Shown piece after piece: positions 1 to 64,000 of a stretch of DNA of 64,000 nt (position 1 is its first letter; each line of letters opens with the position of its first letter). The notes beneath the pieces were generated by a model, which worked only from the letters and a program-made list of their open reading frames with translations, had not been told where the DNA came from and made no database searches. Source of the DNA: Bradymonas sediminis (GTDB lineage Bacteria > Myxococcota_A > Bradymonadia > Bradymonadales > Bradymonadaceae); NCBI RefSeq assembly GCF_003258315.1, contig NZ_CP030032.1, positions 286,001 to 350,000 of the forward strand. Direction: 5' to 3'. Position numbers and translations under genes: made by a program.

Positions 1-506
1 TCACCGGTCGCATCGAGACCGGTATTGTGAAGGTCGGCGAAGAAGTCGAGATCGTTGGTCTCACCGAAAAGCCCACCAAGACCACCGTCACCGGTGTCGA
101 GATGTTCCGCAAATTGCTCGACTCGGGTCGTGCAGGCGAGAACGTTGGCTGCCTGATTCGTGGCATCAAGAAAGAAGACGTCGAGCGCGGCCAGGTTCTG
201 GCCAAGCCCGGCTCGATCACCCCGCACACCAAGTTCGAGGGTGAGGTCTATATCCTCAAGAAAGAAGAGGGTGGTCGTCACACGCCGTTCTTCGACGGAT
301 ATCGCCCGCAGTTCTACTTCCGTACAACGGATATCACGGGTACCGTGCATCTTCCGGAAGGATCCGAGATGGTTATGCCTGGCGACCGCGTCACGGTTAC
401 CGGCGAACTGATTAACCCCATCGCCATGAGCGAAGGTCTTCGCTTCGCTATCCGCGAAGGTGGACGTACGGTCGGCGCCGGTGTGGTCACCAAGATCATC
501 GAGTAA
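1..506 (+). CDS. tuf: Elongation factor Tu, C-terminal part (5' end outside window)
   Basis: C-terminal 167 residues of EF-Tu, the GTPase that brings aminoacyl-tRNA to the ribosomal A site. The gene enters from upstream and is in phase from base 3. The visible part starts at TGRIETG in domain II and ends with the usual domain III tail [10 protein letters not shown] before a TAA. Its place directly before rpsJ is the normal end of the str operon, so rpsL, rpsG and fusA probably lie just upstream. Identity is certain; only the N-terminal G domain is missing from view. Confidence 0.97.
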
Positions 507-516
507 GTTGAAATGA

Positions 517-555
517 GGGGTCTGCGGAGGTCAACATACGGCGCCCGCAGGCCCC
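517..555 (+). other. Hairpin after tuf
   Basis: Bases 517-527 pair with 545-555 (11 bp including one G-U pair) around a 17-base loop. It lies 10 bases after the tuf stop. No T-run follows, so it may mark an mRNA processing or 3'-end stabilising structure rather than a classical terminator. Confidence 0.5.
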
Positions 556-567
556 AAATATTGGAAA

Positions 568-610
568 CAAGGGTTCTTTTTAGATCACTCTTGATCTGAA
601 GAAACCCTTG
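568..610 (+). other. Long hairpin in the tuf-rpsJ spacer
   Basis: Bases 568-575 pair with 603-610 and 577-587 with 592-602, giving 19 pairs (two G-U) with one bulged C at 576 and a CTCT loop. No T-run follows on either side. It could be a leader structure of the S10 cluster or a Rho-assisted or processed 3' end of tuf. Confidence 0.5.
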
Positions 611-765
611 CTGTAGGGTCCGCGCTCCTACCGGGACACGGTTGGATTGATTGAGACCGTCGCATGCTCCTTTCGCAATGTTTTATTGCCGCGTCGGGAA
701 GCAGTTTCGCTTCGAGTATATGTTCATATCTGCGCAGTTCGGCTGACGTAGGATCAGGGTATTTC

Positions 766-1074
766 ATGGCAAACGATAAAATTCGCATCAAGCTTAAAGC
801 GTACGATCACACGCTTCTCGACGCATCGACTGCAGATATTGTCGATACCGCGAAGCGCACTGGAGCTCGGGTAGCCGGGCCGATTCCTTTGCCCACGCGC
901 ATCAAGCGTTGGACGGTCCTTCGTAGTCCGTTCATCGACAAGAAGTCGCGCGAGCAATTCGAAATGCGTACGCACAAACGTCTACTTGATATTCACGACT
1001 CGACCCCTGCTACGCTGGAGGCGCTTGGTCGTCTTAGCCTGGCCGCGGGCGTTGAGATTGAAATCAAGACCTGA
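766..1074 (+). CDS. rpsJ: 30S ribosomal protein S10
   Basis: S10, 102 residues, a 30S head protein that also acts as NusE in transcription antitermination. The start is the ATG before [15 protein letters not shown]. An in-frame ATG at 664 would add 34 residues with no counterpart in the family, so it is not used. It opens the S10 cluster 259 bases after tuf. The gene after it should be rplC, but the next coding sequence is rplD, 111 bases on. Confidence 0.97.
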
Positions 1075-1185
1075 TCTGACGCTGTGTAGCCGGCGGGCAT
1101 TGGGCCTTCCGGGTGCCGTTCAGGTCAATTCACCTCACTCTTTCGCGCGGCTGAGCCTTAGTCAGGTCGGCGCAGGAGTTTCAAG

Positions 1186-1836
1186 ATGAAGATTAACGTT
1201 GTTGATCAAAAAAACGAAAAAGTCGGAGAGGTAACCCTCGACGACGCCATTTTCGCTGCCCCGGTGCGCAAGCATCTCTTTTGGGAAGTGGTGAACTGGC
1301 AGCGTGCTCGCCGTCGTGCGGGTACGCAGAAAGTTAAGACGCGCGCCGAAGTTAGTGGCGGCGGCAAGAAGCCCTGGCGCCAGAAAGGAACCGGTCGTGC
1401 CCGTCAGGGTACCATCCGCGCTCCTCACTGGGTCGGTGGTGGCGTCGTCCACGGTCCGTCTCCCCGCGATTTCAGCTTCTCGATGCCGAAGAAAAAGCGC
1501 AAAGCCGCTTTGCGTTCGGTTTTGAGCCTTAAGGCACGTGACGGCAAGTTGATTGTCGTCGACGACCTGACTTTTGCTGAGACCAAAACGAAATTCGCCA
1601 TCGGCGTTCTCAATGCACTCCAGGCGCCCAGCGCGCTTCTAGTCGATGCGACGAGCCGCGATGAGAAGACCCAGACGGTCGTGCACAACGAGTCGCTTCG
1701 ACTCTCCGTGCGCAACCTCAAGGACGCGAAATACCTCGCCTCCGAGGGCCTCAACGTCGAAGACGTTCTGCGCTTCGATACTCTCGTAATTAGCCAGACG
1801 GCGCTTGACCAAATTCATGAGGTACTTAAGCGATGA
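1186..1836 (+). CDS. rplD: 50S ribosomal protein L4
   Basis: L4, 216 residues, a 23S-binding protein that reaches the exit tunnel with its basic loop. The loop motif [14 protein letters not shown] (around residues 62-75) is clear. In E. coli L4 also represses its own operon, but whether it does so here cannot be seen. An AGGAG ribosome-binding site sits before the ATG. The stop overlaps the rplW start by four bases (ATGA), so the two are translationally coupled. L3 is missing upstream. Confidence 0.97.
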
Positions 1837-2150
1837 CTACTCCATACCAGATCATCCTTCGTCCTGTGATGACAGAAAAGAGCACCGCGCTCTCCGAGCT
1901 GGAGAACCAGGTGACCTTCCGGGTGAAGGAAGACGCTACGAAGCCTCAGATCAAAAAGGCCGTTGAGAAACTCTTCGGCGTTAAGGTCGTGCGCGTGAAC
2001 ACGATGAATGCTTCCGGCAAACCCAAACGGGTTGGCTACTCAATGGGCCGACGCTCCTTCTACAAGAAGGCCATCGTCAAGCTCGCTGAAGGTGAGGCCA
2101 TCGATTTCTACGCGCTCGAGCAGCCTGGCGAAGAGCACGGCGAAGTCTGA
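1833..2150 (+). CDS. rplW: 50S ribosomal protein L23
   Basis: L23, 105 residues, located at the exit of the peptide tunnel, where it docks trigger factor and SRP. The N-terminal [11 protein letters not shown] and the [18 protein letters not shown] segment are typical. It starts inside the rplD stop and is followed by rplB after 70 bases. Length is normal, with a slightly longer acidic tail ([10 protein letters not shown]). Confidence 0.96.
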
Positions 2151-2220
2151 GCGACATCGAATTGACTTAGAACTCCTCGGGGTTTCCAACGGGAACACCT
2201 CGCGATGAGGGAGAAGCAAA

Positions 2221-3057
2221 ATGGGTACAACACAATTTAATCCGACAGTGCCGGGTCGCCGCTTTGCGCGACTGGCAGACTTTGCAGAGGTGACGAAAGG
2301 CACCCCTGAGAAGTCGTTGACCACGGCGACCAAACGCAGTGGTGGACGTAATAATAAAGGACGCATCACGATGCGTCACCGCGGTGGCGGACACAAGCAA
2401 CGCTACCGTAAGATCGACTTCAAGCGTAATAAGCTGGGCGTGCCGGCCAAAGTTGCCGGGATCGAGTACGATCCGAACCGCACCGCTTATATCGCGCTTC
2501 TGCACTACGCTGACGGCGAGAAGGCTTATATCCTCGCGCCTCAGAAACTGCAGGTCGGCGACGAAGTCGTCTCGAGCAAGTCAGCAGATATCACGCCGGG
2601 CAACTCGCTTAAAATTAAGCATATGCCGGTTGGTACGGTCTTGCACAATATCGAATTGAAGCCAGGCAAGGGCGGGCAGATTGCTCGTTCCGCAGGCTGC
2701 TGGGCGCAGTTGATGGCGAAAGAGGGTAAATATGCTCTTCTTCGTCTTCCCTCCGGCGAGATTCGTCGAGTGCTGCAAGACTGCCGCGCAACCGTTGGAT
2801 CGGTCAGCAACCGCGAGCACGAAGGTGTTTCGTTGGGTAAGGCCGGTCGTTCACGCTGGATGGGACGTCGTCCCAGCGTTCGTGGTACCGCCATGAACCC
2901 GGTCGATCATCCGCATGGTGGTGGTGAGGGGCGTAAAGCCGCTGGTCGTCACCCGGTTACGCCCTGGGGACAGCAGACCAAAGGTCTCAGAACCCGCAGT
3001 AATAAGCGCACCGACAAATTCATTCAGACTCGCCGAAAGGTCAAGAAAAAGCGTTGA
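2221..3057 (+). CDS. rplB: 50S ribosomal protein L2
   Basis: L2, 278 residues, needed for subunit joining and peptidyl transfer. The C-terminal peptidyl-transferase loop [13 protein letters not shown], with the conserved histidine, is present near residues 225-237. The N-terminal RNA-binding part has the usual [10 protein letters not shown] and [12 protein letters not shown] motifs. A GGGAG ribosome-binding site precedes the ATG. Full length, no anomalies. Confidence 0.98.
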
Positions 3058-3105
3058 GTCTGGGGCGGCCCCTCGGGGCCGCACTAGCCATCGAAGGAGA
3101 GAATA

Positions 3106-3390
3106 TTGCCACGTTCAATTAAAAAGGGTCCGTTCGTTGACGCCGGTCTTCGCAAGAAGGTAACCCGGGCTAAAGATGCCGGTGACCGTCGCGCTCTTAA
3201 AACCTGGAGCCGCCGTTCGATGGTCGTGCCTGAGTTCCTCGGGATGACCTTCGCGGTTCATAACGGTAAAGATTTTGTTCCGGTGTTCGTCACCGAGAAT
3301 ATGATCGGACATAAGCTCGGAGAGTTCGCGCCGACACGCACCTATTATGGTCATGTCGTCGAGACGAAAGGAAAGCTGCGCGGTCGATGA
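3106..3390 (+). CDS. rpsS: 30S ribosomal protein S19
   Basis: S19, 94 residues, binds 16S rRNA in the 30S head with S13. Start is a TTG at 3106 with a strong AAGGAGA site at 3094-3100; no ATG lies nearby in frame. [11 protein letters not shown] and KLGEFAPTR are family signatures. Follows rplB by 48 bases that include a short GC hairpin (GGCCCCTC/GGGGCC type). Confidence 0.97.
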
Positions 3391-3483
3391 TTTCGATCGC
3401 TTAGGCTCTCGGATGCAAGTCGGGCGCGCCAGAGAATGGTCTTCGCCAGTCACGATATTGAATTTAGAGTTTGAGATAGAGCC

Positions 3484-3849
3484 ATGGGTAAAAATAATTT
3501 AGGATGCCGGGCCAATAGAGCCTCGGCCCGCAACGTGCGCATCTCGGCGAAAAAGGCGCGCCCAGTCATTGACTTGGTTCGCTCCAAGCCGATTATGGAA
3601 GCGCTTGATATTCTGCAGTTCACGCCGCGCAAAGCTGCGCCGGTGATCGCGAAAGTGATCGAGTCGGCCATGCACAACGTGGAGCAGAGCGAGGAGCTTG
3701 ATTGGGACGTTGACGATCTGATCGTCGCCCAAGCATTTGTCGACGAGGGTCCGACGTTGCGCCGCTTTAAGCCGCGCGCACAGGGTCGCGCCACGCGCAT
3801 CAATAAACGTAGTAGTCATATCACCGTGGTGCTCGAGCTGCCGCGCTAA
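3484..3849 (+). CDS. rplV: 50S ribosomal protein L22
   Basis: L22, 121 residues, whose beta hairpin lines the exit tunnel. The segment VRISAKKARPVIDLVR and the C-terminal hairpin FKPRAQGRATRINKRSSHI are diagnostic. A 93-base spacer separates it from rpsS, longer than usual in this operon. The N-terminus carries a short extra segment (MGKNNLGCRANRAS) before the conserved core. Confidence 0.96.
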   Translation: MGKNNLGCRANRASARNVRISAKKARPVIDLVRSKPIMEALDILQFTPRKAAPVIAKVIESAMHNVEQSEELDWDVDDLIVAQAFVDEGPTLRRFKPRAQGRATRINKRSSHITVVLELPR

Positions 3850-3867
3850 GTCTTCCAGGAGATCGTT

Positions 3868-4509
3868 TTGGGTCAGAAAGTTAATCCAGTAGGATTTCGC
3901 CTCGGCATTATTCGCCCGTGGGCGTCGAAATGGTACGCGGAAAAGAATTACGCGGAATGGTTGCACGAGGATATCCGAATTCGGACCTACCTCGAGGACC
4001 GCTTCAAACACACCGGTATCAGCAAGATCGATATCGAGCGTATGGCGACGACCGTTTTGGTCACGATCCACACCGCCAAGCCCGGCATTTTGATCGGCAA
4101 GCGCGGCAGCGGCATCGACGGCCTGCGTGAAGAGATCGACCGCCTCACGGCGTCGGACGTTCGCGTCAACATTCAGGAAGTTCGCAAGGCCGAACTCGAC
4201 GCCAAATTGGTCGCCGAGGGAATCGCCACGCAGCTGGAGCGCCGGGTTTCGTTCCGTCGCGCCATGAAGAAAGCTGTCCAGACCTCGATGAAGTTCGGCG
4301 CTCAGGGCATCCGTATCAACTGCGCCGGTCGCCTCGGTGGCGCCGACATGGGTCGCCGCGAGTGGTACCTGGAAGGTCGCGTTCCGCTGCACACCCTGCG
4401 TGCTGATATCGATTACGGAGTCGCGGAAGCCGCGACCACCTACGGTATCATTGGTATCAAGGTATGGATCTTCAAAGGTGAAGTCCTCGACACCGATTCA
4501 AGACTATAA
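3868..4509 (+). CDS. rpsC: 30S ribosomal protein S3
   Basis: S3, 213 residues, part of the mRNA entry helicase site. Begins at a TTG at 3868 after AGGAG, giving the canonical [13 protein letters not shown] start. The KH domain motif [14 protein letters not shown] is present near residues 73-86, followed by the C-terminal S3 domain. Lies 18 bases after rplV. Confidence 0.97.
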
Positions 4510-4556
4510 TTGATTAGGCGCTCGCCCCTGCGGGCGCCTTGAATAGGAGTATATAA

Positions 4557-4973
4557 ATGCTGAGTCCCAAGAGAGTAAAATGGCGTAAATGCCAGAAGGG
4601 GCGGATGCGCGGTAAGGCTCAACGTGGTAGCGATATCTCGTTCGGTAAGTACGCGTTGGTCGCGATTGATCCCCATCGGATCACCGCGCGCCAGATTGAA
4701 GCGGCCCGTATCGCCATGAACCGCTACATTCGGCGTCAGGGTAAAATCTGGATCCGTATCTTCCCGCACAAGCCGATCACCAAGAAGCCGGCCGAGACCC
4801 GAATGGGTAAAGGTAAAGGCTCGGTCGAGCAGTGGGTTGCCGTGGTTAAGCCTGGCCGTGTGTTGTTTGAGATGGACGGTGTTCCGGAAAATGTGGCTCG
4901 TGAGGCGCTCCGTCTCGCTTCCCACAAGCTTCCCGTGAAAACCAAATTTATGGTTCGAGGAGCCACGCTATGA
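4557..4973 (+). CDS. rplP: 50S ribosomal protein L16
   Basis: L16, 138 residues, near the A site and tRNA elbow. [19 protein letters not shown] and [20 protein letters not shown] are diagnostic. The stop overlaps the rpmC start (ATGA). The spacer before it holds a short GC hairpin at about 4520-4541. Confidence 0.97.
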
Positions 4974-5167
4974 AACCTTCTGAACTTCGAGAGAAAACGC
5001 AGGAAGAACTGCTCGAGTTGGAGAACCAGGTCCGCGATGAACTGTTTCGTCTTCGGATGAAGCACTTCACCGGTCAGCTCCAGAATGTCGCGCATATCCG
5101 AGCCTGCAAACGCAATGTCGCACGCATCAAGACGGTTCGTCGCGAACTGTCGCTGGCTCAGGGCTAA
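4970..5167 (+). CDS. rpmC: 50S ribosomal protein L29
   Basis: L29, 65 residues, a two-helix protein at the tunnel exit. The helical N-terminus [18 protein letters not shown] and the [11 protein letters not shown] segment match the family. Translationally coupled to rplP through a four-base overlap. A 164-base gap follows before rpsQ. Confidence 0.95.
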
Positions 5168-5331
5168 GTATTTCGCGCCCAGGTCTTCGGGCATGCTACC
5201 GATAGACCTCGCATGATAAGTCCGCTGAAAAAGATGCTTTATAATATACGCATGATTTAGGGATGCAGGCTGGCCCGGCGTTGGAAAGATATCCAACCCG
5301 GGCCGCCCGGCACCCACCCAGGAGAGGATCT

Positions 5332-5631
5332 ATGGCCGAAGAAAATCAAGAGCCGCAGGCAACGGCAACGACAGAGCGGGGCCGTAAAAAGACCCGCGTT
5401 GGCGAAGTTGTCAGCGACAAGATGGATAAGACCATCGTCGTGGCGGTTACCCGTCAGTTTATGCATCCGAAATATCGCAAGTTTGTCCGTCGGCAAAAGC
5501 GCTACCAGGTTCACGATCCCGCGAACGAGTGTCGTCCCGGAGATCGCGTGCTGATCGAGGAGACGCGTCCGCTCTCCAAGAACAAGCGCTGGAAGCTTAA
5601 AGAAATTATTGAGAAAGCTCCCGTGATCTGA
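5332..5631 (+). CDS. rpsQ: 30S ribosomal protein S17
   Basis: S17, 99 residues, a primary 16S-binding OB-fold protein. The ATG at 5332 follows a GGAGAGG site; an in-frame ATG at 5263 would add 23 unlike residues. The N-terminus [18 protein letters not shown] is an acidic and polar extension of about 18 residues before the conserved [18 protein letters not shown] core. Confidence 0.96.
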
Positions 5632-5650
5632 CGGGACCGCGAGGTCTATC

Positions 5651-6019
5651 ATGATTCAAATGCAAACCAGATTGTCGGTGGCCGACAACTCGGGCGCCAA
5701 GAAAGTTCAGTGCATCAAAGTACTGGGCGGATCGAAACGGCGCTACGCATCGATCGGTGACGTTATCATCGTGTCGGTTAAAGAGTCGCTGCCCAATTCG
5801 AAAGTCCGCAAAGGCGATGTCCAGCGCGCGGTGGTTGTCCGCACGAAAAAGGAAATCACCCGCGAGGACGGTACCTATATTCGCTTCGATGAGAACGCTG
5901 CCGTGTTGATCGACAAGATCGGACAGCCGCTGGGAACCCGTATTTTCGGACCCGTCGCGCGTGAGCTTCGAGGCCGTAACTACATGAAGATCGTCAGCCT
6001 GGCACCGGAAGTTCTTTAA
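5651..6019 (+). CDS. rplN: 50S ribosomal protein L14
   Basis: L14, 122 residues, at the subunit interface. [18 protein letters not shown] and the C-terminal [14 protein letters not shown] are typical. Lies 19 bases after rpsQ and shares its transcript. Confidence 0.97.
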
Positions 6020-6073
6020 ACTTCAGCCGGCCGAACGGTCGAGATTGAGCAATTTCACCTCGGGAGCACAGAG

Positions 6074-6469
6074 ATGCACGTTAAGAAAAAAGATAATGTT
6101 ATCCTCATTTGTGGCAAAGATCGCGGACTCCGCGGCGAAGTGCTGCAGGTCGATCCCGTCAAGGGACGGGTGAAGGTTGCGCGGCGTCAGATGATGAAAA
6201 AGCACCGCAAACCCAACCCTCTTACGGGCGAGTCGGGATCGCGCGTCGAAGTTGAAGGCTGGATTGATGCCTCCAACGTTGCCCTGTATAGCGAAAAGCG
6301 CCAGGGCCCGGTCCGCACGGGCAAGAAATTCGTTGGACAGGGAAATAACCTGTTCGATACGAAAGCTGAAGCGGTCGAAAGCTTCGGTAAAGAGGTCCCC
6401 GCGCGGATCCAGAAAGTGCGCGTCGCCAAACAAACCGGCGAAGTGTTCGACGAAATTAAAGACGCATAA
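6074..6469 (+). CDS. rplX: 50S ribosomal protein L24
   Basis: L24, 131 residues, an assembly initiator with a KOW fold. The KOW motif is seen in KKKDNVILICGKDRGLRGEVLQV. The protein is roughly 25 residues longer than many bacterial L24 proteins; the extra part is the C-terminal KEVPARIQKVRVAKQTGEVF region. A 174-base spacer follows before rplE. Confidence 0.95.
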   Translation: MHVKKKDNVILICGKDRGLRGEVLQVDPVKGRVKVARRQMMKKHRKPNPLTGESGSRVEVEGWIDASNVALYSEKRQGPVRTGKKFVGQGNNLFDTKAEAVESFGKEVPARIQKVRVAKQTGEVFDEIKDA

Positions 6470-6526
6470 TTAGTTCATTCGGAGCATGCCTGGCTCACTT
6501 GACTCTTGAGTTCGGGTCAGCTAGGT

Positions 6527-6567
6527 AAGCGCACCCTAGGCGATGGCGCCCGGGGTGTCCGCTTTTT
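6527..6567 (+). terminator. Possible attenuator-like hairpin before rplE
   Basis: Bases 6528-6536 (AGCGCACCC) pair with 6553-6563 with two bulged bases, followed by five T residues at 6563-6567. It lies inside the 174-base rplX-rplE spacer, so it would be an internal attenuator or partial terminator rather than an operon end. The stem is only moderately strong. Confidence 0.3.
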
Positions 6568-6643
6568 AGGGAGCGGTGCCGATTGTTATTTATTGGACCG
6601 CGTGCCGACGGCATAGAAACCTGTCGGTTATGGAGAGTACTAG

Positions 6644-7201
6644 ATGACGTTTTTGCAGGAAAAATACGAAAAGGAAGTCGTTCCATCGTTGATGGAGACA
6701 TTCGGATATACCAACCCGATGACGGTTCCGCGTCTCGAGAAGGTGATCGTGAATATGGGCCTGGGCGCTTCAGCCGTCGAGAACCCCAAAGTGGTCGAGT
6801 CGGCAACCGCCGAGCTCACCCTGATCACTGGTCAGAAGCCGGTCGTCACGCGCGCTCGTCGCGCGATCGCCGGGTTCAAACTGCGTGAAGGAATGCCGAT
6901 CGGCGTCAAGGCGACGCTTCGCGGTATCCGGATGCAGGAATTCCTTGAGCGCTTGATCTACGTGGCCCTTCCGCGCGTTCGTGACTTCAAAGGCATTAGC
7001 CCGAAGTCCTTCGACGGACATGGCAACTACACGGTCGGTGTGACCGAGCAGATCATCTTTCCGGAGATCAGCTACGATAAGATCGACAAGGTTCGCGGCA
7101 TGAGCATCACCGTCGTGACCACCGCCGTTAATGATGACGAGGCCCGTGAATTGCTGTCGAAGCTCGGCATGCCGTTCCAAAAGCCTGACTCTAATCAATA
7201 A
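6644..7201 (+). CDS. rplE: 50S ribosomal protein L5
   Basis: L5, 185 residues, a 5S rRNA-binding protein of the central protuberance. [13 protein letters not shown], the [10 protein letters not shown] segment and [19 protein letters not shown] are diagnostic. Ten bases separate it from rpsN. Confidence 0.97.
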
Positions 7202-7210
7202 GGAGACGCT

Positions 7211-7396
7211 TTGGCACGTAAAGCGCTTGTAGAAAAATCGAAGAAGAAAGCTAAATTTAAGGTTCGTGAGTACAATCGCTGCCCGCTTTGCGGACGTAGT
7301 CGGGCGTATTTGCGTAAATTCGATATGTGCCGGATTTGCTTCCGTTTGCGCGCGCTTAATGGGGAGATCCCAGGCGTCGTGAAAGCAAGCTGGTAA
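7211..7396 (+). CDS. rpsN: 30S ribosomal protein S14, zinc-binding (type Z)
   Basis: S14 of the short zinc-binding type, 61 residues. The zinc ribbon is formed by C24, C27, C40 and C43 (NRCPLCGR and DMCRICFR). It starts at a TTG at 7211 with AAGGAGA just before. The long zinc-free S14 form is not seen here; the cell may carry one elsewhere for zinc limitation. Confidence 0.96.
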
Positions 7397-7512
7397 TTTT
7401 GATTGCTAACCGTGTATCGCCTGGCGAGTACACGTAAAAATCGAGACAGGCTCTAGGAACTCGCGCCGATTGGGCGCGAGCTTCGAGAACCATCTCGAAG
7501 GAGACTTGGCAT

Positions 7513-7914
7513 ATGGCCAACACAAATGATCCGATTTCAGACTTTCTGACGCGGATTCGCAACGCACAGATCGCTCATCACTCCAAGGTCGTCATGCCCG
7601 GCAGCAAAATGCGTCTGGGGATGGCTCAGATTCTTCAGCGCGCCGGTTATGTCGCTACGGCAGAGTTCCGTAACGAAGGACCCCAGGGTGTTGTTGAACT
7701 TGAACTTCGCTACGACGACGCGGACGAGCCGATGATCACCTCGCTTACGCGAGTGAGTCGTCCGTCGCGTCGTGTTTATGTCGGAGTTAGCGAGATTCCG
7801 GACGTCCTTAACGGGCTTGGAATCGCTATTCTGTCGACGTCGAAAGGTTTGCTTACCGACAAAGAGGCCCGCGCGGCCAAGGTCGGCGGCGAAGTTCTTT
7901 GCGAAATTTACTAA
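7513..7914 (+). CDS. rpsH: 30S ribosomal protein S8
   Basis: S8, 133 residues, a primary 16S-binding protein and in E. coli the translational repressor of the spc operon. NDPISDFLTRIRNAQ and the C-terminal STSKGLLTDKEAR match the family. The 116-base leader contains a CTCGCGCC/GGCGCGAG hairpin (about 7463-7483), which could take part in control. Confidence 0.97.
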   Translation: MANTNDPISDFLTRIRNAQIAHHSKVVMPGSKMRLGMAQILQRAGYVATAEFRNEGPQGVVELELRYDDADEPMITSLTRVSRPSRRVYVGVSEIPDVLNGLGIAILSTSKGLLTDKEARAAKVGGEVLCEIY

Positions 7915-7938
7915 TTTTCGCTCCAGGGAGGTTTTAAA

Positions 7939-8478
7939 ATGAGTCGTATTGGAAAGCGTCCAATCGAAATCCCAAGCGGCGTCGAGATCAAAATCGACGG
8001 CAATCGGGTTAACGTGAAAGGCCCCAAGGGTGAGCTGACCCGTCAGGTCTCTGAGTCTGTTAATATTGAGGTAGATGGTTCTGAAGTGCTCGTCACGCGC
8101 CCCGAGGAATCTCGAGTCGCGCGCAGCCACCAGGGTCTGGTTCGTAGCCTCGTTGCGAATATGGTAGAGGGTGTCTCGGCGGGATACGTTCGTGAGCTTG
8201 AGATCGTCGGTGTTGGTTACCGCGTCGATCAGCACGGCCGTTTTCTTCGCTTCGACCTCGGCTTCAGCCACCCGATCTTGTTCGAACTCCCGGAAGGGGT
8301 TGAGGTCGCGATCGACCGTCAGACCAAGATTAAATTGAGCGGCTACGATAAAGAGCTGCTTGGCGAAGTTGCCGCGAAAATCCGCGGACTGCGCCCGCCG
8401 GAGCCTTACAAAGGCAAAGGTATTCGCTATAAGGATGAGCGTATTATTCGCAAAGTCGGTAAGGCCGGCGCAGCATAA
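7939..8478 (+). CDS. rplF: 50S ribosomal protein L6
   Basis: L6, 179 residues, near the sarcin-ricin loop. MSRIGKRPIEIPSGVE and the C-terminal EPYKGKGIRYKDE are diagnostic. GGGAGG site before the ATG. A GC hairpin (GGGCGCGC.../...GCTCGCCC) lies in the 69-base spacer to rplR. Confidence 0.97.
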   Translation: MSRIGKRPIEIPSGVEIKIDGNRVNVKGPKGELTRQVSESVNIEVDGSEVLVTRPEESRVARSHQGLVRSLVANMVEGVSAGYVRELEIVGVGYRVDQHGRFLRFDLGFSHPILFELPEGVEVAIDRQTKIKLSGYDKELLGEVAAKIRGLRPPEPYKGKGIRYKDERIIRKVGKAGAA

Positions 8479-8547
8479 AGATGATGGGTTCGTGGCGGGC
8501 GCGCTTCGGCGGCGCTCGCCCCGGCCTGGACATCGCGGAGAGATAAA

Positions 8548-8913
8548 ATGCTTAAAAAGAATGTTATTAAAAACCGCCGCCAACGGCGCAAACGTACCAT
8601 CCGGAACAACATCCTGGGTACGCCGTCGCGCCCCCGGCTTACGGTCTTTCGCTCCAGCAAGCATATCTATGCCCAGGTCATTGATGACCTGAGCGGACAT
8701 ACCCTGGTTAGCGCGTCTTCGGTTGAGAAGGGTCTGCTTTCCGGAGAGGAGATGAAGAAGATCGAGCAGGCCCGTCACATCGGTAAAGTCTTGGCCCAGC
8801 GGGTCCAAGAGAAAGGAATCGACAAAATCGTATTCGACCGGAACGGCTTCATCTATCACGGACGCATTGCGGCCGTGGCAGAGGGCGCGCGTGAAGGCGG
8901 GTTGAAATTCTAA
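8548..8913 (+). CDS. rplR: 50S ribosomal protein L18
   Basis: L18, 121 residues, binds 5S rRNA. RPRLTVFRSSKHIYAQVIDD and FDRNGFIYHGRIAAVAEGAR are typical. Normal length; 12 bases before rpsE. Confidence 0.97.
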   Translation: MLKKNVIKNRRQRRKRTIRNNILGTPSRPRLTVFRSSKHIYAQVIDDLSGHTLVSASSVEKGLLSGEEMKKIEQARHIGKVLAQRVQEKGIDKIVFDRNGFIYHGRIAAVAEGAREGGLKF

Positions 8914-8925
8914 AAGGGTGTCATT

Positions 8926-9435
8926 GTGGCTTACGGTAGAAAGAAAAGCGACCCAAATTTGGTCGACAACGTCATCAATATTAATCGCGTCTCGAAGGTC
9001 GTCAAAGGCGGCCGTCGATTCAGCTTCGGCGCTCTTGTCGTCGTGGGCGACACCAACGGGAAAGTTGGTGTCGGACACGGAAAGGCAAATGAAGTTCCGG
9101 CAGCAATCACCAAAGGTCAGCAGACCGCGACCAAGAGCATGATCAAGGTACCGGTTGTTGACGGTGCGACGATCCCGTTCACGGTCATCGGAGAGCACGG
9201 CGCAGGACGCGTGATGCTCAAGCCGGCCAGCCCGGGTACCGGTGTTATCGCTGGTGGCGCCGTTCGCGCCATCCTCGAAGCCGCAGGTATCGAGAATATT
9301 TTGACCAAGAGCCTCGGTTCGAATAACCCGCATAACGTGGTGGGTGCGACGATGGATGCACTCTCGCAACTGCGGGACCCGAACGCGTATCGTGCGCGGC
9401 TTGGCCAGGACCCGGTCGACGACCAGGAATCCTGA
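8926..9435 (+). CDS. rpsE: 30S ribosomal protein S5
   Basis: S5, 169 residues, involved in decoding fidelity and mRNA unwinding. GTG start at 8926. [20 protein letters not shown] and [16 protein letters not shown] are diagnostic; the N-terminal dsRNA-binding domain is complete. Confidence 0.97.
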
Positions 9436-9515
9436 AAACGGATGATGTGTCGCCAGTAAAATGGCGACACATTGACCCGATTTTATATTATTGAGCAATA
9501 CGAGAGATCATTGCG

Positions 9516-9701
9516 ATGGCACAATTAAAAGTAGAACTTAAGCGCGGCCTGTCGGGTCTGACCGCCAGCCAATTGGGCTCGGTCAAGGGACTCGGACTGC
9601 GCAAACGACATCAAGTAGTAATCATCGAAGACACGCCGTCGATTCGCGGGATGATCAATAAGGTCTCGCATCTGGTTAGTGTTGAAGAATTGGAGGGTTA
9701 A
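9516..9701 (+). CDS. rpmD: 50S ribosomal protein L30
   Basis: L30, 61 residues. LKRGLSGLTASQLGSVKGLG and the IRGMINKVSHLVSVEE end are typical. The gene is lost in some bacteria but retained here. Three bases separate it from rplO. A hairpin made of GTCGCCA (about 9449-9455) and TGGCGAC (9461-9467) lies in the 80-base spacer after rpsE. Confidence 0.95.
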   Translation: MAQLKVELKRGLSGLTASQLGSVKGLGLRKRHQVVIIEDTPSIRGMINKVSHLVSVEELEG

Positions 9702-9704
9702 ACC

Positions 9705-10148
9705 ATGGATCTCAGCGATCTTAAGCCGCCCAAAGGGGCGCACAAAAAGCGGAAGCGAGTTGGCCGTGGTCCCGGTAGTGGTTGGGGCAAAACAAGTGGC
9801 CGTGGTGAGAAGGGACAAAACGCGCGAAGCGGTGGACGTGTCCATCCGAAGTTTGAGGGTGGTCAAACGCCCCTGTCGCGTCGTCTTCCCAAGGTTGGTT
9901 TCACCAACATCCACGCTAAAACCGTGGTATCGGTGAACGTTCGTGACCTGGAGCGAGTCTTTGAAGCAGGCGATCGTGTCGACGAAGAGTCGTTGCGCGC
10001 CAAAGGACTTGTCAAAGGAGCGTGCGATCAGATTAAGATTCTTGGCGCGGGCGAATTGACCAAATCGCTGACCGTAAGCGTAAACAGGTTTAGTTCGACG
10101 GCTCGAGAGAAAATCGAGTCCGCCGGGGGCACCGCAGAGGACGTCTAA
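9705..10148 (+). CDS. rplO: 50S ribosomal protein L15
   Basis: L15, 147 residues. The glycine-rich N-terminus [19 protein letters not shown] and [14 protein letters not shown] are diagnostic. It is directly followed by secY with one base between stop and start codon. Confidence 0.97.
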
Positions 10149-10149
10149 C

Positions 10150-11526
10150 GTGGCTACAAAGTTCACCGACATAACTAAGATTCCGGAGCTCCGGCGCCGG
10201 ATTCTCTTCACTCTGGGCGTTTTTGCCCTGTATCGCCTCGGTGTGTTCATCACGGTCCCGGAGGTTAACGGGGCCGCGATGTCACAGATTGTCGGTGGTG
10301 CGGGTGGCGGCCTGATGGGGCTGGTAAACATGTTTACCGGCGGTGCTCTCGAGATGATGAGCATCTTCGCCCTGGGCATTATGCCCTATATCTCTGCATC
10401 CATTATCCTCCAGTTGATGACGGTGGTCGTTCCGGCGATCGAGCGTCTCAATAAGGAAGGCGAGCAGGGGCGCCAAAAGATCACGCAATACACACGTTAT
10501 GGAACCGTTATCCTTGGAGTGATCCAAGGGTTCGGTATCTCCTTTTATTTGGAGAACCTCCATGAGACCAACCCGAACCTCCACCTCCTGGCCGATACTT
10601 CATCGGCGCTGGATGTTTGGGGGTTTCGGCTTTTAACCTGCCTGACGCTTACGGCCGGCACGGTCTTTCTTATGTGGTTGGGTGAGCAGATCACCGAGCG
10701 CGGGATCGGCAACGGTATTTCCCTGTTGATTATGGGTAGTATCCTCGCCGGATTCCCGAGCACGGTGATTCAACTTTTCACCCAATTGCAAAGCAACGCG
10801 ATTTCGTTGTTCACGCTGATCGCTCTGGCCGTTCTGGGTCTGGGTGTCACGACCTTCATCGTCTTCATGGAGACGGCGGAGCGTCGCGTTCCTTTGCAGT
10901 ACGCAAAGCGAATGGTGGGTCGTCGTATTTACGGCGGTCAAAGTCATCATCTGCCGCTCAAGGTTAATATGGCCGGTGTCATTCCGCCCATTTTCGCCTC
11001 GTCGATGTTGATTTTCCCGACAACGATCGCAAGTTACCTCGGGGATAGCCCGGTTGGGCAGTGGATTCAAACGGTCATGGTGCCTGGTGATTGGCGCTAT
11101 AACCTTATCTACGCCGTGATGCTTATCTTCTTCACGTTCTTCTACACCGCAGTTCAGGTAAACCCGGTGGATATCGCCGATAACCTGAAGAAATCTGGCG
11201 CGTTTGTGCCAGGAATTCGTCCGGGACAGAAGACCGCTGATCATATCGATAGCGTCCTTAGCCGTCTGACCATGGCCGGTTCTATCTACCTTACCGTTGT
11301 TTGTATCATGCCGTTCTTCTTGCAGGACACCATGGGAGTCAGCTTCTTCTTTGGTGGTACAAGCCTGCTGATCGCGGTGGCCGTTGCATTGGATACGGTC
11401 GCTCAGATTGAGAACCACCTTATCACCCGTCATTATGACGAGTTCGGGTCGGTCTCTCGCGGCGATGCTGGCGGCGGTACGAAATCGTCCGGTCGCATCA
11501 AAGGGCGCGAGCCTAGCGATAGCTGA
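10150..11526 (+). CDS. secY: Protein translocase subunit SecY
   Basis: Central channel of the Sec translocon in the inner membrane, 458 residues with ten predicted hydrophobic segments. GTG start one base after rplO. Signatures are FALGIMPYISASIILQLM in TM2 and the cytoplasmic loops GRRIYGGQSHHLPLKVN and VNPVDIADNLKKSGAFVPGIRPG. The C-terminal tail is about 20 residues longer than in E. coli and glycine-, serine- and lysine-rich. Confidence 0.98.
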   Translation: MATKFTDITKIPELRRRILFTLGVFALYRLGVFITVPEVNGAAMSQIVGGAGGGLMGLVNMFTGGALEMMSIFALGIMPYISASIILQLMTVVVPAIERLNKEGEQGRQKITQYTRYGTVILGVIQGFGISFYLENLHETNPNLHLLADTSSALDVWGFRLLTCLTLTAGTVFLMWLGEQITERGIGNGISLLIMGSILAGFPSTVIQLFTQLQSNAISLFTLIALAVLGLGVTTFIVFMETAERRVPLQYAKRMVGRRIYGGQSHHLPLKVNMAGVIPPIFASSMLIFPTTIASYLGDSPVGQWIQTVMVPGDWRYNLIYAVMLIFFTFFYTAVQVNPVDIADNLKKSGAFVPGIRPGQKTADHIDSVLSRLTMAGSIYLTVVCIMPFFLQDTMGVSFFFGGTSLLIAVAVALDTVAQIENHLITRHYDEFGSVSRGDAGGGTKSSGRIKGREPSDS

Positions 11527-11564
11527 TTGGCGTATTCGGAAGTTTTTTAATTTATTCATTTGTG

Positions 11565-11594
11565 ACACGCCCACGGAAATTTTCCGGGGCGTGT
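11565..11594 (+). other. Hairpin before adk
   Basis: Bases 11565-11572 pair with 11587-11594, and an inner CGGAAA/TTTCCG stem continues it after one bulged base. It sits between secY and adk without a T-run, so it may moderate rather than end transcription. Confidence 0.4.
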
Positions 11595-11619
11595 TGCCAA
11601 TTCAGATTGGAGTTGTGTC

Positions 11620-12258
11620 ATGGCCAAAACAAGGTTGATGATGTTGGGGCCACCGGGTGCCGGCAAAGGAACCCAGGCGCAACGTCTGTCGGATCATCTC
11701 AACGTGCCTCAGATTTCCACCGGAGATATGTTGCGCAACGCGAGGCGAAGCGGCAGCGAGCTGGGGCTTAAGGCCGCGGCATTCATGGACGCCGGGGACC
11801 TGGTTCCCGACGACGTGGTTATCGGCCTGGTTGCCGAGCGTCTCAAAGAGTCCGATGCCGAGAACGGTTTTATTTTGGACGGGTTCCCACGAACGGTTGA
11901 GCAGGCCGAAGCGCTTGAAGCGATGGGCGTGAAGCTTGAGGCAGTCGTCAATATCGTGGTGAGCGAGGACGAGGTCATCCGCCGTCTGGGCGGAAGACTG
12001 AGTTGTCCAAACTGCGGCGCCTCGTTTCACTCAGAATTTCAGCCGCCCAAGGTGGAGGGAATCTGCGATGAGTGCGGGAGCCCCTTGATGCGCCGTGAGG
12101 ATGATAGGCCTGAGGCTATTCGTGGTCGATTGGTCGCCTATAACGCCAAGACCCAACCCCTGGTGGAGTATTATCGTCAGGTGGGTGTTTTGCGCGAGAT
12201 CGATGGCGTCGGATCTCCCGATCACGTTTATGAGCGTCTTTTGAAGGCGATCGACTGA
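11620..12258 (+). CDS. adk: Adenylate kinase
   Basis: Adenylate kinase, 212 residues, interconverts ATP plus AMP and two ADP in the cytoplasm. The P-loop GPPGAGKGT is at residues 10-18 and DGFPRTVEQAEAL is the NMP-binding region. The lid carries a four-cysteine zinc site (CPNC and CDEC), the long form of the enzyme. It follows secY as in many spc operons and is closed by a terminator that overlaps its stop. Confidence 0.97.
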   Translation: MAKTRLMMLGPPGAGKGTQAQRLSDHLNVPQISTGDMLRNARRSGSELGLKAAAFMDAGDLVPDDVVIGLVAERLKESDAENGFILDGFPRTVEQAEALEAMGVKLEAVVNIVVSEDEVIRRLGGRLSCPNCGASFHSEFQPPKVEGICDECGSPLMRREDDRPEAIRGRLVAYNAKTQPLVEYYRQVGVLREIDGVGSPDHVYERLLKAID

Positions 12259-12270
12259 AGATCGCCTTTT
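12244..12270 (+). terminator. Intrinsic terminator of adk
   Basis: AAGGCGAT pairs with ATCGCCTT around the adk stop codon and is followed by T residues to 12270. Just after it, GGCGGC-TTCG-GCCGCC (12272-12287) forms a second very stable UUCG tetraloop hairpin. Together they likely end the S10/spc transcript. Confidence 0.7.
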
Positions 12271-12376
12271 CGGCGGCTTCGGCCGCCAGAAGATCCCCTC
12301 AAACAGTAGATTTCGCAGTTTTGTGGTCTATTTGAAGGGCGTATTTTATTATTTTAGCTAGCTTTTGCAGGTCAAC

Positions 12377-12405
12377 TTGACACTCCTCGGGCGGCTGTGT
12401 ATGTA
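12377..12405 (+). promoter_or_regulatory. Candidate promoter for infA-rpmJ-rpsM-rpsK
   Basis: A perfect -35 TTGACA at 12377-12382, a 17-base spacer and TATGTA at 12400-12405, with TG two bases before it as in extended -10 promoters. It lies in the 250-base gap between the adk terminator and infA, where a new transcript has to start. Confidence 0.5.
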
Positions 12406-12508
12406 ACGCCCCCTTGCCTTGCCGATCCTCCACGCATTTTTGTGGACATGGCAGTCAGGTAATTCTGCATTTAATTCGCATCGCATAAGCATTCGGGTAG
12501 CCGACATT

Positions 12509-12727
12509 ATGGCAAAAGAAGAAGCAATTGAAGTCGAAGGTACCGTGGTTGAACCGTTGCCCAACGCCATGTTCCGAGTGGAACTGGAGAACGGACACAA
12601 CGTTTTGGCCCATATCTCTGGGAAGATGAGGATGCATTATATCAAGATCCTCCCTGGAGATACTGTCACGGTGGAGCTGTCTCCGTACGATTTGACGCGC
12701 GGCAGGATCGTCTACCGCCAGAAATGA
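12509..12727 (+). CDS. infA: Translation initiation factor IF-1
   Basis: IF-1, 72 residues, an S1/OB-fold protein that occupies the A site during initiation. The start at 12509 gives [13 protein letters not shown]; a longer in-frame reading from 12419 adds a tail foreign to the family. EMGHVL-type core [20 protein letters not shown] and [12 protein letters not shown] are clear. No map gene precedes it. Confidence 0.96.
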
Positions 12728-12801
12728 TGTCGGCACGCTTCGTGTCCTTATGATAATTTACGCTCGGCATCGATCGTATGCGCGGGCAACCAGGTGAAAT
12801 C

Positions 12802-12915
12802 ATGAAAGTTCGACCGTCTGTTAAGAAAATCTGCGACAAGTGCAAAGTCATCCGCCGTAAAGGTGTGGTTCGGGTCATTTGTGTGAACCCGCGCCATAAA
12901 CAGCGCCAGGGTTGA
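12802..12915 (+). CDS. rpmJ: 50S ribosomal protein L36, zinc-binding form
   Basis: L36, 37 residues, ATG at 12802 and TGA at 12913. Zinc ligands C11, C14, C27 and H32 are all present, so this is the zinc-containing form. It lies 74 bases after infA and 77 before rpsM, its usual place. Confidence 0.95.
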
Positions 12916-12992
12916 TTTTAGGTGGCCGTGTAGTGACTATATGGCCTTTAGTTTGTCGATAATTAAATTACTGAAAGATAAGGAGTCATCCC

Positions 12993-13361
12993 GTGGCACG
13001 TATCGCAGGTGTTGACTTGCCGCGCCGAAAGCGGCTGGACGTTGCATTGACCTATATTTATGGCGTTGGAGATACCCTGGCGAAAGAGATTGTCGCCAAG
13101 ACCGGTATCGAAGACTCGACCAAAGTTCAGGACCTGACCGAAGAAGAAGTGCGTTTGATACGTAACTTGCTCGAGGCAGAGTACACCGTGGAAGGCGATC
13201 TGCGACGTGAGATCCAGGGCAATATTAAGCGCCTCAAGGATCTCAACTGCTATCGTGGCATCCGCCACCGCAAAGGTTTGCCCGTTCGCGGTCAGCGCAC
13301 GCGCACCAATGCGCGCAGTCGACGCGGACCGCGTCGCGCGATGGTTCGTAAACGCAAATAA
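12993..13361 (+). CDS. rpsM: 30S ribosomal protein S13
   Basis: S13, 122 residues, in the 30S head contacting the P-site tRNA. GTG start at 12993 after [27 protein letters not shown] and the basic tail [16 protein letters not shown] are diagnostic. Confidence 0.97.
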
Positions 13362-13495
13362 GCAGGCATTGCCCGGCGTGACTGGTTTCCAGCACGCGGG
13401 GTCTTTGCATCGACTCAAAATTTATTGTGGTTTCCCGACCACCCTCGTTCCAGCGCAAGTTGGGGCCGGGGCGCGCGCGGGCGAACGGAGAGAGA

Positions 13496-13894
13496 ATGGT
13501 CAAGGGTAAGACGAAAAAGCGGACGAAGGCGAAAGCTCGTTCCAGTGTGCAGGTGGGCATCGCCCATATCCATGCAACGTTTAATAATACGTTGATTACG
13601 ATCACGGACACCAACGGTAACGCGTTGTCCTGGTCGAGCGCGGGTTCGCGTGGATTCAAAGGTTCGCGTAAATCGACGCCGTACGCAGCAGGCGTGGCCG
13701 CGGAAGATGCCGCGCGTAAGGCTCAAGAGTTGTACGGTCTCAAGAAGATCTCCGTATATCTTAAGGGACCGGGCACCGGACGGGAGTCGGCCATGCGCTC
13801 GCTTCAGTCGGCGGGACTTAAGATTACCAAGATCCGCGACGTAACGCCGTTGCCTCATAACGGTTGCCGCTCGCCCAAACGTCGCCGCGTCTAA
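13496..13894 (+). CDS. rpsK: 30S ribosomal protein S11
   Basis: S11, 132 residues, on the 30S platform. The ATG at 13496 after GGAGAGAG gives [18 protein letters not shown]; an upstream in-frame ATG at 13427 is rejected. The [18 protein letters not shown] and [18 protein letters not shown] segments are typical. rpsD should follow but does not. Confidence 0.97.
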
Positions 13895-13919
13895 TTCGGT
13901 CGACGTATTGTATTGTATA

Positions 13920-13925
13920 TATAAT
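13920..13925 (+). promoter_or_regulatory. Candidate -10 element upstream of rpoA
   Basis: A perfect TATAAT in an AT-rich stretch (13909-13940) between rpsK and rpoA. No good -35 is seen (TTCGGT at 13895-13900 with a 19-base spacer is the best). It may give rpoA-rplQ their own promoter. Confidence 0.35.
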
Positions 13926-13948
13926 TTCGAATAATTGATTTGGTGCCG

Positions 13949-13981
13949 CCCAGGCCCTGGCTCTCACAGAGCCAGGCTGGG
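13949..13981 (+). other. Hairpin in rpoA leader
   Basis: CCTGGCTC at 13956-13963 pairs with GAGCCAGG at 13969-13976 around TCACA, and outer CCCAG (13949-13953) pairs with CTGGG (13977-13981). It sits 41 bases before the rpoA start and could be a control structure; no T-run follows. Confidence 0.4.
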
Positions 13982-14022
13982 TATGGGCCAAACCTAGAAT
14001 ACGTGGTGCGGAGGCATATTCC

Positions 14023-15027
14023 ATGTTTCACCAAAACTGGCGAGACCTGATCAAGCCTCGTGAAGTGTCAATTGACCAGCGCTCGAAATCAGAGACATAT
14101 ACGAAATTCGTATGTGAGCCTCTTGAGAGTGGCTACGGAATCACGGTCGGTAACGCGCTTCGACGAATTTTATTGAGTAGCATCGTGGGCTCAGCGGTTA
14201 CGAAACTGCGGCTCGAGGGTGCCCTTCATGAATTCACGAGTCTCCCGGAGATCAAAGAAGATGTCTCCGACATCGTACTGAATCTTAAGGAGTTGCGTCT
14301 TAATTTGCTCAGCGATGAGCGTCAGGTCGTCGATATTGATATCGAAGGCCCGAAAGTCGTCACCGGCGCCGATGTAGAAGTCAGTGGCAACGTCGAGGTT
14401 CTTAATAAGGACCACGTCATCGCAACGGTAAGTGAGGGTGGACGCCTTCAGATGCAGTTGACGGTTGATCATGGGCGGGGCTATGTGCCCGCCAATCAGA
14501 ATAAGGAAGAAGAGGATCCGATCGGCACCATTGCCATCGACAGCCTCTTTAGCCCGATTCGAAAGGTTAATTATAAGATTACGAATGCTCGTGTCGGTCG
14601 TCGTACTGACTACGACAAGCTTACGCTCGAGGTGTGGACGGACGGTTCCGTTCTTCCCGAGGACGCGGTCGCTTACGCGGCTAAGATTCTCAAAGAGCAG
14701 CTGACGATCTTCATTAACTTCGACGAAACTGCTGAGCCGCAAGTCGCGACTCTCGAAGAGACGCCCGATTTTAATGAGAATCTTTTGAAGCCGATTTCGG
14801 AGCTTGACCTGTCCGTTCGAAGCTTCAACTGCCTGCAAAGCGCGGGTATTCAATATGTCGGTGACCTGGTCCAAAAGACCGAGCCCGAGATGCTGAAGAC
14901 GAAGAACTTTGGGCGAAAATCGCTTAAAGAAATTAGAGAATTGCTCGCCGAAATGGACCTCGAGTTGGGAACGGTCATTGAAAATTGGCCGCCCAAAGAC
15001 CTTGAGAAGCTGTCCGCTGAGGCTTAA
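14023..15027 (+). CDS. rpoA: DNA-directed RNA polymerase alpha subunit
   Basis: RNA polymerase alpha subunit, 334 residues. The N-terminal domain (residues 1-230) dimerises and scaffolds beta and beta-prime; [17 protein letters not shown] is diagnostic. The C-terminal domain (about 255-325) binds DNA UP elements and activators; [17 protein letters not shown] and [14 protein letters not shown] are clear. Normal length. Directly follows rpsK because rpsD is absent. Confidence 0.98.
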
Positions 15028-15063
15028 TCAGGGTTGAGCCCGTTACGTTTGAAGGATTAATAT

Positions 15064-15516
15064 ATGCGACATCGCAAATCAGGACGCAAACTCAATATGG
15101 AAGCGGCCCATCGCAAGGCCGTTCTGCATAATATGGCGCGCAGCCTGGTCCAGTATGAACTGGTCCAGACTACCGACGCGAAAGCCAAAGAGCTGCGTCG
15201 CATCGCCGACCGACTGATCACCTTGGGTAAGAAAGATACGGTTCACGCTCGCCGTCAGGCTCGCGCCGTACTTCAGGACCCCGCTCTCGTTGGAAAGGTC
15301 TTTGATGACCTCGCCAAACGTGAAGCTGTGGCTTCCCGCGCTGGTGGATACTCGCGACTTGTCAAAGTCGGTAATCGTAAGGGCGACAACGCTCCGATTA
15401 CGCGTATCTCCTGGGTTGGATCCAACCTCGAGAACACCGAGGCGCTTCGTTACCCCGCTCATATTCGGGACCTTATCGAAGCAGAGGACGTCGAAGAAGA
15501 GACGGCCGAAGCCTAA
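15064..15516 (+). CDS. rplQ: 50S ribosomal protein L17
   Basis: L17, 150 residues, near the tunnel exit. MRHRKSGRKLNMEAAHRKA is diagnostic. A C-terminal part of about 30 residues after GDNAPITRISWVG is acidic (EAEDVEEETAEA) and longer than the E. coli protein. Last gene of the cluster. Confidence 0.97.
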   Translation: MRHRKSGRKLNMEAAHRKAVLHNMARSLVQYELVQTTDAKAKELRRIADRLITLGKKDTVHARRQARAVLQDPALVGKVFDDLAKREAVASRAGGYSRLVKVGNRKGDNAPITRISWVGSNLENTEALRYPAHIRDLIEAEDVEEETAEA

Positions 15517-15542
15517 GTTTAATCGTGTGATTTAACGCGATG

Positions 15543-15582
15543 ACAAAGCCCCGGGCGCGCTAAGCGCCCGGGGCTTTGTTGC
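15543..15582 (+). terminator. Terminator of the rpoA-rplQ transcript
   Basis: Sixteen perfect pairs, 15543-15558 with 15564-15579, loop GCTAA. The stem ends in CTTTGTT, so the T-run is partly inside the stem. A-rich on the other side, so it may work in both directions. Confidence 0.75.
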
Positions 15583-15656
15583 GTTTGCGATTCGCGATTA
15601 TTAGCCCGTGCGACTTTCGCAATACCTTGGGTCGCGTTGCACCGGTTATTTGGAAA

Positions 15657-15697
15657 CCAAAACGCCCCGGGAGCCTCGTAAAAGGCTCGCCGGGGCG
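15657..15697 (-). terminator. Terminator of the spt transcript
   Basis: CGCCCCGG (15663-15670) pairs with CCGGGGCG (15690-15697) and inner GAGCC (15671-15675) with GGCTC (15684-15688). Read on the minus strand it is followed by TTTTGG, and it lies 40 bases past the stop of the minus-strand gene. Confidence 0.7.
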
Positions 15698-15736
15698 CGT
15701 TCGTGTCGGTTGGGCTTGTTGGGGCCCAAAAGCCGC

Positions 15737-17002
15737 TTAAATCGTGCCGAGCGGCTTCGCGATGACGTCTTCAATGATGGTGCAGGCTTCGTCGATGTCG
15801 GCCTTTGTCAATTGCGATGAAACCGAGATGCGGAAGCGGCGAGTATGCGCCTCGACCGCCGGGAAGTCGACCGGCTGCAAGAAGAGTCCTCGGCGCTGGC
15901 ATTCGACCGCCATCGAGTAGAGCTGGCGGCCGTCCGAGCCCACGATGATTGGGATGATCTGCGACTGCGACAGGCCGGTATCAAGATTCAGCGTGTCGAG
16001 ATTCTCACGGAAGTATTTCACGTTCTCCCACAACTTCTCGCGCATGCTGGTGTCCGTCGTGCCAATCTCCAGCGACTTCATCATCCCCGCGACGATGGGT
16101 GGCGGAAGGGCGCATGAGAATTGGAAGGGCGAGGCATAATATTTGATATAGTCGATGATCGACTGGTTCGCGCAGACAAATCCGCCCACTCCGCCGAAGG
16201 ATTTGCTCAGCGTGCCGAAGCTAATACCGATGGCGTCTTCGAGCCCGAAATGCTCGGCCACGCCGCTGCCGGTCTCGCCGAAGAGCAGGGTGGAGTGCGC
16301 CTCATCGCAGTAGATGGGCACGTTGTGGGTCTTCGCGACCTCAACGATCGGCGGCAGGTCACACAGGTCGCCGTCCATCGAGTACACGCCCTCGACCACG
16401 ATGAGTCGACGCTTGCCAGCGTGCTTGCTGAGCACGGCGTCCAAGCTCTCCGCGTCGTTATGCGCGAAGCTAGCCAGGGTCGCCCCGGCGAGTTTCGCGC
16501 CGTCGATGATGCTTCGGTGGCATTTGGCGTCGATGACCAGGACGTCGCCCTTTCGAAGCAATCCCTGGATCGCGCCGATATTGCCGCCCAACCCACTCGA
16601 GAAGAGCATCGCCGCATCTTTGTGCTTGAACTTCGCCAGCGCCGCGGCGAATTGCTCGTGCAGATCGAATGTCCCCGAGAGCATAGCGGCTCCCGACGCG
16701 CCCAATCCATATTTGTCGGTGGCTTCTTTGGCCGCCGCCAGAACTTCCGGGTGGGTCGATAGTCCCAGATAATTATACGAGGTCAGGTTGATGATATCTC
16801 GAATCTGGCCGTCGAAATTATTCTGGATGCTGGTTCGCGGCGTCGGAGATGCCTGCAGGGGCTGCTCATAGAGGCTCATCCCGAGCTTGATATCCGGAAC
16901 GGCTGCCCAGGCTTGGAAGTCTTCGGGCGGCGCGAGAACGTCCGGGTTATCATTCCAACCGAAATCCGCGAGGCCGAATTTTAGGGGATCAATGTCTTTC
17001 AT
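15737..17002 (-). CDS. spt: Serine palmitoyltransferase-type alpha-oxoamine synthase
   Basis: PLP enzyme of the alpha-oxoamine synthase family, 421 residues, which condenses an amino acid with an acyl thioester. The PLP lysine is K267 in GTLSKSFGG, the PLP-nitrogen aspartate is D233 in YCDEAHS, and the stacking histidine is H162 in AKCHRSI. AONS, KBL and serine palmitoyltransferase share this fold. Serine palmitoyltransferase is favoured because an acyl carrier protein gene lies 96 bases upstream on the same strand, and homologues of bacterial ceramide synthase and ceramide reductase are encoded divergently. There are no biotin or threonine-degradation genes nearby. N-terminal residues 1-60 are a family-typical extension. 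The likely product is 3-ketosphinganine made from serine and acyl-ACP. Confidence 0.85.
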   Translation of the reverse strand: MKDIDPLKFGLADFGWNDNPDVLAPPEDFQAWAAVPDIKLGMSLYEQPLQASPTPRTSIQNNFDGQIRDIINLTSYNYLGLSTHPEVLAAAKEATDKYGLGASGAAMLSGTFDLHEQFAAALAKFKHKDAAMLFSSGLGGNIGAIQGLLRKGDVLVIDAKCHRSIIDGAKLAGATLASFAHNDAESLDAVLSKHAGKRRLIVVEGVYSMDGDLCDLPPIVEVAKTHNVPIYCDEAHSTLLFGETGSGVAEHFGLEDAIGISFGTLSKSFGGVGGFVCANQSIIDYIKYYASPFQFSCALPPPIVAGMMKSLEIGTTDTSMREKLWENVKYFRENLDTLNLDTGLSQSQIIPIIVGSDGRQLYSMAVECQRRGLFLQPVDFPAVEAHTRRFRISVSSQLTKADIDEACTIIEDVIAKPLGTI

Positions 17003-17098
17003 ATTACAAGCTTAGCTGTGGATTCGACGCGCGGCGCGTTTGGTGCCCGCGTAGGTCGGCGTGTTGCGCCATGCCGGGGAGCCGGCGGATTCGAGCGA

Positions 17099-17338
17099 TC
17101 AGATATATTTCATGAAGTGGTCGGCGAGCTGGTCGATCGACTCGACCTCGGCAAGCTCGGCGCGCGGCACCTTGATGTTCATCTCGCGCATCGACGCCGT
17201 GACGACTTCGAGCATATCGAGGCTGTTCGCGCCGAAGTCGCGGAAGGTTTCGGCGAATTCGAGGTCCTCTTCTTCGACGTCTTCGATCTGTTCGACGACG
17301 TGTTTACGGATGATGGCAATGACTTCGTCTCGGGTCAT
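17099..17338 (-). CDS. Acyl carrier protein (sphingolipid-type)
   Basis: Acyl carrier protein, 79 residues. The phosphopantetheine serine is S39 in DFGANSLDMLEVV. The helical fold is complete, but the sequence differs from housekeeping AcpP (IEDVEEEDLEFAETF, and KVPRAELAEVESIDQL in place of the usual DEEAEKI segment). It precedes spt on the minus strand and probably feeds it acyl chains, as the dedicated ACP does in Caulobacter ceramide synthesis. Confidence 0.9.
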   Translation of the reverse strand: MTRDEVIAIIRKHVVEQIEDVEEEDLEFAETFRDFGANSLDMLEVVTASMREMNIKVPRAELAEVESIDQLADHFMKYI

Positions 17339-17418
17339 GAGTCTTCTCGGGTCGGTGGGTATAGGTTTAGATTGCGCGTGCTTAAAGGTTGGTAGCGCTA
17401 GGCGTCGCAGTAACTTTT

Positions 17419-17449
17419 TCTATATTTTAGAAAGTTTAAGCCGTGTCAA
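17419..17449 (-). promoter_or_regulatory. Candidate promoter of acp-spt
   Basis: On the minus strand a perfect TTGACA (17449-17444) is followed by an AT-rich stretch that holds TATAGA at 17424-17419 (19-base spacer) or AATATA at 17 bases. The -35 is good and the -10 ambiguous. It lies about 80-110 bases before the acp start. Confidence 0.4.
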
Positions 17450-17594
17450 CGCTTAGCTTTAACGTCATGCATGTAGCTTTTGGCGGCCCCAAATTCAAGC
17501 ATCGAAACCGGACAAGGGGTCGGAATGGTTCGGGTTTTTTAATGACTCCCACCCATCGGACTTTGTGTGTTTCTGTGCTGGTGAACTCGATTTA

Positions 17595-17630
17595 GATACG
17601 GTATCGAGTGGCGCGCGGCGATACCGTATC
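17595..17630. promoter_or_regulatory. Paired palindromic operator between divergent sphingolipid genes
   Basis: Two 11-base palindromes, GATACGGTATC (17595-17605) and GATACCGTATC (17620-17630), with centres 25 bases apart. The outer arms are also perfect inverted repeats of each other over 12 bases. This layout fits two dimers of a TetR-like or similar repressor. It sits in the 405-base divergent intergenic region 17339-17743. Confidence 0.55.
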
Positions 17631-17743
17631 GGAAGTCGGCCGGCCCGCGTTTGCCCGGCTGGCGTCGACCCGGTCGCGCCCAACCCATAATTATATAAAG
17701 ATATTCGGGCTATTCTCTCGAGCTTAAGTTGTCGGAGGCGTGT

Positions 17744-18904
17744 GTGGTTTCATCAAAGCAAGCGAATTCTGGGGCATCGGCGGTCCAAGTCCGGCCGGTT
17801 CGCTCCAAGGCAGATCGGAAACAATTTATTCGCCTCCCTCATCGACTCTACGCCGACGACCCGAATTTTCGCGCGCCGCTCGACCTGATGGTGCGCGAGA
17901 TGATGTCGCCGAAGCATAACCCCTGGTTTGAGCACGGCGAGGCCGAGTTCTTCATCGCTGTGCGCGATGGCGAAGTGGTCGGACGAATCAGCGCGCAGGT
18001 CGACCACAGCCATATCGAAAGTTACGACGATGGGACGGGGTTCTTCGGCTTTTTCGAATCGGAGGACAACGCGGACACCGTGAAGGCCTTGCTCGACGCC
18101 GCCGCGGGATGGTGCTCGATCAAGGGCATGTCGAAGATGCGCGGGCCTTTCACCCTCTCAATCAACGAAGAGTCGGGCTTTTTGGTCGAGGGCTTCGACT
18201 CCCCCAACTATATTATGATGCCCCACGGGCGCCCCTATTATGACGGCCTCGTGAAGGCGGCTGGGTTCGAGAAGGCGATTGACCTTTTTGCCTGGCGCTT
18301 CAACCGCGAGACGCTCCCCGAGCACGCCTTCGAATTGTCTGAGATGGCGCGCGAGCACCCCGGCGTCACCATCCGAAACGTCGATATGAAGAATCTAGCG
18401 CGCGACGTCCGGATCATCATGGATATCTATAACGACGCCTGGAAGGATAACTGGGGATTCGTCACCCTGACCGAGGCCGAGCTCGATAAGTTGGCGCGCG
18501 AGTTCAAGCTCATCGTCGACCCCGAGATGTGCATGATCGCCGAGGTTGAGGGCAAACCGGCTGCGATGGTGGTGGCGCTGCCGAATATCTTCGAGGCCTT
18601 CGAGGGGCTCGACGGCAGCCTGCTCCCCTTTGGTTGGGCGAAGGTTTTGCACCGGCTCAAGGTCAAGCATCCGAAGAGCTTTCGGGTCATTCTTCTGGGC
18701 GTGCGCGAGGAGTTTCGGCGCATCGCGTTCGGCGGGCTGAGCGTGCTGCTCTACACCACCATCTATCAGCGGGCCTACGACAAGGGCTATGTGGAGGCCG
18801 AGGCCGGCTGGACTCTTGAGGATAATCGGGCCATCAATCAGGGCATGAAGTTGATGGGCGGCGAGCAATATAAGACCTACCGACTGTACGAGAAAGAGAT
18901 TTAA
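17744..18904 (+). CDS. bcerS: Bacterial ceramide synthase-like GNAT-fold acyltransferase
   Basis: Protein of 386 residues with a GNAT-like C-terminal half (roughly 200-370). The GTG at 17744 is preferred because GGAGG sits at 17734-17738; a TTG at 17729 would add five residues. Recognisable segments are QFIRLPHRLYADDPNFRAPL near the N-terminus, GFLVEGFDSPNYIMMPHGRPYY in the middle and YNDAWKDNWGFVTLTEAEL. From memory, proteins of this kind include the Caulobacter ceramide synthase bCerS, which N-acylates 3-ketosphinganine or sphinganine. The context (Spt, ACP and a CerR-like reductase) supports this. It was long annotated only as N-acetyltransferase. The next gene starts four bases after its stop. 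Confidence 0.8.
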   Translation: MVSSKQANSGASAVQVRPVRSKADRKQFIRLPHRLYADDPNFRAPLDLMVREMMSPKHNPWFEHGEAEFFIAVRDGEVVGRISAQVDHSHIESYDDGTGFFGFFESEDNADTVKALLDAAAGWCSIKGMSKMRGPFTLSINEESGFLVEGFDSPNYIMMPHGRPYYDGLVKAAGFEKAIDLFAWRFNRETLPEHAFELSEMAREHPGVTIRNVDMKNLARDVRIIMDIYNDAWKDNWGFVTLTEAELDKLAREFKLIVDPEMCMIAEVEGKPAAMVVALPNIFEAFEGLDGSLLPFGWAKVLHRLKVKHPKSFRVILLGVREEFRRIAFGGLSVLLYTTIYQRAYDKGYVEAEAGWTLEDNRAINQGMKLMGGEQYKTYRLYEKEI

Positions 18905-18907
18905 GCC

Positions 18908-19894
18908 ATGCGCGTTTTTCTGAGCGGAGCGACCGGATTTGTCGGCTCGCATATCGTAGAGTGCCTGGTCGACGCCGGGCACCAACCCATCTGTATGGTG
19001 CGAAAAACCTCGAATACCGCGCTGCTCAAAAGCCTCGGCGTTGAGACGGTGGTGGGCTCGCTGACCGACCTCGACCTCGAGCGCGTCGCGGAAACCCTCG
19101 CCGAAGTCGACGCCGTCGTGCATGTCGCCGGCGTGATCAAGGTGCGCGATACCGACGATTTTTATCGCATGAACGGGGACGCCAGCGGCGAGCTCGCGCG
19201 ACTTGCGCACGCGGCGAATCCGAACCTCAAGCGCTTTATCTATATGTCGAGCGTGAGCGCTCAGGGGCCTTCGGCGGGCGACGCGCCGCGCGCGCTGGAC
19301 GAGGCGCCGGCGCCGGTCAGCCATTACGGGCGCAGCAAATTGGCGGGAGAGGTCGCGGTGCTGGAATTCGCCGACCGTATGCCCGTGACGATTTTTCGAC
19401 CGCCGCCCGTCTATGGCCCGCGTGACTACGAAATGCTCGCCGCGTTTAAGATGGCGAAATACGGGCTCGCCGCGGTTTACGGCGACGGCTCCGGGCTGCT
19501 CAGTCTTATCTACGTTGAGGACCTCGCCGGCGCGGTGCTCAGCGCCCTTGAGGTCGAGCACCCAAGCGCGGCGGTCTTCACCATCGACGACGGCGCGGTT
19601 CACACCTGGGAGAGTCTGACGCGCGACTTCGGCCTGGCGATGGATAAATCGCCGAAGCATATTCGCCTGCCGCGCACGGTATTTCGGGTGGCCGGCGCCA
19701 TCAGTGAAGAGTTCGGAAAGCTCACGCGCAAGGCGACGATCTTCAATCGCGATAAGGTCACCGAGATGTCGCAGGAGAGCTGGATTTGCGGACACGAGGC
19801 GCTCAGCGAGACCCTCGGCTGGCAGCCGGAGTGGCCGATCGAGCGCGGCGCGCGTCATACCGCCCAGTGGTATTTGAAGAACGGGTGGCTCTAA
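18908..19894 (+). CDS. cerR: CerR-type NAD-dependent epimerase/dehydratase
   Basis: Extended short-chain dehydrogenase, 328 residues. The Rossmann motif GATGFVG is at residues 7-13, and the catalytic S114/S115, Y140 and K144 (HYGRSK) are present. It is translated right after the ceramide synthase-like gene. In Caulobacter the reductase CerR, of this same superfamily, reduces oxidised ceramide, so the same role is likely. A different sugar-nucleotide or sterol substrate cannot be excluded from sequence alone. It converges with the aro fusion gene, nine bases away. Confidence 0.8.
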   Translation: MRVFLSGATGFVGSHIVECLVDAGHQPICMVRKTSNTALLKSLGVETVVGSLTDLDLERVAETLAEVDAVVHVAGVIKVRDTDDFYRMNGDASGELARLAHAANPNLKRFIYMSSVSAQGPSAGDAPRALDEAPAPVSHYGRSKLAGEVAVLEFADRMPVTIFRPPPVYGPRDYEMLAAFKMAKYGLAAVYGDGSGLLSLIYVEDLAGAVLSALEVEHPSAAVFTIDDGAVHTWESLTRDFGLAMDKSPKHIRLPRTVFRVAGAISEEFGKLTRKATIFNRDKVTEMSQESWICGHEALSETLGWQPEWPIERGARHTAQWYLKNGWL

Positions 19895-19903
19895 GCGCCG
19901 CTT

Positions 19904-21895
19904 CTACTCCCCGGACCCTCGCCAAAACACCCGCTGCGCCTTGGCCTGCGCCTCGAAGAAGACGTCGCCGTTCCAATGCGCGTCGGCGCAGTCGGGCTTC
20001 TGAGCGACCGAGTTATAATGCAGGTCGAGCCAGATATCACAGCCCGGGGCGCCATCGGCGATGCCGGGCCGCGGGCCCGCGGCGTTGATGACCAGATGCA
20101 CCCGCTGGGCGGCCGGCTCGCTCGCGCTCAGCTTCCACCCCTCGCGCGCGCTCGCGTGCTCGACGAGCTTCCAACCCGCCGCGTCGATCGCCCGCAGCAC
20201 CGCCGGAGACACGCCGCCGCGCCCGATGACCGAGACCGTAAGCGGCGCGTCGGGCGAGGCATTTGCGAACGGCTCTTCCTTCATAATCTCGCGCAACGTG
20301 GCCAGCATGCCGAACTCGTCGGTGTCGCGTCCGACCCAGCCGTCCTGGGTGCGTCGCAGGGTATTGAGCGGAGCATCGGCGCTATCCTTTACAATGCGCT
20401 GCATGCGCCGCTTTAGCGGGGCGGTCACCGACAGCCCGCGCAACCCGAGCTCTTCGAATAGACCAAACGCCTCGTCGAGCGCGACATCATCGTCGTCGCG
20501 CCCAAGCTGGATCTTCAGGTAACGGGTGGGTTCGCCCGACGCGATGGCCGCCTGGGTATGCCACCAGTCGCCGACGCTTCCGCTGACCGGGTCGCCGATA
20601 AGTCCATCGAAAGATTCGGTATGATTGGGCGTCGTCGTGGGATTTAATCGCGCGAAATGCGGCAGCCAATCCTGTAAATCCATGGGCGAGGGCGCAGCAG
20701 TGGGTGGCACCGAGCTGGCCGGAAGCCGCGTCGCGCGCAGCCCCACGGGAAGATAATTCGACGCGTTCTCAAGGGCGAGTCCATTGGCCGGGTTGCTGAG
20801 GATCGGGCGAGTCCAGGCAAAGCGCGCCCCCTGAGGTAAAAACGTGGTCGGGTATCCCGCGCGTTGCAGCGTCGTCGCGATCTCGAAGCATCGGCGAAGC
20901 TCCGCGAAGGAGGTCGGCGTCGGGGCGTATTTCAGGCGGATATGCGGCGCCCAGGCAGGGTGCTCGGCGCGCAGCTGCGCTGCTTCGGCGAGCAGCCGGT
21001 CGGCGGCGGGGTGCCCGATTCCCGGCGGGTGCGCCGACAAAAAGAGCGGGCGGGGCGCGACGCGCTCGAGCGTCTTCGCCCGACGCTGGTCATCCAAAAA
21101 TTCGAGGTCGATATCGATGCTATGCGTATTCGCGCGCCCGGCGATCTCCTCAAGCCACTCCGCCGACGCGCTCCTCAAACTCGCCAGCAGCGGCGCGGCG
21201 CCTGGCTCGCATTGGGTCGCGAAGTCGGCGCAGAGGTCGCTGCGAATCTCGACGCCGCCAAGCCCCAGTAGTTCGGCGTCACGCATCGCGCGCTCGAGCT
21301 GTGCGGCCGAGGCGGGCACCAACCAGGAGCGCCGGGCGATCGCCGAGTGGCGCGCATCGAAGGTCCAGCGGATAGAATCCGCGAGCATCCGCGCGGCCAA
21401 CTCCGGCGTGCGGGCGCGCGAGATGCCCACGAATAAATGCGCGACCGCGGCCCACGCCGGCTCGCGCGTCTCGCGCATCCAGCGCACCTCTTCTTCAAAG
21501 CTCATCGCATCGCGAAGCCGCGCCCGGGCGGCCTTCGCCTCATCTTCCCACCCGTCGCGCCACAGCCAGACAAAGAGCGGGTTGACCACGAGGTCCTGCG
21601 CCCGGGGCATCGCGCATCCCGCCCCCGGAGCGATGATGGTCCGGGGCGCCGACGTGTTCAAAAGGCGGCGCAACGCTTCGGACTCGATGCGCCGAAAGGT
21701 CGCCTCATCCTCGGCGATGATGGCGGCCGGCGTCTTTCCGGTGACACGCTCGATCTCGGCGTCGAGATCGACGAAGGACCAGGCGCCTGCGTGACTTTCG
21801 GAGAGCATCTCGGCCAACCGGGGCCCCAGTGTGGTCTTGCCGGTGCCGCGGTGACCTATCAGTAGAATCGGAGTGGCCGAATGAGGGGTGTTCAT
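19904..21895 (-). CDS. aroKDE fusion: Trifunctional shikimate kinase / 3-dehydroquinate dehydratase / shikimate dehydrogenase
   Basis: A 663-residue protein with three shikimate-pathway domains in order. Shikimate kinase (about 1-180) has P-loop GHRGTGKT (14-21), DLD (43-45) and FRRIE (67-71). Type I dehydroquinate dehydratase (about 185-390) has VEIRSD (215-220), H289 in LSAHPPG and the Schiff-base lysine K322 in RLKYAPTP. Shikimate dehydrogenase (about 430-663) has SVTAPLK with K495, N511 in PLNTL and D526 in RDTDEFG. In the last domain the substrate-binding SxS motif is reduced: S440 remains but the second serine and the proline are replaced. The domain order is that of the C-terminal half of fungal AROM. 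The ATG at 21895 is preferred because the P-loop then starts at residue 14; a GTG at 21940 is the alternative. Confidence 0.88.
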   Translation of the reverse strand: MNTPHSATPILLIGHRGTGKTTLGPRLAEMLSESHAGAWSFVDLDAEIERVTGKTPAAIIAEDEATFRRIESEALRRLLNTSAPRTIIAPGAGCAMPRAQDLVVNPLFVWLWRDGWEDEAKAARARLRDAMSFEEEVRWMRETREPAWAAVAHLFVGISRARTPELAARMLADSIRWTFDARHSAIARRSWLVPASAAQLERAMRDAELLGLGGVEIRSDLCADFATQCEPGAAPLLASLRSASAEWLEEIAGRANTHSIDIDLEFLDDQRRAKTLERVAPRPLFLSAHPPGIGHPAADRLLAEAAQLRAEHPAWAPHIRLKYAPTPTSFAELRRCFEIATTLQRAGYPTTFLPQGARFAWTRPILSNPANGLALENASNYLPVGLRATRLPASSVPPTAAPSPMDLQDWLPHFARLNPTTTPNHTESFDGLIGDPVSGSVGDWWHTQAAIASGEPTRYLKIQLGRDDDDVALDEAFGLFEELGLRGLSVTAPLKRRMQRIVKDSADAPLNTLRRTQDGWVGRDTDEFGMLATLREIMKEEPFANASPDAPLTVSVIGRGGVSPAVLRAIDAAGWKLVEHASAREGWKLSASEPAAQRVHLVINAAGPRPGIADGAPGCDIWLDLHYNSVAQKPDCADAHWNGDVFFEAQAKAQRVFWRGSGE

Positions 21896-22095
21896 AAGTA
21901 GTTTGGCGCTGAGTTGTCGATGAGTTGCTTCGATAAACACGCCGCTGCATAGCCCATTTGGGCCGAATTTCGAACCCGCGGGGCGCGCGGTGCCGAATCG
22001 CTGGCGCGGGGTGTTCTGGGCGGCGTGCTCTGGTATATGTAGCGCCAGTCGCCCGGCGCCAATTGCTGCCGAAGTCTATCCCGAAAGCCATCGAA

Positions 22096-22536
22096 ATGAA
22101 TATGCAAAAGCCCCTTGATGATGTGGCGCGCCGAAACGGCTGGTGGGTCGTGGCGGGGTTTGTGGGGCTGGTCGCCGGGGTGTATTTGCTGCCTCTGTCG
22201 CCGCTCAACGACGCGCCGCTTTGCCCCTTTCGCCACTTGACCGGCTATAGCTGCCCGGGGTGCGGGATGACGCGGGCGTGCGTGAGCCTCGCCCACGGCG
22301 ACCTGGGCGCCTCGTTTCATTTTCATCCCCTGGCCGGGGTGCTCGTCCTGGCGTTTGGGGCCTATGCGCTGGTTCGGCTCTTCGACAACCTCAAGGGGTA
22401 TCGCGTCGAGCTTCCTGGGCGGGCCTGGGCGCGGGCGAATTCGCGCCGCCTGGCCGGGGCTTCACTGGCGATCGTGCTGGGGTTCGGGGGAATTCGTCTT
22501 TTTCTGGAATTGATCGGATTCTTGACGCCGGTGTAA
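22096..22536 (+). CDS. DUF2752 membrane protein
   Basis: Membrane protein of 146 residues matching the DUF2752 pattern CPFRHLTGYSCPGCGMTRA followed by the HPLA segment. Three hydrophobic stretches are visible (about 15-35, 70-95 and 120-142). The function of the family is unknown; the paired cysteines could bind metal or form a disulphide. A second in-frame ATG at 22102 is possible. It is divergent from the aro fusion. Confidence 0.85.
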   Translation: MNMQKPLDDVARRNGWWVVAGFVGLVAGVYLLPLSPLNDAPLCPFRHLTGYSCPGCGMTRACVSLAHGDLGASFHFHPLAGVLVLAFGAYALVRLFDNLKGYRVELPGRAWARANSRRLAGASLAIVLGFGGIRLFLELIGFLTPV

Positions 22537-22642
22537 TGTAGGACTAGCAATGGTAGTGCTGTCACGCCAAATGACTTGACTAAAATTATCAGCCTGAGAC
22601 TGCGATTTGCGGGCTGAATAGATGCTGAAGGGAGTGTTGGAA

Positions 22643-24787
<2,145 letters not shown>

Positions 24788-24818
24788 TTTGAGCCCGCGT
24801 TGAGCACCCCGCGCATCC

Positions 24819-24877
24819 ATGCGCCCGCAGAGTCGTCCGGCCCGAGAGGCCCGCGACTTTCCGGGCGCATTTTTTTT
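24819..24877 (+). terminator. Terminator of the OmpA-family gene
   Basis: ATGCGCCCG (24819-24827) pairs with CGGGCGCAT (24862-24870), an inner AGTCG/CGACT stem sits between them, and eight T residues follow. Confidence 0.8.
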
Positions 24878-24953
24878 GGAATTAGCGTATGAAGGGGGCG
24901 TTAAATAGCTTTAGAGATCACGACCCCGATTCAAGGCAACACGAGGATAGAAG

Positions 24954-26384
24954 ATGGCGAAAGCGCGCGCGGTATATGTCTGTCAGAGCTGTGGATACGA
25001 GCATGCGAAGTGGTCGGGGAAGTGCTCGGGGTGTGACGAGTGGAACTCCCTGGTCGAGGAGACGCGCGGCGGTGAGAAGCCGGCGTCGTCGCTCAAATCC
25101 GGGCCAAGCCTGCGCGCCGGCTACGGCGCCGAGGGCGGCATGGAGCCGGTGCGCATGGCCGACGTCGAGCTGGTGGAGCATAACCGCATCAACAGCGGCA
25201 TCTCGGAGTTTGACCGGGTGCTGGGCGGCGGGTTCGTGCCCGGCAGCGTCGTGCTCCTGGGCGGCGACCCGGGCATCGGCAAATCGACGCTCGCCCTGCA
25301 GGTCGCCGGCGATTTTGCCGGGCGTGGCCTCGACGTGCTGTATGTCTCCGGCGAGGAGAGCCTGTCGCAGCTCAAGATGCGCGCCCAGCGCCTGCGCATC
25401 GAGGCCGATAATGTGTGGGTGGTCGGCGAGACGAGCCTTGAGCGCGTCGAGCAACGCCTGCGCGATAAGAAGCCCGATATGATGGTCATCGACTCCATCC
25501 AGACCATCGCCACCGACCAGCTCACCTCCTCGCCGGGCAGCGTCGCCCAGCTTCGCGCGGTCACCAGCGCGCTGACCCAATCGGCCAAGGGGCTCAATAT
25601 CCCGACCGTGCTCATCGGCCACGTCACCAAAGACGGCGCCATCGCCGGCCCCAAGGTCCTGGAGCATATGGTCGACACCGTCCTGTATTTCGAGGGCCAA
25701 CCCGGCATGAATTATAGGGTGCTGCGCGCGGTCAAAAACCGCTACGGCTCCACCAACGAGATCGGCGTCTTCGAGATGCGCAGCACCGGGCTCAAAGAGG
25801 TGCATAACCCCTCGGCGATGTTCCTGGCCGAGCGCCCCGACAACGCCTCCGGCAGCGCCGTCGTCCCGATCGTCGAGGGCACGCGCCCCTTGCTCGTCGA
25901 GATCCAGGCACTGGTCAGCCCCAATAACTATGGCCCGCCGCGCATCACCAGCATCGGCGTCGACCAGACCCGCGTCATGCTGCTCTTAAACATCATCGAG
26001 AAGCGCACCGGCCTCAAAATCGCCGGCCAGGACGTGTTCGTAAACGTCGCCGGCGGCGCCCGCGTTAATGAGCCCGCCGCCGACCTCGGCATCGCCGTCG
26101 CGCTCCTGTCGAGCTATCTCGACCGCCCCGTCCCCGGAAACCTCGTCGTCTTCGGCGAGGTCGGCCTCACCGGCGAAGTGCGCGCGGTGCCCCAGGCCGC
26201 CGGGCGTCTGATCGAGGCGAAGAAGCTCGGCTTTGAGCGCGGGATGCTGCCGCGCGGAAACGTCCCTGCGATCGAGGAGGTCACCACGCCCGAGAGCGCG
26301 CCGTTCGACGGGTTTAAGTTGGAGTTCGCCCGCACGCTCGCCGACCTGATTCGGGAGGTGTTTGGGGCGGATGTGTTGAGCTGA
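24954..26384 (+). CDS. radA: DNA repair protein RadA (Sms)
   Basis: RadA, 476 residues, a DnaB-like branch-migration helicase in homologous recombination. An N-terminal C4 zinc finger (C10, C13, C24, C27) is followed by the RecA-like domain with Walker A GGDPGIGKST (103-112), Walker B MMVIDS (176-181) and the RadA-specific KNRYG motif (261-265, normally KNRFG). The Lon-protease-like C-terminal domain is complete. Just after it comes the 65-bp repeat array. Confidence 0.97.
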   Translation: MAKARAVYVCQSCGYEHAKWSGKCSGCDEWNSLVEETRGGEKPASSLKSGPSLRAGYGAEGGMEPVRMADVELVEHNRINSGISEFDRVLGGGFVPGSVVLLGGDPGIGKSTLALQVAGDFAGRGLDVLYVSGEESLSQLKMRAQRLRIEADNVWVVGETSLERVEQRLRDKKPDMMVIDSIQTIATDQLTSSPGSVAQLRAVTSALTQSAKGLNIPTVLIGHVTKDGAIAGPKVLEHMVDTVLYFEGQPGMNYRVLRAVKNRYGSTNEIGVFEMRSTGLKEVHNPSAMFLAERPDNASGSAVVPIVEGTRPLLVEIQALVSPNNYGPPRITSIGVDQTRVMLLLNIIEKRTGLKIAGQDVFVNVAGGARVNEPAADLGIAVALLSSYLDRPVPGNLVVFGEVGLTGEVRAVPQAAGRLIEAKKLGFERGMLPRGNVPAIEEVTTPESAPFDGFKLEFARTLADLIREVFGADVLS

Positions 26385-26402
26385 GGGGGAGGGCGCAATC
26401 TT

Positions 26403-26716
26403 ATCCGGAGCAAGGGCATCCTGCCCTTGTTCGCCGCAGCGCGGCGAAAGGCGGTGGAGGTCGTTAAATCCGGAGCAAGGGCATCCTGCCCTTGTTCGCC
26501 GCAGCGCGGCGAAAGGCGGTGTAGGTCGTTAAATCCGGAGCAAGGGCATCCTGCCCTTGTTCGCCGCAGCGCGGCGAAAGGCGGTGTAGGTCGTTAAATC
26601 CGGAGCAAGGGCATCCTGCCCTTGTTCGCCGCAGCGCGGCGAAAGGCGGTGTAGGTCGTTAAATCCGGAGCAAGGGCATCCTGCCCTTGTTCGCCGCAGC
26701 GCGGCGAAAGGCGGTT
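26403..26716. repeat. Five tandem 65-bp repeats after radA
   Basis: Units start at 26405, 26470, 26535, 26600 and 26665, exactly 65 bases apart and almost identical; the last is cut after about 50 bases. Each unit holds two hairpins, CAAGGGCA-TCC-TGCCCTTG and CGCCGC-AGC-GCGGCG. There are no unique spacers, so this is not a CRISPR array. The last unit runs into GGCGGTTTTT, so the array may also end radA transcription. Confidence 0.95.
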
Positions 26717-26781
26717 TTTCCATACATACCGTGGAACCCCATCTCGTAGTTTTCCCCAAGGCGTTCAACTCCCCATCCCCC

Positions 26782-27243
26782 TCAAAGCCCCAGGCTCTTC
26801 AGCCGCGCGATGGTCTGCTCGGCGTCGCGGTGGAACACAAAGACGCCGCCCCGGGCTTCCCACGGTTTTTTGAGCCGCCGGCGGTCATCGACGATCAGGT
26901 GACCGGGGGCCGACCACCTGGGTTTGTCCTTCGACCAGCAGGTTATGACCTCGACGTCGCGGCTGAGCATGCGCGCCACCCAGCGCCGCTTTTGCGCCTC
27001 GGCCCAATCGCCGCGCGGCAGCCCGGTGAGGATGGTCGGCTCGTAGGGCGCGCAAAAATCCCACAGCAGTTGGGCGTCCACCATCATCTCAAGCGTGCCG
27101 AAAAAGTCCTCGTGCCCGGCCACCGCTCGCCACATCCTCCCCGTCGACATCTGGTCAGGCCGCTTGCCGGTGAGCGCCTCGACCCCGCGGTCGAAATCGG
27201 CGAGCACCCCGTCTAGATCTAGAAAAAGCTTTGTGATTTCCAT
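26782..27243 (-). CDS. HAD-superfamily phosphatase, 5'(3')-deoxyribonucleotidase-like
   Basis: Small HAD protein of 153 residues. Motif I is FLDLDGVLADFD (residues 7-18), motif II is the T of ILTGLP, and motif III/IV is the lysine region plus LIVDDRRR. The small cap and layout resemble the NT5C deoxyribonucleotidase family, so it probably removes a phosphate from a nucleotide. GGAGG lies seven bases before the ATG. It stands alone between two repeat regions. Confidence 0.8.
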   Translation of the reverse strand: MEITKLFLDLDGVLADFDRGVEALTGKRPDQMSTGRMWRAVAGHEDFFGTLEMMVDAQLLWDFCAPYEPTILTGLPRGDWAEAQKRRWVARMLSRDVEVITCWSKDKPRWSAPGHLIVDDRRRLKKPWEARGGVFVFHRDAEQTIARLKSLGL

Positions 27244-27318
27244 CGCTTGCCTCCGGGGCCGAAGCTAAACGCCCGCGGGGAATGGTTCCACCGGGGGGGG
27301 CGGGGGGATGGTGGTTTG

Positions 27319-27793
27319 AACGCGCCCCGAGGGCTCCTTGCATGACGGTGTTTTAGGGTGTCTCGTGTTGCCCTTGCTCGCCGTAGATTGTGGGCTTCGA
27401 GGGGACTCACCCCCGGCTACAAGGCCGGACTACGCTTCGCTACGTCCGTGGGTAAGGCGTCGAATTATGGACGTTTTGCGCGAACGCCGTCCCACCATGC
27501 GTGCTTGGCAAATCGCGCGCCCCGAGGGTTCCTTGCATGGCGGTGTTTTAGGGTGTCTCGTGTTGCCCTTGCTCGCCGTAGATTGTGGGCTTCGAGGGGA
27601 CTCACCCCCGGCTACAAGGCCGGACTACGCTTCGCTACGTCCGTGAGTAAGGCGTCGAATTATGGACGTGTTGCGCGTCGCGCGAACGCCGTCCCACCAT
27701 GCGTAGCATGGGCCTTGTAGCCGCGCGGTGACCGAAGCGAAGCGTAGGGAGCCCGCGGATCGCGGAGCGCGGATCGCGGATCGCGTCAAACGA
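27319..27793. repeat. Left block of 195-bp repeats (copies A and B)
   Basis: Copy A starts at 27319 and copy B at 27514, 195 bases apart. Both contain the segments CCCCGAGGG, TTTTAGGGTGTCTCGTGTTG, GGCTACAAGGCC and TACGCTTCGCTACG. Copy B continues into a tail with GGCCTTGTAGCC and CGAAGCGAAGCGTAG, the reverse complements of the last two, so each block can fold on itself. CCATGCGTAGCATGG in the tail is a further palindrome. No protein is supported here. Confidence 0.9.
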
Positions 27794-27902
27794 GTCATCC
27801 CAATATTTTGATAGCATTTTTATCGCCAACACCTCGCCATTATTCCGGCAAATCGCTATCGTCGGGCCTCACCATTTGTACATATTCTCATGGAGGAGGG
27901 TC

Positions 27903-28307
27903 ATGTCTTTTACACGATTGCGGTACCATATCGTCTTCGCCACAAAAGCGCGCACGCCGTGGATTTCTGCCGAGGTGGAAGATGTACTTTATCCGCTGCT
28001 CGGCAATCTCACGCGCACGCTGGGCGGCCGGCTAATTCGCGTTGGCGGCGTCGAGGACCACATTCATCTTATCAACGCAATTCCGGCGACGCTGAGTGTG
28101 GCGGACTTTGTGCGCGACTTGAAATCCCGGTCTTCGGCCGCGCTTCACCAACGTTTTGAACACCTGGAATCCTTTCGGTGGCAGCGTGGGTTTGGTTGCT
28201 TTTCGCTCAACCCGATGGATATGGCGGGGATTATTGCGTATGTAGAAAATCAAAAAGAACATCATCGGCGCGAGCGTCTATGCGAGGCGTGGGAGCTCAT
28301 TTCCTAG
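27903..28307 (+). CDS. tnpA: IS200/IS605-type Y1 transposase
   Basis: Single-domain HUH transposase of 134 residues that cuts and joins single-stranded DNA. The HUH motif is H53-I-H55 in VEDHIHLI and the catalytic tyrosine is Y113 in AYVENQKEHH. GGAGGAGG precedes the ATG. The gene is intact, with no TnpB or other passenger. It lies between two nearly identical repeat blocks with internal palindromes, a layout like REP-associated (RAYT) transposases, so those repeats may be its substrate. Length is typical for TnpA. Confidence 0.93.
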   Translation: MSFTRLRYHIVFATKARTPWISAEVEDVLYPLLGNLTRTLGGRLIRVGGVEDHIHLINAIPATLSVADFVRDLKSRSSAALHQRFEHLESFRWQRGFGCFSLNPMDMAGIIAYVENQKEHHRRERLCEAWELIS

Positions 28308-28343
28308 ACACGTCGGGGGTCGCGCGAACGTCGTTGCATCATG

Positions 28344-28382
28344 CGTGGCATGCCGCGCCATGTCGCGCCATGTCGCGCTATG
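28344..28382. repeat. Three tandem copies of a 10-bp unit
   Basis: CGCGCCATGT, CGCGCCATGT and CGCGCTATGT follow each other just after the transposase gene and lead into repeat copy C. Upstream of them (28319-28343) is a diverged copy of the tail of the 195-bp repeat. Confidence 0.8.
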
Positions 28383-28383
28383 T

Positions 28384-28991
28384 CGCGCGCCCCGAGGGTT
28401 CCTTGCATGGCGGTGTTTTAGGGTGTCTCGTGTTGCCCTTGCTCGCCGTAGATTGTGGGCTTCGAGGGGACTCACCCCCGGCTACAAGGCCGGACTACGC
28501 TTCGCTACGTCCGTGGGTAAGGCGTCGAATTATGGACGTGTTGCGCGAACGCCGTCCCACCATGCGTGCTTGGCAAATCGCGCGCCCCGAGGGTTCCTTG
28601 CATGGCGGTGTTTTAGGGTGTCTCGTGTTGCCCTTGCTCGCCGTAGATTGTGGGCTTCGAGGGGACTCACCCCCGGCTACAAGGCCGGACTACGCTTCGC
28701 TACGTCCGTGGGTAAGGCGTCGAATTATGGACGTGTTGCGCGTCGCGCGAACGCCGTCCCACCATGCGTAGCATGGGCCTTGTAGCCGCGCGGTGACCGA
28801 AGCGAAGCGTAGGGAGCCCGCGGAACGCGCAACAATCGCCGTATGCGTAAAGCATCGCATGGGTCATGGGTGAGGCGTCGAATTATGGACGTGTTGCGCG
28901 TCGCGCGAACGCCGTCCCACCATGCGTAGCATGGGCCTTGTAGCCGCGCGGTGACCGAAGCGAAGCGTAGGGAGCCCGCGGAACGCGCAAC
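28384..28991. repeat. Right block of 195-bp repeats (copies C, D and partial E)
   Basis: Copies start at 28384 and 28579 (195 bases apart) and reproduce the left block almost base for base over about 440 bases, in the same orientation. A partial copy E (28872-28991) repeats only the second half with its palindromic tail. The two blocks are direct repeats enclosing the transposase gene. Confidence 0.9.
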
Positions 28992-29176
28992 GCCCCCCTT
29001 GCCCACCCCACCGCCCATCAAGTATAAAAAACCATCATTCAGCAGTCATCGCGGGCAAGAATCGTGGCGTTTTTGCGCGTGTGGGTGAGCGAGGCGCCGG
29101 GCGCCTTCTCGAACGCCATGTGTCGCGGACCCGTATTCGGTGCGGGCCGCCAGACCTCTTTTTGAGGAGCATGATG

Positions 29177-30040
29177 ATGAGTCGATTGGAGACGATGCAG
29201 ACCCAGGAGCTGTTGGCAAAACCGTTTTATAAACCCGGGGTGGGCGCGGCGGCGTTCGCGCTGGAGCGCACCGCGAAGCTGCTGCGCGCCCAGACGCCCG
29301 CGCCGCCCGCGGCGCTGATGGACCGGCTGGCCCCGGCCGAGACCAAACTCGCCGAGGCCGGGGCGCTGCGCTTTGACTGGGATAATCGCAAAAAGATGGA
29401 GCCGCTTCGGCGCGAGGGGATTCAGGAGATCGACGGGCGGGTCGACCGGGCGGTCAGCGCGGTCTATGAGGCGGCCAAGATGTACCTGGACTTTGACCCG
29501 GTGACCCGCCCCTTCCAGATGGCCCACGAGCTGGTGGGCGCGGTGTTCCCCGACGGCGTCTGGCCGATCACCTCGGTGCGCTTTGAGGAGCAGCATAGCA
29601 AGGTCAACCAGGTCATCGCCCGGCTGCGCGGGAGCTTCGCCCAGCACGTCCGCCAGCTCAACCTGGGGCTCTTGCTCGACCGGCTCGAGGCCCTCAACGC
29701 CGAGTATAACGCACAGTTAAGCGCCTTGAATAATTTCACGGTGTCGTTCGCCCAGGTGCAGGCGGCCGAGAACGCCGCCATCGAGGCGTATTTCGAGGTC
29801 GTGCTGCTGGTCTGGGCCCACTATCTCGACGAGCCGGCGACCCGCGCCGCGCTCCTGGCGCCGGTCGAGGAGCAAAACACTCGCCTCGCCCGCCACTACC
29901 GCGCCCGGCGCACCCCGCCCAAGATCGACCCGACCACCGGCGAGGAGCTCGGCGCGGGCGAGAACTCGGACGAGAACACCGACGAGAACACCGAGACCGA
30001 GGCCCCCAGCCCGCAGCTCGAGGTCGTCGCCGAAGAATAA
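29177..30040 (+). CDS. Conserved-looking protein of unknown function
   Basis: I do not recognise this 287-residue protein. Of three consecutive ATGs, the one at 29177 has the best spacing from GAGGAG (29164-29169). The protein is largely alpha-helical and hydrophilic, without signal peptide or membrane segment. A central part rich in charged residues and alanine, containing EQHSKVNQVIARLRGSF and LGLLLDRLEALNAEYN, could form helical bundles or coiled coil. The tail is acidic (NSDENTDENTETEA). Codon use looks like that of true genes in this genome. It lies between two repeat regions and has no operon partner. Confidence 0.7.
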   Translation: MSRLETMQTQELLAKPFYKPGVGAAAFALERTAKLLRAQTPAPPAALMDRLAPAETKLAEAGALRFDWDNRKKMEPLRREGIQEIDGRVDRAVSAVYEAAKMYLDFDPVTRPFQMAHELVGAVFPDGVWPITSVRFEEQHSKVNQVIARLRGSFAQHVRQLNLGLLLDRLEALNAEYNAQLSALNNFTVSFAQVQAAENAAIEAYFEVVLLVWAHYLDEPATRAALLAPVEEQNTRLARHYRARRTPPKIDPTTGEELGAGENSDENTDENTETEAPSPQLEVVAEE

Positions 30041-30072
30041 CCCCCCGCCCAACCCGCGCGACCCACCCAAAC

Positions 30073-30129
30073 GGCCCTGCACCCCCAACCCGGACGATCC
30101 CCCATCGTCCCGCCCGGGGGTGCAGGGCC
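30073..30129. other. Nested hairpin after the unknown gene
   Basis: A 14-bp perfect stem (30073-30086 with 30116-30129) encloses a second stem, GGACGAT/ATCGTCC (30092-30098 with 30104-30110). It could stop transcription or extrude as a cruciform; no T-run follows. Confidence 0.6.
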
Positions 30130-30545
30130 ATTTGCATCGATACCCCATCCTCGCCGGCCGGGGTCCACCCCCAGCCTGCACGATACTGCATCCCCGCGCG
30201 CGCCTCCTCACCCCCGGCCCACACGATATTGCATCCCCACCGACCCTCCCGACCCCCGGCCGAGGGGATGGTATATCCGGTCGCGCGCGAGATTTTAGCA
30301 GCCGAGGATATCGCCTATCGCCGGCGTCAGGGATGGTGGGGCGGTCGAGATGATGCAGGTTCGACGGAAATTGGGGTCCAGGGCGGGGCGCGGTGATGGT
30401 GGATATGGCCGCGCGGGGGTTGAGGCCGGGGCGCGGCGATGGTGGATATGGCCGCGCGGGGGTTGGGGCCGGGGCCGGGCGATGGTGGATATCGTGGCGC
30501 GGGGGGTTGGGTCGCGGGCGTGGCGATGGGGGATGTCATGGGGCT
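30086..30545. repeat. 43-bp minisatellite in two opposite orientations
   Basis: On the left, units with the CGATAnnGCATCCCC core recur at 30095, 30138, 30181 and 30224, each 43 bases apart. On the right, units with GATGGTGGATAT recur at 30395, 30438, 30481 and 30525 (43, 43 and 44 bases). The right core is close to the reverse complement of the left one, so the array flips at about 30245-30265. The period is not a multiple of three and no coding frame is credible. The rest of 30041-30682 holds no gene that I can see. Confidence 0.75.
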
Positions 30546-30682
30546 TCTATAGACGGCAGACCTGATTTAGACTGCCGGATATGCCTTTGGGACAACTCAG
30601 ATGCGTTATTTTATGGCGGTTTCTCCCCAACCTTTATTTGTTTATTTGACCGAAATCCATCCCATCAGCCAGGTCGATTCCT

Positions 30683-32182
30683 ATGCGTAATTTTAAATTT
30701 TATTTGTCTACTCTCGCCCTGCACGCCCGTGTTTTGGGGGGATTTTTGCTGGCGGCTTCGCTCGCGGTGGGCTGCGGCGACAGCCCTTCGCGTGACGCGG
30801 GGTCGGGTTATGACGCCGGGGATGCAGGTGGTGTCGGGGACGCCGGAGATGTCGGGACGGGCGACGCAGACGCGGACGCCGGGGGGACCGAGAATAATTC
30901 GCCCGGGGAGTTCGAGCTCGCCGGGTGCACCAGCGCGGCGCGCGGCGCGCAGCCGTCGGCCCAGTTGCCGCAGGTGACGAATCGGGAGAGTGAATACCAG
31001 ATTGAGCTGGAGCGCTGGGGGATCCACGCCGACGGAACCCACGCCCAGGAGACCACCGACGGGCTCAACGAGGCGCTGGCCTGGGCGAAGCAGAACGGGC
31101 ACGGCACGGTGCGCCTGGGGGCGGGGACCTACCTGGTCGGCGAGGAGATTAACGCCCAATATGCCGGCGGCGTGGTGCTCCCGGGCGGGTTGGTCTTCGC
31201 GCTCGACCCGGACGCCGTCATCCAGATGGCGCCCAACGACCGCTGGAATTATTGCGTGGTCGCGGTCGTGGGCGCTCAAGACGTCATCATCACCGGCGGG
31301 CAGATCCGCGGCGAGCGCGACGCGCATACCTTCGCCGGCGGCGGGGCGCACGACGAGGGGCATACCATCTGCATCGAGCGCGAGAGCGAGCGCGTGCTGG
31401 TCGAAAATACTCGCCTGAGTCACGGCACCGGCGACGGCGTGCTCATCGTGGGCGCCGGCGAGGCGGGCTCTTCATCCAAGCATATCACCATCCGCAAGAA
31501 CGAGATTTTTAATCACCGTCGCCAGGGCGTCTCGATCGTGGGCGGCACCAATATCGTGGTCGAGGAGAACGAGATTCACCACATCAGCGGCGTCGCCCCG
31601 CAGTTTGGCGTCGACATCGAGAGCCTTCACTATAAGAGCCAGGATATCCTGATCCGCGGGAATCATTTTCATCAAAATCAGGGCGGCGATTACGTCAACA
31701 CCGACGGGCGAAACGTCTGGCTGGTCGACAATATTATGGACCAGACCGGCCTGCAGGAGCGCCAGACCGACGGGCCCGTGGTCCACTGGGCCGAGACCGA
31801 CCAGGTCATCCGAAACAACACCATCACCGTGACCGTGGGCAGCTCGAACGGGCGTTGGGCGATCATCGGCTACGGCTCCGATCGCGAGACGACCGCGGTC
31901 AATTATATCGAGGACAACGTCTTTCACGGCGGCGGCATCCACATGGCCAACACGCGCCGCATGCAGGTCACGGGCAATACCGTCAAGGATTGGCAGATCC
32001 TGGGGACCGACGTGAGCTGCCTAAAATTCGACGACAACGCGGTCGAATACGACGGCGGCGAGCCCTATAAATTTCGCAATATGTACGGCGAAGCCTCGGG
32101 CAATACGCTCAACGGCGAGCCGGTGGACCTGGCGTTTAGCCCCGACTCGCCGTTTACCAACTCACCGCCGCATATGTGGTGA
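30683..32182 (+). CDS. Right-handed beta-helix lipoprotein (pectate lyase-like fold)
   Basis: Lipoprotein of 499 residues. A signal peptide ends in a lipobox at SLAVGCGD (cysteine about residue 31), followed by an Asp/Gly/Ala-rich linker. From residue 110 it opens with a pectate-lyase-superfamily start (WGIHADGTHAQETTDGLNEAL, then GTVRLGAGTYLVG). It continues through many parallel beta-helix turns of the kind IVVEENEIHHISG, ILIRGNHFHQNQG and NNTITVTVG. The fold is typical of polysaccharide lyases and epimerases, but I cannot name a substrate. Probably exposed on the outer membrane. Confidence 0.82.
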   Translation: MRNFKFYLSTLALHARVLGGFLLAASLAVGCGDSPSRDAGSGYDAGDAGGVGDAGDVGTGDADADAGGTENNSPGEFELAGCTSAARGAQPSAQLPQVTNRESEYQIELERWGIHADGTHAQETTDGLNEALAWAKQNGHGTVRLGAGTYLVGEEINAQYAGGVVLPGGLVFALDPDAVIQMAPNDRWNYCVVAVVGAQDVIITGGQIRGERDAHTFAGGGAHDEGHTICIERESERVLVENTRLSHGTGDGVLIVGAGEAGSSSKHITIRKNEIFNHRRQGVSIVGGTNIVVEENEIHHISGVAPQFGVDIESLHYKSQDILIRGNHFHQNQGGDYVNTDGRNVWLVDNIMDQTGLQERQTDGPVVHWAETDQVIRNNTITVTVGSSNGRWAIIGYGSDRETTAVNYIEDNVFHGGGIHMANTRRMQVTGNTVKDWQILGTDVSCLKFDDNAVEYDGGEPYKFRNMYGEASGNTLNGEPVDLAFSPDSPFTNSPPHMW

Positions 32183-32499
32183 TGGGGCTGGCTGGGCGGG
32201 CACGTCATCGTTTTTTATTAATCAGATTTTTTCTCTGGTTGGCAGGTGTGATCTGTTGTAGTTTGGCGAGGCGGACGCCGGGCGCTTTGGGTCAAGCTCA
32301 GGCTATACAAGCTAAAATATTTGAAAAAAACGAGGGCAATTACGTTCATTCGTGAATTCTTGAGCGCCGCGTCGCCTTGGCGCGGCGGGCGTCGTCTCTT
32401 GGTCCCCGGTTATCTGCGGCATCCACCCCAAAATAGTGATGGGCTGGATAATTAATCGGACGTTGCGCAGTTTTACAATAATTAAAGTTGGATATTTGA
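32183..32499. other. Intergenic region with one hairpin
   Basis: No gene is visible. GCGCCGCG/CGCGGCG-type complementarity around 32362-32388 can form a hairpin. The AT-rich stretches at 32205-32235 and 32450-32495 may hold promoters for the following lipoprotein gene, but no clear -35/-10 pair is seen. Confidence 0.4.
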
Positions 32500-33270
32500 A
32501 TGAAAGCTATCACCCGCACCACGCTCAGCTCTATCGCCGCCCTCACGCTGCTCATCTCGGGCTGCACCGCCATCACCGATGGCGTGCGTCCCGAGCAGCA
32601 AAGCGCTTCGCAAAATCTCAACGACTTGGAGTGCACCCCGGAGTCCCTGCTCGATCCCAACGGCGCGCAGCGTTTTATCGTGGATTGGAATGACGGCGAC
32701 CGCGCATCGCTCGAAGACGAGATGTACCAGGGCGTCGCGCTGGTGAAATATACCTGCGAGGGCATGCAGGTGCTCAGGAGCTGCGCGCAGCCCGGGGACT
32801 ACGGCTACCGCGCGAGTAACTCGCAGAAGACCCAAACCATGCAGATCGCCGACGCGATCTCGGCGGGCGCGAACTTCTCGAGCCCCACCGCAGGCGCGAG
32901 CTTCCAGGCGGTGTTCGACCAGGACCGGGCGCTTAACCTGGCGTATGTGATGGTCGGGTCGCGGACGACGTCGGTCAAAGACATCAGCCGGGCGGCCATC
33001 GACCGCGCTGCCTGCCAGGGGGCCACGCACTTCGTGTATCAGACCCAACTCGGGGCGTTTAAGATGGCGTCGGGCGAGAAGGGCCACGCCGCCACGGCCG
33101 CCGAGGTGTTCGGGTACGGCGACGCCGACGCGTCGGCCTCAAGCAGCCGCGAGGTGCTCAGCGCTGACGGCGACGCCCGGGCCTGCGCCTACGCTTCGCC
33201 CGGCGACGCGGACGCACCCCAGGGCTGCGGCGCGCTGATGCGCGTGAGCATTCTGCCGATCACGAATTAA
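32500..33270 (+). CDS. Lipoprotein of unknown function, paralogue 1
   Basis: Lipoprotein of 256 residues with a lipobox LLISGCTA (cysteine at residue 22). The core runs through NGAQRFIVDWNDGDRASLED, VLRSCAQPGDYGYRASN, a DRALNLAYVMVGSRTTSVKD segment and ACQGATHFVYQTQLGAFKMASGE. It ends with a CGALMRVSILPI segment. The next gene repeats all these blocks, so the two arose by duplication. I do not recognise the family; similar N-terminal domains seem common in myxobacterial-type genomes. Probably faces the periplasm. Confidence 0.8.
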   Translation: MKAITRTTLSSIAALTLLISGCTAITDGVRPEQQSASQNLNDLECTPESLLDPNGAQRFIVDWNDGDRASLEDEMYQGVALVKYTCEGMQVLRSCAQPGDYGYRASNSQKTQTMQIADAISAGANFSSPTAGASFQAVFDQDRALNLAYVMVGSRTTSVKDISRAAIDRAACQGATHFVYQTQLGAFKMASGEKGHAATAAEVFGYGDADASASSSREVLSADGDARACAYASPGDADAPQGCGALMRVSILPITN

Positions 33271-33326
33271 GACGCGCAAAATCTGCGTAAAATCCCCACC
33301 GCTGGACCTGTTTATTTGGAGAATAT

Positions 33327-35204
33327 ATGCATTTTATCACCCGCTGGACCCTTGTGTCCCTGGTCGCCGTTTCCCTGGCGGGCACGAGCTGTACAAGCAT
33401 CATTGACGCTGTCCGCCCCGACAAGCGTAATCTCTCGGGCGAGCTCGGCGACGCCGCTTGCACGCCTGAGCAACTCAGCGCCCCAAACGGCACCCAACGC
33501 TTCGTGGTCGAGTGGAATGACGGCGACCGTGCCTCTCTCGAAGACGAGATGCGCGACGGGGTCGCGCTGGTCAAATTTAGCTGCGATGGAATCCAATTGC
33601 TGAGAAGCTGCGCGGTCCCGGGGACCTACGGGTACCGGGCGAGTAACTCCAAAAAGGCACGGGTTCTCCAATTTGAGGATGCGCTGTCTGCGTCGGCGAA
33701 CTTTTCGAGTTCCCTGCTGGGCTCAGGCCTTGGCGGCGACATCGACCAGGGTCGCTCGCTTGACCTGGCGTATGTCATGGTCGGCTCCGAGACCACGCCC
33801 GTCAAAGACGTCACCTACGACCAGCTCGACCGCGCGGCGTGCAAGGAGGCCACGCACTTTGTCTATCAGACCCAGGTGGGCGCCTTCGCGCTTAAGGCCA
33901 GCGAGCAGGGGGAGGTCGTCTCGGCCAGCAGCATTTTGGGGCTCGGGGGCACCGACTCCGAGACGTCAAGCAGCCGTCAGTCGCGCGTCGCCGACGGCGA
34001 TGCGGCGGCCTGCGCGGGCTCGACGCCCGACGATATCGGCCCTCCCCAGGACTGCGGCGCGAAGATGCGCGTGACCATCTTGCCGCTCATCGAGGGGAAG
34101 ATCGACGCCTATTCGCCCGAAGCCGCCGAGCTCGCCGCCACGACGCCCCCGACTTGCCCCGCCGGCACTGTCTATGACCGGGGATATTGCGTCTTGCCGA
34201 CCCAGATCCAGCCTAATCTGTGCGAGCACGGCGATGTCGACGGCTGCATCGATGCGTGCCAAAAACAAAACCTGGAGAGCTGCAATCGCATGGCCCGGGC
34301 GTTCGCCAAGAGTATTCCAGACGGGCTGGACTATTTCGCGCATAACGACGCCAGCGTGAGTACATACGGCGAAGAGGCCGTCGCCCGCTATCGGACCATC
34401 AAGTACACTACGCTCCCACTGCTTGAGCAGGCTTGCGAGGAGCGCGATATGGCCGACGCCTGTTGGATGGCCGGTATCATCTATACGCTGAGCGACCGCG
34501 AGATTCTCGCGCAGGATGACTCGCCAGATGCGGTTGTCGACTACGGAAAGCGCACATTTCACCTGATGAGCAGCGCCTGCAAATTCGGCAACGTCGCCAG
34601 CTGTCAGGCGCTGCACCAGCAGACCCATTCATTGATGCGCACGATGGAGGCGAGGCTGCCGCGCGAGGATGAAATCAGCGACGACTCCGAGCGGGTGTTC
34701 TTGCCCGACCTGGTGGCCGACGCCGAGAAAGCCCTGCAGGAGAGTTGCTATGCGGGCACCCTGCCGGTTTGTATGTCGCTGGCCGAGGCCGCGCTTGAGG
34801 GGCACAAGTCGATCGTTGACATCGAGAAGGCCAGCTTTGCCCTGGAGAAAGCCTGCCTGGGCGGCATCGGCGAGGCCTGCTTCTGGAGCGCGCTTGCCTT
34901 TGCCTCCGAGGACGCCCAGACCTGCGAGAATTTGCTCAAGACCACCACCACGCCCAATAAGGTGTCGCCAAATGACGACCCCAATCGCGAGGACTACGAG
35001 TATCTGTACCACCCGCGCGACCCCCAGCAATTCAACGAGGATTACCAGTCCACCTGCGAATTTATCACGAAGGAGGACTTTCAGAAAAAACTCGCCCCCT
35101 ACGCCCCCGAGCGCGCCAAGGCCTTGGCCCGCCAGGCCTGCCATATCTCGGGCGGCTATCTGACCGAGAACGCCTGCGAGATGTCGGGGCTGCTGAGCCC
35201 CTGA
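33327..35204 (+). CDS. Lipoprotein of unknown function, paralogue 2 with Sel1-like cysteine repeats
   Basis: Protein of 625 residues. Residues 1-260 repeat the whole of the preceding lipoprotein (QRFVVEWNDGDRASLEDEM, LLRSCAVPGTYGYRASNS, ATHFVYQTQVGAFALKASE, CGAKMRVTILPL). The rest is a cysteine-rich helical-repeat region with motifs such as CEHGDVDGCIDAC, CEERDMADACWMAG and CLGGIGEACFWSA, as in Sel1-like repeats with paired cysteines. The N-terminus is a signal peptide ending AGTSC, a less regular lipobox. The repeats probably mediate protein binding. A GGAG site precedes the ATG, and the transcript ends at 35285. Confidence 0.82.
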   Translation: MHFITRWTLVSLVAVSLAGTSCTSIIDAVRPDKRNLSGELGDAACTPEQLSAPNGTQRFVVEWNDGDRASLEDEMRDGVALVKFSCDGIQLLRSCAVPGTYGYRASNSKKARVLQFEDALSASANFSSSLLGSGLGGDIDQGRSLDLAYVMVGSETTPVKDVTYDQLDRAACKEATHFVYQTQVGAFALKASEQGEVVSASSILGLGGTDSETSSSRQSRVADGDAAACAGSTPDDIGPPQDCGAKMRVTILPLIEGKIDAYSPEAAELAATTPPTCPAGTVYDRGYCVLPTQIQPNLCEHGDVDGCIDACQKQNLESCNRMARAFAKSIPDGLDYFAHNDASVSTYGEEAVARYRTIKYTTLPLLEQACEERDMADACWMAGIIYTLSDREILAQDDSPDAVVDYGKRTFHLMSSACKFGNVASCQALHQQTHSLMRTMEARLPREDEISDDSERVFLPDLVADAEKALQESCYAGTLPVCMSLAEAALEGHKSIVDIEKASFALEKACLGGIGEACFWSALAFASEDAQTCENLLKTTTTPNKVSPNDDPNREDYEYLYHPRDPQQFNEDYQSTCEFITKEDFQKKLAPYAPERAKALARQACHISGGYLTENACEMSGLLSP

Positions 35205-35248
35205 GCCGGCAAAAGATGAAGCCGCCGACGGGCTGACCGTCGCGATAC

Positions 35249-35285
35249 AGCCCCGACCAAGCTTCTGCTTGGCCGGGGCTTTTTG
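35249..35285 (+). terminator. Terminator after the lipoprotein pair
   Basis: AGCCCCG-A-CCAAGC (35249-35262) pairs with GCTTGG-C-CGGGGCT (35267-35280) around TTCT, followed by TTTT to 35284. Confidence 0.85.
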
Positions 35286-35982
35286 GCTTGTTATGGGTGG
35301 GCTTTTGGCAGGCTTGTGGGGGCGAGACAAAACGCCCGATATTCTTTGGGCGCGCGAAAGTGTCTGACTCTTAAGGGTTTTTTAAGGCGAGGGCCCGCCC
35401 TGTGTGCGCGCGGGTGTGCGACGATTTCGGCGTGAATCAATCTTCGCGACATCAAAAATATTGGTTGACAATTGTCGTCGGATATCCCAGATAGACTTTA
35501 GCTGCGCCGGCAAATGCCGCCACACATTCACCTCGCACGTCGTGCCATTCCGCGGCTGGATTTAGTCCCCCAGTCGGTCCGCAACGCTCGTGCACTTTCC
35601 TGACTTTTCTACGTATATGCCTTCGCTTAAACCGATTCTATCCGTCGATTGCTCTGAGTCTCCGCCGCAGAAGTTTATGAGCGCCTGACTCTGTTGACAC
35701 CTTGACCCAGCAAGTCAATGGCACCGTTGAACTAAAGAACAAGTAGACGACGATGTGTGCAGACTTCTGCTCGCCTTGAACGAAGCCCATCGCCGAGCCC
35801 GAGTTCCCTTACCTGACATTCAGAGCCTTCGCTCACTTTCTGGGTTTATTCACGTAGCCGTAAGTAATTCCCGTTAAATGAGCAGGAAATCAATTGCCCC
35901 TCATTTGGGGTCGAGTGCGCAGTTTTGCGTGCTTTGCATGCCCTTTCCCCGTCTCCCCCATAGCTAAGCGTCGAGCTTGAGT
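35286..35982. other. 697-base intergenic region
   Basis: No convincing gene on either strand. It is less GC-rich than its surroundings. TTGACAATTGTC at 35464-35475 contains the perfect palindrome GACAATTGTC and could be a -35 with an operator, but the -10 position is poor. TTGAC/GTCAA (about 35702-35718) is another short inverted repeat. It may hold the promoter of the following four-gene set. Confidence 0.4.
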
Positions 35983-37908
35983 ATGCAAAAACCTGCGTCA
36001 GATCGGTTGGATCCCCAAACTCCGGGTATTGATGAGGTCGATTCAATTCGCCAGCAATTGAGCAGCGCGTGGTGCAATGTCGAGCTATGTCGGCGCCTGG
36101 TTAGCGCTCTGCGCGACCGTGGGGATGCCCGACAAGCCGTCGAGATCGCATCGAAGGTCGCAGAGTCGTGTTTGGAACAGGGGCGGTTGGGGGGCGCGAT
36201 TGAGGCGATGGAGATGGTGCTAGAGTTGGCGCCTGAGCGGGTCGATGTGCATATGGAGGTGGGGCGAACACACCTGCAATTGGGATATTTTGACAAGGCG
36301 GCGGCCTCGTTTGGGCGCGCGTTTGATTGTGCGAGTGCTCAAGACGATGCAGCAAAAGCAGAAGAAGCCCTGGGGTTTTTGGGGCGGGTACAGAAGGCCA
36401 GCGTCGACTTTCGCCTGCGCGAGGCGAAGTGGCATATCTGCAACGGCGAGAGCCAGGCCGCGATGGCGTCGATGCGAGAGTGCGTGCAAATTTTCGAAGA
36501 TGACCCCCGCTCACATGACTTCTCCCGGGTTGGGGCGACGGTCGTGGCGCTGAGCGCTTTGGACGCCGAGGCCGGCGAGCAGTTGGGGGTATATTTGGCG
36601 CAGCGTGCGAATGCGCTTGTCTCTGCCGGGCTCTTCGAGGCGGCGATCCAGGCGCTGTGTTGGGCCATCAAGGCGGCGCCGAAGACCCAGAAGACGTACC
36701 GACACATTGCGGAACTGCTCACCGCCAAGGGATATGGGCAGGAAGTGATTGAAGTCATTGAGTTTGTCGGGCGAAAACTGGGTGGAGGGGATGCCGTGAA
36801 AGAACTAATAGCGCTGAGCGAAGAGTTATCGGAGCGCCAGGTGCTCCATCCTGGCGACGGCGCGCTGGAGACGAAATCGGGCGTGGACAGCGCTGATGGG
36901 TGGCCTTTTCGCCTGATTGTGGAGGAGTTCGAGGAGCTCGAGGAGATCGACCTTGACGGCCAGGGGCCTTTTATTGAGTGGGAGCCTTCGGGGCTTGGCG
37001 ATGAGATAACCTCGCCGAGCCCGGTGTCGCGAGCGTTTGCTCGAGAGGTCGCGTCCGCGCCGGTAGGGTCGCTCACCGGCGCGCCCGATTTTGGGGGCGA
37101 ATGTGCCGCGCGAAATCTCCTGAATCTGCTGGCGCGACTCAGCGCGATCGAGGCGCTGAGCTGTGTGAGGTTTTTTGCTGAAGGGGAGGCCGAACCTCGC
37201 GCCCAGATGATGGTGAAGAACGGAGAGGTGCTTCTGGGCTGCCGTGTTCAGGGGCGCTCGTTGGCGGACCTTTTCGAGGCTGGTCTTGTAGACGCCGGTG
37301 GCGTTGACGTCGCCAAAATATGCCGCCGATGGGACGAAAGCTTCACCGATGTCAGCCGCGAGGATGGCCGAGAGGGGAGTGTCGCGGGCGTCCCCGACCA
37401 TCGGGAGACCTATATATATGGGGTCGGCACCGCGCACGCACTGGCGAGGTTAGCCGAGTTGGGACGCGAGGTGCATTTGAGCGTAAGCGTTGAAGCGATG
37501 TCTGGGGATAGATCGGTGCAGAGATTCTCCACGGCCATGTTGCTATTGGAAGCTTCGGCGCTCCTGTGTCCCCACACCGACACGAGTGAGCGCTTGCTTG
37601 AGCATGATTTCGGCGAGGAGCGCTGGGTATTGCAGCGGTCGGCGGGGTCAGATTGCTACCTTCCCCTCGGTTACAGCGGGTCCGCGGTGAGTTTCGATGA
37701 ATTGCTCGAGGCCAGCGTATTGGTTGGAGAGCTCGAGGCTTCAACGCGGCCATTGAATCAAAAGGGGGGCGGCGTTGGCATTAGCTTTTTGTCAAAGCAA
37801 GCCGCGTGGGGGGCCGTTTGGGACGGGGAAATTGTATTGCTGGCGCGGTGTGACAATCAAGATATTGGGCGATTAGTGTCAACCATGCGCTCGCTGACCA
37901 GGGAGTGA
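35983..37908 (+). CDS. TPR protein with DUF4388-like and possible roadblock-like C-terminal parts
   Basis: Cytoplasmic protein of 641 residues, starting at the ATG at 35983 (a TTG two codons earlier is possible). Residues 20-270 are TPR-like helices (SALRDRGDARQAVEIASKV, LELAPERVDVHMEVGRTHLQ, GYFDKAAASFGRAF, GLFEAAIQALCWAIKAAPKT). An acidic linker follows (EEFEELEEIDLDG). Residues 370-430 (LLNLLARLSAIEALSCVRFF, KNGEVLLGCRVQGRSLADLF) resemble the DUF4388/PATAN fold seen in myxobacterial and cyanobacterial signalling proteins. The last 50 residues (GISFLSKQAAWGAVWDG, LLARCDNQDIGRLVSTM) look roadblock/LC7-like. It is followed after four bases by the ABC-phosphatase fusion, so the two are co-expressed. 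A scaffold or regulator role is inferred. Confidence 0.75.
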   Translation: MQKPASDRLDPQTPGIDEVDSIRQQLSSAWCNVELCRRLVSALRDRGDARQAVEIASKVAESCLEQGRLGGAIEAMEMVLELAPERVDVHMEVGRTHLQLGYFDKAAASFGRAFDCASAQDDAAKAEEALGFLGRVQKASVDFRLREAKWHICNGESQAAMASMRECVQIFEDDPRSHDFSRVGATVVALSALDAEAGEQLGVYLAQRANALVSAGLFEAAIQALCWAIKAAPKTQKTYRHIAELLTAKGYGQEVIEVIEFVGRKLGGGDAVKELIALSEELSERQVLHPGDGALETKSGVDSADGWPFRLIVEEFEELEEIDLDGQGPFIEWEPSGLGDEITSPSPVSRAFAREVASAPVGSLTGAPDFGGECAARNLLNLLARLSAIEALSCVRFFAEGEAEPRAQMMVKNGEVLLGCRVQGRSLADLFEAGLVDAGGVDVAKICRRWDESFTDVSREDGREGSVAGVPDHRETYIYGVGTAHALARLAELGREVHLSVSVEAMSGDRSVQRFSTAMLLLEASALLCPHTDTSERLLEHDFGEERWVLQRSAGSDCYLPLGYSGSAVSFDELLEASVLVGELEASTRPLNQKGGGVGISFLSKQAAWGAVWDGEIVLLARCDNQDIGRLVSTMRSLTRE

Positions 37909-37912
37909 TTCG

Positions 37913-39316
37913 ATGGATTCCCTGGTTCTTATGCTCAACTCACTGACGGTCTGGATTGGGGAGCGCCTGATTCTATCGGGCGTCGATCTCGCGCTGGAGC
38001 GTGGGAAATGCCTGGTGCTGATGGGACCCGGCGGCGGCGGTAAGTCGACGCTGATGCGCACCATATGTGGGGTAGATCGCGAGAGTCATCTAATTCAAGT
38101 CGGCGGCCAGGCGCACTATCTTGGGGCGTCGATTCTTCGCGACGCCGTCGCGGCGCGTCCGGCGTTTGTCGAGCAAAAACTATCGATGATGAGCGCGACC
38201 GCCTTTGAGCTGTTGTCGTCCCGCTACCCCGAGCGCGAAAGATATACGCGCGAAGACCTGCGCAGGCGACTTCGCCATGAGCTAGACGCCCTGGGGGAGG
38301 GCGCTCTAGCGCGTCATTTTGACACCGAACTTCTGGCCTTGTCCCCATGCGAGCGCCGACTCTTGACGTTGGTCGCCGCGGTACTTCCGGACCCCGAACT
38401 TCTCTGCGCCGATGAGCCGATGGCCAGGCTTTCGGAAGAGGATAGCCAGCGAATCTTGCGGTTTTTGACGACCCAAAAGCAAAAGCGCAGCCTATTTCTG
38501 ACGACCCATAATCAGCGGTATGCGCGCCAAATTGCGGACTACACAGCGATCCTTGCCGGGGGGACGATTCACGAATGCACGCTCACTGAGTCGTTCTTTC
38601 GCGCGCCCTATACCCGGGTCGCCCAGGAGTTCATTCGAAGTGGCAGTTGCACGGTGGATTCTCCCCAGGCCGATCCACGGCAATTATCGCCGGCCTATTT
38701 GGCCCGGCAGAGCCCCTGGGCGAGCAAGGGAACCCCGGCATTGCAGGAGCGCCAAACACGCGCGGCTGCGCGGCCCGCGCCCGGCAATGTGCCGAGTGAG
38801 AGCCGCGGACCCTATGGTTTCCATTGGATGCGGCCCGGTCGGTTGGCCGGGACACCCATGCCCGGCATCGTGCGCCCGATTGAGGAGGACCTCGGCTCGC
38901 TCAAGCGCATGAATATCACCGCGCTGGTGAGTTTGACCGAGATTCCGCTCGATTCGGAGACGCTCAAGCCCTACGCAATCGACCTCATTCACTTCCCCAT
39001 TGTCGACATGCATCCACCGCAGTTGCAGGCCGCGGGCGCGTTTTGCGCCCGTATTCAGCGGCGCCTGGCTCAGGGCGACGTGATTGCTTTTCACTGTCGC
39101 GCCGGCATCGGGCGCACAGGGACGATGCTGGCGGCGTTTGAGGTTTTCGAAGGCCTTGGCGCTGAGGATGCGTTCTCCCGGGCCCGCCAAATTCATCCGC
39201 GTTGGATTCAATCCGAACTGCAACACCAATTTCTCAACAAATTCGAGCGTTGGCTCGAATCAGCCGTCGCCCGCGACGGCTCCATCCAGCGGAAAAGTTC
39301 TGCATTACACACGTGA
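37913..39316 (+). CDS. ABC-type ATPase fused to a dual-specificity protein phosphatase
   Basis: A 467-residue two-domain protein. Residues 1-240 form an ABC ATPase: Walker A GPGGGGKST (38-46), Q88, a degenerate signature LSPCE (143-147) in place of LSGGQ, Walker B LLCADEP (163-169) and switch histidine H199. There are no membrane segments. Residues about 300-455 are a cysteine phosphatase with P-loop HCRAGIGRTG (394-403) and a likely general acid D365 (FPIVDMHPP). The linker (245-300) is basic and proline-rich. ABC ATPase plus tyrosine or dual-specificity phosphatase in one chain is an arrangement I do not know. It is downstream of the TPR gene and upstream of a small roadblock-like gene. The target phosphoprotein is unknown. 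Confidence 0.85.
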   Translation: MDSLVLMLNSLTVWIGERLILSGVDLALERGKCLVLMGPGGGGKSTLMRTICGVDRESHLIQVGGQAHYLGASILRDAVAARPAFVEQKLSMMSATAFELLSSRYPERERYTREDLRRRLRHELDALGEGALARHFDTELLALSPCERRLLTLVAAVLPDPELLCADEPMARLSEEDSQRILRFLTTQKQKRSLFLTTHNQRYARQIADYTAILAGGTIHECTLTESFFRAPYTRVAQEFIRSGSCTVDSPQADPRQLSPAYLARQSPWASKGTPALQERQTRAAARPAPGNVPSESRGPYGFHWMRPGRLAGTPMPGIVRPIEEDLGSLKRMNITALVSLTEIPLDSETLKPYAIDLIHFPIVDMHPPQLQAAGAFCARIQRRLAQGDVIAFHCRAGIGRTGTMLAAFEVFEGLGAEDAFSRARQIHPRWIQSELQHQFLNKFERWLESAVARDGSIQRKSSALHT

Positions 39317-39361
39317 TGCGTTCCTGCTTTTTCCCATGACCATAACTAGTAAGGAGTTGTA

Positions 39362-39766
39362 ATGTCTCTCGATTCAGCAATTCAATCCGCCATTTCGGAT
39401 ATCCCGGAGTGTGTAGCCGGCGGCTATGTCGACATGTCCACGGGCATGCTCATTGGCGTCAAAACCGTAGAGTCTCACCCTCAGGAGATTCTTGATTTCG
39501 TCGCGGCGGCCACCTCCGATCTCTTCCAGGGGCGAAACGTGGTCACGATTGAGAAGATGTTCCGCAAGAACCGTGGTGTCAGCGAAGACGGGCATCACTA
39601 TTTTCAGGAGATTTTGGTCTTCAGCGACAATTTATTGCACATCTTTCAACGCTGTAAAAACTATCCCGAGCATGCGGTGGTTTGGGTCTGCAACAAATCC
39701 GCAAATATCGGTATGGCGCTCACCAAGGCGCGGATGAACCTGAGCAAGGTTGAAAGCGCCCTGTAA
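39362..39766 (+). CDS. Small roadblock/LC7-like protein
   Basis: Cytoplasmic protein of 134 residues, ATG after AAGGAG. The pattern IPECVAGGYVDMSTGMLIGVKTVESHPQ (three adjacent stretches around residues 14-41), followed by helix, strand and helix, fits the roadblock/LC7 fold of MglB-type proteins, which bind small GTPases. The central FQEILVFSDNLLHIFQR also fits. No GTPase gene is present nearby. Closely follows the ABC-phosphatase gene. Confidence 0.7.
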   Translation: MSLDSAIQSAISDIPECVAGGYVDMSTGMLIGVKTVESHPQEILDFVAAATSDLFQGRNVVTIEKMFRKNRGVSEDGHHYFQEILVFSDNLLHIFQRCKNYPEHAVVWVCNKSANIGMALTKARMNLSKVESAL

Positions 39767-39890
39767 TTTCAATTGGAGCTGTCGCCGCTTCGATGCTCGT
39801 GCACCAGGCTCAGCCTGTGCGGATGCGTCGAGGCGGCGATAAATATGGCGACCAAGCATGGGCCCGAGAGGGCTCAAGAAGGCTGAAACG

Positions 39891-41435
39891 ATGAATAAAG
39901 ACAGGCCCACCGTTGAGTTTGAGGGATTCCGTTATCAAGTTCGCGATGGGGAGTCGCTCCTTGATAGTCTGATCCGTGGCGGAGCTGAGGTTGATTTTTC
40001 GTGTCGCCACGGCGTCTGCCAGACATGTATGATGCGTGTGCTGTCAGGCGAGGTAAATCTGGAGGCGACAAAAGCCCTGCGTCAAGAGTTGGTCGACAGC
40101 GGGCATTTCCTTCCCTGTCGGGCACACCCGAAGGCGGACCTTACGGTTGGCCTCGCCGACTACTCTCAGCTCACGCTGGAGGCGATCGTGTCCGAGAAGG
40201 TCGCGCTTTCGCCAAGCGTGGTTCGGCTCTCGATCGAGCCCGCGGTCAACTTGGACTGGACCCCAGGGCAGTATATTAACCTCATCAACCCTGAAGGGAT
40301 TTCGAGGAATTACTCCATCGCGAGTATCGCCGAGGAGGACTATTTCGTGCACCTCCATGTCAAACGCGTCGACAACGGGGTGGTCAGTGGTTGGATTCAC
40401 GATGCGTTAGAGGTAGGCGACTTCATTAAGATTCAGGGGCCAATGGGCGAGTGTGTCTATGACCTGGATAACCCGGAGCGCACCCTCGTCTTGCTCGCCA
40501 CGGGGACGGGGCTTGCGCCGCTATATGGCGTCCTGCGCGACGCCCTCCGGCACGGGCATCGCGGGCCGATCCTTCTATACCACGGCGTGGCGACCCCGGA
40601 TGAGCTTTATCTAAACGCGGAGCTAGTGGCGCTGGCGCGCGCCCATGCGAACCTGCGCTATTTTCCGTGCGTCGGCGAGCAAAGCGTCACACAGGCGGCC
40701 TTCGACTCGCCGTCGTTTTCACAGGACGTCGCGGAGCACGCGCTTTATCTATGCGGAAACCCGGGGATGGTGTACCACGCGCGCTATCTCGCGATTGGAG
40801 CCGGATTTCGACGCGCTCATATCCTGGCCGATCCCTTCATAAGTGACGAACCCTATTGGCCCCAGGATGGTCAAAAGCTCCAGTCGCTGCCGCCCGAGCC
40901 CGAGCTCTGGGCCGCTCTTGAACAGGGACCGAAGTTGCGGCGTATCCTGGAAGATGTCTATGACCAAATCTATGCCGACCCCCGATTGAGCCCCTTTTTT
41001 CAGCACGCGACAAAAGAGCGGGCGATCTCGAAGCAATATGAGTTTTTAGCGGCTATTTTCCATGCGGAGAGCTCTTATTTTGGTTTGAATCCATTCAACG
41101 CGCACCATTGGATGATCTTTAGCGATGAAATTTTTGATCATCGAGAGGATCTTTTTGAAAATACTCTGCGAAAGCATGGGGTGCAGGAGCGCTTCATCCG
41201 GCGTTGGATGAGTATTCAGGAGTTGTTTCGCCGCGAAATGGTCAAGAGCAGCGAGCGCGGCATGATTATGGGTGGCGAGGAGCATCTAAAGTCGGGCTAT
41301 AGCCAGGAGGTCTTGGGCGTCGGCTCGATCTGTGACGGCTGTCAGCGCGAATTGCCCGCCGGCAGCGCCGGGTTGATGCACCAACGAACCGGGCATTTTT
41401 ATTGCGTACATTGTAACCCGCACGCGGTCGGCTGA
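39891..41435 (+). CDS. Ferredoxin - FAD/NAD reductase - truncated haemoglobin - zinc ribbon fusion
   Basis: Protein of 514 residues, ATG at 39891. Residues 1-92 are a plant-type 2Fe-2S ferredoxin with C38, C43, C46 and C76. Residues 95-320 are a ferredoxin-NAD(P) reductase module with FAD motif RNYS (139-142), nucleotide motif GTGLAP (205-210) and YLCGNPGM (286-293). Residues 345-455 match a truncated haemoglobin (LEDVYDQIYADPRLSPFF, then AHHWMIFSDEIFDHREDLF with likely haem histidine H405 or H406). Residues 478-514 carry CxxC...CxxC (C481, C484, C505, C508), a likely zinc ribbon. The module set suggests electron transfer from NAD(P)H through FAD and iron-sulphur to haem, as in NO dioxygenase or an oxygen/NO sensor; the exact reaction is inference. 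Confidence 0.88.
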   Translation: MNKDRPTVEFEGFRYQVRDGESLLDSLIRGGAEVDFSCRHGVCQTCMMRVLSGEVNLEATKALRQELVDSGHFLPCRAHPKADLTVGLADYSQLTLEAIVSEKVALSPSVVRLSIEPAVNLDWTPGQYINLINPEGISRNYSIASIAEEDYFVHLHVKRVDNGVVSGWIHDALEVGDFIKIQGPMGECVYDLDNPERTLVLLATGTGLAPLYGVLRDALRHGHRGPILLYHGVATPDELYLNAELVALARAHANLRYFPCVGEQSVTQAAFDSPSFSQDVAEHALYLCGNPGMVYHARYLAIGAGFRRAHILADPFISDEPYWPQDGQKLQSLPPEPELWAALEQGPKLRRILEDVYDQIYADPRLSPFFQHATKERAISKQYEFLAAIFHAESSYFGLNPFNAHHWMIFSDEIFDHREDLFENTLRKHGVQERFIRRWMSIQELFRREMVKSSERGMIMGGEEHLKSGYSQEVLGVGSICDGCQRELPAGSAGLMHQRTGHFYCVHCNPHAVG

Positions 41436-41453
41436 ATTGGACGCGCTTTGCGG

Positions 41454-41474
41454 GCGCGCGATGCGGTCGCGCGC
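41454..41474. other. Hairpin between convergent genes
   Basis: GCGCGCGA (41454-41461) pairs with TCGCGCGC (41467-41474) around TGCGG in the 39 bases between two convergent stops. It may serve both transcripts, though no T-run is present. Confidence 0.4.
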
Positions 41475-43184
41475 TCAGAAGCGGTACACCGCCACAAATT
41501 GCTCGACCTGCTCGGACGCCGAGTCGCGCGCGGGGCTCACCGATTCGAAGCGCGCGCAGTTGGCGCTTACGTGCAATTGGGCGTCGCGGCCGATGTAGTT
41601 GTCCAGGTCCTGATAATCGTAGGGATGCTGCGACGGGGGCATCTTCCAAGCGCGCATTCTGGGGTATCGGACCGTCGCTGCGGGGAGGCCGAAGACGATG
41701 CCCTGGTCGTGGTCGTCGGGGTATTTGGCCAGGTGGGTGTCGTGGCGCACCGAGAGCTTGGGCGTCCCGTTATCGTTATAGAGCACCAGGGTGGTGTCGG
41801 TCTGGAGCGTCGTGTAGCGCGTGGTGACGCCGCCGGACCAGGTCAGATAGCGGATGCTATTGGGCTGCGGCGCGGACCAGGGCCCGCAGCCGTTAGCGTC
41901 GCAGGTGCGACTGCGCTCCAAAACGGTCTGGGAGTCCAGCACGACGCTCGAGCTTGAGTTGAGCCTGGCGAGCGCGTCGGCCGCGCTCCAGGCGGCGCCA
42001 GAGCAGCTCTGCGGGTCGAACCAGTCGTCGGGGTCGACCGTGTCCTGGCAGGCGCCGGCGCTGCAGGTCTGCGACGCGGAGCAGGCGACCGGCGCGGACC
42101 AATCCAAACACCCCGACGCCTGCATTTCACAGGTCTTCAGCGCCGATTCGCCGTCGCAAACCGTGCTCCCCTGAGTGCAGGCGTCGGTGCAACTCGGGAG
42201 CGAAAAACCAACGCCCGGGCTGGGGTCGGCGAGCTGGAAATCGCTGAAATTATCGTGGGTATTGGTCATATTCTCGTCGCGCGACAGGCTCTGGCCGGCG
42301 GGCGCGTCCACCGCCGGCTCGCCCAGCCCGGCAGCCACCTCGGTGGCGCTAAACTCCCCGTAGGCCAGCGCGTCGATGACCTGCTCGCCGAAGCGCAATT
42401 GGACGCTGTCGGGGCCGTTTTGCAGGTCGGCTTTGTTGTCGAGTTGGTCGGCCAGGGCTAGCCACTCGGCGGGGGCGCTGGGCTGCATGACCACGAAGAA
42501 GCCCTCGCTATTGGTCTGGCCGATGAGGTCGATCGTGGCGTATTCGCCGCCACCATTTCCGTTGACCGCGACCAGCCGCAGGCCGTCTACCGCGGTGTTC
42601 GCGGGGCCGTAGACCTCGATAAAGCTCTCTTTGTCGGCGCCCGGCGCGTCGTAATAAACCTCGCTGATGAGGAAATTATCGGGGGCTTTGCACGCGCCGT
42701 TTTCGCAGCCAAAGGCGCAGGCGGTGTCGACGAAATCGTAGGTGCAGGCGGCGTCTTCGCAGAGCCCCGGGGCGCTGAAGCTGCGGAGTGTGTCGGCGTC
42801 GGCGCAGGTGTCGGCGGGCGGGGTGTCGCAGGCCAGGTCGCACACAGGCTCTTGCGTGTCGGGCGTCCCGGTATCACTGGCGTCCTCGGGGTCGGTGGCA
42901 TCGGTTGCGTCGGTTGCGTCAGCATCGCTGGCGTCGGTAGCGTCGGTAGCATCGCCAACATTGCTGACATCGTCGGGCGTCCCGGCATCGTCGGGCGCCC
43001 CTGCATCCTCGTCTATATGCGCATCCGGGGCCCCTGCGTCGTCAGCCTGGTGCGCGTCAGACAAGGCATCGCTGGCATCCGGCGCGGAGCCGGTATCTCG
43101 CCCCTCATCCGATGGCGCATCGTCGCTGCAGGCGAGCGCGAATAAGAGGACCGAGAGAATAAAACAATATCGAAATATGCGCAT
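41475..43184 (-). CDS. Lamin-tail-domain lipoprotein
   Basis: Lipoprotein of 569 residues with signal peptide and lipobox LLFALACSD (cysteine about residue 19). A long linker of Asp, Ala, Thr and Ser follows (runs such as DATDATDASDADATDATDAT, about residues 25-110). Then come cysteine-rich short repeats (CDLACDTPPADTCADA). A lamin-tail domain is at about 165-290 (FLISEVYYDAPGADKESFIEVYG in two blocks, FFVVMQPSAP, GDSVQLRFG-type strand). The C-terminal half has more cysteine-rich motifs. Probably displayed on the cell surface; function unknown. Confidence 0.82.
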   Translation of the reverse strand: MRIFRYCFILSVLLFALACSDDAPSDEGRDTGSAPDASDALSDAHQADDAGAPDAHIDEDAGAPDDAGTPDDVSNVGDATDATDASDADATDATDATDPEDASDTGTPDTQEPVCDLACDTPPADTCADADTLRSFSAPGLCEDAACTYDFVDTACAFGCENGACKAPDNFLISEVYYDAPGADKESFIEVYGPANTAVDGLRLVAVNGNGGGEYATIDLIGQTNSEGFFVVMQPSAPAEWLALADQLDNKADLQNGPDSVQLRFGEQVIDALAYGEFSATEVAAGLGEPAVDAPAGQSLSRDENMTNTHDNFSDFQLADPSPGVGFSLPSCTDACTQGSTVCDGESALKTCEMQASGCLDWSAPVACSASQTCSAGACQDTVDPDDWFDPQSCSGAAWSAADALARLNSSSSVVLDSQTVLERSRTCDANGCGPWSAPQPNSIRYLTWSGGVTTRYTTLQTDTTLVLYNDNGTPKLSVRHDTHLAKYPDDHDQGIVFGLPAATVRYPRMRAWKMPPSQHPYDYQDLDNYIGRDAQLHVSANCARFESVSPARDSASEQVEQFVAVYRF

Positions 43185-43218
43185 GATTTATTGGCCTATA
43201 TGCTTAGAAATAGTTTGT

Positions 43219-43839
43219 TTAATACGCGAGCCCGACGCGCTTGCGCATATAAGTATCATTGAACAGGAGCGAATACGCAAAAGCCGCCGTATCGCCCACC
43301 GAAATTCTCTTGCCGCCCTCCGGCAGAAAATCGACCTCGGACCGGTACTCGCCTTCTTCATCCCCATCGGGCAAATAGGTCGGGCAAACGACCGTCCAGT
43401 CCAGGGCCGAGGCGGCCAAAAGCTCGTAGGCGGCCAGGTGGTCTTCGGCCGCAGTCGTCGAGCGACGCTTCGAGTCTCGTGACTGAAACCGATAGATATC
43501 GGGTTGGCTGCGGCTTTGCAAAATGCCGGCGGTCCCGATGGTGATGATGCGCGAGATCCCGTGCGCTTGCATCGCCTTGAGGATAAGCGGCGTGCTCCGA
43601 GACAACACCTGATTCTTGTCGGTATTCAGGGCGCTGATGACGACGTCACAGCCGGCCATTGACCCGACGATATCCTGCTCGCTCAACGCGTCACCGGTGA
43701 CGAGTCTGAGCCGATCTGAGCGCGTTGCGATCTTATCCGGCGACCGAACCAGGGCTGTGATGGCGTGGGCGTCGGCGAGTGCTTTGGTGAGGATGCGTTG
43801 GCCGACGCGGCCGGTGGCGCCTAAGAGGTATATTTTCAT
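43219..43839 (-). CDS. NAD(P)-binding NmrA/SDR-type protein
   Basis: Atypical short-chain dehydrogenase of 206 residues with Rossmann motif GATGRVG (residues 7-13). MAGCDVVISALNTDK, RIITIGTAGIL and a C-terminal VGDTAAFAYSLLFNDTYMRKRVG are typical of the small NAD(P)H-binding (NmrA, SDR_a5) group. Members act as flavin or biliverdin reductases or redox sensors. No YxxxK pair is clear. Stands alone on the minus strand. Confidence 0.82.
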   Translation of the reverse strand: MKIYLLGATGRVGQRILTKALADAHAITALVRSPDKIATRSDRLRLVTGDALSEQDIVGSMAGCDVVISALNTDKNQVLSRSTPLILKAMQAHGISRIITIGTAGILQSRSQPDIYRFQSRDSKRRSTTAAEDHLAAYELLAASALDWTVVCPTYLPDGDEEGEYRSEVDFLPEGGKRISVGDTAAFAYSLLFNDTYMRKRVGLAY

Positions 43840-43978
43840 TGGATATTCTTCCTGATGGGGCGCGGGGGCTGTGAGATCCGAAGAGAGCGAAGGGCAATGG
43901 ACTTCTCTAACTTGGGTCCGCGTCTACACTTTTTGTGACGTAATTCGACAGTCCAACTAATAGCACGCGGGGGCGGTC

Positions 43979-44359
43979 ATGGAGGCGTTCGAGCAGACGG
44001 TGATCGTGGTCCTATCATGGGCGCGCCTGGGCATCGAGATGCTGGGGGCGTTGGTGGTCGTCGTCGGCGTCATGGCGGCGGTTGCGCATATTGTGCGGGC
44101 GCCGCGCGAGGCGTCGGATGCGGGACGACACGGGTTTCGCCATATCCGTCTGGTGCTCTCCCAATATCTGGCCATCGCCCTCGAATTTCAACTCGCCGCG
44201 GACATCCTCGCGACCACCATCGCGCCCTCCTGGGCGGAGCTCGGAAAACTCGCCGCGGTCGCGGCCATTCGAACAGGGCTGAACTATTTTTTGGAGCGAG
44301 AAATGCGCTCGATGGAGGAGAGCGGGGAGTCGCCCCCGCGCAGGCCAGGTCGGGGGTAG
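43979..44359 (+). CDS. DUF1622 membrane protein
   Basis: Membrane protein of 126 residues with three hydrophobic helices. RHIRLVLSQYLAIALEFQLAADIL and AVAAIRTGLNYFLEREM match the DUF1622 pattern. Its function is unknown. A GGGGGCGG site precedes the ATG. Confidence 0.85.
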   Translation: MEAFEQTVIVVLSWARLGIEMLGALVVVVGVMAAVAHIVRAPREASDAGRHGFRHIRLVLSQYLAIALEFQLAADILATTIAPSWAELGKLAAVAAIRTGLNYFLEREMRSMEESGESPPRRPGRG

Positions 44360-44393
44360 CGCGGTGTTCGGTTTGCTTTGGTTGAGGTCGTGG

Positions 44394-44534
44394 GTGGTGA
44401 GTATTCAAAAAAGATCTTTGCCCACTTTGGCCGGGTGTCTACGGTTTGAGCGTCGCCCGATTTCACTCCTGGTGGGGCTCGTAGTTCTTTTGGCCGCGGC
44501 TGCGCTCTGCGTGGTCGCGGACCGCGATAAATAA
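44394..44534 (+). CDS. Possible small single-span membrane protein
   Basis: An open frame of 46 codons (GTG at 44394, or a TTG at 44382) that ends in one clear hydrophobic helix, ISLLVGLVVLLAAAALCVV, followed by a short charged tail ADRDK. No good ribosome-binding site is seen. It could be real, possibly co-transcribed with DUF1622, or chance. Confidence 0.3.
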   Translation: MVSIQKRSLPTLAGCLRFERRPISLLVGLVVLLAAAALCVVADRDK

Positions 44535-44590
44535 TTAAATAATTTCAATGGATAGTGGGCAGTACGACTATCGCTAAACGGGACTGCTCC

Positions 44591-45994
44591 ATGACGTCTA
44601 GTGAAACTCCTATTGTGCCGACGCCTCCCTCCGATTGCGCGGGATGCGCCTCTGCGATGCCGGCGCGCCCCACGACATGGCCCAAAGGTGGCCCCTCCAA
44701 TATTCATGTGATGGCCAAGCCCACCGGGGCGGTGTGCAATTTGGACTGCAAATATTGCTTCTTCCTGTCCAAGGAAGCGCTCTATCCGGGGAGTCCTTTT
44801 CGCATGGCTGATGACCTGCTCGAACTCTATATTCGGCAGGTAATTGAGTCCCAACGCGGCGCGCATGTGACCATCGCCTGGCAGGGCGGTGAGCCCACAT
44901 TGATGGGCTTGGAATTCTTTGAGCGCGCGCTCGAAGTCGTCGAGAAATACCGCCGTCCCAATATGACGATCGAGCATACCATCCAGACGAACGGGACCCG
45001 GCTCAGCGATGCGTGGTGTACGTTTTTCCGCGAACATTCGTTTTTGGTTGGGCTTTCGATCGACGGCACGCGCGCGATGCATGACGCGTATCGGGTAGAT
45101 AAGGGCGGTCGCGGGACATTTGATAAGGTGGTGCGCGCGGCAAAGCTCCTAAAGGCGCATCAGGTCGACTTCAATATATTATGCACCGTGCATGACCAAA
45201 ACGCCGACGCTCCCTTGGAGGTCTACCGGTTTTTTCGTGATGAGCTAGGCGCTCAATTTATTCAGTTCATTCCGATTGTTGAGCGGGTCAGCCCGGAGAC
45301 GCGCCAGCAAGCCGAAGAGGGCTGGGGCAGCGGTGGTGAGGGGCGACCGCTCTATACGCAGCACGGAAAGATGGTCACCGAGCGCTCCGTCGAGCCCCAA
45401 AAGTGGGGCGATTTTCTGATCGCCATCTTCGATGAGTGGGTGCGAAACGACGTCGGTCAGGTGTTTTTGCCCCAATTTGAGGCAGCTTTAGCCAGCTGGA
45501 TGCGCCTGCCGCAGTCGATGTGCATCTTCGCCGAGACCTGCGGGGATGCGGTCGCGCTGGAGCACAACGGCGACCTCTACTCCTGCGACCACTATGTCGA
45601 ACCGGACTTTCTGCTCGGCAATATTCGCGACGCGCATTTGCTTGAGTTGGTCTCCTCTGAGCGCCAACGTGCCTTCGGGCGCGCCAAAAAAGACACCCTC
45701 CCTGAGCATTGCCTGAACTGCGAGGTGCGCTTTGCCTGCAATGGCGAATGCCCGCGAAACCGGTTCATGCAGACCCCCGATGGCGAGTCGGGGCTGAACT
45801 ATCTATGTGCCGGGTATAAGGCGTTTTTTACACATATTGACGAACCGATGCAGGTGATGGGTGGGCTATTGCGCAGCGGAAATGACGCCGCCCTGGTGAT
45901 GGAGATATTGAGGCGTGAGGAGCGCGCGAAGACCGAGCGGCCGAGCCGGCATCCGCCTCGGCGCCGGCGTCAACGGCGCCGTCATCAGACGTAA
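44591..45994 (+). CDS. Anaerobic sulfatase-maturing radical SAM enzyme
   Basis: Radical SAM protein of 467 residues that oxidises the sulfatase active-site Cys or Ser to formylglycine. The SAM cluster ligands are C49, C53 and C56 in CNLDCKYC. Typical anSME segments are TIAWQGGEPTLMG, HTIQTNGT and the SPASM cysteines (CGDAVALEHNGDLYSCDHY, CLNCEVRFACNGECPRNR). The N-terminus (residues 1-40) carries an extra CAGCASAM segment. The ATG at 44591 fits the family; a TTG at 44555 is the alternative. Two sulfatase genes lie 560 bases downstream. The tail ends in a very basic Arg/His-rich run, which is unusual. Confidence 0.92.
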   Translation: MTSSETPIVPTPPSDCAGCASAMPARPTTWPKGGPSNIHVMAKPTGAVCNLDCKYCFFLSKEALYPGSPFRMADDLLELYIRQVIESQRGAHVTIAWQGGEPTLMGLEFFERALEVVEKYRRPNMTIEHTIQTNGTRLSDAWCTFFREHSFLVGLSIDGTRAMHDAYRVDKGGRGTFDKVVRAAKLLKAHQVDFNILCTVHDQNADAPLEVYRFFRDELGAQFIQFIPIVERVSPETRQQAEEGWGSGGEGRPLYTQHGKMVTERSVEPQKWGDFLIAIFDEWVRNDVGQVFLPQFEAALASWMRLPQSMCIFAETCGDAVALEHNGDLYSCDHYVEPDFLLGNIRDAHLLELVSSERQRAFGRAKKDTLPEHCLNCEVRFACNGECPRNRFMQTPDGESGLNYLCAGYKAFFTHIDEPMQVMGGLLRSGNDAALVMEILRREERAKTERPSRHPPRRRRQRRRHQT

Positions 45995-46070
45995 TCAGCC
46001 AAGGCGCTCCGGAGACGAGCGCGTCCAATAGGCTACGGACCCGGAGGCGCGGGGAGGGCACGCGAGCGCA

Positions 46071-46511
46071 ATGGCGGAGAAGACGACGACCGATCCAGCG
46101 GGGGATTCCCCGACCGAGACGCTAGGCGAGCAGCGCACTGACCTGGCCTATCAGCGCAGCGTTGAGGCGGCTGAGCGCACGCTGATGGCGGCGGTGCGCA
46201 CCGCGGTCTCCATGGTCAGCTTTGGCTTCACGATCGCGAAATTTTTTCAGTATCTGAGCAAACTTGGGGACCTGCAGAGCAAGCAGTCTGAACTCGACCA
46301 GGCCCCGCATCACCTTGGGCTTGTGCTTCTGGTTGGCGGCGTCCTGACCATCGTGTTGGGGATCGCAGAGTATGTGATTTACGCGCGTGATTTGCGGCGC
46401 CGAAGTGGTCAGAAGAGGAGACTGAGCAGCGCACTATTTTCAGCGGTATTTATTCTGGTGGTCGGGCTCCTCCTGAGCGCCAGTGTTGTCGTGGACCTGG
46501 TCATCAAATGA
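46071..46511 (+). CDS. DUF202 (YidH-type) membrane protein
   Basis: Membrane protein of 146 residues. TDLAYQRSVEAAERTLMAAVRTAVSMVSFGFTIAKFF (given here as one description of residues 23-60) is the usual DUF202 start, followed by two C-terminal hydrophobic helices. The family function is unknown. It sits between the sulfatase maturase and the first sulfatase on the same strand. Confidence 0.82.
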   Translation: MAEKTTTDPAGDSPTETLGEQRTDLAYQRSVEAAERTLMAAVRTAVSMVSFGFTIAKFFQYLSKLGDLQSKQSELDQAPHHLGLVLLVGGVLTIVLGIAEYVIYARDLRRRSGQKRRLSSALFSAVFILVVGLLLSASVVVDLVIK

Positions 46512-46553
46512 ACGCAGTTTCGAACGGATTGAAACCTCATACCAGAGAGAAGA

Positions 46554-48899
46554 ATGGTCAAGAAACGCTTTCAAGGACGTATCGCGCTGGATGCTCGTGA
46601 CGCTGAGCCGGATTGGTCCGCGTATTCGCCGCCCAAAGCGCGCGATGGTGCGCCGAATATCCTCTATATCGTGTGGGACGACGTCGGCTTTGGCGCCTTC
46701 GATTGTTATGGCGGGCTCATCGAAACGCCAAACATGACTCGCATCGCCGATATGGGGCTGCGCTATACCCAATTTCATACCACCGCGCTGTGCTCGCCGA
46801 CGCGCGCCTGCTTGCTGACCGGTCGCAACGCGACCAGCAATGGGATGGCGTGTATCTCGGAATTTGCCACCGGATACCCCGGCTCGAACGGGCGTATTCC
46901 GTTCGAGAATGCCATGCTCCAAGAGGTGCTCGTCGACGAGGGCTATAGCACCTATCACCTCGGGAAGTGGCACCTGACGCCGGACTATGACAATCACGCC
47001 GCGGGCTCGCGCCGGCAGTGGCCGCTGGGGCGCGGGTTCGAGCGTTTCTACGGATTCTTAGGCGGCGAAACCAACCAGTGGTACCCGTTGCTTATCCAGG
47101 ACAATCAGTCCGTGGACCAGCCCTATCTGCCCGAAGACGGATACCATTTCACCAAAGATATCACCGACAAGGCACTGCAATATATTCGAGACGCCCGCGC
47201 GGTTGAGCCGGACAAGCCCTGGATGATGTATTTTGCCCCCGGGTGTGGTCACGCCCCGCATCATGTGCCGAAGGAGTGGGCCGACAAATATAAGGGCAAA
47301 TTTGACATGGGTTACGAAGCCTATCGAAAGCAGACATTGGCCCGCCAGATCAAGATGGGGTTGGTGCCCAAGGGGACGAAACTGCCCAAGCTTAACGAGT
47401 ATATGGATGAGACCAGCGTCGACGGTAAGCCCTGGCCGGAGCAAGACGTGGTGCGCCCCTGGAAGTCACTGAGCGCCGACGAGAAAAAATTATTCTCGCG
47501 CATGGCCGAGGTCTACGCCGGGTTCGTCAGCCATTGTGACCATCATATCGGTCGTATACTCGACCACCTTGAGGCCACCGGTGAGCTTGATAACACCATC
47601 ATTGTGGCTGTGAGCGACAACGGCGCCAGCGGGGAAGGCGGTCCGAACGGGACGGTCAATGAGATGAAGTTCTTCAACGGAATCGTCGATACCACCAAGG
47701 AAAACCTTAAATATATCGATGAGCTGGGTTCTCCGAAGACCTATAACCACTATCCCAACGGTTGGGCGCAGGCGTTCTGCGCGCCCTTCAAGATGTATAA
47801 GCGTTACGCCAATTACGAGGGCGGTACGGCCGACCCGCTGTTGGTCGCCTGGCCCAAGGGCATCAAGGCGCGTGGCGAGATTCGCCACCAATATTGCCAC
47901 GCGATCGATATCGTTCCGACCATCTATGACTGCATGGATATCGATCCGCCGGACGTCGTCCATGGCTATACCCAGTCGGAGATTGAAGGGGTGAGCTTCG
48001 CGCACACCTTTGATCACGCGGAGGCCAAGACCAATAAACGCGCGCAGTTCTATAGCATGCTGGGGACGCGTAGCATCTGGTACGACGGCTGGCATGCCAG
48101 CGCCGTGCATCCGGCAACCAGCGGCTGGGGCAACTTTGAGCAAGATCGCTGGGAGCTATTTAACCTCGAAAAGGATCGGAGCCAGACCAAGGACCTGGCT
48201 GAGAAATATCCCGCGAAGCTTGAGGAGATGAAGAATATCTGGGCGATGTTCGCCGGGCGCTATAACGCGCTTCCGCTCGATGATCGAACCGCCGTGGAGG
48301 TCCTCGCGGCCAACCGGCCACAGCCCGGCAAGCCGCGCACCGAGTACGTCTATTATCCGCACACCGAACCGGTACCCCAGGGGGTTGGCGCGAGCACCAC
48401 GCAGCGCTCGTATGACATCGCGGCGGAGGTCACCGTCGACAAAGGTGGGCAACCCGACGGCGTCATCTTCGCCCAGGGCAGTAACGCCGGCGGCCACACA
48501 CTCTATGTCAAAGGGGGGCGGCTCCATTACGTCTATAATTGGTTGGGCGAATTGCAGCAGAAGATCAGCGCAACGAAGCCGCTTAAGCCCGGCAAACACA
48601 CCGTGGGCGTGAGCTTCGAGATCCAGAAGCATGACGATAACCAGAGCCCCATCGGCCCGGTGAAGCTATTTATCGACGGCAAGGAGATCGCCTCGGACAC
48701 CATGAAAACTCAGCCCGGGTTCTTTGGCCTTGAGGGCGTCATCACCGTGGGGCGCGACGTCGGGAGTCCGGCCAGTGACGACTATTCATCGCCCGACACC
48801 TTTCAGGGGGGCGTGGTCGAGAAGGTTACGATTGGGCTGAAAGGAATGCCGTATCAAGACCCGGATATGGAGGCCCAGATGGCTCATCGGCGCGACTAA
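46554..48899 (+). CDS. Type I sulfatase (arylsulfatase), copy 1
   Basis: Sulfatase of 781 residues of the alkaline-phosphatase superfamily. The formylglycine site is C80 in CSPTRACLLTG. The metal-binding WDDVGFG is at 41-47 and GKWHL is present. No signal peptide is seen (MVKKRFQGRIALD), so it is probably cytoplasmic. The C-terminal 180 residues form a beta-rich domain (TLYVKGGRLHYVYNWLGEL) often found on large bacterial sulfatases. Its substrate is unknown. The maturase upstream probably activates C80. The next gene is a close paralogue. Confidence 0.93.
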   Translation: MVKKRFQGRIALDARDAEPDWSAYSPPKARDGAPNILYIVWDDVGFGAFDCYGGLIETPNMTRIADMGLRYTQFHTTALCSPTRACLLTGRNATSNGMACISEFATGYPGSNGRIPFENAMLQEVLVDEGYSTYHLGKWHLTPDYDNHAAGSRRQWPLGRGFERFYGFLGGETNQWYPLLIQDNQSVDQPYLPEDGYHFTKDITDKALQYIRDARAVEPDKPWMMYFAPGCGHAPHHVPKEWADKYKGKFDMGYEAYRKQTLARQIKMGLVPKGTKLPKLNEYMDETSVDGKPWPEQDVVRPWKSLSADEKKLFSRMAEVYAGFVSHCDHHIGRILDHLEATGELDNTIIVAVSDNGASGEGGPNGTVNEMKFFNGIVDTTKENLKYIDELGSPKTYNHYPNGWAQAFCAPFKMYKRYANYEGGTADPLLVAWPKGIKARGEIRHQYCHAIDIVPTIYDCMDIDPPDVVHGYTQSEIEGVSFAHTFDHAEAKTNKRAQFYSMLGTRSIWYDGWHASAVHPATSGWGNFEQDRWELFNLEKDRSQTKDLAEKYPAKLEEMKNIWAMFAGRYNALPLDDRTAVEVLAANRPQPGKPRTEYVYYPHTEPVPQGVGASTTQRSYDIAAEVTVDKGGQPDGVIFAQGSNAGGHTLYVKGGRLHYVYNWLGELQQKISATKPLKPGKHTVGVSFEIQKHDDNQSPIGPVKLFIDGKEIASDTMKTQPGFFGLEGVITVGRDVGSPASDDYSSPDTFQGGVVEKVTIGLKGMPYQDPDMEAQMAHRRD

Positions 48900-48920
48900 C
48901 CGCCGCTGAAGAAGTTGAAG

Positions 48921-48955
48921 GCGTGGTGGCCTTTGCGCAGCTCAGGTCACCACGC
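48921..48955 (+). other. Hairpin between the sulfatase genes
   Basis: GCGTGGTG (48921-48928) pairs with CACCACGC (48948-48955). No T-run follows; it may tune expression of the second sulfatase or stabilise the first message. Confidence 0.45.
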
Positions 48956-49004
48956 AGGCCTCGGTGCCCAAAAATATAAAACTTCGAATATCAGGACAAA
49001 ACCG

Positions 49005-51347
49005 ATGAGCAAAAAACGCTTTCAAGGGCATATCGCCCTCGACGTCCGTGACTCCCAGGCCGATTGGTCCGCATACGAGTCGCCCTCTGCCGAGAAAGAC
49101 GCCCCCAATATTTTATATATCGTGTGGGATGACGTCGGCTTTGGCGCGTTCGAGAGCTTCGGCGGGTTGATCGAGACGCCCAATATGACCCGCCTCGCCA
49201 ATCAGGGCCTGCGCTTCACCAACTTCCACACCACCGCGCTGTGCTCGCCCACCCGCTCCTGTCTTTTGACCGGGCGAAACGCAACCTCCAATGGCATGGC
49301 GTGTATCGCCGAAGCCTCGTCTGGCTTTCCTGGATCGAACGGGCATATTCCCTTTGAGAATGGGTTCATCTCCGAGATCCTGGTCGACCGCGGCTACAAT
49401 ACCTACGCGGTTGGTAAGTGGCATCTGACGCCGGGTGAGCAAACGCATATGGCGGCCAGCAAACGCCAGTGGCCGTTGGGACGTGGCTTCGAGCGATTCT
49501 ATGGTTTCCTCGGCGGTGAGACCGACCAATATTACCCCGACCTCTTCCAGGATAATCAGCCGGCCGAGATCACAAAATCCCCCGAGGAGGGCTACCACCT
49601 CAGCGTTGACATCGCCGACACCGCGATTCGCTATATTCGCGATGCCAAGGTCATCGCCCCGCAGAAACCCTGGCTCATGTATTTCTGCCCCGGCGCGGGT
49701 CACGCGCCGCATCAGGTCCCCAAGGAATGGCCTGATAAATACGCCGGGAAATTCGATATGGGCTGGGATAAGTACCGTGAAGAGGCGCTCAAGCGCCAAA
49801 TCAAGATGGGGATTCTGCCCAAGGGGACCGAGCTGCCGCCTATCAACGCCTATATCAACGAAAAAAGCGCCGACGGCAAAAAATGGCCCGACACCGATAT
49901 TATCCGCGATTGGGATAGCTTGAAGGACGACGAGAAGACGCTCTTTTGCCGTATGGCCGAGGTCTATGCCGGCTTCGTGAGTCATTGCGACCACCATATC
50001 GGTCGTCTGCTCGATTACCTCGATGAGACCGGTCAGCTCGACAACACTCTTGTGGTCGTCGTCTCCGACAACGGGGCCAGCGGCGAGGGGGGCCCGAATG
50101 GCTCGGTTAACGAGAATAAGTTCTTCAACAGCGTGCCGGATAGCCTCGAAGATAATATGAAATATCTCGACGTTCTCGGCTCAACGAAGACCTATAACCA
50201 TTATCCCAACGGCTGGGCGCAGGCGTTTTGTGCACCGTTCAAGATGTACAAACGCTATTCAGGCCACGAGGGCGGCACCGCCGACCCGATGATCATAAGC
50301 TGGCCCAAAGGCATCAAGTCGAAGGGGGAGACGCGTGACCAATACTGCCACGCGATTGATATCGTCCCAACGATTTACGATTGCCTCGGCATTGAGCCGC
50401 CGGATGTGGTGAAGGGCTATACCCAGTCGGAGCTCGAGGGCGTGAGCTTCAAGCATACCTTTGAAGACAAGAAGGCGCCGACCAAAAAGCGCGCGCAGAT
50501 CTACGGGATGCTCGGCTCGCGCGGCATCTGGTACGAGGGCTGGCACGCCGCCACGGTTCATCCCACGGTGTCTGGTTGGGGGAACTTCGCCAGCGATCGC
50601 TGGGAGCTTTTCAACCTCGATGAAGACCGTAGTCAGGCCCACGACCTGGCCCGCAAGCATCCCCATAAGCTTGAACAGTTAAAGCAGCTCTGGTTCGGTT
50701 TCGCCGGGCGCTACAACGGTCTCCCGCTGGACGACCGCACTGCCCGCGAGGTGCTGATGAGTCCGCGGCCGCAACCCTCGCCCGATCGAGACGTATATGT
50801 GTATTACCCCGATTGCGCGGACGTGCCCGAGATGGTCGCGGCCAAGACGCACGGGCGCTCATTCGACATCGGCTGCGAGCTAAAGGTGGAGAAGGAGCGG
50901 GCCAAGGGCGTGCTCTTCGCGCAGGGCGGCCGCTTCGGCGGGCACTCCCTCTTCATCAAAGATCGTCGCCTACACTATGTCTATAATTGGCTGGGGGAGA
51001 CCGAGCAGATCGTCACTTCGAATAAGACGATCCCGACGGGGAAGCACACCTTCGGTGCGCGCTTTGATATGACCGGCTCGGATGGCCCCAGCCCGACGGG
51101 ACGTGTCGACTTATATATCGACGAGCAGGTTGTCGGTACGATTGAGATCAAGACTCAACCCGGGGCCTTCTCGCTGGCTGGTGAAGGCCTGGCGGTCGGG
51201 CGAGATAGTGGTCAGCCGGTGTCGAGCGAATACCAGTCGCCCTTTACTTTCGAAGGGGGGACCATCAAGCAGGTGACGATTGATCTGCGCGGTGAGCGGA
51301 TTCGCGACCTCGACAAGGAGGCGCTGGCGATGATGTCACGGGACTGA
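49005..51347 (+). CDS. Type I sulfatase (arylsulfatase), copy 2
   Basis: Sulfatase of 780 residues, paralogous to the preceding one over its whole length; both begin KKRFQG.IALD and keep C80 in CSPTRSCLLTG. The ATG at 49005 is chosen because it aligns with copy 1; an earlier ATG at 48915 would cover the intergenic hairpin. No signal peptide. The C-terminal beta domain is kept (LFIKDRRLHYVYNWLGE). The two genes are a tandem duplication that has diverged moderately, perhaps to different sulfate esters. Confidence 0.93.
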   Translation: MSKKRFQGHIALDVRDSQADWSAYESPSAEKDAPNILYIVWDDVGFGAFESFGGLIETPNMTRLANQGLRFTNFHTTALCSPTRSCLLTGRNATSNGMACIAEASSGFPGSNGHIPFENGFISEILVDRGYNTYAVGKWHLTPGEQTHMAASKRQWPLGRGFERFYGFLGGETDQYYPDLFQDNQPAEITKSPEEGYHLSVDIADTAIRYIRDAKVIAPQKPWLMYFCPGAGHAPHQVPKEWPDKYAGKFDMGWDKYREEALKRQIKMGILPKGTELPPINAYINEKSADGKKWPDTDIIRDWDSLKDDEKTLFCRMAEVYAGFVSHCDHHIGRLLDYLDETGQLDNTLVVVVSDNGASGEGGPNGSVNENKFFNSVPDSLEDNMKYLDVLGSTKTYNHYPNGWAQAFCAPFKMYKRYSGHEGGTADPMIISWPKGIKSKGETRDQYCHAIDIVPTIYDCLGIEPPDVVKGYTQSELEGVSFKHTFEDKKAPTKKRAQIYGMLGSRGIWYEGWHAATVHPTVSGWGNFASDRWELFNLDEDRSQAHDLARKHPHKLEQLKQLWFGFAGRYNGLPLDDRTAREVLMSPRPQPSPDRDVYVYYPDCADVPEMVAAKTHGRSFDIGCELKVEKERAKGVLFAQGGRFGGHSLFIKDRRLHYVYNWLGETEQIVTSNKTIPTGKHTFGARFDMTGSDGPSPTGRVDLYIDEQVVGTIEIKTQPGAFSLAGEGLAVGRDSGQPVSSEYQSPFTFEGGTIKQVTIDLRGERIRDLDKEALAMMSRD

Positions 51348-51358
51348 CTCGCTAGGTA

Positions 51359-51391
51359 TCAGGCGCCCGAGCGATATGCCCGGGCGCTTGA
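51359..51391 (+). terminator. Likely transcript-ending hairpin after sulfatase 2
   Basis: TCA-GGCGCCCG (51359-51369) pairs with CGGGCGC-TTGA (51381-51391) around an 11-base loop, with one imperfect pair. No strong T-run, so intrinsic termination is uncertain. Confidence 0.4.
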
Positions 51392-51430
51392 TGAGTTGAT
51401 AGCAGCGATAGACCCGTGCTGGGGGGCACC

Positions 51431-52306
51431 ATGAACGCGTTCCGATGGACACTCTTGCTAGAGATTATCTTCGTCGTCACCGCGATGGCCTATATTGGGT
51501 TGTCCGTGACTTGGGCGCAGGTCAACGGGTTGCTGCGAGACCGCGGCCTCGTTGGCCGATCGCTTCTCGCGAACCTGCTGCTCGTTCCGTTACTCGCGGC
51601 CGGGCTGATCGCAGTGATTCCGATGCCGCTCGATGCCCAGGTCGCGCTGATTTTGTTGGCGCTGGCGCCCGGAGGGCTCAATGTCCTGCAATTTAGCACC
51701 AAGATTGACGGGCATCTGGCGCAGGCCGCCGCGCTATTGTTCCTATTGTCGATGCTCTCGCTGATCACGACGCCTGTGGGAGTCGCGCTGATGCCCATGC
51801 CGCGCGATCCCGGTCAGTTGATCGCCGTCAGAAATATCCTCGCGTTTTTGGCCGCGGTGCTCGCGCCGATGGCCCTGGGAGCGCTGGTGCGTCGACACAC
51901 GCCCGAGCTCGCTGAGAAGCTTGCTCGGCCGATCAACCTAATGTCGACGGTTTCCTTCGTCGCGGCGATGCTCGTGGGCAGCGCGATCAAAAAAGATGCA
52001 GCTGAAGCCCTCGGCGGCAGTGTTTTGTTGGTGCTCGTTCTCTTTGTAGCTGGCACCTGGCTCATCGGGTGGGTGCTGGGTGGTGGGGACGGCGCGGACC
52101 GACGTTTGTTGGCGACCGTGACCAGCATTCGAAACGCCGGTCTGGTGCTGCTCTTCGGAATTACGCTCTTCCCGAACACGGGCGTCGACACGGTGGTGCT
52201 CGCCTACGCGCTGCTGATGATTTTGCCGAACGCCGCGATTATGGTGACGCATTCTGTTCGCCAAAAGCGCGCCGCTCATAAATTGGGCCAGACGCCGAAA
52301 GTTTGA
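51431..52306 (+). CDS. BASS-family (bile acid:sodium symporter-like) transporter
   Basis: Inner-membrane protein of 291 residues with nine or ten hydrophobic segments. LALAPGGLNVLQFSTKIDGH (LAPGG type motif of the BASS/SBF fold) and SIRNAGLVLLFG are typical. The start is the ATG at 51431 after GGGGGG; a GTG at 51416 is possible. Transport of an organic anion with sodium is inferred; the substrate is unknown. First of four co-directional membrane genes. Confidence 0.82.
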   Translation: MNAFRWTLLLEIIFVVTAMAYIGLSVTWAQVNGLLRDRGLVGRSLLANLLLVPLLAAGLIAVIPMPLDAQVALILLALAPGGLNVLQFSTKIDGHLAQAAALLFLLSMLSLITTPVGVALMPMPRDPGQLIAVRNILAFLAAVLAPMALGALVRRHTPELAEKLARPINLMSTVSFVAAMLVGSAIKKDAAEALGGSVLLVLVLFVAGTWLIGWVLGGGDGADRRLLATVTSIRNAGLVLLFGITLFPNTGVDTVVLAYALLMILPNAAIMVTHSVRQKRAAHKLGQTPKV

Positions 52307-52316
52307 GGGGATAGCG

Positions 52317-53105
52317 ATGCTCGACCAACTCAAGCGGGTGGATCCGATGCACGGCTGGGTCCTTCTGGCGGTGGTGATTCTATTATTATTCGTCTTCGAA
52401 GTGGGGCGTTGGCTCGCGCGGCGGCGAGAGGGCGTCGATGCGAATACGAAATTTCACGCGGCCAATGTGCTAAACGGGATGCTCACGCTCCTGTCTTTCT
52501 TTTTAGCCTTCAGCTTCAGCATCGCCTCGGAACATTTCGAGAATCGACGACGAATTGTGCTCGATGAGGCGAACGCGATTGGCACGACCTACCTGCGTTC
52601 GAAATATCTACCACCGGCGCATGCCGACAAGATTCAGCGCCTTCTATTGGAGTATGCGAATCTGCGAATTACCCCGGCGGACCCGTCTACAATCCCGCGG
52701 TTGCGCGAGCGCTCCGGGAAGATTCAGACGCAGCTATGGGATCAGGCGATCGCGTTGGAATCTGTGAACCCTAACTCGGAATTCGCGGGTTTATTTATCG
52801 TCTCATTGAACGAGATGATCGATCTGGACGAGGCGCGAATTACCACGACGGTCGTGTACCGTCTGCCGATTATCATCATGATCGTGCTCTTCGGGATCGC
52901 GATCCTCACCCTGATGGTCATGGGTTATAGCGCCGGTTTGCGCGACGCCCGCAGCGCCGTGCTCACCTTCGCCGTGGTGCTCGCCGTTTCCGGAGTGTTG
53001 GTGCTCATTATCGACCTCGATCGCCCCGTTCAGCGCGCCTTCAGTGTCGACCAGCAGCCGCTTATCGATGTGCGGGATTCCCTCGAAAAGGATCTTCGCC
53101 AATGA
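52317..53105 (+). CDS. DUF4239 membrane protein, copy 1
   Basis: Membrane protein of 262 residues with two N-terminal and two C-terminal hydrophobic helices around a soluble helical middle part. EANAIGTTYLRSKYLP, IVSLNEMIDLDEARIT and the LVLIIDLDRPVQRAFSVDQQPL end fit DUF4239. Its function is unknown. Ten bases after the BASS gene. A second, diverged copy lies at 53901. Confidence 0.85.
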   Translation: MLDQLKRVDPMHGWVLLAVVILLLFVFEVGRWLARRREGVDANTKFHAANVLNGMLTLLSFFLAFSFSIASEHFENRRRIVLDEANAIGTTYLRSKYLPPAHADKIQRLLLEYANLRITPADPSTIPRLRERSGKIQTQLWDQAIALESVNPNSEFAGLFIVSLNEMIDLDEARITTTVVYRLPIIIMIVLFGIAILTLMVMGYSAGLRDARSAVLTFAVVLAVSGVLVLIIDLDRPVQRAFSVDQQPLIDVRDSLEKDLRQ

Positions 53106-53236
53106 GGGAGGGCGCTGTTTATGTGGTTGGTTTTGGTGGAAGTTGTTGAAATCGTTGCTATTTTCGTGGGGAGTGATCCGCGTGTCCGTAGGCAGCGATG
53201 CTGACGGTGCTGACCATTTTGAAGGGGAGAGATACC

Positions 53237-53851
53237 GTGACCACATATATCAGGGAGCAAGTCGCCTACGAAAACTGGGGCTGGATGATGGCGCGCGGCG
53301 TCATGGCCTTGCTATTCGGTTTAATCGCGCTGGTCTGGCCGGGGCCCACGCTGGCGACCCTGGTGATCCTCTTCGGGGTGACTCTATTGGGCGATGGAGT
53401 CACCGCCTTGGTCTACGCGGCCAGCGGTGGGCGCACCTCTCGTGGAGATACTTGGCCGTTGATTTTGGCGGGACTCACCGGGATTGGCGGGGCCGTGATC
53501 ACGTTCATTTGGCCGCAGATCACCGTGGGCGTATTGGTGTTCATCATTGCTTTCTGGGCGATTATTCGAGGGGTGTTGGAGATCGTCGCCTACGTGGATC
53601 TGCGGCGTATCTTTGGCGGCAGTTGGCTGCTGGCGGTGAGTGGTGTGTTGGCGCTGGTCTTCGGGGTCGTTCTATTGGCCTGGCCGTCCTTAGGGTTGCG
53701 TATCTTTGCCTGGGTGGTCGGGGCCTATGCAATCCTCGCCGGCATCGTCTTTGTGAGCCTGGCTGTCCGCATGCGCCAGATGATTCATCGCCGTGAATTT
53801 GACCCCGATTACACGCCTTCCGACCGGCCCAGCGAGCCGACGCCGGCCTAG
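53237..53851 (+). CDS. HdeD-like (DUF308) membrane protein
   Basis: Membrane protein of 204 residues with six hydrophobic helices in three repeated pairs. ALIWPG-type motifs (ALVWPGPTLATLVILFG, ITFIWPQITVGVLVFI, VLLAWPSLGLRIFAWVVG) are those of the HdeD family, linked in E. coli to acid resistance. The GTG at 53237 is chosen because GGGGAGAG lies eight bases before it. It lies between the two DUF4239 genes. Confidence 0.87.
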   Translation: MTTYIREQVAYENWGWMMARGVMALLFGLIALVWPGPTLATLVILFGVTLLGDGVTALVYAASGGRTSRGDTWPLILAGLTGIGGAVITFIWPQITVGVLVFIIAFWAIIRGVLEIVAYVDLRRIFGGSWLLAVSGVLALVFGVVLLAWPSLGLRIFAWVVGAYAILAGIVFVSLAVRMRQMIHRREFDPDYTPSDRPSEPTPA

Positions 53852-53900
53852 TGGCGCGAGCGGCAGTATTTGAAATTTGGCAGGCGCCACGGAGGCAGCG

Positions 53901-54749
53901 ATGATCGACGAGGTCCTATCCAGCGAGACGCATTGGTGGTTCTTCTTCGCCGGGACGATTGCCTTCTTTTGGTTGATGGTGGAAGGCGGCTATTGGGTTG
54001 GGCGTTGGCGGCGCGAGCATGTCGACCCGGAGCAGCGCGCCCAGACCGGGACCATCCTCGCCGCGCTGTTGGCGCTGCTCGGGTTTTTGCTGGCGATTAG
54101 TTTCGGCATTGCGGCGGACCGCTTCGGTCAGCGAAAGGCACTGGTGCTTCAGGAGGCAAACGATATCGGCACGACTTTTTTGCGCACGGATTTTCTGCCC
54201 GAAGCGCCGCGCGATGCCTCCAAGAAGTTGCTCTCCGAATACGTCGACACTCGCCTTCGCCCGCTCGAAATGGGCGACCTGGATGACGCGATTCGAAACT
54301 CGACGCGCATCCAGAACGCGTTGTGGGAGCAGGCTGATATTGCCGCCGCGGCGCGCCCGCGCTCGGTCCCGGTGGGGCTCTATATCGACGCGCTCAATGA
54401 CGTGATCGACCGCCACGAAGAACGCGTCACCGTCAGTCTTCACTACCGGATCCCTCCCAGCCTGATCTGGACACTGTATTTGGTGGCCTTGCTGTCGATG
54501 GTCGTGATGGGTCTGAATTTTGGGCTCGCCGGCACCCGCAACCTGCTCGCCAGCTTGGCGCTGGTGCTCGCCTTTGCCGCGGTGCTCCTGCTTATCGTCG
54601 ACCTCGACCAGGTGCACCAACACCTCTTCACTGTCGACCAATCGCCTTTGGCCGACACCCAGGCGTCGATTCGCGAGTCGATGCGTGGATCATCTGCCAT
54701 CGGTGGCGGCCCCGAAACACCCGACGCGCCCGCAGCACCGACGCGTTAA
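53901..54749 (+). CDS. DUF4239 membrane protein, copy 2
   Basis: Membrane protein of 282 residues, paralogous to the gene at 52317 (EANDIGTTFLRTDFLP, YIDALNDVIDRHEERVTVS, LLLIVDLDQVHQHLFTVDQSPL). ATG at 53901 after GGAGG. The tail is Pro/Ala-rich. Function unknown. Confidence 0.85.
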   Translation: MIDEVLSSETHWWFFFAGTIAFFWLMVEGGYWVGRWRREHVDPEQRAQTGTILAALLALLGFLLAISFGIAADRFGQRKALVLQEANDIGTTFLRTDFLPEAPRDASKKLLSEYVDTRLRPLEMGDLDDAIRNSTRIQNALWEQADIAAAARPRSVPVGLYIDALNDVIDRHEERVTVSLHYRIPPSLIWTLYLVALLSMVVMGLNFGLAGTRNLLASLALVLAFAAVLLLIVDLDQVHQHLFTVDQSPLADTQASIRESMRGSSAIGGGPETPDAPAAPTR

Positions 54750-55063
54750 ATACCAGAGTTGAGGGGCAGCGCGCGCGAACGTGTTTTGTCATCCAACAGC
54801 CATTGGGCCGAGCAGGCGCAGTGGATGAGTCGCGAAAATTTGGCAATTAGTAAAAAATATGACAGAAAACACACGCTGCTTAGATTGTTTGGTCTCGGTT
54901 TAAGTTGTTGATAACTATGGGGTATGTGCGCATGTTGGGTTTTGAGCTGTAGGTGTGATGCGTGGCTTTCCAGCGAGTGTTCGGCGTAGACGACACAAGA
55001 CGTCGGCTGCTCGGTGGACGCCGCGATGAGTGACAGCACACATTTTCCAACGCGGGGGCAGTT
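54750..55063. other. Intergenic region without a visible gene
   Basis: 314 bases with a sharp drop in GC around 54835-54930. AT-rich stretches there may hold the promoter of the next gene, but no clear -35/-10 pair stands out. No hairpin with a T-run is seen. Confidence 0.4.
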
Positions 55064-56128
55064 ATGACCAGAGACTCGATAACGAGAGAGGAAGTTAGAG
55101 ACTCCGAATATCGGCGCGAGGGCGAAGAAGAGCGCGTCGTGCCGCCGGCGCGCGCCTCTTGGGGCGCGATTTTTGCCGGCACGGCGATGGCGCTGGCCGT
55201 CTGGTTCATGCTCAGCATGCTCGGGGCGGCCGTCGGGTTAAGCAGCTTTGACCCGGCGCAGGACGCCGACCCCTTCAGCGGATTTGGGGTCGGCATGGGC
55301 CTGTGGCTCGCCGTACAGATTATCGTCGCCCTATTTGTGGGTGGTTGGGTCTCCGGGCGACTCGCCGGCAAGCCGCGCGGGCTCGACGGGGCGTTGAACG
55401 CCGGTGTGGTGTGGGCGCTGGCCTTTTTGCTGGGCATCTTCGGGGTGACGAGCTTCACCTCCAGCCTGGTCAGCGGGGTCACGAGCGTGGTCTCCAAAGG
55501 GGCGAGCGTGGCGGCCGGTGCTGTTGGTGGTGTGATCGACGAGGTGGGCAAGCAAACGCCGGAACTGCAACGTGGTCAGATCGTGAGCACGATTCAGCGC
55601 GAGGCGCAGGAAATGCTTCGCCAGACCGACTCCCAGGCCCTGCAGCCCGGCCAAGTTGAAGAGACAGCCGAGGACCTTAAAGGTATCGCGGGTGATACGG
55701 CCCGAGATATTGCGGCTTCTCCCCAAGACGCCCAACAAGAGCTGAGTCAGGCCATTAATCAGGCCTTTGGTAGCCTCGACGGCGTGGTTGATGCCGCCGA
55801 CCGCGACGCGGTCGTCAATGTGCTCGCCGCCCGCACCAATATGAGCCGCGCCGAGGCCAGCGAGACCGTCGATCAGTGGGCTCAGACCTATCAGGAAGCC
55901 CTGGCGGGTCTGGAGGAAGCCGGTGAGGAAATCGCGGCGACCGCGAAGTCGGCCGCCGGCGATGCGAGCGACGCGGTCGCAACCGTCCTCTGGTGGTCTT
56001 TGTTGGGCATTGTTCTCGGCCTCTTCGCGGCCCTGGCCGGCGGTTATATCGGTAGCCCAAGGCTCGAAGCATGGCGCGAGCGGGAGGAGATCGAACACCG
56101 TCGCCATCGCGTCGTTTACGCTGGCTAG
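55064..56128 (+). CDS. Membrane protein with long amphipathic middle part, unknown function
   Basis: Protein of 354 residues that I cannot name. Four hydrophobic segments lie at about 32-58, 78-100, 110-150 (glycine/serine/valine-rich) and 305-330. In between (160-300) is a charged, Ala/Gln-rich helical part (EETAEDLKGIAGDTARDI, NVLAARTNMSRAEASETVDQ). The front resembles small integral-membrane proteins of the YrzE/TIGR04086 kind. The charged N-terminus MTRDSITREEVRDSEYRR is cytoplasmic by the positive-inside rule. A strong terminator follows. Confidence 0.75.
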   Translation: MTRDSITREEVRDSEYRREGEEERVVPPARASWGAIFAGTAMALAVWFMLSMLGAAVGLSSFDPAQDADPFSGFGVGMGLWLAVQIIVALFVGGWVSGRLAGKPRGLDGALNAGVVWALAFLLGIFGVTSFTSSLVSGVTSVVSKGASVAAGAVGGVIDEVGKQTPELQRGQIVSTIQREAQEMLRQTDSQALQPGQVEETAEDLKGIAGDTARDIAASPQDAQQELSQAINQAFGSLDGVVDAADRDAVVNVLAARTNMSRAEASETVDQWAQTYQEALAGLEEAGEEIAATAKSAAGDASDAVATVLWWSLLGIVLGLFAALAGGYIGSPRLEAWREREEIEHRRHRVVYAG

Positions 56129-56166
56129 CGTCCAAGCGACGCACCCGACGATAGCGCAGAGTTCTT

Positions 56167-56223
56167 AAACAAAAGACCCGACCGGCGAGGGCGCAACCTC
56201 GTCGGTCGGGTCTTTTGTTTCGT
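56167..56223 (+). terminator. Strong terminator
   Basis: A 24-base arm (56167-56190) pairs with 56197-56220 with a single mismatch around GCGCAA, and T residues close it. The A-rich 5' arm lets it work on the minus strand too, so it may also end the minus-strand gene at 56266. Confidence 0.92.
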
Positions 56224-56265
56224 TATGCTGGAGATGTCTTCGGTCTCGCAGGTGTCTGAAATAAC

Positions 56266-56835
56266 TCAGTTTTTCGTCATCGAGACAAACTCGCCTTGAG
56301 CGCGATTATTCTGCTCCATCGTGAAGAAAGAGCCGCTGGCGCATTTCTTATCGGCGTCGCATTCGGCGTGGAGTCCGCCGCCGTCGGGCAGCGCAAAGCT
56401 GAGCGACGCGTGACTAAGGTGCAGGCTCCGCACTGCCATTTCGCCGTTTAGGGGTTGATCCCGAAAGCTTCCATCACTCGTGGTGAGTTTGGCCGTGATG
56501 GCTAAATTGGACGAACTCACGCAGGCAAACGCGGGGCGCACAAAATACGCGCCTAACCTCTGGCTGAACTGGCGCTGATTGCACGACGACTGTTTGACCT
56601 TGCGCAGCTCAAGGCCTTGCGCGTCGGTCTGGGCGGCCGGCTCCGTGATGACGAGCTCGAAATCCGTCTGCTCGCCCGACGCTAGTTTCAGCGACCCGGT
56701 CCAGGTGCCGACCGAATATTCCACCATATCCTGGCGGTCATACGAGAAATCGGACTCGGCCGTGTCACCGCAACCCCACAGGGGATTGATGAGAAACGCG
56801 GCGGCCAGGATGCAGAGGGTAAGGGTATATTTCAT
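56266..56835 (-). CDS. Small lipoprotein of unknown function
   Basis: Lipoprotein of 189 residues with signal peptide and lipobox-like NPLWGCGD (cysteine at residue 22). It contains four further cysteines in pairs (SSCNQRQF, FACVSSSN, AECDADKKCASG). Beta-strand-rich; GTWTGSLKLASGEQTDFEL suggests a small beta-barrel or lipocalin-like domain. No family recognised. Confidence 0.75.
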   Translation of the reverse strand: MKYTLTLCILAAAFLINPLWGCGDTAESDFSYDRQDMVEYSVGTWTGSLKLASGEQTDFELVITEPAAQTDAQGLELRKVKQSSCNQRQFSQRLGAYFVRPAFACVSSSNLAITAKLTTSDGSFRDQPLNGEMAVRSLHLSHASLSFALPDGGGLHAECDADKKCASGSFFTMEQNNRAQGEFVSMTKN

Positions 56836-56976
56836 AAAAGGTCTCGGTGGGTGGGCGATATGAATGCGATAAATAAACTCCCAAGGGTTGTGAGCTCACC
56901 CTAATCAAAAGGCGAATGTGAAGCCACTTTTTTTCGACCTGAGAGACAGAGTGCGCTCGCGTGGCGAAATTGTGTC

Positions 56977-57005
56977 TTGACTTAGTTGCAAATGAAAGTC
57001 ATTAT
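56977..57005 (+). promoter_or_regulatory. Promoter of the candidate small RNA
   Basis: TTGACT (-35, five of six consensus bases) at 56977-56982, a spacer of exactly 17, and CATTAT (-10, four of six) at 57000-57005. Transcription would start at about 57012. Confidence 0.55.
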
Positions 57006-57006
57006 C
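56988..57006 (+). promoter_or_regulatory. Fur box overlapping the promoter
   Basis: The 19 bases at 56988-57006 match the classical Fur-box consensus at 15 positions, including an unbroken TCATTATC half. The site covers the -10 region and most of the spacer, where bound Fur would block RNA polymerase. Confidence 0.55.
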
Positions 57007-57011
57007 AACTT

Positions 57012-57139
57012 GCGTCAAGCACCGAGGCTGCGAGTGGATCGCCGCAGCATCAAGCGACTTGGTCCTGTCGCGTCGTACTGACTAAACCCCTGTCCTATCG
57101 CGCCTCGTTGAACGCGATAGGACAGGGGTTTTGTTTTTT
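57012..57139 (+). ncRNA. Candidate Fur-controlled small RNA (RyhB-like in logic)
   Basis: Between the promoter and the terminator lie about 128 bases without a credible coding frame. An internal hairpin GCTGCG/CGCAGC (about 57028-57049) comes before the terminator stem. Its position on the plus strand, after a minus-strand gene and before xdhA, means the terminator has no other upstream gene to serve. By analogy with RyhB-type RNAs it could cut expression of iron-rich enzymes when iron is short, and the neighbour xdhA-xdhB is such an enzyme. Sequence homology to known RNAs is not claimed. Confidence 0.45.
57084..57139 (+). terminator. Intrinsic terminator without an upstream protein gene
   Basis: Nineteen perfect pairs (57084-57102 with 57113-57131), a 10-base loop, then TGTTTTTT. 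The T-run is on the plus strand only, so it ends a plus-strand transcript. Confidence 0.93.
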
Positions 57140-57260
57140 GGGCGCGCTGGGTGGCGCCGATACTGTGCAAATGAGCGCTGATTTGTTAGCCTGCGCGGGA
57201 TTATGATGTGACGTAATTTCAGCGTTAACCGCCCGGTGCTCCTCACACTGACGAACGATT

Positions 57261-58751
57261 ATGACAACCGAATTCTGGCTCAACGACCAATATATCTCGA
57301 CGGATGCCTCGCCGGGACTTTTGCTTCTGGATTTCCTGCGCCGCAATGAGCGCCTTACCGGCACCAAAGAGGGCTGCAAGGAAGGCGATTGCGGTGCGTG
57401 TGCGGTGTTGATCGGCGACCTGGTCGAAGGGTCGGACACCCAAAAAGCGTATGTCGACTATAAGCCGGTGACCTCGTGTCTGGTGCCGCTTGGCGAGATG
57501 CAGGGCCGCCACGTGGTCAGCATTGAGGGCGTCAATATGGACCAACTCTCGCCGGTGCAGCAGTCGTTCGTCGACTTCGGCGCGGCGCAGTGCGGCTATT
57601 GCACGCCCGGGTTTATCGTGTCGATGAGCTGGTATTTGATGGCCGAGCGCGGCGAGCCCACGCGCGCCGGGATGCAGCGCGCCATCAGCGGTAATTTGTG
57701 TCGTTGCACCGGTTACGAGGCGATTAATCGTGCGGGCGACCGACTCATCGAGCGCTTTTCAGACGGCGGCGAGTGGGCCGATATCTGGCAGGCCGGCGAC
57801 CGCGTCGCGGCGCTGGTCGAGGCCGAGATGCTGCCGGCCTACTTCAGCGAAATGGCCGAGCGCCTCGGCGCGATCGAGCAACCCGAAGTCTCCCTTGGCG
57901 GCAACCCCATCGACTATTTCGTCGCCGGCGGCACCGACCTCTACGTCCAGCAGGGCGAGAAGATCCCCGACGCCTCGGTGAAGATCCTCAACCACTTCGG
58001 CAGCAAAATCTCGGGTAAATTCAAGCATATGCGCGGCATCCGCGCCGTCGACGGCGACCTGCACGTCGGCGCGCTGACGACCTTCGAGGATTTCGGCGCG
58101 GACCCGTTGGTCCAGAAGTTCATCCCCTCGATACAGGATGACCTGCAGCTTATCGCGTCGCTGCACCTGCGAAATCGCGCGACCCTCGGCGGCAATATCG
58201 TCAACGCCTCGCCGATCGGCGATATGAGCAACTTCCTGCTCGGCCTGGGCGCCACGCTTATTTTGAGCAACGGCAAAGAGCAGCGCTCGGTGGCGATGAA
58301 GGACTTCTTCCTCAACTATAAGGTCATCGACAAACGCGCCGACGAGCTGATCGTCGAGATCGTGATTCCCGGCGCGGCCAAAGAGTGCGCGCAAACCCGC
58401 GTGAACTTCGAAAAATTGTCCAAGCGTACCGCCCTTGATATCGCGACCGTCTGCAGTGGTTTTCGCTGCAAGGCGAACGCCGATGGAGTCATCGAGGCGG
58501 TTGGAATTTCGATGGGCGGCGTCGCGGCCGTTCCGCTGTATTTGCGAAAGACCTGCGATTTCCTGGTCGGCAAAACGATCAGCCCGGCGACCTTGCAAGA
58601 GGCCTGCGAGATCGCGATGGGGGAGGCGAGCCCGATCGGCGACGTGCGCGGCAGCGCGGATTATAAGCGCCTGCTCGTGCGCCAATTTATGATCGCGCAT
58701 TTCACCGAATGCTATCCCGAGCGCGTGCGATTCGACGAATTCGCGAGCTAA
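57261..58751 (+). CDS. xdhA: Xanthine dehydrogenase small subunit (2Fe-2S and FAD)
   Basis: Small subunit of xanthine dehydrogenase, 496 residues. The first 2Fe-2S cluster uses C39, C44, C47 and C73 (EGCKEGDCGAC), the second C111, C114, C147 and C149 (CGYCTPGF, GNLCRC). The FAD domain (about 200-490) has FVAGGTDLYVQ and LRNRATLGGNIVNASPIGDM. It passes electrons from the molybdenum subunit to NAD. xdhB follows after 53 bases and xdhC after that. Confidence 0.95.
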   Translation: MTTEFWLNDQYISTDASPGLLLLDFLRRNERLTGTKEGCKEGDCGACAVLIGDLVEGSDTQKAYVDYKPVTSCLVPLGEMQGRHVVSIEGVNMDQLSPVQQSFVDFGAAQCGYCTPGFIVSMSWYLMAERGEPTRAGMQRAISGNLCRCTGYEAINRAGDRLIERFSDGGEWADIWQAGDRVAALVEAEMLPAYFSEMAERLGAIEQPEVSLGGNPIDYFVAGGTDLYVQQGEKIPDASVKILNHFGSKISGKFKHMRGIRAVDGDLHVGALTTFEDFGADPLVQKFIPSIQDDLQLIASLHLRNRATLGGNIVNASPIGDMSNFLLGLGATLILSNGKEQRSVAMKDFFLNYKVIDKRADELIVEIVIPGAAKECAQTRVNFEKLSKRTALDIATVCSGFRCKANADGVIEAVGISMGGVAAVPLYLRKTCDFLVGKTISPATLQEACEIAMGEASPIGDVRGSADYKRLLVRQFMIAHFTECYPERVRFDEFAS

Positions 58752-58804
58752 ATCCCGGGCGCTTCTATTTCCCTATTTTACCGTCTCATAAACGATCGTG
58801 ACCC

Positions 58805-61123
58805 ATGAAAAAGCATCTTGACGCAGCCTTTCACACTCGCGGCGAGTCCCTTTATGTCGATGATAACCCCGAGCCAGCCGGCATGTTGCATGTCGCCGTG
58901 TTCGGCTCGCCGGTCGCCCACGGCACGATTAAGAACCTCGATCTAAGCGCCGCGCGTGCCCTCAAGGGTGTGACGGCGGTCTTCACGGCCGAGGATATCC
59001 CCGGCGAGAACCAGGTCGGAGCTATCCTTAAAGACGAGGTCTTGATCGCCGAAGATCTTGTCCAATTCATCGGCCAGCCGATCGCGGTCGTGGTGGCCGA
59101 GACCCCCGAAATCGCGCACCACGCGGTCGGGCTTATCGACGTCGAGATCGACGAACTTCCGGTCATCGTCGACCCGCGCGTCGCCCACGAAAAGGGCCAG
59201 CTTATCGCCCCGCCGCGCACCTTCGCGATCGGCGACGTCGACGCGGCCTGGGATGATTGCGACCTTATCGTCGAGGGCGAATGCGAGATCGCCGGCCAGG
59301 AGCATCTGTACCTTGAGACCCAGCGCTCCCGCGCGATTCCGACCGAGGGCGACCAGGTCCGCTGCTACTCCTCGACCCAGAGCCCCTACGCCGTGCAGAC
59401 GGCCTGCGCCCGCATTTGCGGCGTGCCGCAACATAAGATCGAGGTCGACGTGAAGCGCCTCGGCGGCGGCTTTGGCGGCAAAGAGGATCAGGCGACCCAT
59501 TGGGCCTGCATCGTCACGATGGCCGCGCGCATCCTGCGCAAGCCGGTTCAGATCGTGCTCAACCGCATCGACGATATGCAGATGACCGGCAAGCGTCATC
59601 CCTATTCGGCCGACTTCAAATTGGGTCTGAATAAAGACGGCACGATCAAGGCGCTGGACTTCAAATTTTACCAGAACTCCGGCGCCGCGGCCGACCTGTC
59701 GACCGCCGTTTTGGAGCGCTCGCTCTTCCACGCGACCAATATCTACCGGGTGCCGAACGCGCGCATCTACGCTGCCGCGTGCAAGACGAACCTGCACCCG
59801 CACACCGCGTTCCGCGGCTTCGGCGGCCCCCAGGCGATGTTCGTGATGGAGTCGGCGCTGAGCAAAGCGGCCGAGACCATGGGCATCGAGCGCGAAGAGC
59901 TTCAGTATAAGAACTTGATCTCGAACGGGGATGTCTTCCCCTACGGGCAGGTCGTCGAGGATTGCCAGGCCAAAGCCTGCTGGGATGACGCGGCCGACAC
60001 CTTCGACCTTGCCGGGACCCGCAAGCGCATCGAGGAATATAACGCCACGCATACCTCGACCAAAAAGGGCCTGGCGGTGATGCCGATTTGCTTCGGCATT
60101 TCGTTCACCAAGATCCACCTGAACCAGGCGTCGGCGCTGGTGCATATCTACACCGACGGCAGCATGAGCGTGTCGACCGGCGGCGTCGAGATGGGGCAGG
60201 GCGTGACCACCAATATGGCCGAGATCGCTGCGGCTGAATTGGGCATCTCGCGCGACCGGATTAAGGTCGAGTCGACCAATACGACCCGCATCGCGAATAT
60301 GTCGCCGAGCGCGGCGAGCGCCACCACCGACCTCAACGGCAACGCCGTCATTCTGGCCACCGGCGAGATTCTTGGGCGCTTTCGCAAGATGTTGGCCCCC
60401 GAGCTGGGCTGCAATGAGGAGGCCATCACCATCAAGGACGAGAAGGTATTCGTCGACGGCGAGGCGACCGAGTGGGAGTGGGGAGACGTCGTGATGCACG
60501 CGTATTTAAACCGCGTCGCGCTCTCGGCACACGCCTTTTTCGCGACCCCTCGCATCAACTTTGACGCGGCCAAAGAGAAGGGCCATCCCTTCGCCTACCA
60601 CGTCTACGGCGTGACCCAATTCGAGGTCACCGTGGATTGCCTGCGCGGGCGCTATGAGGTCGACGCGGTGCGCATGGTTCATGACCTGGGCCGCCAGATC
60701 AACGAGGTCGTTGACCTGGGCCAGCTCGAAGGCGGACTCGCCCAGGGCATCGGCTGGATGACCCTTGAGGAGCTCGCCTACGACGCGAAGGGCCGCCTGC
60801 TGTCGAACGCGCTGTCGACCTATAAGGCGCCCGACGTCTTCTCGAGCCCCAAAGTGGTCGAGGTGAAGATGCGCTCGACCGAGAACCCGATGGGCCCCCG
60901 CGGCTCCAAGGCCGTCGGCGAGCCGCCGCTGATGTACGGCATCGGCGCGTATTTCGCGCTGCGCGACGCCATGCGCGCCTACGCCGAGCGCGACTTCCCC
61001 TACGACGCCCCGATGACCCCGGAGCGCGTGCTGATGTCGCTGCACGCGCATATTCTGGACGGCGATAAGCCGAAGAAGGCCACCCCGGAGGCGGGCGCGG
61101 TCGCCGCGGTCGCCGGCGAATAA
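58805..61123 (+). CDS. xdhB: Xanthine dehydrogenase molybdenum-binding subunit
   Basis: Molybdopterin subunit of 772 residues that hydroxylates hypoxanthine and xanthine to urate. The three catalytic residues of true xanthine dehydrogenases are present: E227 in GGFGGKE (bovine E802), R305 in LERSLFH (bovine R880) and E706 in GEPPL (bovine E1261). The spacing E227-R305 is 78, the same as in the bovine enzyme. Aldehyde oxidases lack the first two, so a purine substrate is well supported. TAFRGFGGPQ and STGGVEMGQG are further signatures. Cytoplasmic, with no signal peptide. Confidence 0.96.
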   Translation: MKKHLDAAFHTRGESLYVDDNPEPAGMLHVAVFGSPVAHGTIKNLDLSAARALKGVTAVFTAEDIPGENQVGAILKDEVLIAEDLVQFIGQPIAVVVAETPEIAHHAVGLIDVEIDELPVIVDPRVAHEKGQLIAPPRTFAIGDVDAAWDDCDLIVEGECEIAGQEHLYLETQRSRAIPTEGDQVRCYSSTQSPYAVQTACARICGVPQHKIEVDVKRLGGGFGGKEDQATHWACIVTMAARILRKPVQIVLNRIDDMQMTGKRHPYSADFKLGLNKDGTIKALDFKFYQNSGAAADLSTAVLERSLFHATNIYRVPNARIYAAACKTNLHPHTAFRGFGGPQAMFVMESALSKAAETMGIEREELQYKNLISNGDVFPYGQVVEDCQAKACWDDAADTFDLAGTRKRIEEYNATHTSTKKGLAVMPICFGISFTKIHLNQASALVHIYTDGSMSVSTGGVEMGQGVTTNMAEIAAAELGISRDRIKVESTNTTRIANMSPSAASATTDLNGNAVILATGEILGRFRKMLAPELGCNEEAITIKDEKVFVDGEATEWEWGDVVMHAYLNRVALSAHAFFATPRINFDAAKEKGHPFAYHVYGVTQFEVTVDCLRGRYEVDAVRMVHDLGRQINEVVDLGQLEGGLAQGIGWMTLEELAYDAKGRLLSNALSTYKAPDVFSSPKVVEVKMRSTENPMGPRGSKAVGEPPLMYGIGAYFALRDAMRAYAERDFPYDAPMTPERVLMSLHAHILDGDKPKKATPEAGAVAAVAGE

Positions 61124-61130
61124 GCAGAGC

Positions 61131-61165
61131 AATGGGCCCGAAGATTCGTCTTCGGGCCCATTTTT
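61131..61165 (+). terminator. Terminator between xdhB and xdhC
   Basis: Fourteen pairs (61131-61144 with 61149-61162) around a TTCG loop, then T residues to 61165. It would separate xdhC from the structural genes or reduce its expression. Confidence 0.9.
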
Positions 61166-61270
61166 ATATGCCCTTTTCGGGGCTCTCATCGACGAGCAAA
61201 GAGCACTGTTTCGGCGTCATTTGGCGCCGAAATATTCATATCACCGACGCGTAAATACTCAGGGCGAGAG

Positions 61271-62257
61271 ATGGAATTCTGGCACAGACTTAGGGAGCAT
61301 TTAGAGGGCGGAGAGCCCGCTTTTTTATGCCTGGTAGGCGACAATACGGACCACTCCCCGGGCACCCGCGGCGCGAAGATTTTTGTGCGCCCTGACGGCA
61401 GCACCGAGGGCACCATCGGCGGCGGCGTGATGGAGGGCGAGCTGATCGCCCACGGCGTCGAGCTATTGGCCGGCGGCGCCGAAGTCGCGCCGTATTATCA
61501 AACCCTCTACCACCGAAGAAAGGGGCCGGGCAAAAAGTCGGGGCTGGGGTGCGCCGGCGAGCAGAGCAATGTCTACGCCGTGGTGCAGCCGGGGCGCGAC
61601 CTGGAGGTCGTGCGCGAGATCGCCCGGCGCATCGCCGCCGACGAAGCCGGCCTGCTGCGCATCGACGCCGCCGGCCTGACCCTGGGCGAATCGGGCGTCA
61701 TCGACCGCAACACCGCCCCGGTGCGCCTCACGGTCGACGACGACGCCTGGCGCTTCGAGGCGCAACTGCTCAATTGGAAGCGCGCCGCGATCTTCGGCGG
61801 CGGCCACTGCGCCCTGGCGCTGTCGCGCGTGCTCAACAACCTCGGCTACACAGTCAGCGTCTTCGACACCCGCGCCGAGGTCTTCACCTTCGTCGGCAAT
61901 GACCACGCGCGCCACCGCGTCACGGTCGCCGACTTCAAGGACGCCGGCGCCCACCTCAAATACCCCGAGCTCACCCACGCCATCGTCATGACCCGCGAGC
62001 AACCCGCCGACGTGCGCGCCCTCATCGGCCTGATTGAGCGCCCCCTGCCCTATATCGGCGTCATGGGAAGCCCCGCAAAGCTCGCCATGATTCGCCGCGA
62101 CCTCATCCACGCGGGCTTCGATAAATCGGTGTTGGACGCCGAGAATATCTACGCCCCCATCGGGCTGCCGATGACGAGCAATACGCCCGAGGAGATCGCC
62201 ATCAGTATTGCGGGGGAGTTGCTGGCGGAGCGTGGGGCGTTGTTTCCGATGGCGTAG
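61271..62257 (+). CDS. xdhC: Molybdenum cofactor insertion/sulfuration protein XdhC
   Basis: XdhC, 328 residues, which binds molybdenum cofactor and helps to sulfurate and insert it into XdhB. The N-terminal XdhC/CoxI domain has GAKIFVRPDGSTEGTIGGG. The C-terminal Rossmann domain has AAIFGGGHCALALSRVL and PYIGVMGSPAKLAMIRRDL. Its place after xdhAB is usual. A terminator lies before it, so it may have its own promoter in the 105-base gap. Confidence 0.94.
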   Translation: MEFWHRLREHLEGGEPAFLCLVGDNTDHSPGTRGAKIFVRPDGSTEGTIGGGVMEGELIAHGVELLAGGAEVAPYYQTLYHRRKGPGKKSGLGCAGEQSNVYAVVQPGRDLEVVREIARRIAADEAGLLRIDAAGLTLGESGVIDRNTAPVRLTVDDDAWRFEAQLLNWKRAAIFGGGHCALALSRVLNNLGYTVSVFDTRAEVFTFVGNDHARHRVTVADFKDAGAHLKYPELTHAIVMTREQPADVRALIGLIERPLPYIGVMGSPAKLAMIRRDLIHAGFDKSVLDAENIYAPIGLPMTSNTPEEIAISIAGELLAERGALFPMA

Positions 62258-62339
62258 GTTTTAGGCCGACGCGCCGATTTTTTGTATTTTATCGTTTTTG
62301 GCTGAACGGCCTTTCAGGGTTCACCCCTCCCAAAAGTCT

Positions 62340-62440
62340 TCTAGAACCCTTGCGAGAGGGGTCGATGAGAGTTTTAAGTGTTCTGGAGCCCTTCTCGCTG
62401 GGTCGACCCCGGCCACGAGGGTTCCAGAACACTTGTCGCC
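62340..62440. repeat. Imperfect palindromic element
   Basis: AAGTGTTCTGG (62376-62386) pairs with CCAGAACACTT (62424-62434), and CCCTTCTCG with CGAGGG continues the stem inwards. Just before it, TCTAGAACCCTTGCGAGAGG (62339-62358) carries related pieces. This may be a short mobile or REP-like element or a terminator-like structure between the convergent genes xdhC and the EEP gene. Confidence 0.6.
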
Positions 62441-62500
62441 AGGGGCGAGTTGAACCCGGAGGGCTGGTCAGGGCTTGGCTCCGATATCACACATCAACGA

Positions 62501-63631
62501 TCACTCCGGGGGCCACGCCATCTCCGCCGTCACCGGCGCGTGGTCCGACAGCGGCATCGTCTCCATGCCGCCGCTCTTCTCGTCCTGGTGCACCATGCCG
62601 CTACCTTCCTTGAATTTGGCGTTGGTGAATAGGTAGTCGAGCTTGCGGTTCCAGGTGCCGTTCTTGTCGGTGGTGTGGGTGAAATACGGGGTGTTGTCGG
62701 CCTTGTATTTATCCAGGGGGATCGCGGCGTCGTATTGTGCGTAAAAATCATCGAGCACGCCGATGTCGGGGCGGTAGTCGTCGGCCTGGAAGCGGGCGGT
62801 TTCGCAGACGCTGTCGGGGAAGTCGTGCAGGTGGGTGGAGCCGGGCGGGACGGTGTTGAGGTCGCCGGCGGCGATGAAGGTTTTGCCCTGCTCGTCGAGG
62901 CGGGCGAGCTCGTCTTTGAAGATGGCGATCTGGCGGCTTTTGGTGCCGTCCTGGGCGAAGGCGGCGGTATGGACGTTGGCGACCCACAGCGGGGTGTCGC
63001 CGGGGACCTCGACGCGCGCGCGCAGGATATTGCGTTTCAGGTAAAAATATTGGGTGACCGGGTCTTGCTCGCCGATGAGCGGCAGGGCGAGGCGCTCGGC
63101 GTGGTTGATCTGCCACTTCGACAGGATGCCGTTGCCGGAGTCGACGTGGCCGATGCCGTCGGAGGGCACGAAGGTCGCGCGCCACTGAGAGGCGTAGGCG
63201 CCAAAATTTAAGTCGGTGTGGTCGAGCAGCCATTGGATCTGGTCGACGTCGGCGGCGCGCTTCGACTTGATGTCGATCTCCTGCAAGATCAGGATATCGG
63301 GGTCGTATTGTTTGATCTTTTTGGCGAGTCCTTCGAGGTTCTCGATGACCTCGTCGCGGGTCATGTCGACGCGGTCGCCGTGGCAATCAAAGAAGAAGTC
63401 GATGCGCCCGCCGCCGAATTTGGCGTTCCAATTCATGACGCGCAATTCGCCCACGTCGGTGCGCGGGATGGCGTAGGAGTCTGCGGTGTAGAGTTGGGCG
63501 TCTTCGACGTCTTCGAATTGGGTGTCAAAAGGGTCAAAGATGGCGCCCACGGCGGCGGCCAGGCCGAGGATGCCGAGGGCGCCCAGGCCCCCGATCAGGA
63601 GTCGTTTAGGCCAGGGGCTTTTGTTGCTCAT
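62501..63631 (-). CDS. Membrane-anchored endonuclease/exonuclease/phosphatase-family protein
   Basis: Protein of 376 residues. An N-terminal hydrophobic helix (LLIGGLGALGILGLAAAVGAI) is followed by an EEP domain from about residue 65. Metal and catalytic motifs are MNWNAKF, LILQEIDI (glutamate), GDLNTVPPGS and the terminal SDHAPV. Such proteins cleave phosphodiesters in nucleic acids or lipids; this one faces the periplasm if the helix is an anchor or signal. The ATG at 63631 is chosen over a GTG two codons earlier. Confidence 0.87.
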   Translation of the reverse strand: MSNKSPWPKRLLIGGLGALGILGLAAAVGAIFDPFDTQFEDVEDAQLYTADSYAIPRTDVGELRVMNWNAKFGGGRIDFFFDCHGDRVDMTRDEVIENLEGLAKKIKQYDPDILILQEIDIKSKRAADVDQIQWLLDHTDLNFGAYASQWRATFVPSDGIGHVDSGNGILSKWQINHAERLALPLIGEQDPVTQYFYLKRNILRARVEVPGDTPLWVANVHTAAFAQDGTKSRQIAIFKDELARLDEQGKTFIAAGDLNTVPPGSTHLHDFPDSVCETARFQADDYRPDIGVLDDFYAQYDAAIPLDKYKADNTPYFTHTTDKNGTWNRKLDYLFTNAKFKEGSGMVHQDEKSGGMETMPLSDHAPVTAEMAWPPE

Positions 63632-63646
63632 AATCACAGATCCACT

Positions 63647-63685
63647 TCACAAAAAAATTATTCTGCCAGACCCGGAGGGTCGGGC
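63647..63685 (-). terminator. Terminator of the PhoH-like gene
   Basis: On the minus strand GCCCGACCC (63685-63677) pairs with GGGTCTGGC (63673-63665) with one mismatch and a three-base loop. An AT-rich tail with seven T residues (63657-63651) follows after a short gap. Confidence 0.6.
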
Positions 63686-63709
63686 TCCAATAAAGGCAGT
63701 TGTGGCCTC

Positions 63710-64000
63710 TTATAGAAGATTCGCGGCGAGTTCGGCCAACTCGGAGCGCTCACCCTTGAACAGAGAAACGGTGGCGGCGATCGATTGTCCCTTAAATTTG
63801 CTGACGACGTAGGTCAGCCCGTTGGACTCGCTGTCCACGTAGGGGTTGTCGATCTGGTAGGGGTCGCCGGTCAACACGATCTTGGTCCCCTCGCCCACGC
63901 GGGTCAGGATGGTCTTGACCTCGTGGGGGGTGAGGTTCTGGGCCTCGTCGACGATCAGGAAGATATTGGGCAGCGAGCGGCCGCGAATATAGGTGAGCGG
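63710..64000 (-). CDS. PhoH-like ATPase, C-terminal part (5' end outside window)
   Basis: Last 96 residues of a PhoH-family P-loop ATPase. Walker B is [18 protein letters not shown] (in the part upstream of 63898), and [16 protein letters not shown] is typical of PhoH/YlaK proteins that often also carry an N-terminal PIN domain. The gene begins beyond the window on the minus strand. Probably an RNA-related ATPase or ribonuclease. Confidence 0.93.

Follow-up and report, generated by a model that had tools for sequence, protein, structure and literature searches.

The four co-directional genes at positions 35983–41435 of the analysed Bradymonas sediminis window (the whole stretch of 64,000 nucleotides) are interpreted as this organism's version of a widespread, soluble GTPase–roadblock signalling module with phosphatase and globin steps, a reading to which a probability of about 0.5 is assigned. 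The core of this module comprises a roadblock-fold protein (RB), an ABC-type ATPase and a DSP/PTP phosphatase, the latter two usually being one protein. Common additions to it are a GTPase and a ferredoxin(-reductase)–truncated-globin protein.

Organization and recurrence of the gene unit

All four genes are located on the forward strand. Gene 1 (X; 35983–37908) encodes a TPR protein of 641 amino acids, gene 2 (37913–39316) a fusion of an ABC-type ATPase with a DSP/PTP phosphatase (467 amino acids), gene 3 (39362–39766) the RB protein (134 amino acids) and gene 4 (39891–41435) a protein of 514 amino acids composed of ferredoxin, FAD/NAD reductase, truncated globin and a CxxC tail. Rechecking of the coordinates on the window confirmed the tight spacing given in the preliminary description, with intergenic gaps of 4, 45 and 124 bases. 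Likewise, the strong terminator described to the left of the unit was recovered: it lies at 35249–35285 on the forward strand, belongs to the upstream gene (33327–35204), and its segment 35249–35280 folds with −25.7 kcal/mol (z = −4.9) and is followed by TTTTT. On the right, the unit is indeed closed by a convergent gene (41475–43184, reverse strand). The motif AAGGAG is located just 5' of the RB start, and an alternative in-frame ATG is possible for gene 4 at 39858. Sigma-70 promoter matches at the unit did not exceed chance, Rfam matches indicating an RNA element were absent from it, and none of the four proteins contains a transmembrane stretch. Since homologues of all four genes occur in the same order in other genomes (24–89% identity), chance open reading frames are excluded.

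In order to evaluate the distribution of the module, 79 RB loci from Myxococcota, Rhodobacteraceae, Comamonadaceae, Methylophilaceae and Lysobacterales, i.e., Myxococcota and alpha-, beta- and gammaproteobacteria, were screened for gene content by profile searches over stop-to-stop frames; the roadblock scan took in 80 of 105 matches. A phosphatase is encoded near RB in 68 of the 79 loci and an ATPase in 69, and in 56 the phosphatase gene lies on the same strand, at most 400 bases upstream of RB. Moreover, ABC-phosphatase and RB co-occur over 77 relatives (Fisher p = 1.8e-12). Homologues of gene 1 directly precede the ABC-phosphatase gene in six relatives; the conserved core reads [roadblock-tailed X protein]–ABC/phosphatase–roadblock. 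The same gene order, suggested as a check in the preliminary description, was found elsewhere, the genes are not scattered in all relatives, and the proposal of a real, recurrent module with signalling-type parts is borne out by synteny and by the 79 RB loci.

The membership of gene 4 had to be restated: the core recurs, whereas the globin gene adjoins it in some relatives and is found elsewhere or is absent in others. It is adjacent in three of the genomes compared and in many distant loci, and close to RB in 20 of the 79 loci, scattered over the RB tree with 15 changes of this state. It sits away from the core in 11 of the 29 genomes checked, and in Comamonas and Delftia the core has neither a GTPase nor a globin gene beside it, the latter being absent from the genomes searched. 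Counted by genome, RB is present in seven of eight globin-positive relatives (p = 1e-6), the exception being a fragmented assembly (87% complete). Furthermore, in one alphaproteobacterial family RB occurs in all three globin genomes vs. 5 of 121 overall. The globin gene thus often accompanies the module but is not an obligate member of it. The core is carried by the culturable species Delftia acidovorans and Comamonas testosteroni.

Domain composition of the four proteins

RB has no Pfam or NCBIfam family, and a Robl_LC7 (PF03259) match was missing in all 14 members analyzed, one of which matched MAPKK1_Int weakly. Its AF2 model (pLDDT 84) shows the roadblock alpha-beta fold (alpha-bb-alpha-bbb-alpha); the Foldseek matches listed (3kye, MglC, MglB, LAMTOR/MP1; best E 3.4e-7) are roadblock-type throughout. 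The label 'roadblock-like' was therefore right on fold, without any sequence-family match. Mean column identity among 14 relatives is 80%, and comparison with neighbouring Robl_LC7 proteins by hhalign yielded a weak probability of 24%. RB is fused to REC-DUF4388 in one locus (L092) and adjoins a PAS histidine kinase in another (L058).

The TPR repeats reported for gene 1 were verified (PF13428, 9.6e-9; PF07719, 1.5e-8), but its C-terminus had been overlooked. This region, termed XC (277 amino acids, 37075–37905), was modelled with pLDDT 86.8 and pTM 0.86, and its top Foldseek matches are Roadblock/LC7, LAMTOR and the Rag C-terminal domain (probability 1.00, with a weak best E of 1.6e-3). The final ~96 residues (37618–37905) are predicted to form a second, previously unreported roadblock-like domain. 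Since hhalign yielded no significant profile links of XC and C11 to RB or Robl_LC7, this prediction is drawn from the fold model. An XC-like region shares one frame with the ATPase in four loci.

In gene 2, the ATPase domain (37913–38647; ABC_tran PF00005, 2e-14) retains Walker A/B, Q- and H-loop, and the LSGGQ signature is lost in 14 of 14 sequences. An ABC transporter is ruled out by this loss and by the lack of a transmembrane protein in the unit; judged from its motifs, the ATPase is a non-transporter ABC domain. The phosphatase domain (38786–39268) matches PF22785 (DSP phosphatase Tc-R-P, 3.9e-18) and PF22784 (4e-15). Its HCx5R active-site loop (HCRAGIGRTG, 39092–39121) appears as HCxAGxGRTG in the great majority of the 80 family members in the alignment, and H394, C395, R401 and the general acid Asp365 are each at least 90% conserved, as expected for DSP/PTP enzymes. 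Described earlier as a fusion not met before, the ABC-phosphatase turned out to be the usual form in its family.

The gene 4 product matches Fer2 (PF00111), FAD_binding_6 (PF00970) and NAD_binding_1 (PF00175), each at about 1e-12 to 1e-13, and Bac_globin (PF01152) at 2.7e-5. Within the 2Fe-2S ferredoxin domain (39906–40166), conservation across an alignment of 28 sequences is 90% or higher for each of C38, C43, C46 and C76. The globin domain (40893–41324) belongs to the group I truncated haemoglobins: PF01152 was found in 23 of 23 family members, the family profile matches this group in the PDB at 1.1e-12, and the proximal His H405 and distal Tyr Y357 are invariant in the alignment. A canonical flavohaemoglobin is ruled out, as the genome lacks a PF00042 (3/3 globin) match and PF01152 is found instead. 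In the profile match to M. tuberculosis HbN (query 6–102, chain 16–112, equal lengths), Y357, Q382 (mostly Q in the family) and H405 align with residues 33, 58 and 81, a pocket which in HbN is that of an NO dioxygenase. The C-terminal CxxC...CxxC pair (C481/C484/C505/C508, 41331–41414), retained in 24 of 24 complete homologues (26 examined), is probably a zinc ribbon. In many versions the reductase is missing, with Fer2, globin and the CxxC tail still present; this chain, too, is a recurrent architecture and not the unprecedented fusion it had seemed. The ferredoxin–haemoglobin is expected to be reactive towards oxygen or nitric oxide.

GTPase partners and the proposed mechanism

GTPases are present in 24 of the 79 RB loci. 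Dynamins occur in 14 alphaproteobacterial loci inside tight operons, with pairs beside RB in Rhodobacteraceae; one operon reads PTP-RB-C11-ABC-DYN-DYN2-FNR-globin (L126), and in this locus and L102 the globin gene is placed inside the dynamin/RB operon. A Ras-like GTPase together with a Robl_LC7 protein accompanies RB in 10 beta/gammaproteobacterial loci. Moreover, a Fer2-globin gene in Caldimonas lies beside two GTPases of the Ras-like/Robl_LC7 type, away from RB. Neither in the window nor in the close relatives examined does a GTPase adjoin the unit; the only Robl_LC7/Ras-like GTPase pair found in the genome lies at C1:520696-521759, and dynamin-like genes are located at 4.35 and 4.37 Mb. 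A kinase had been suggested as the missing partner. A Ser/Thr kinase, FHA and PP2C set was seen only in the two Ruegeria plasmid loci examined, where it follows RB and dynamins. Kinases related to the Ruegeria one occur close to RB in just 4 of the 79 loci (25–29% identity), and a Ser/Thr kinase was rejected as general partner. The missing partner is likely a GTPase (dynamin pair or Ras-like) rather than, primarily, a kinase; roadblock domains classically pair with GTPases (PMC4316618, PMC6785124).

For the observed module, we infer a mechanism in which RB and the roadblock domain ending the TPR protein would form a platform that reads or sets the nucleotide state of a GTPase. Nucleotide binding by the ABC domain would gate the fused phosphatase, which in turn would remove phosphate from a partner that the TPR protein holds in place. 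The globin, fed by NADH, may translate O2 or NO into a signal, redox or ligand in kind, or alternatively act in the same response as a dioxygenase that removes NO. The conserved RB, ATPase and phosphatase core, the recurrent dynamins and Ras-like GTPases, the two roadblock folds, the soluble parts, the lost LSGGQ, the conserved phosphatase active site and the globin association speak for the GTPase-module reading. The weak RB similarity to Robl_LC7, the weak XC fold match, the lack of a GTPase beside the unit and the bare core of Comamonas and Delftia speak against it. We propose only tentatively that the module is a new type of switch, in which paired roadblock proteins couple an ATP-gated phosphatase to a GTPase and the ferredoxin–globin supplies an O2, NO or redox input, analogous to Ragulator.

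The globin protein has every component that an NO dioxygenase needs to work by itself, and it does not have to be a signalling protein. According to this alternative, which we regard as rather improbable, gene 4 is only a flavohaemoglobin analogue co-regulated with a functionally separate roadblock/phosphatase core; the electron-transfer parts from NADH via FAD and 2Fe-2S to haem in one chain, the HbN-like pocket and the globin genes remote from the core are in line with it. Against it stand the recurrence of the globin gene close to RB in widely separated taxa, its co-occurrence by genome, its place inside dynamin/RB operons and the many reductase-less versions, which would be odd for a plain detoxifier. 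A GTPase-free phosphorylation switch, as envisaged in the preliminary description, in which RB and the TPR protein serve as scaffold for a kinase whose gene lies elsewhere, with the phosphatase as its reset, is unlikely. It fits the conserved phosphatase active site, the Ruegeria loci, the RB-REC-DUF4388 fusion and the PAS histidine kinase beside RB, but runs against the frequencies of kinases and GTPases near RB and the established role of roadblock domains.

An anti-phage (biological-conflict) role is considered very unlikely. In PADLOC, the dynamin partners weakly match Leo models (LeoA 1.1e-11, LeoBC 2.1e-9) and the ATPase weakly matches mad3, and the nearest Pfam phosphatase family takes its name from polymorphic toxin systems; however, RB, TPR and globin proteins have no PADLOC match, no effector domain was found, and the high RB conservation is not arms-race-like. 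A known defence system was rejected, as no full PADLOC gene set accompanies these weak matches. A chance neighbourhood of unrelated housekeeping genes, to which the 124-base gap and the non-adjacency of gene 4 in several relatives might point, is scarcely credible given conservation across several proteobacterial classes and Myxococcota; it was rejected by synteny for genes 1–3 and by RB-tree spread and genome co-occurrence for gene 4.

Relation to known systems and significance

In the MglA/MglB polarity switch of Myxococcus xanthus, a roadblock GAP/GEF acts with a Ras-like GTPase (PMC6785124). RB shares the roadblock fold, and a Ras-like GTPase is encoded with it in the 10 beta/gammaproteobacterial loci, not in the window; unlike MglB, RB has no Robl_LC7 match, and the module adds the phosphatase-ATPase fusion and the globin. 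Streptomyces conservons consist of a histidine kinase, the roadblock protein CvnB, a conserved protein and the GTPase CvnD (PMC4316618). They are likewise repeated sets around a roadblock protein and a GTPase, but occur in different phyla, and the gene content of the unit differs by having no fixed histidine kinase and by containing ABC-phosphatase and globin. Predicted folds of RB and XC match LAMTOR subunits and Rag C-terminal domains, and several roadblock domains forming a GTPase platform, as in the eukaryotic Rag GTPase–Ragulator system, would parallel RB plus XC; unlike in Ragulator, the partners are prokaryotic, and neither sequence similarity nor a membrane anchor was detected in the module.

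Like flavohaemoglobin (Hmp), gene 4 joins globin and FAD/NAD reductase in one chain. Hmp carries an N-terminal 3/3 globin, whereas the gene 4 globin is truncated (2/2) and on the C-terminal side, with an additional 2Fe-2S domain and CxxC tail, and the reductase is often missing in the family. The Legionella operon of a truncated globin (GlbN) and a ferredoxin reductase, cited in PMC3820574 and suggested to act as an NO dioxygenase, shows a pairing similar to that in gene 4; its two genes are separate and under NsrR, and roadblock or phosphatase proteins are unmentioned there. Roadblock, globin and dynamin are also unmentioned in the description of DO-GTPase conflict systems (PMC7159879). Keyword searches of the open-access literature retrieved no description of the module, nor did the open-access globin literature contain the ferredoxin–globin architecture; the module is likely new to the literature.

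These results add a roadblock-fold family new to Pfam and NCBIfam, linked with a phosphatase-ATPase fusion and with GTPases of two different classes, and connect this roadblock/GTPase module to a ferredoxin–globin architecture. If the proposed reading is true, it would provide a regulatory context for bacterial dynamins in Rhodobacteraceae and a tractable bacterial case of haem or redox input into GTPase signalling.

Composition and borders of the four-gene unit

Four genes on the forward strand, separated by gaps of 4, 45 and 124 bases, were found where the preliminary description had placed them. They encode a TPR protein (35983-37908), an ABC-type ATPase/DSP-PTP phosphatase fusion (37913-39316), the 134-aa protein RB (39362-39766) and a ferredoxin/reductase/truncated globin protein (39891-41435). 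The upstream terminator (fold -25.7 kcal/mol, z -4.9, followed by five T) and the convergent gene on the right side, ending at 41475, were likewise recovered, and Pfam agreed with the earlier domain calls (TPR repeats; ABC_tran and DSP phosphatase; Fer2, FAD, NAD and Bac_globin). Neither a sigma-70 promoter above chance nor an Rfam family was detected in the unit. Upstream of the terminator, 33327-35204 encodes a cysteine-rich, lipoprotein-like protein of 625 aa without Pfam match. The convergent gene (41475-43184, reverse strand) encodes a probable lipoprotein with repeats rich in Asp, Ala, Gly and Thr; its match to the Lamin Tail Domain is weak and lies below the Pfam cut-off.

RB matched no Pfam or NCBIfam family. 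Its identity to 13 relatives ranges from 61 to 89%, some 50 positions being invariant, and its AlphaFold2 model (pLDDT 84) matches roadblock/LC7 structures, namely Streptomyces 3kye (E 3.4e-7), MglC, MglB, LAMTOR/MP1 and asgard roadblocks. Within XC, the C-terminal 277 residues of the TPR protein (model pLDDT 87, pTM 0.86), the final ~96 residues follow the order strand-strand-helix-three strands-helix and gave roadblock, LAMTOR and Rag C-terminal-domain matches with weak E-values (best 1.6e-3), yet consistent ones; profile comparison provided no independent support for the XC-roadblock link. Based on these modelled folds, two proteins of the unit, RB and the TPR protein with XC, are probably of roadblock type.

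The ATPase domain retains Walker A/B, Q-loop and H-loop, and the phosphatase motif HCxAGxGRTG is kept family-wide. A transporter ATPase was ruled out for this fusion, since 14/14 aligned members lack the LSGGQ signature and all four proteins are free of transmembrane stretches.

Recurrence of the module and its neighbours

Among 77 relatives examined, the TPR, ABC-phosphatase and RB genes adjoin in conserved order in genomes G008, G010, G014, G017 and G019. A different protein occupies the TPR slot in G013, G021 and G024, that of G024 resembling the C-terminal region of the TPR protein. When one genome was scanned per species, 105 RB matches were returned, of which 80 were kept, representing 79 distinct loci. 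By profile search, 68 of these contain the phosphatase and 69 the ATPase; in 56 the phosphatase lies at most 400 bases 5' of RB on the same strand. Four Myxococcales loci carry ATPase and XC-like region in one frame.

Dynamin-family GTPases are located close to RB in 14 alphaproteobacterial loci. The fullest form observed is a compact Rhodobacteraceae operon with all genes on the same strand (L126:7186-15400; PTP, RB, C11, ABC, two dynamins, Fer2-FNR-globin). Furthermore, ten beta/gamma loci encode a Ras-like GTPase together with a Robl_LC7 protein, as in locus L144 (Robl_LC7, ABC-phosphatase, RB, Fer2-FNR-globin, a 396-aa protein, GTPase). On Ruegeria plasmid NZ_CP065362 (L182:4901-18399), four dynamins, RB and C11 are followed by Ser/Thr kinase, FHA and PP2C genes and by two that encode substrate-binding-type proteins, and a Ruegeria conchae plasmid (L184) repeats this order. 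Related kinases occur close to RB in only 4/79 loci. The Bradymonas sediminis genome itself harbours one Robl_LC7 gene (C1:520696) and, shortly after this gene, one weak Ras-like GTPase profile match (C1:521361); dynamin-like genes are located at 4.35 and 4.37 Mb, and none of all these adjoins the unit.

Links to two-component systems were also observed. The fusion protein encoded at L092:6725-7939 joins an RB-like domain, which shares 33% identity with gene 3, to a response-regulator receiver and DUF4388, and its gene lies directly 5' of a second RB gene; as this fusion indicates, RB can serve as an output domain of two-component signalling. The second RB copy of G010 (L058:6343-10140) is preceded by a short TPR-XC protein and followed by a PAS/histidine kinase/receiver hybrid.

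The globin gene as an associate

Gene 4 carries a globin domain of the group I truncated haemoglobin type, whose best relative of solved structure scored E 1.1e-12; PF01152 was found in 23/23 family members, and proximal His405 and distal Tyr357 are invariant. The ferredoxin cysteines are conserved, and the C-terminal CxxC...CxxC pair is present in 24/24 complete homologues. Several homologues are devoid of the reductase and retain Fer2, globin and CxxC.

The globin gene adjoins the RB core in G008 and G017 and lies elsewhere in G009, G010, G021 and G027. It was found in 20/79 RB loci (Myxococcota, Rhodobacteraceae, Hydrogenophaga, Methylotenera, Lysobacterales and another gammaproteobacterium), the loci being of unequal length, so that some absences reflect contig ends only. 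Its presence near RB required 15 changes on the RB tree, which is based on one short gene and has many weak forks. RB occurs in 7/8 globin-positive relatives (p 1e-6, uncorrected for relatedness). Within one alphaproteobacterial family (121 genomes), globin was detected in three genomes, all belonging to the five RB-positive ones; the chosen centre is among these three genomes, and p is 8e-4 once it is left out. Moreover, a close globin relative is encoded elsewhere in 11/29 genomes chosen for an RB locus without globin, and none was found in the Comamonas and Delftia genomes searched. In Caldimonas tepidiphila, a Fer2-globin gene lies close to two Ras-like GTPase genes, apart from the RB locus (L177:7699-12604). 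Locus counts, tree changes, co-occurrence and absences combined identify the globin as a strong yet optional associate of the RB module.

Proposed function and relation to known systems

GTPases are regulated by roadblock proteins (PMC6785124; PMC4316618), MglB acting as both GAP and GEF for MglA (PMC6785124). The module combines the observed set of proteins with intact catalytic residues, lost transporter features and predicted folds. In the mechanism proposed, to which a probability of about one half is assigned, RB and XC would form a platform for a GTPase, the phosphatase would be gated by ATP binding, its substrate would be held by the TPR part, and the globin would contribute an O2/NO or redox input or act as NO dioxygenase. 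The strongest rival regards gene 4 as a plain NO dioxygenase.

Parts of the module resemble MglA/MglB, the Streptomyces conservons and flavohaemoglobins, but defining tests of each of the three failed. No prior description was found in the open-access literature, the part of the literature covered, and the module is provisionally considered previously undescribed. A categorically new switch is possible, though less likely than not; provisionally, the module is classed as a hitherto undescribed form of GTPase-roadblock signalling.
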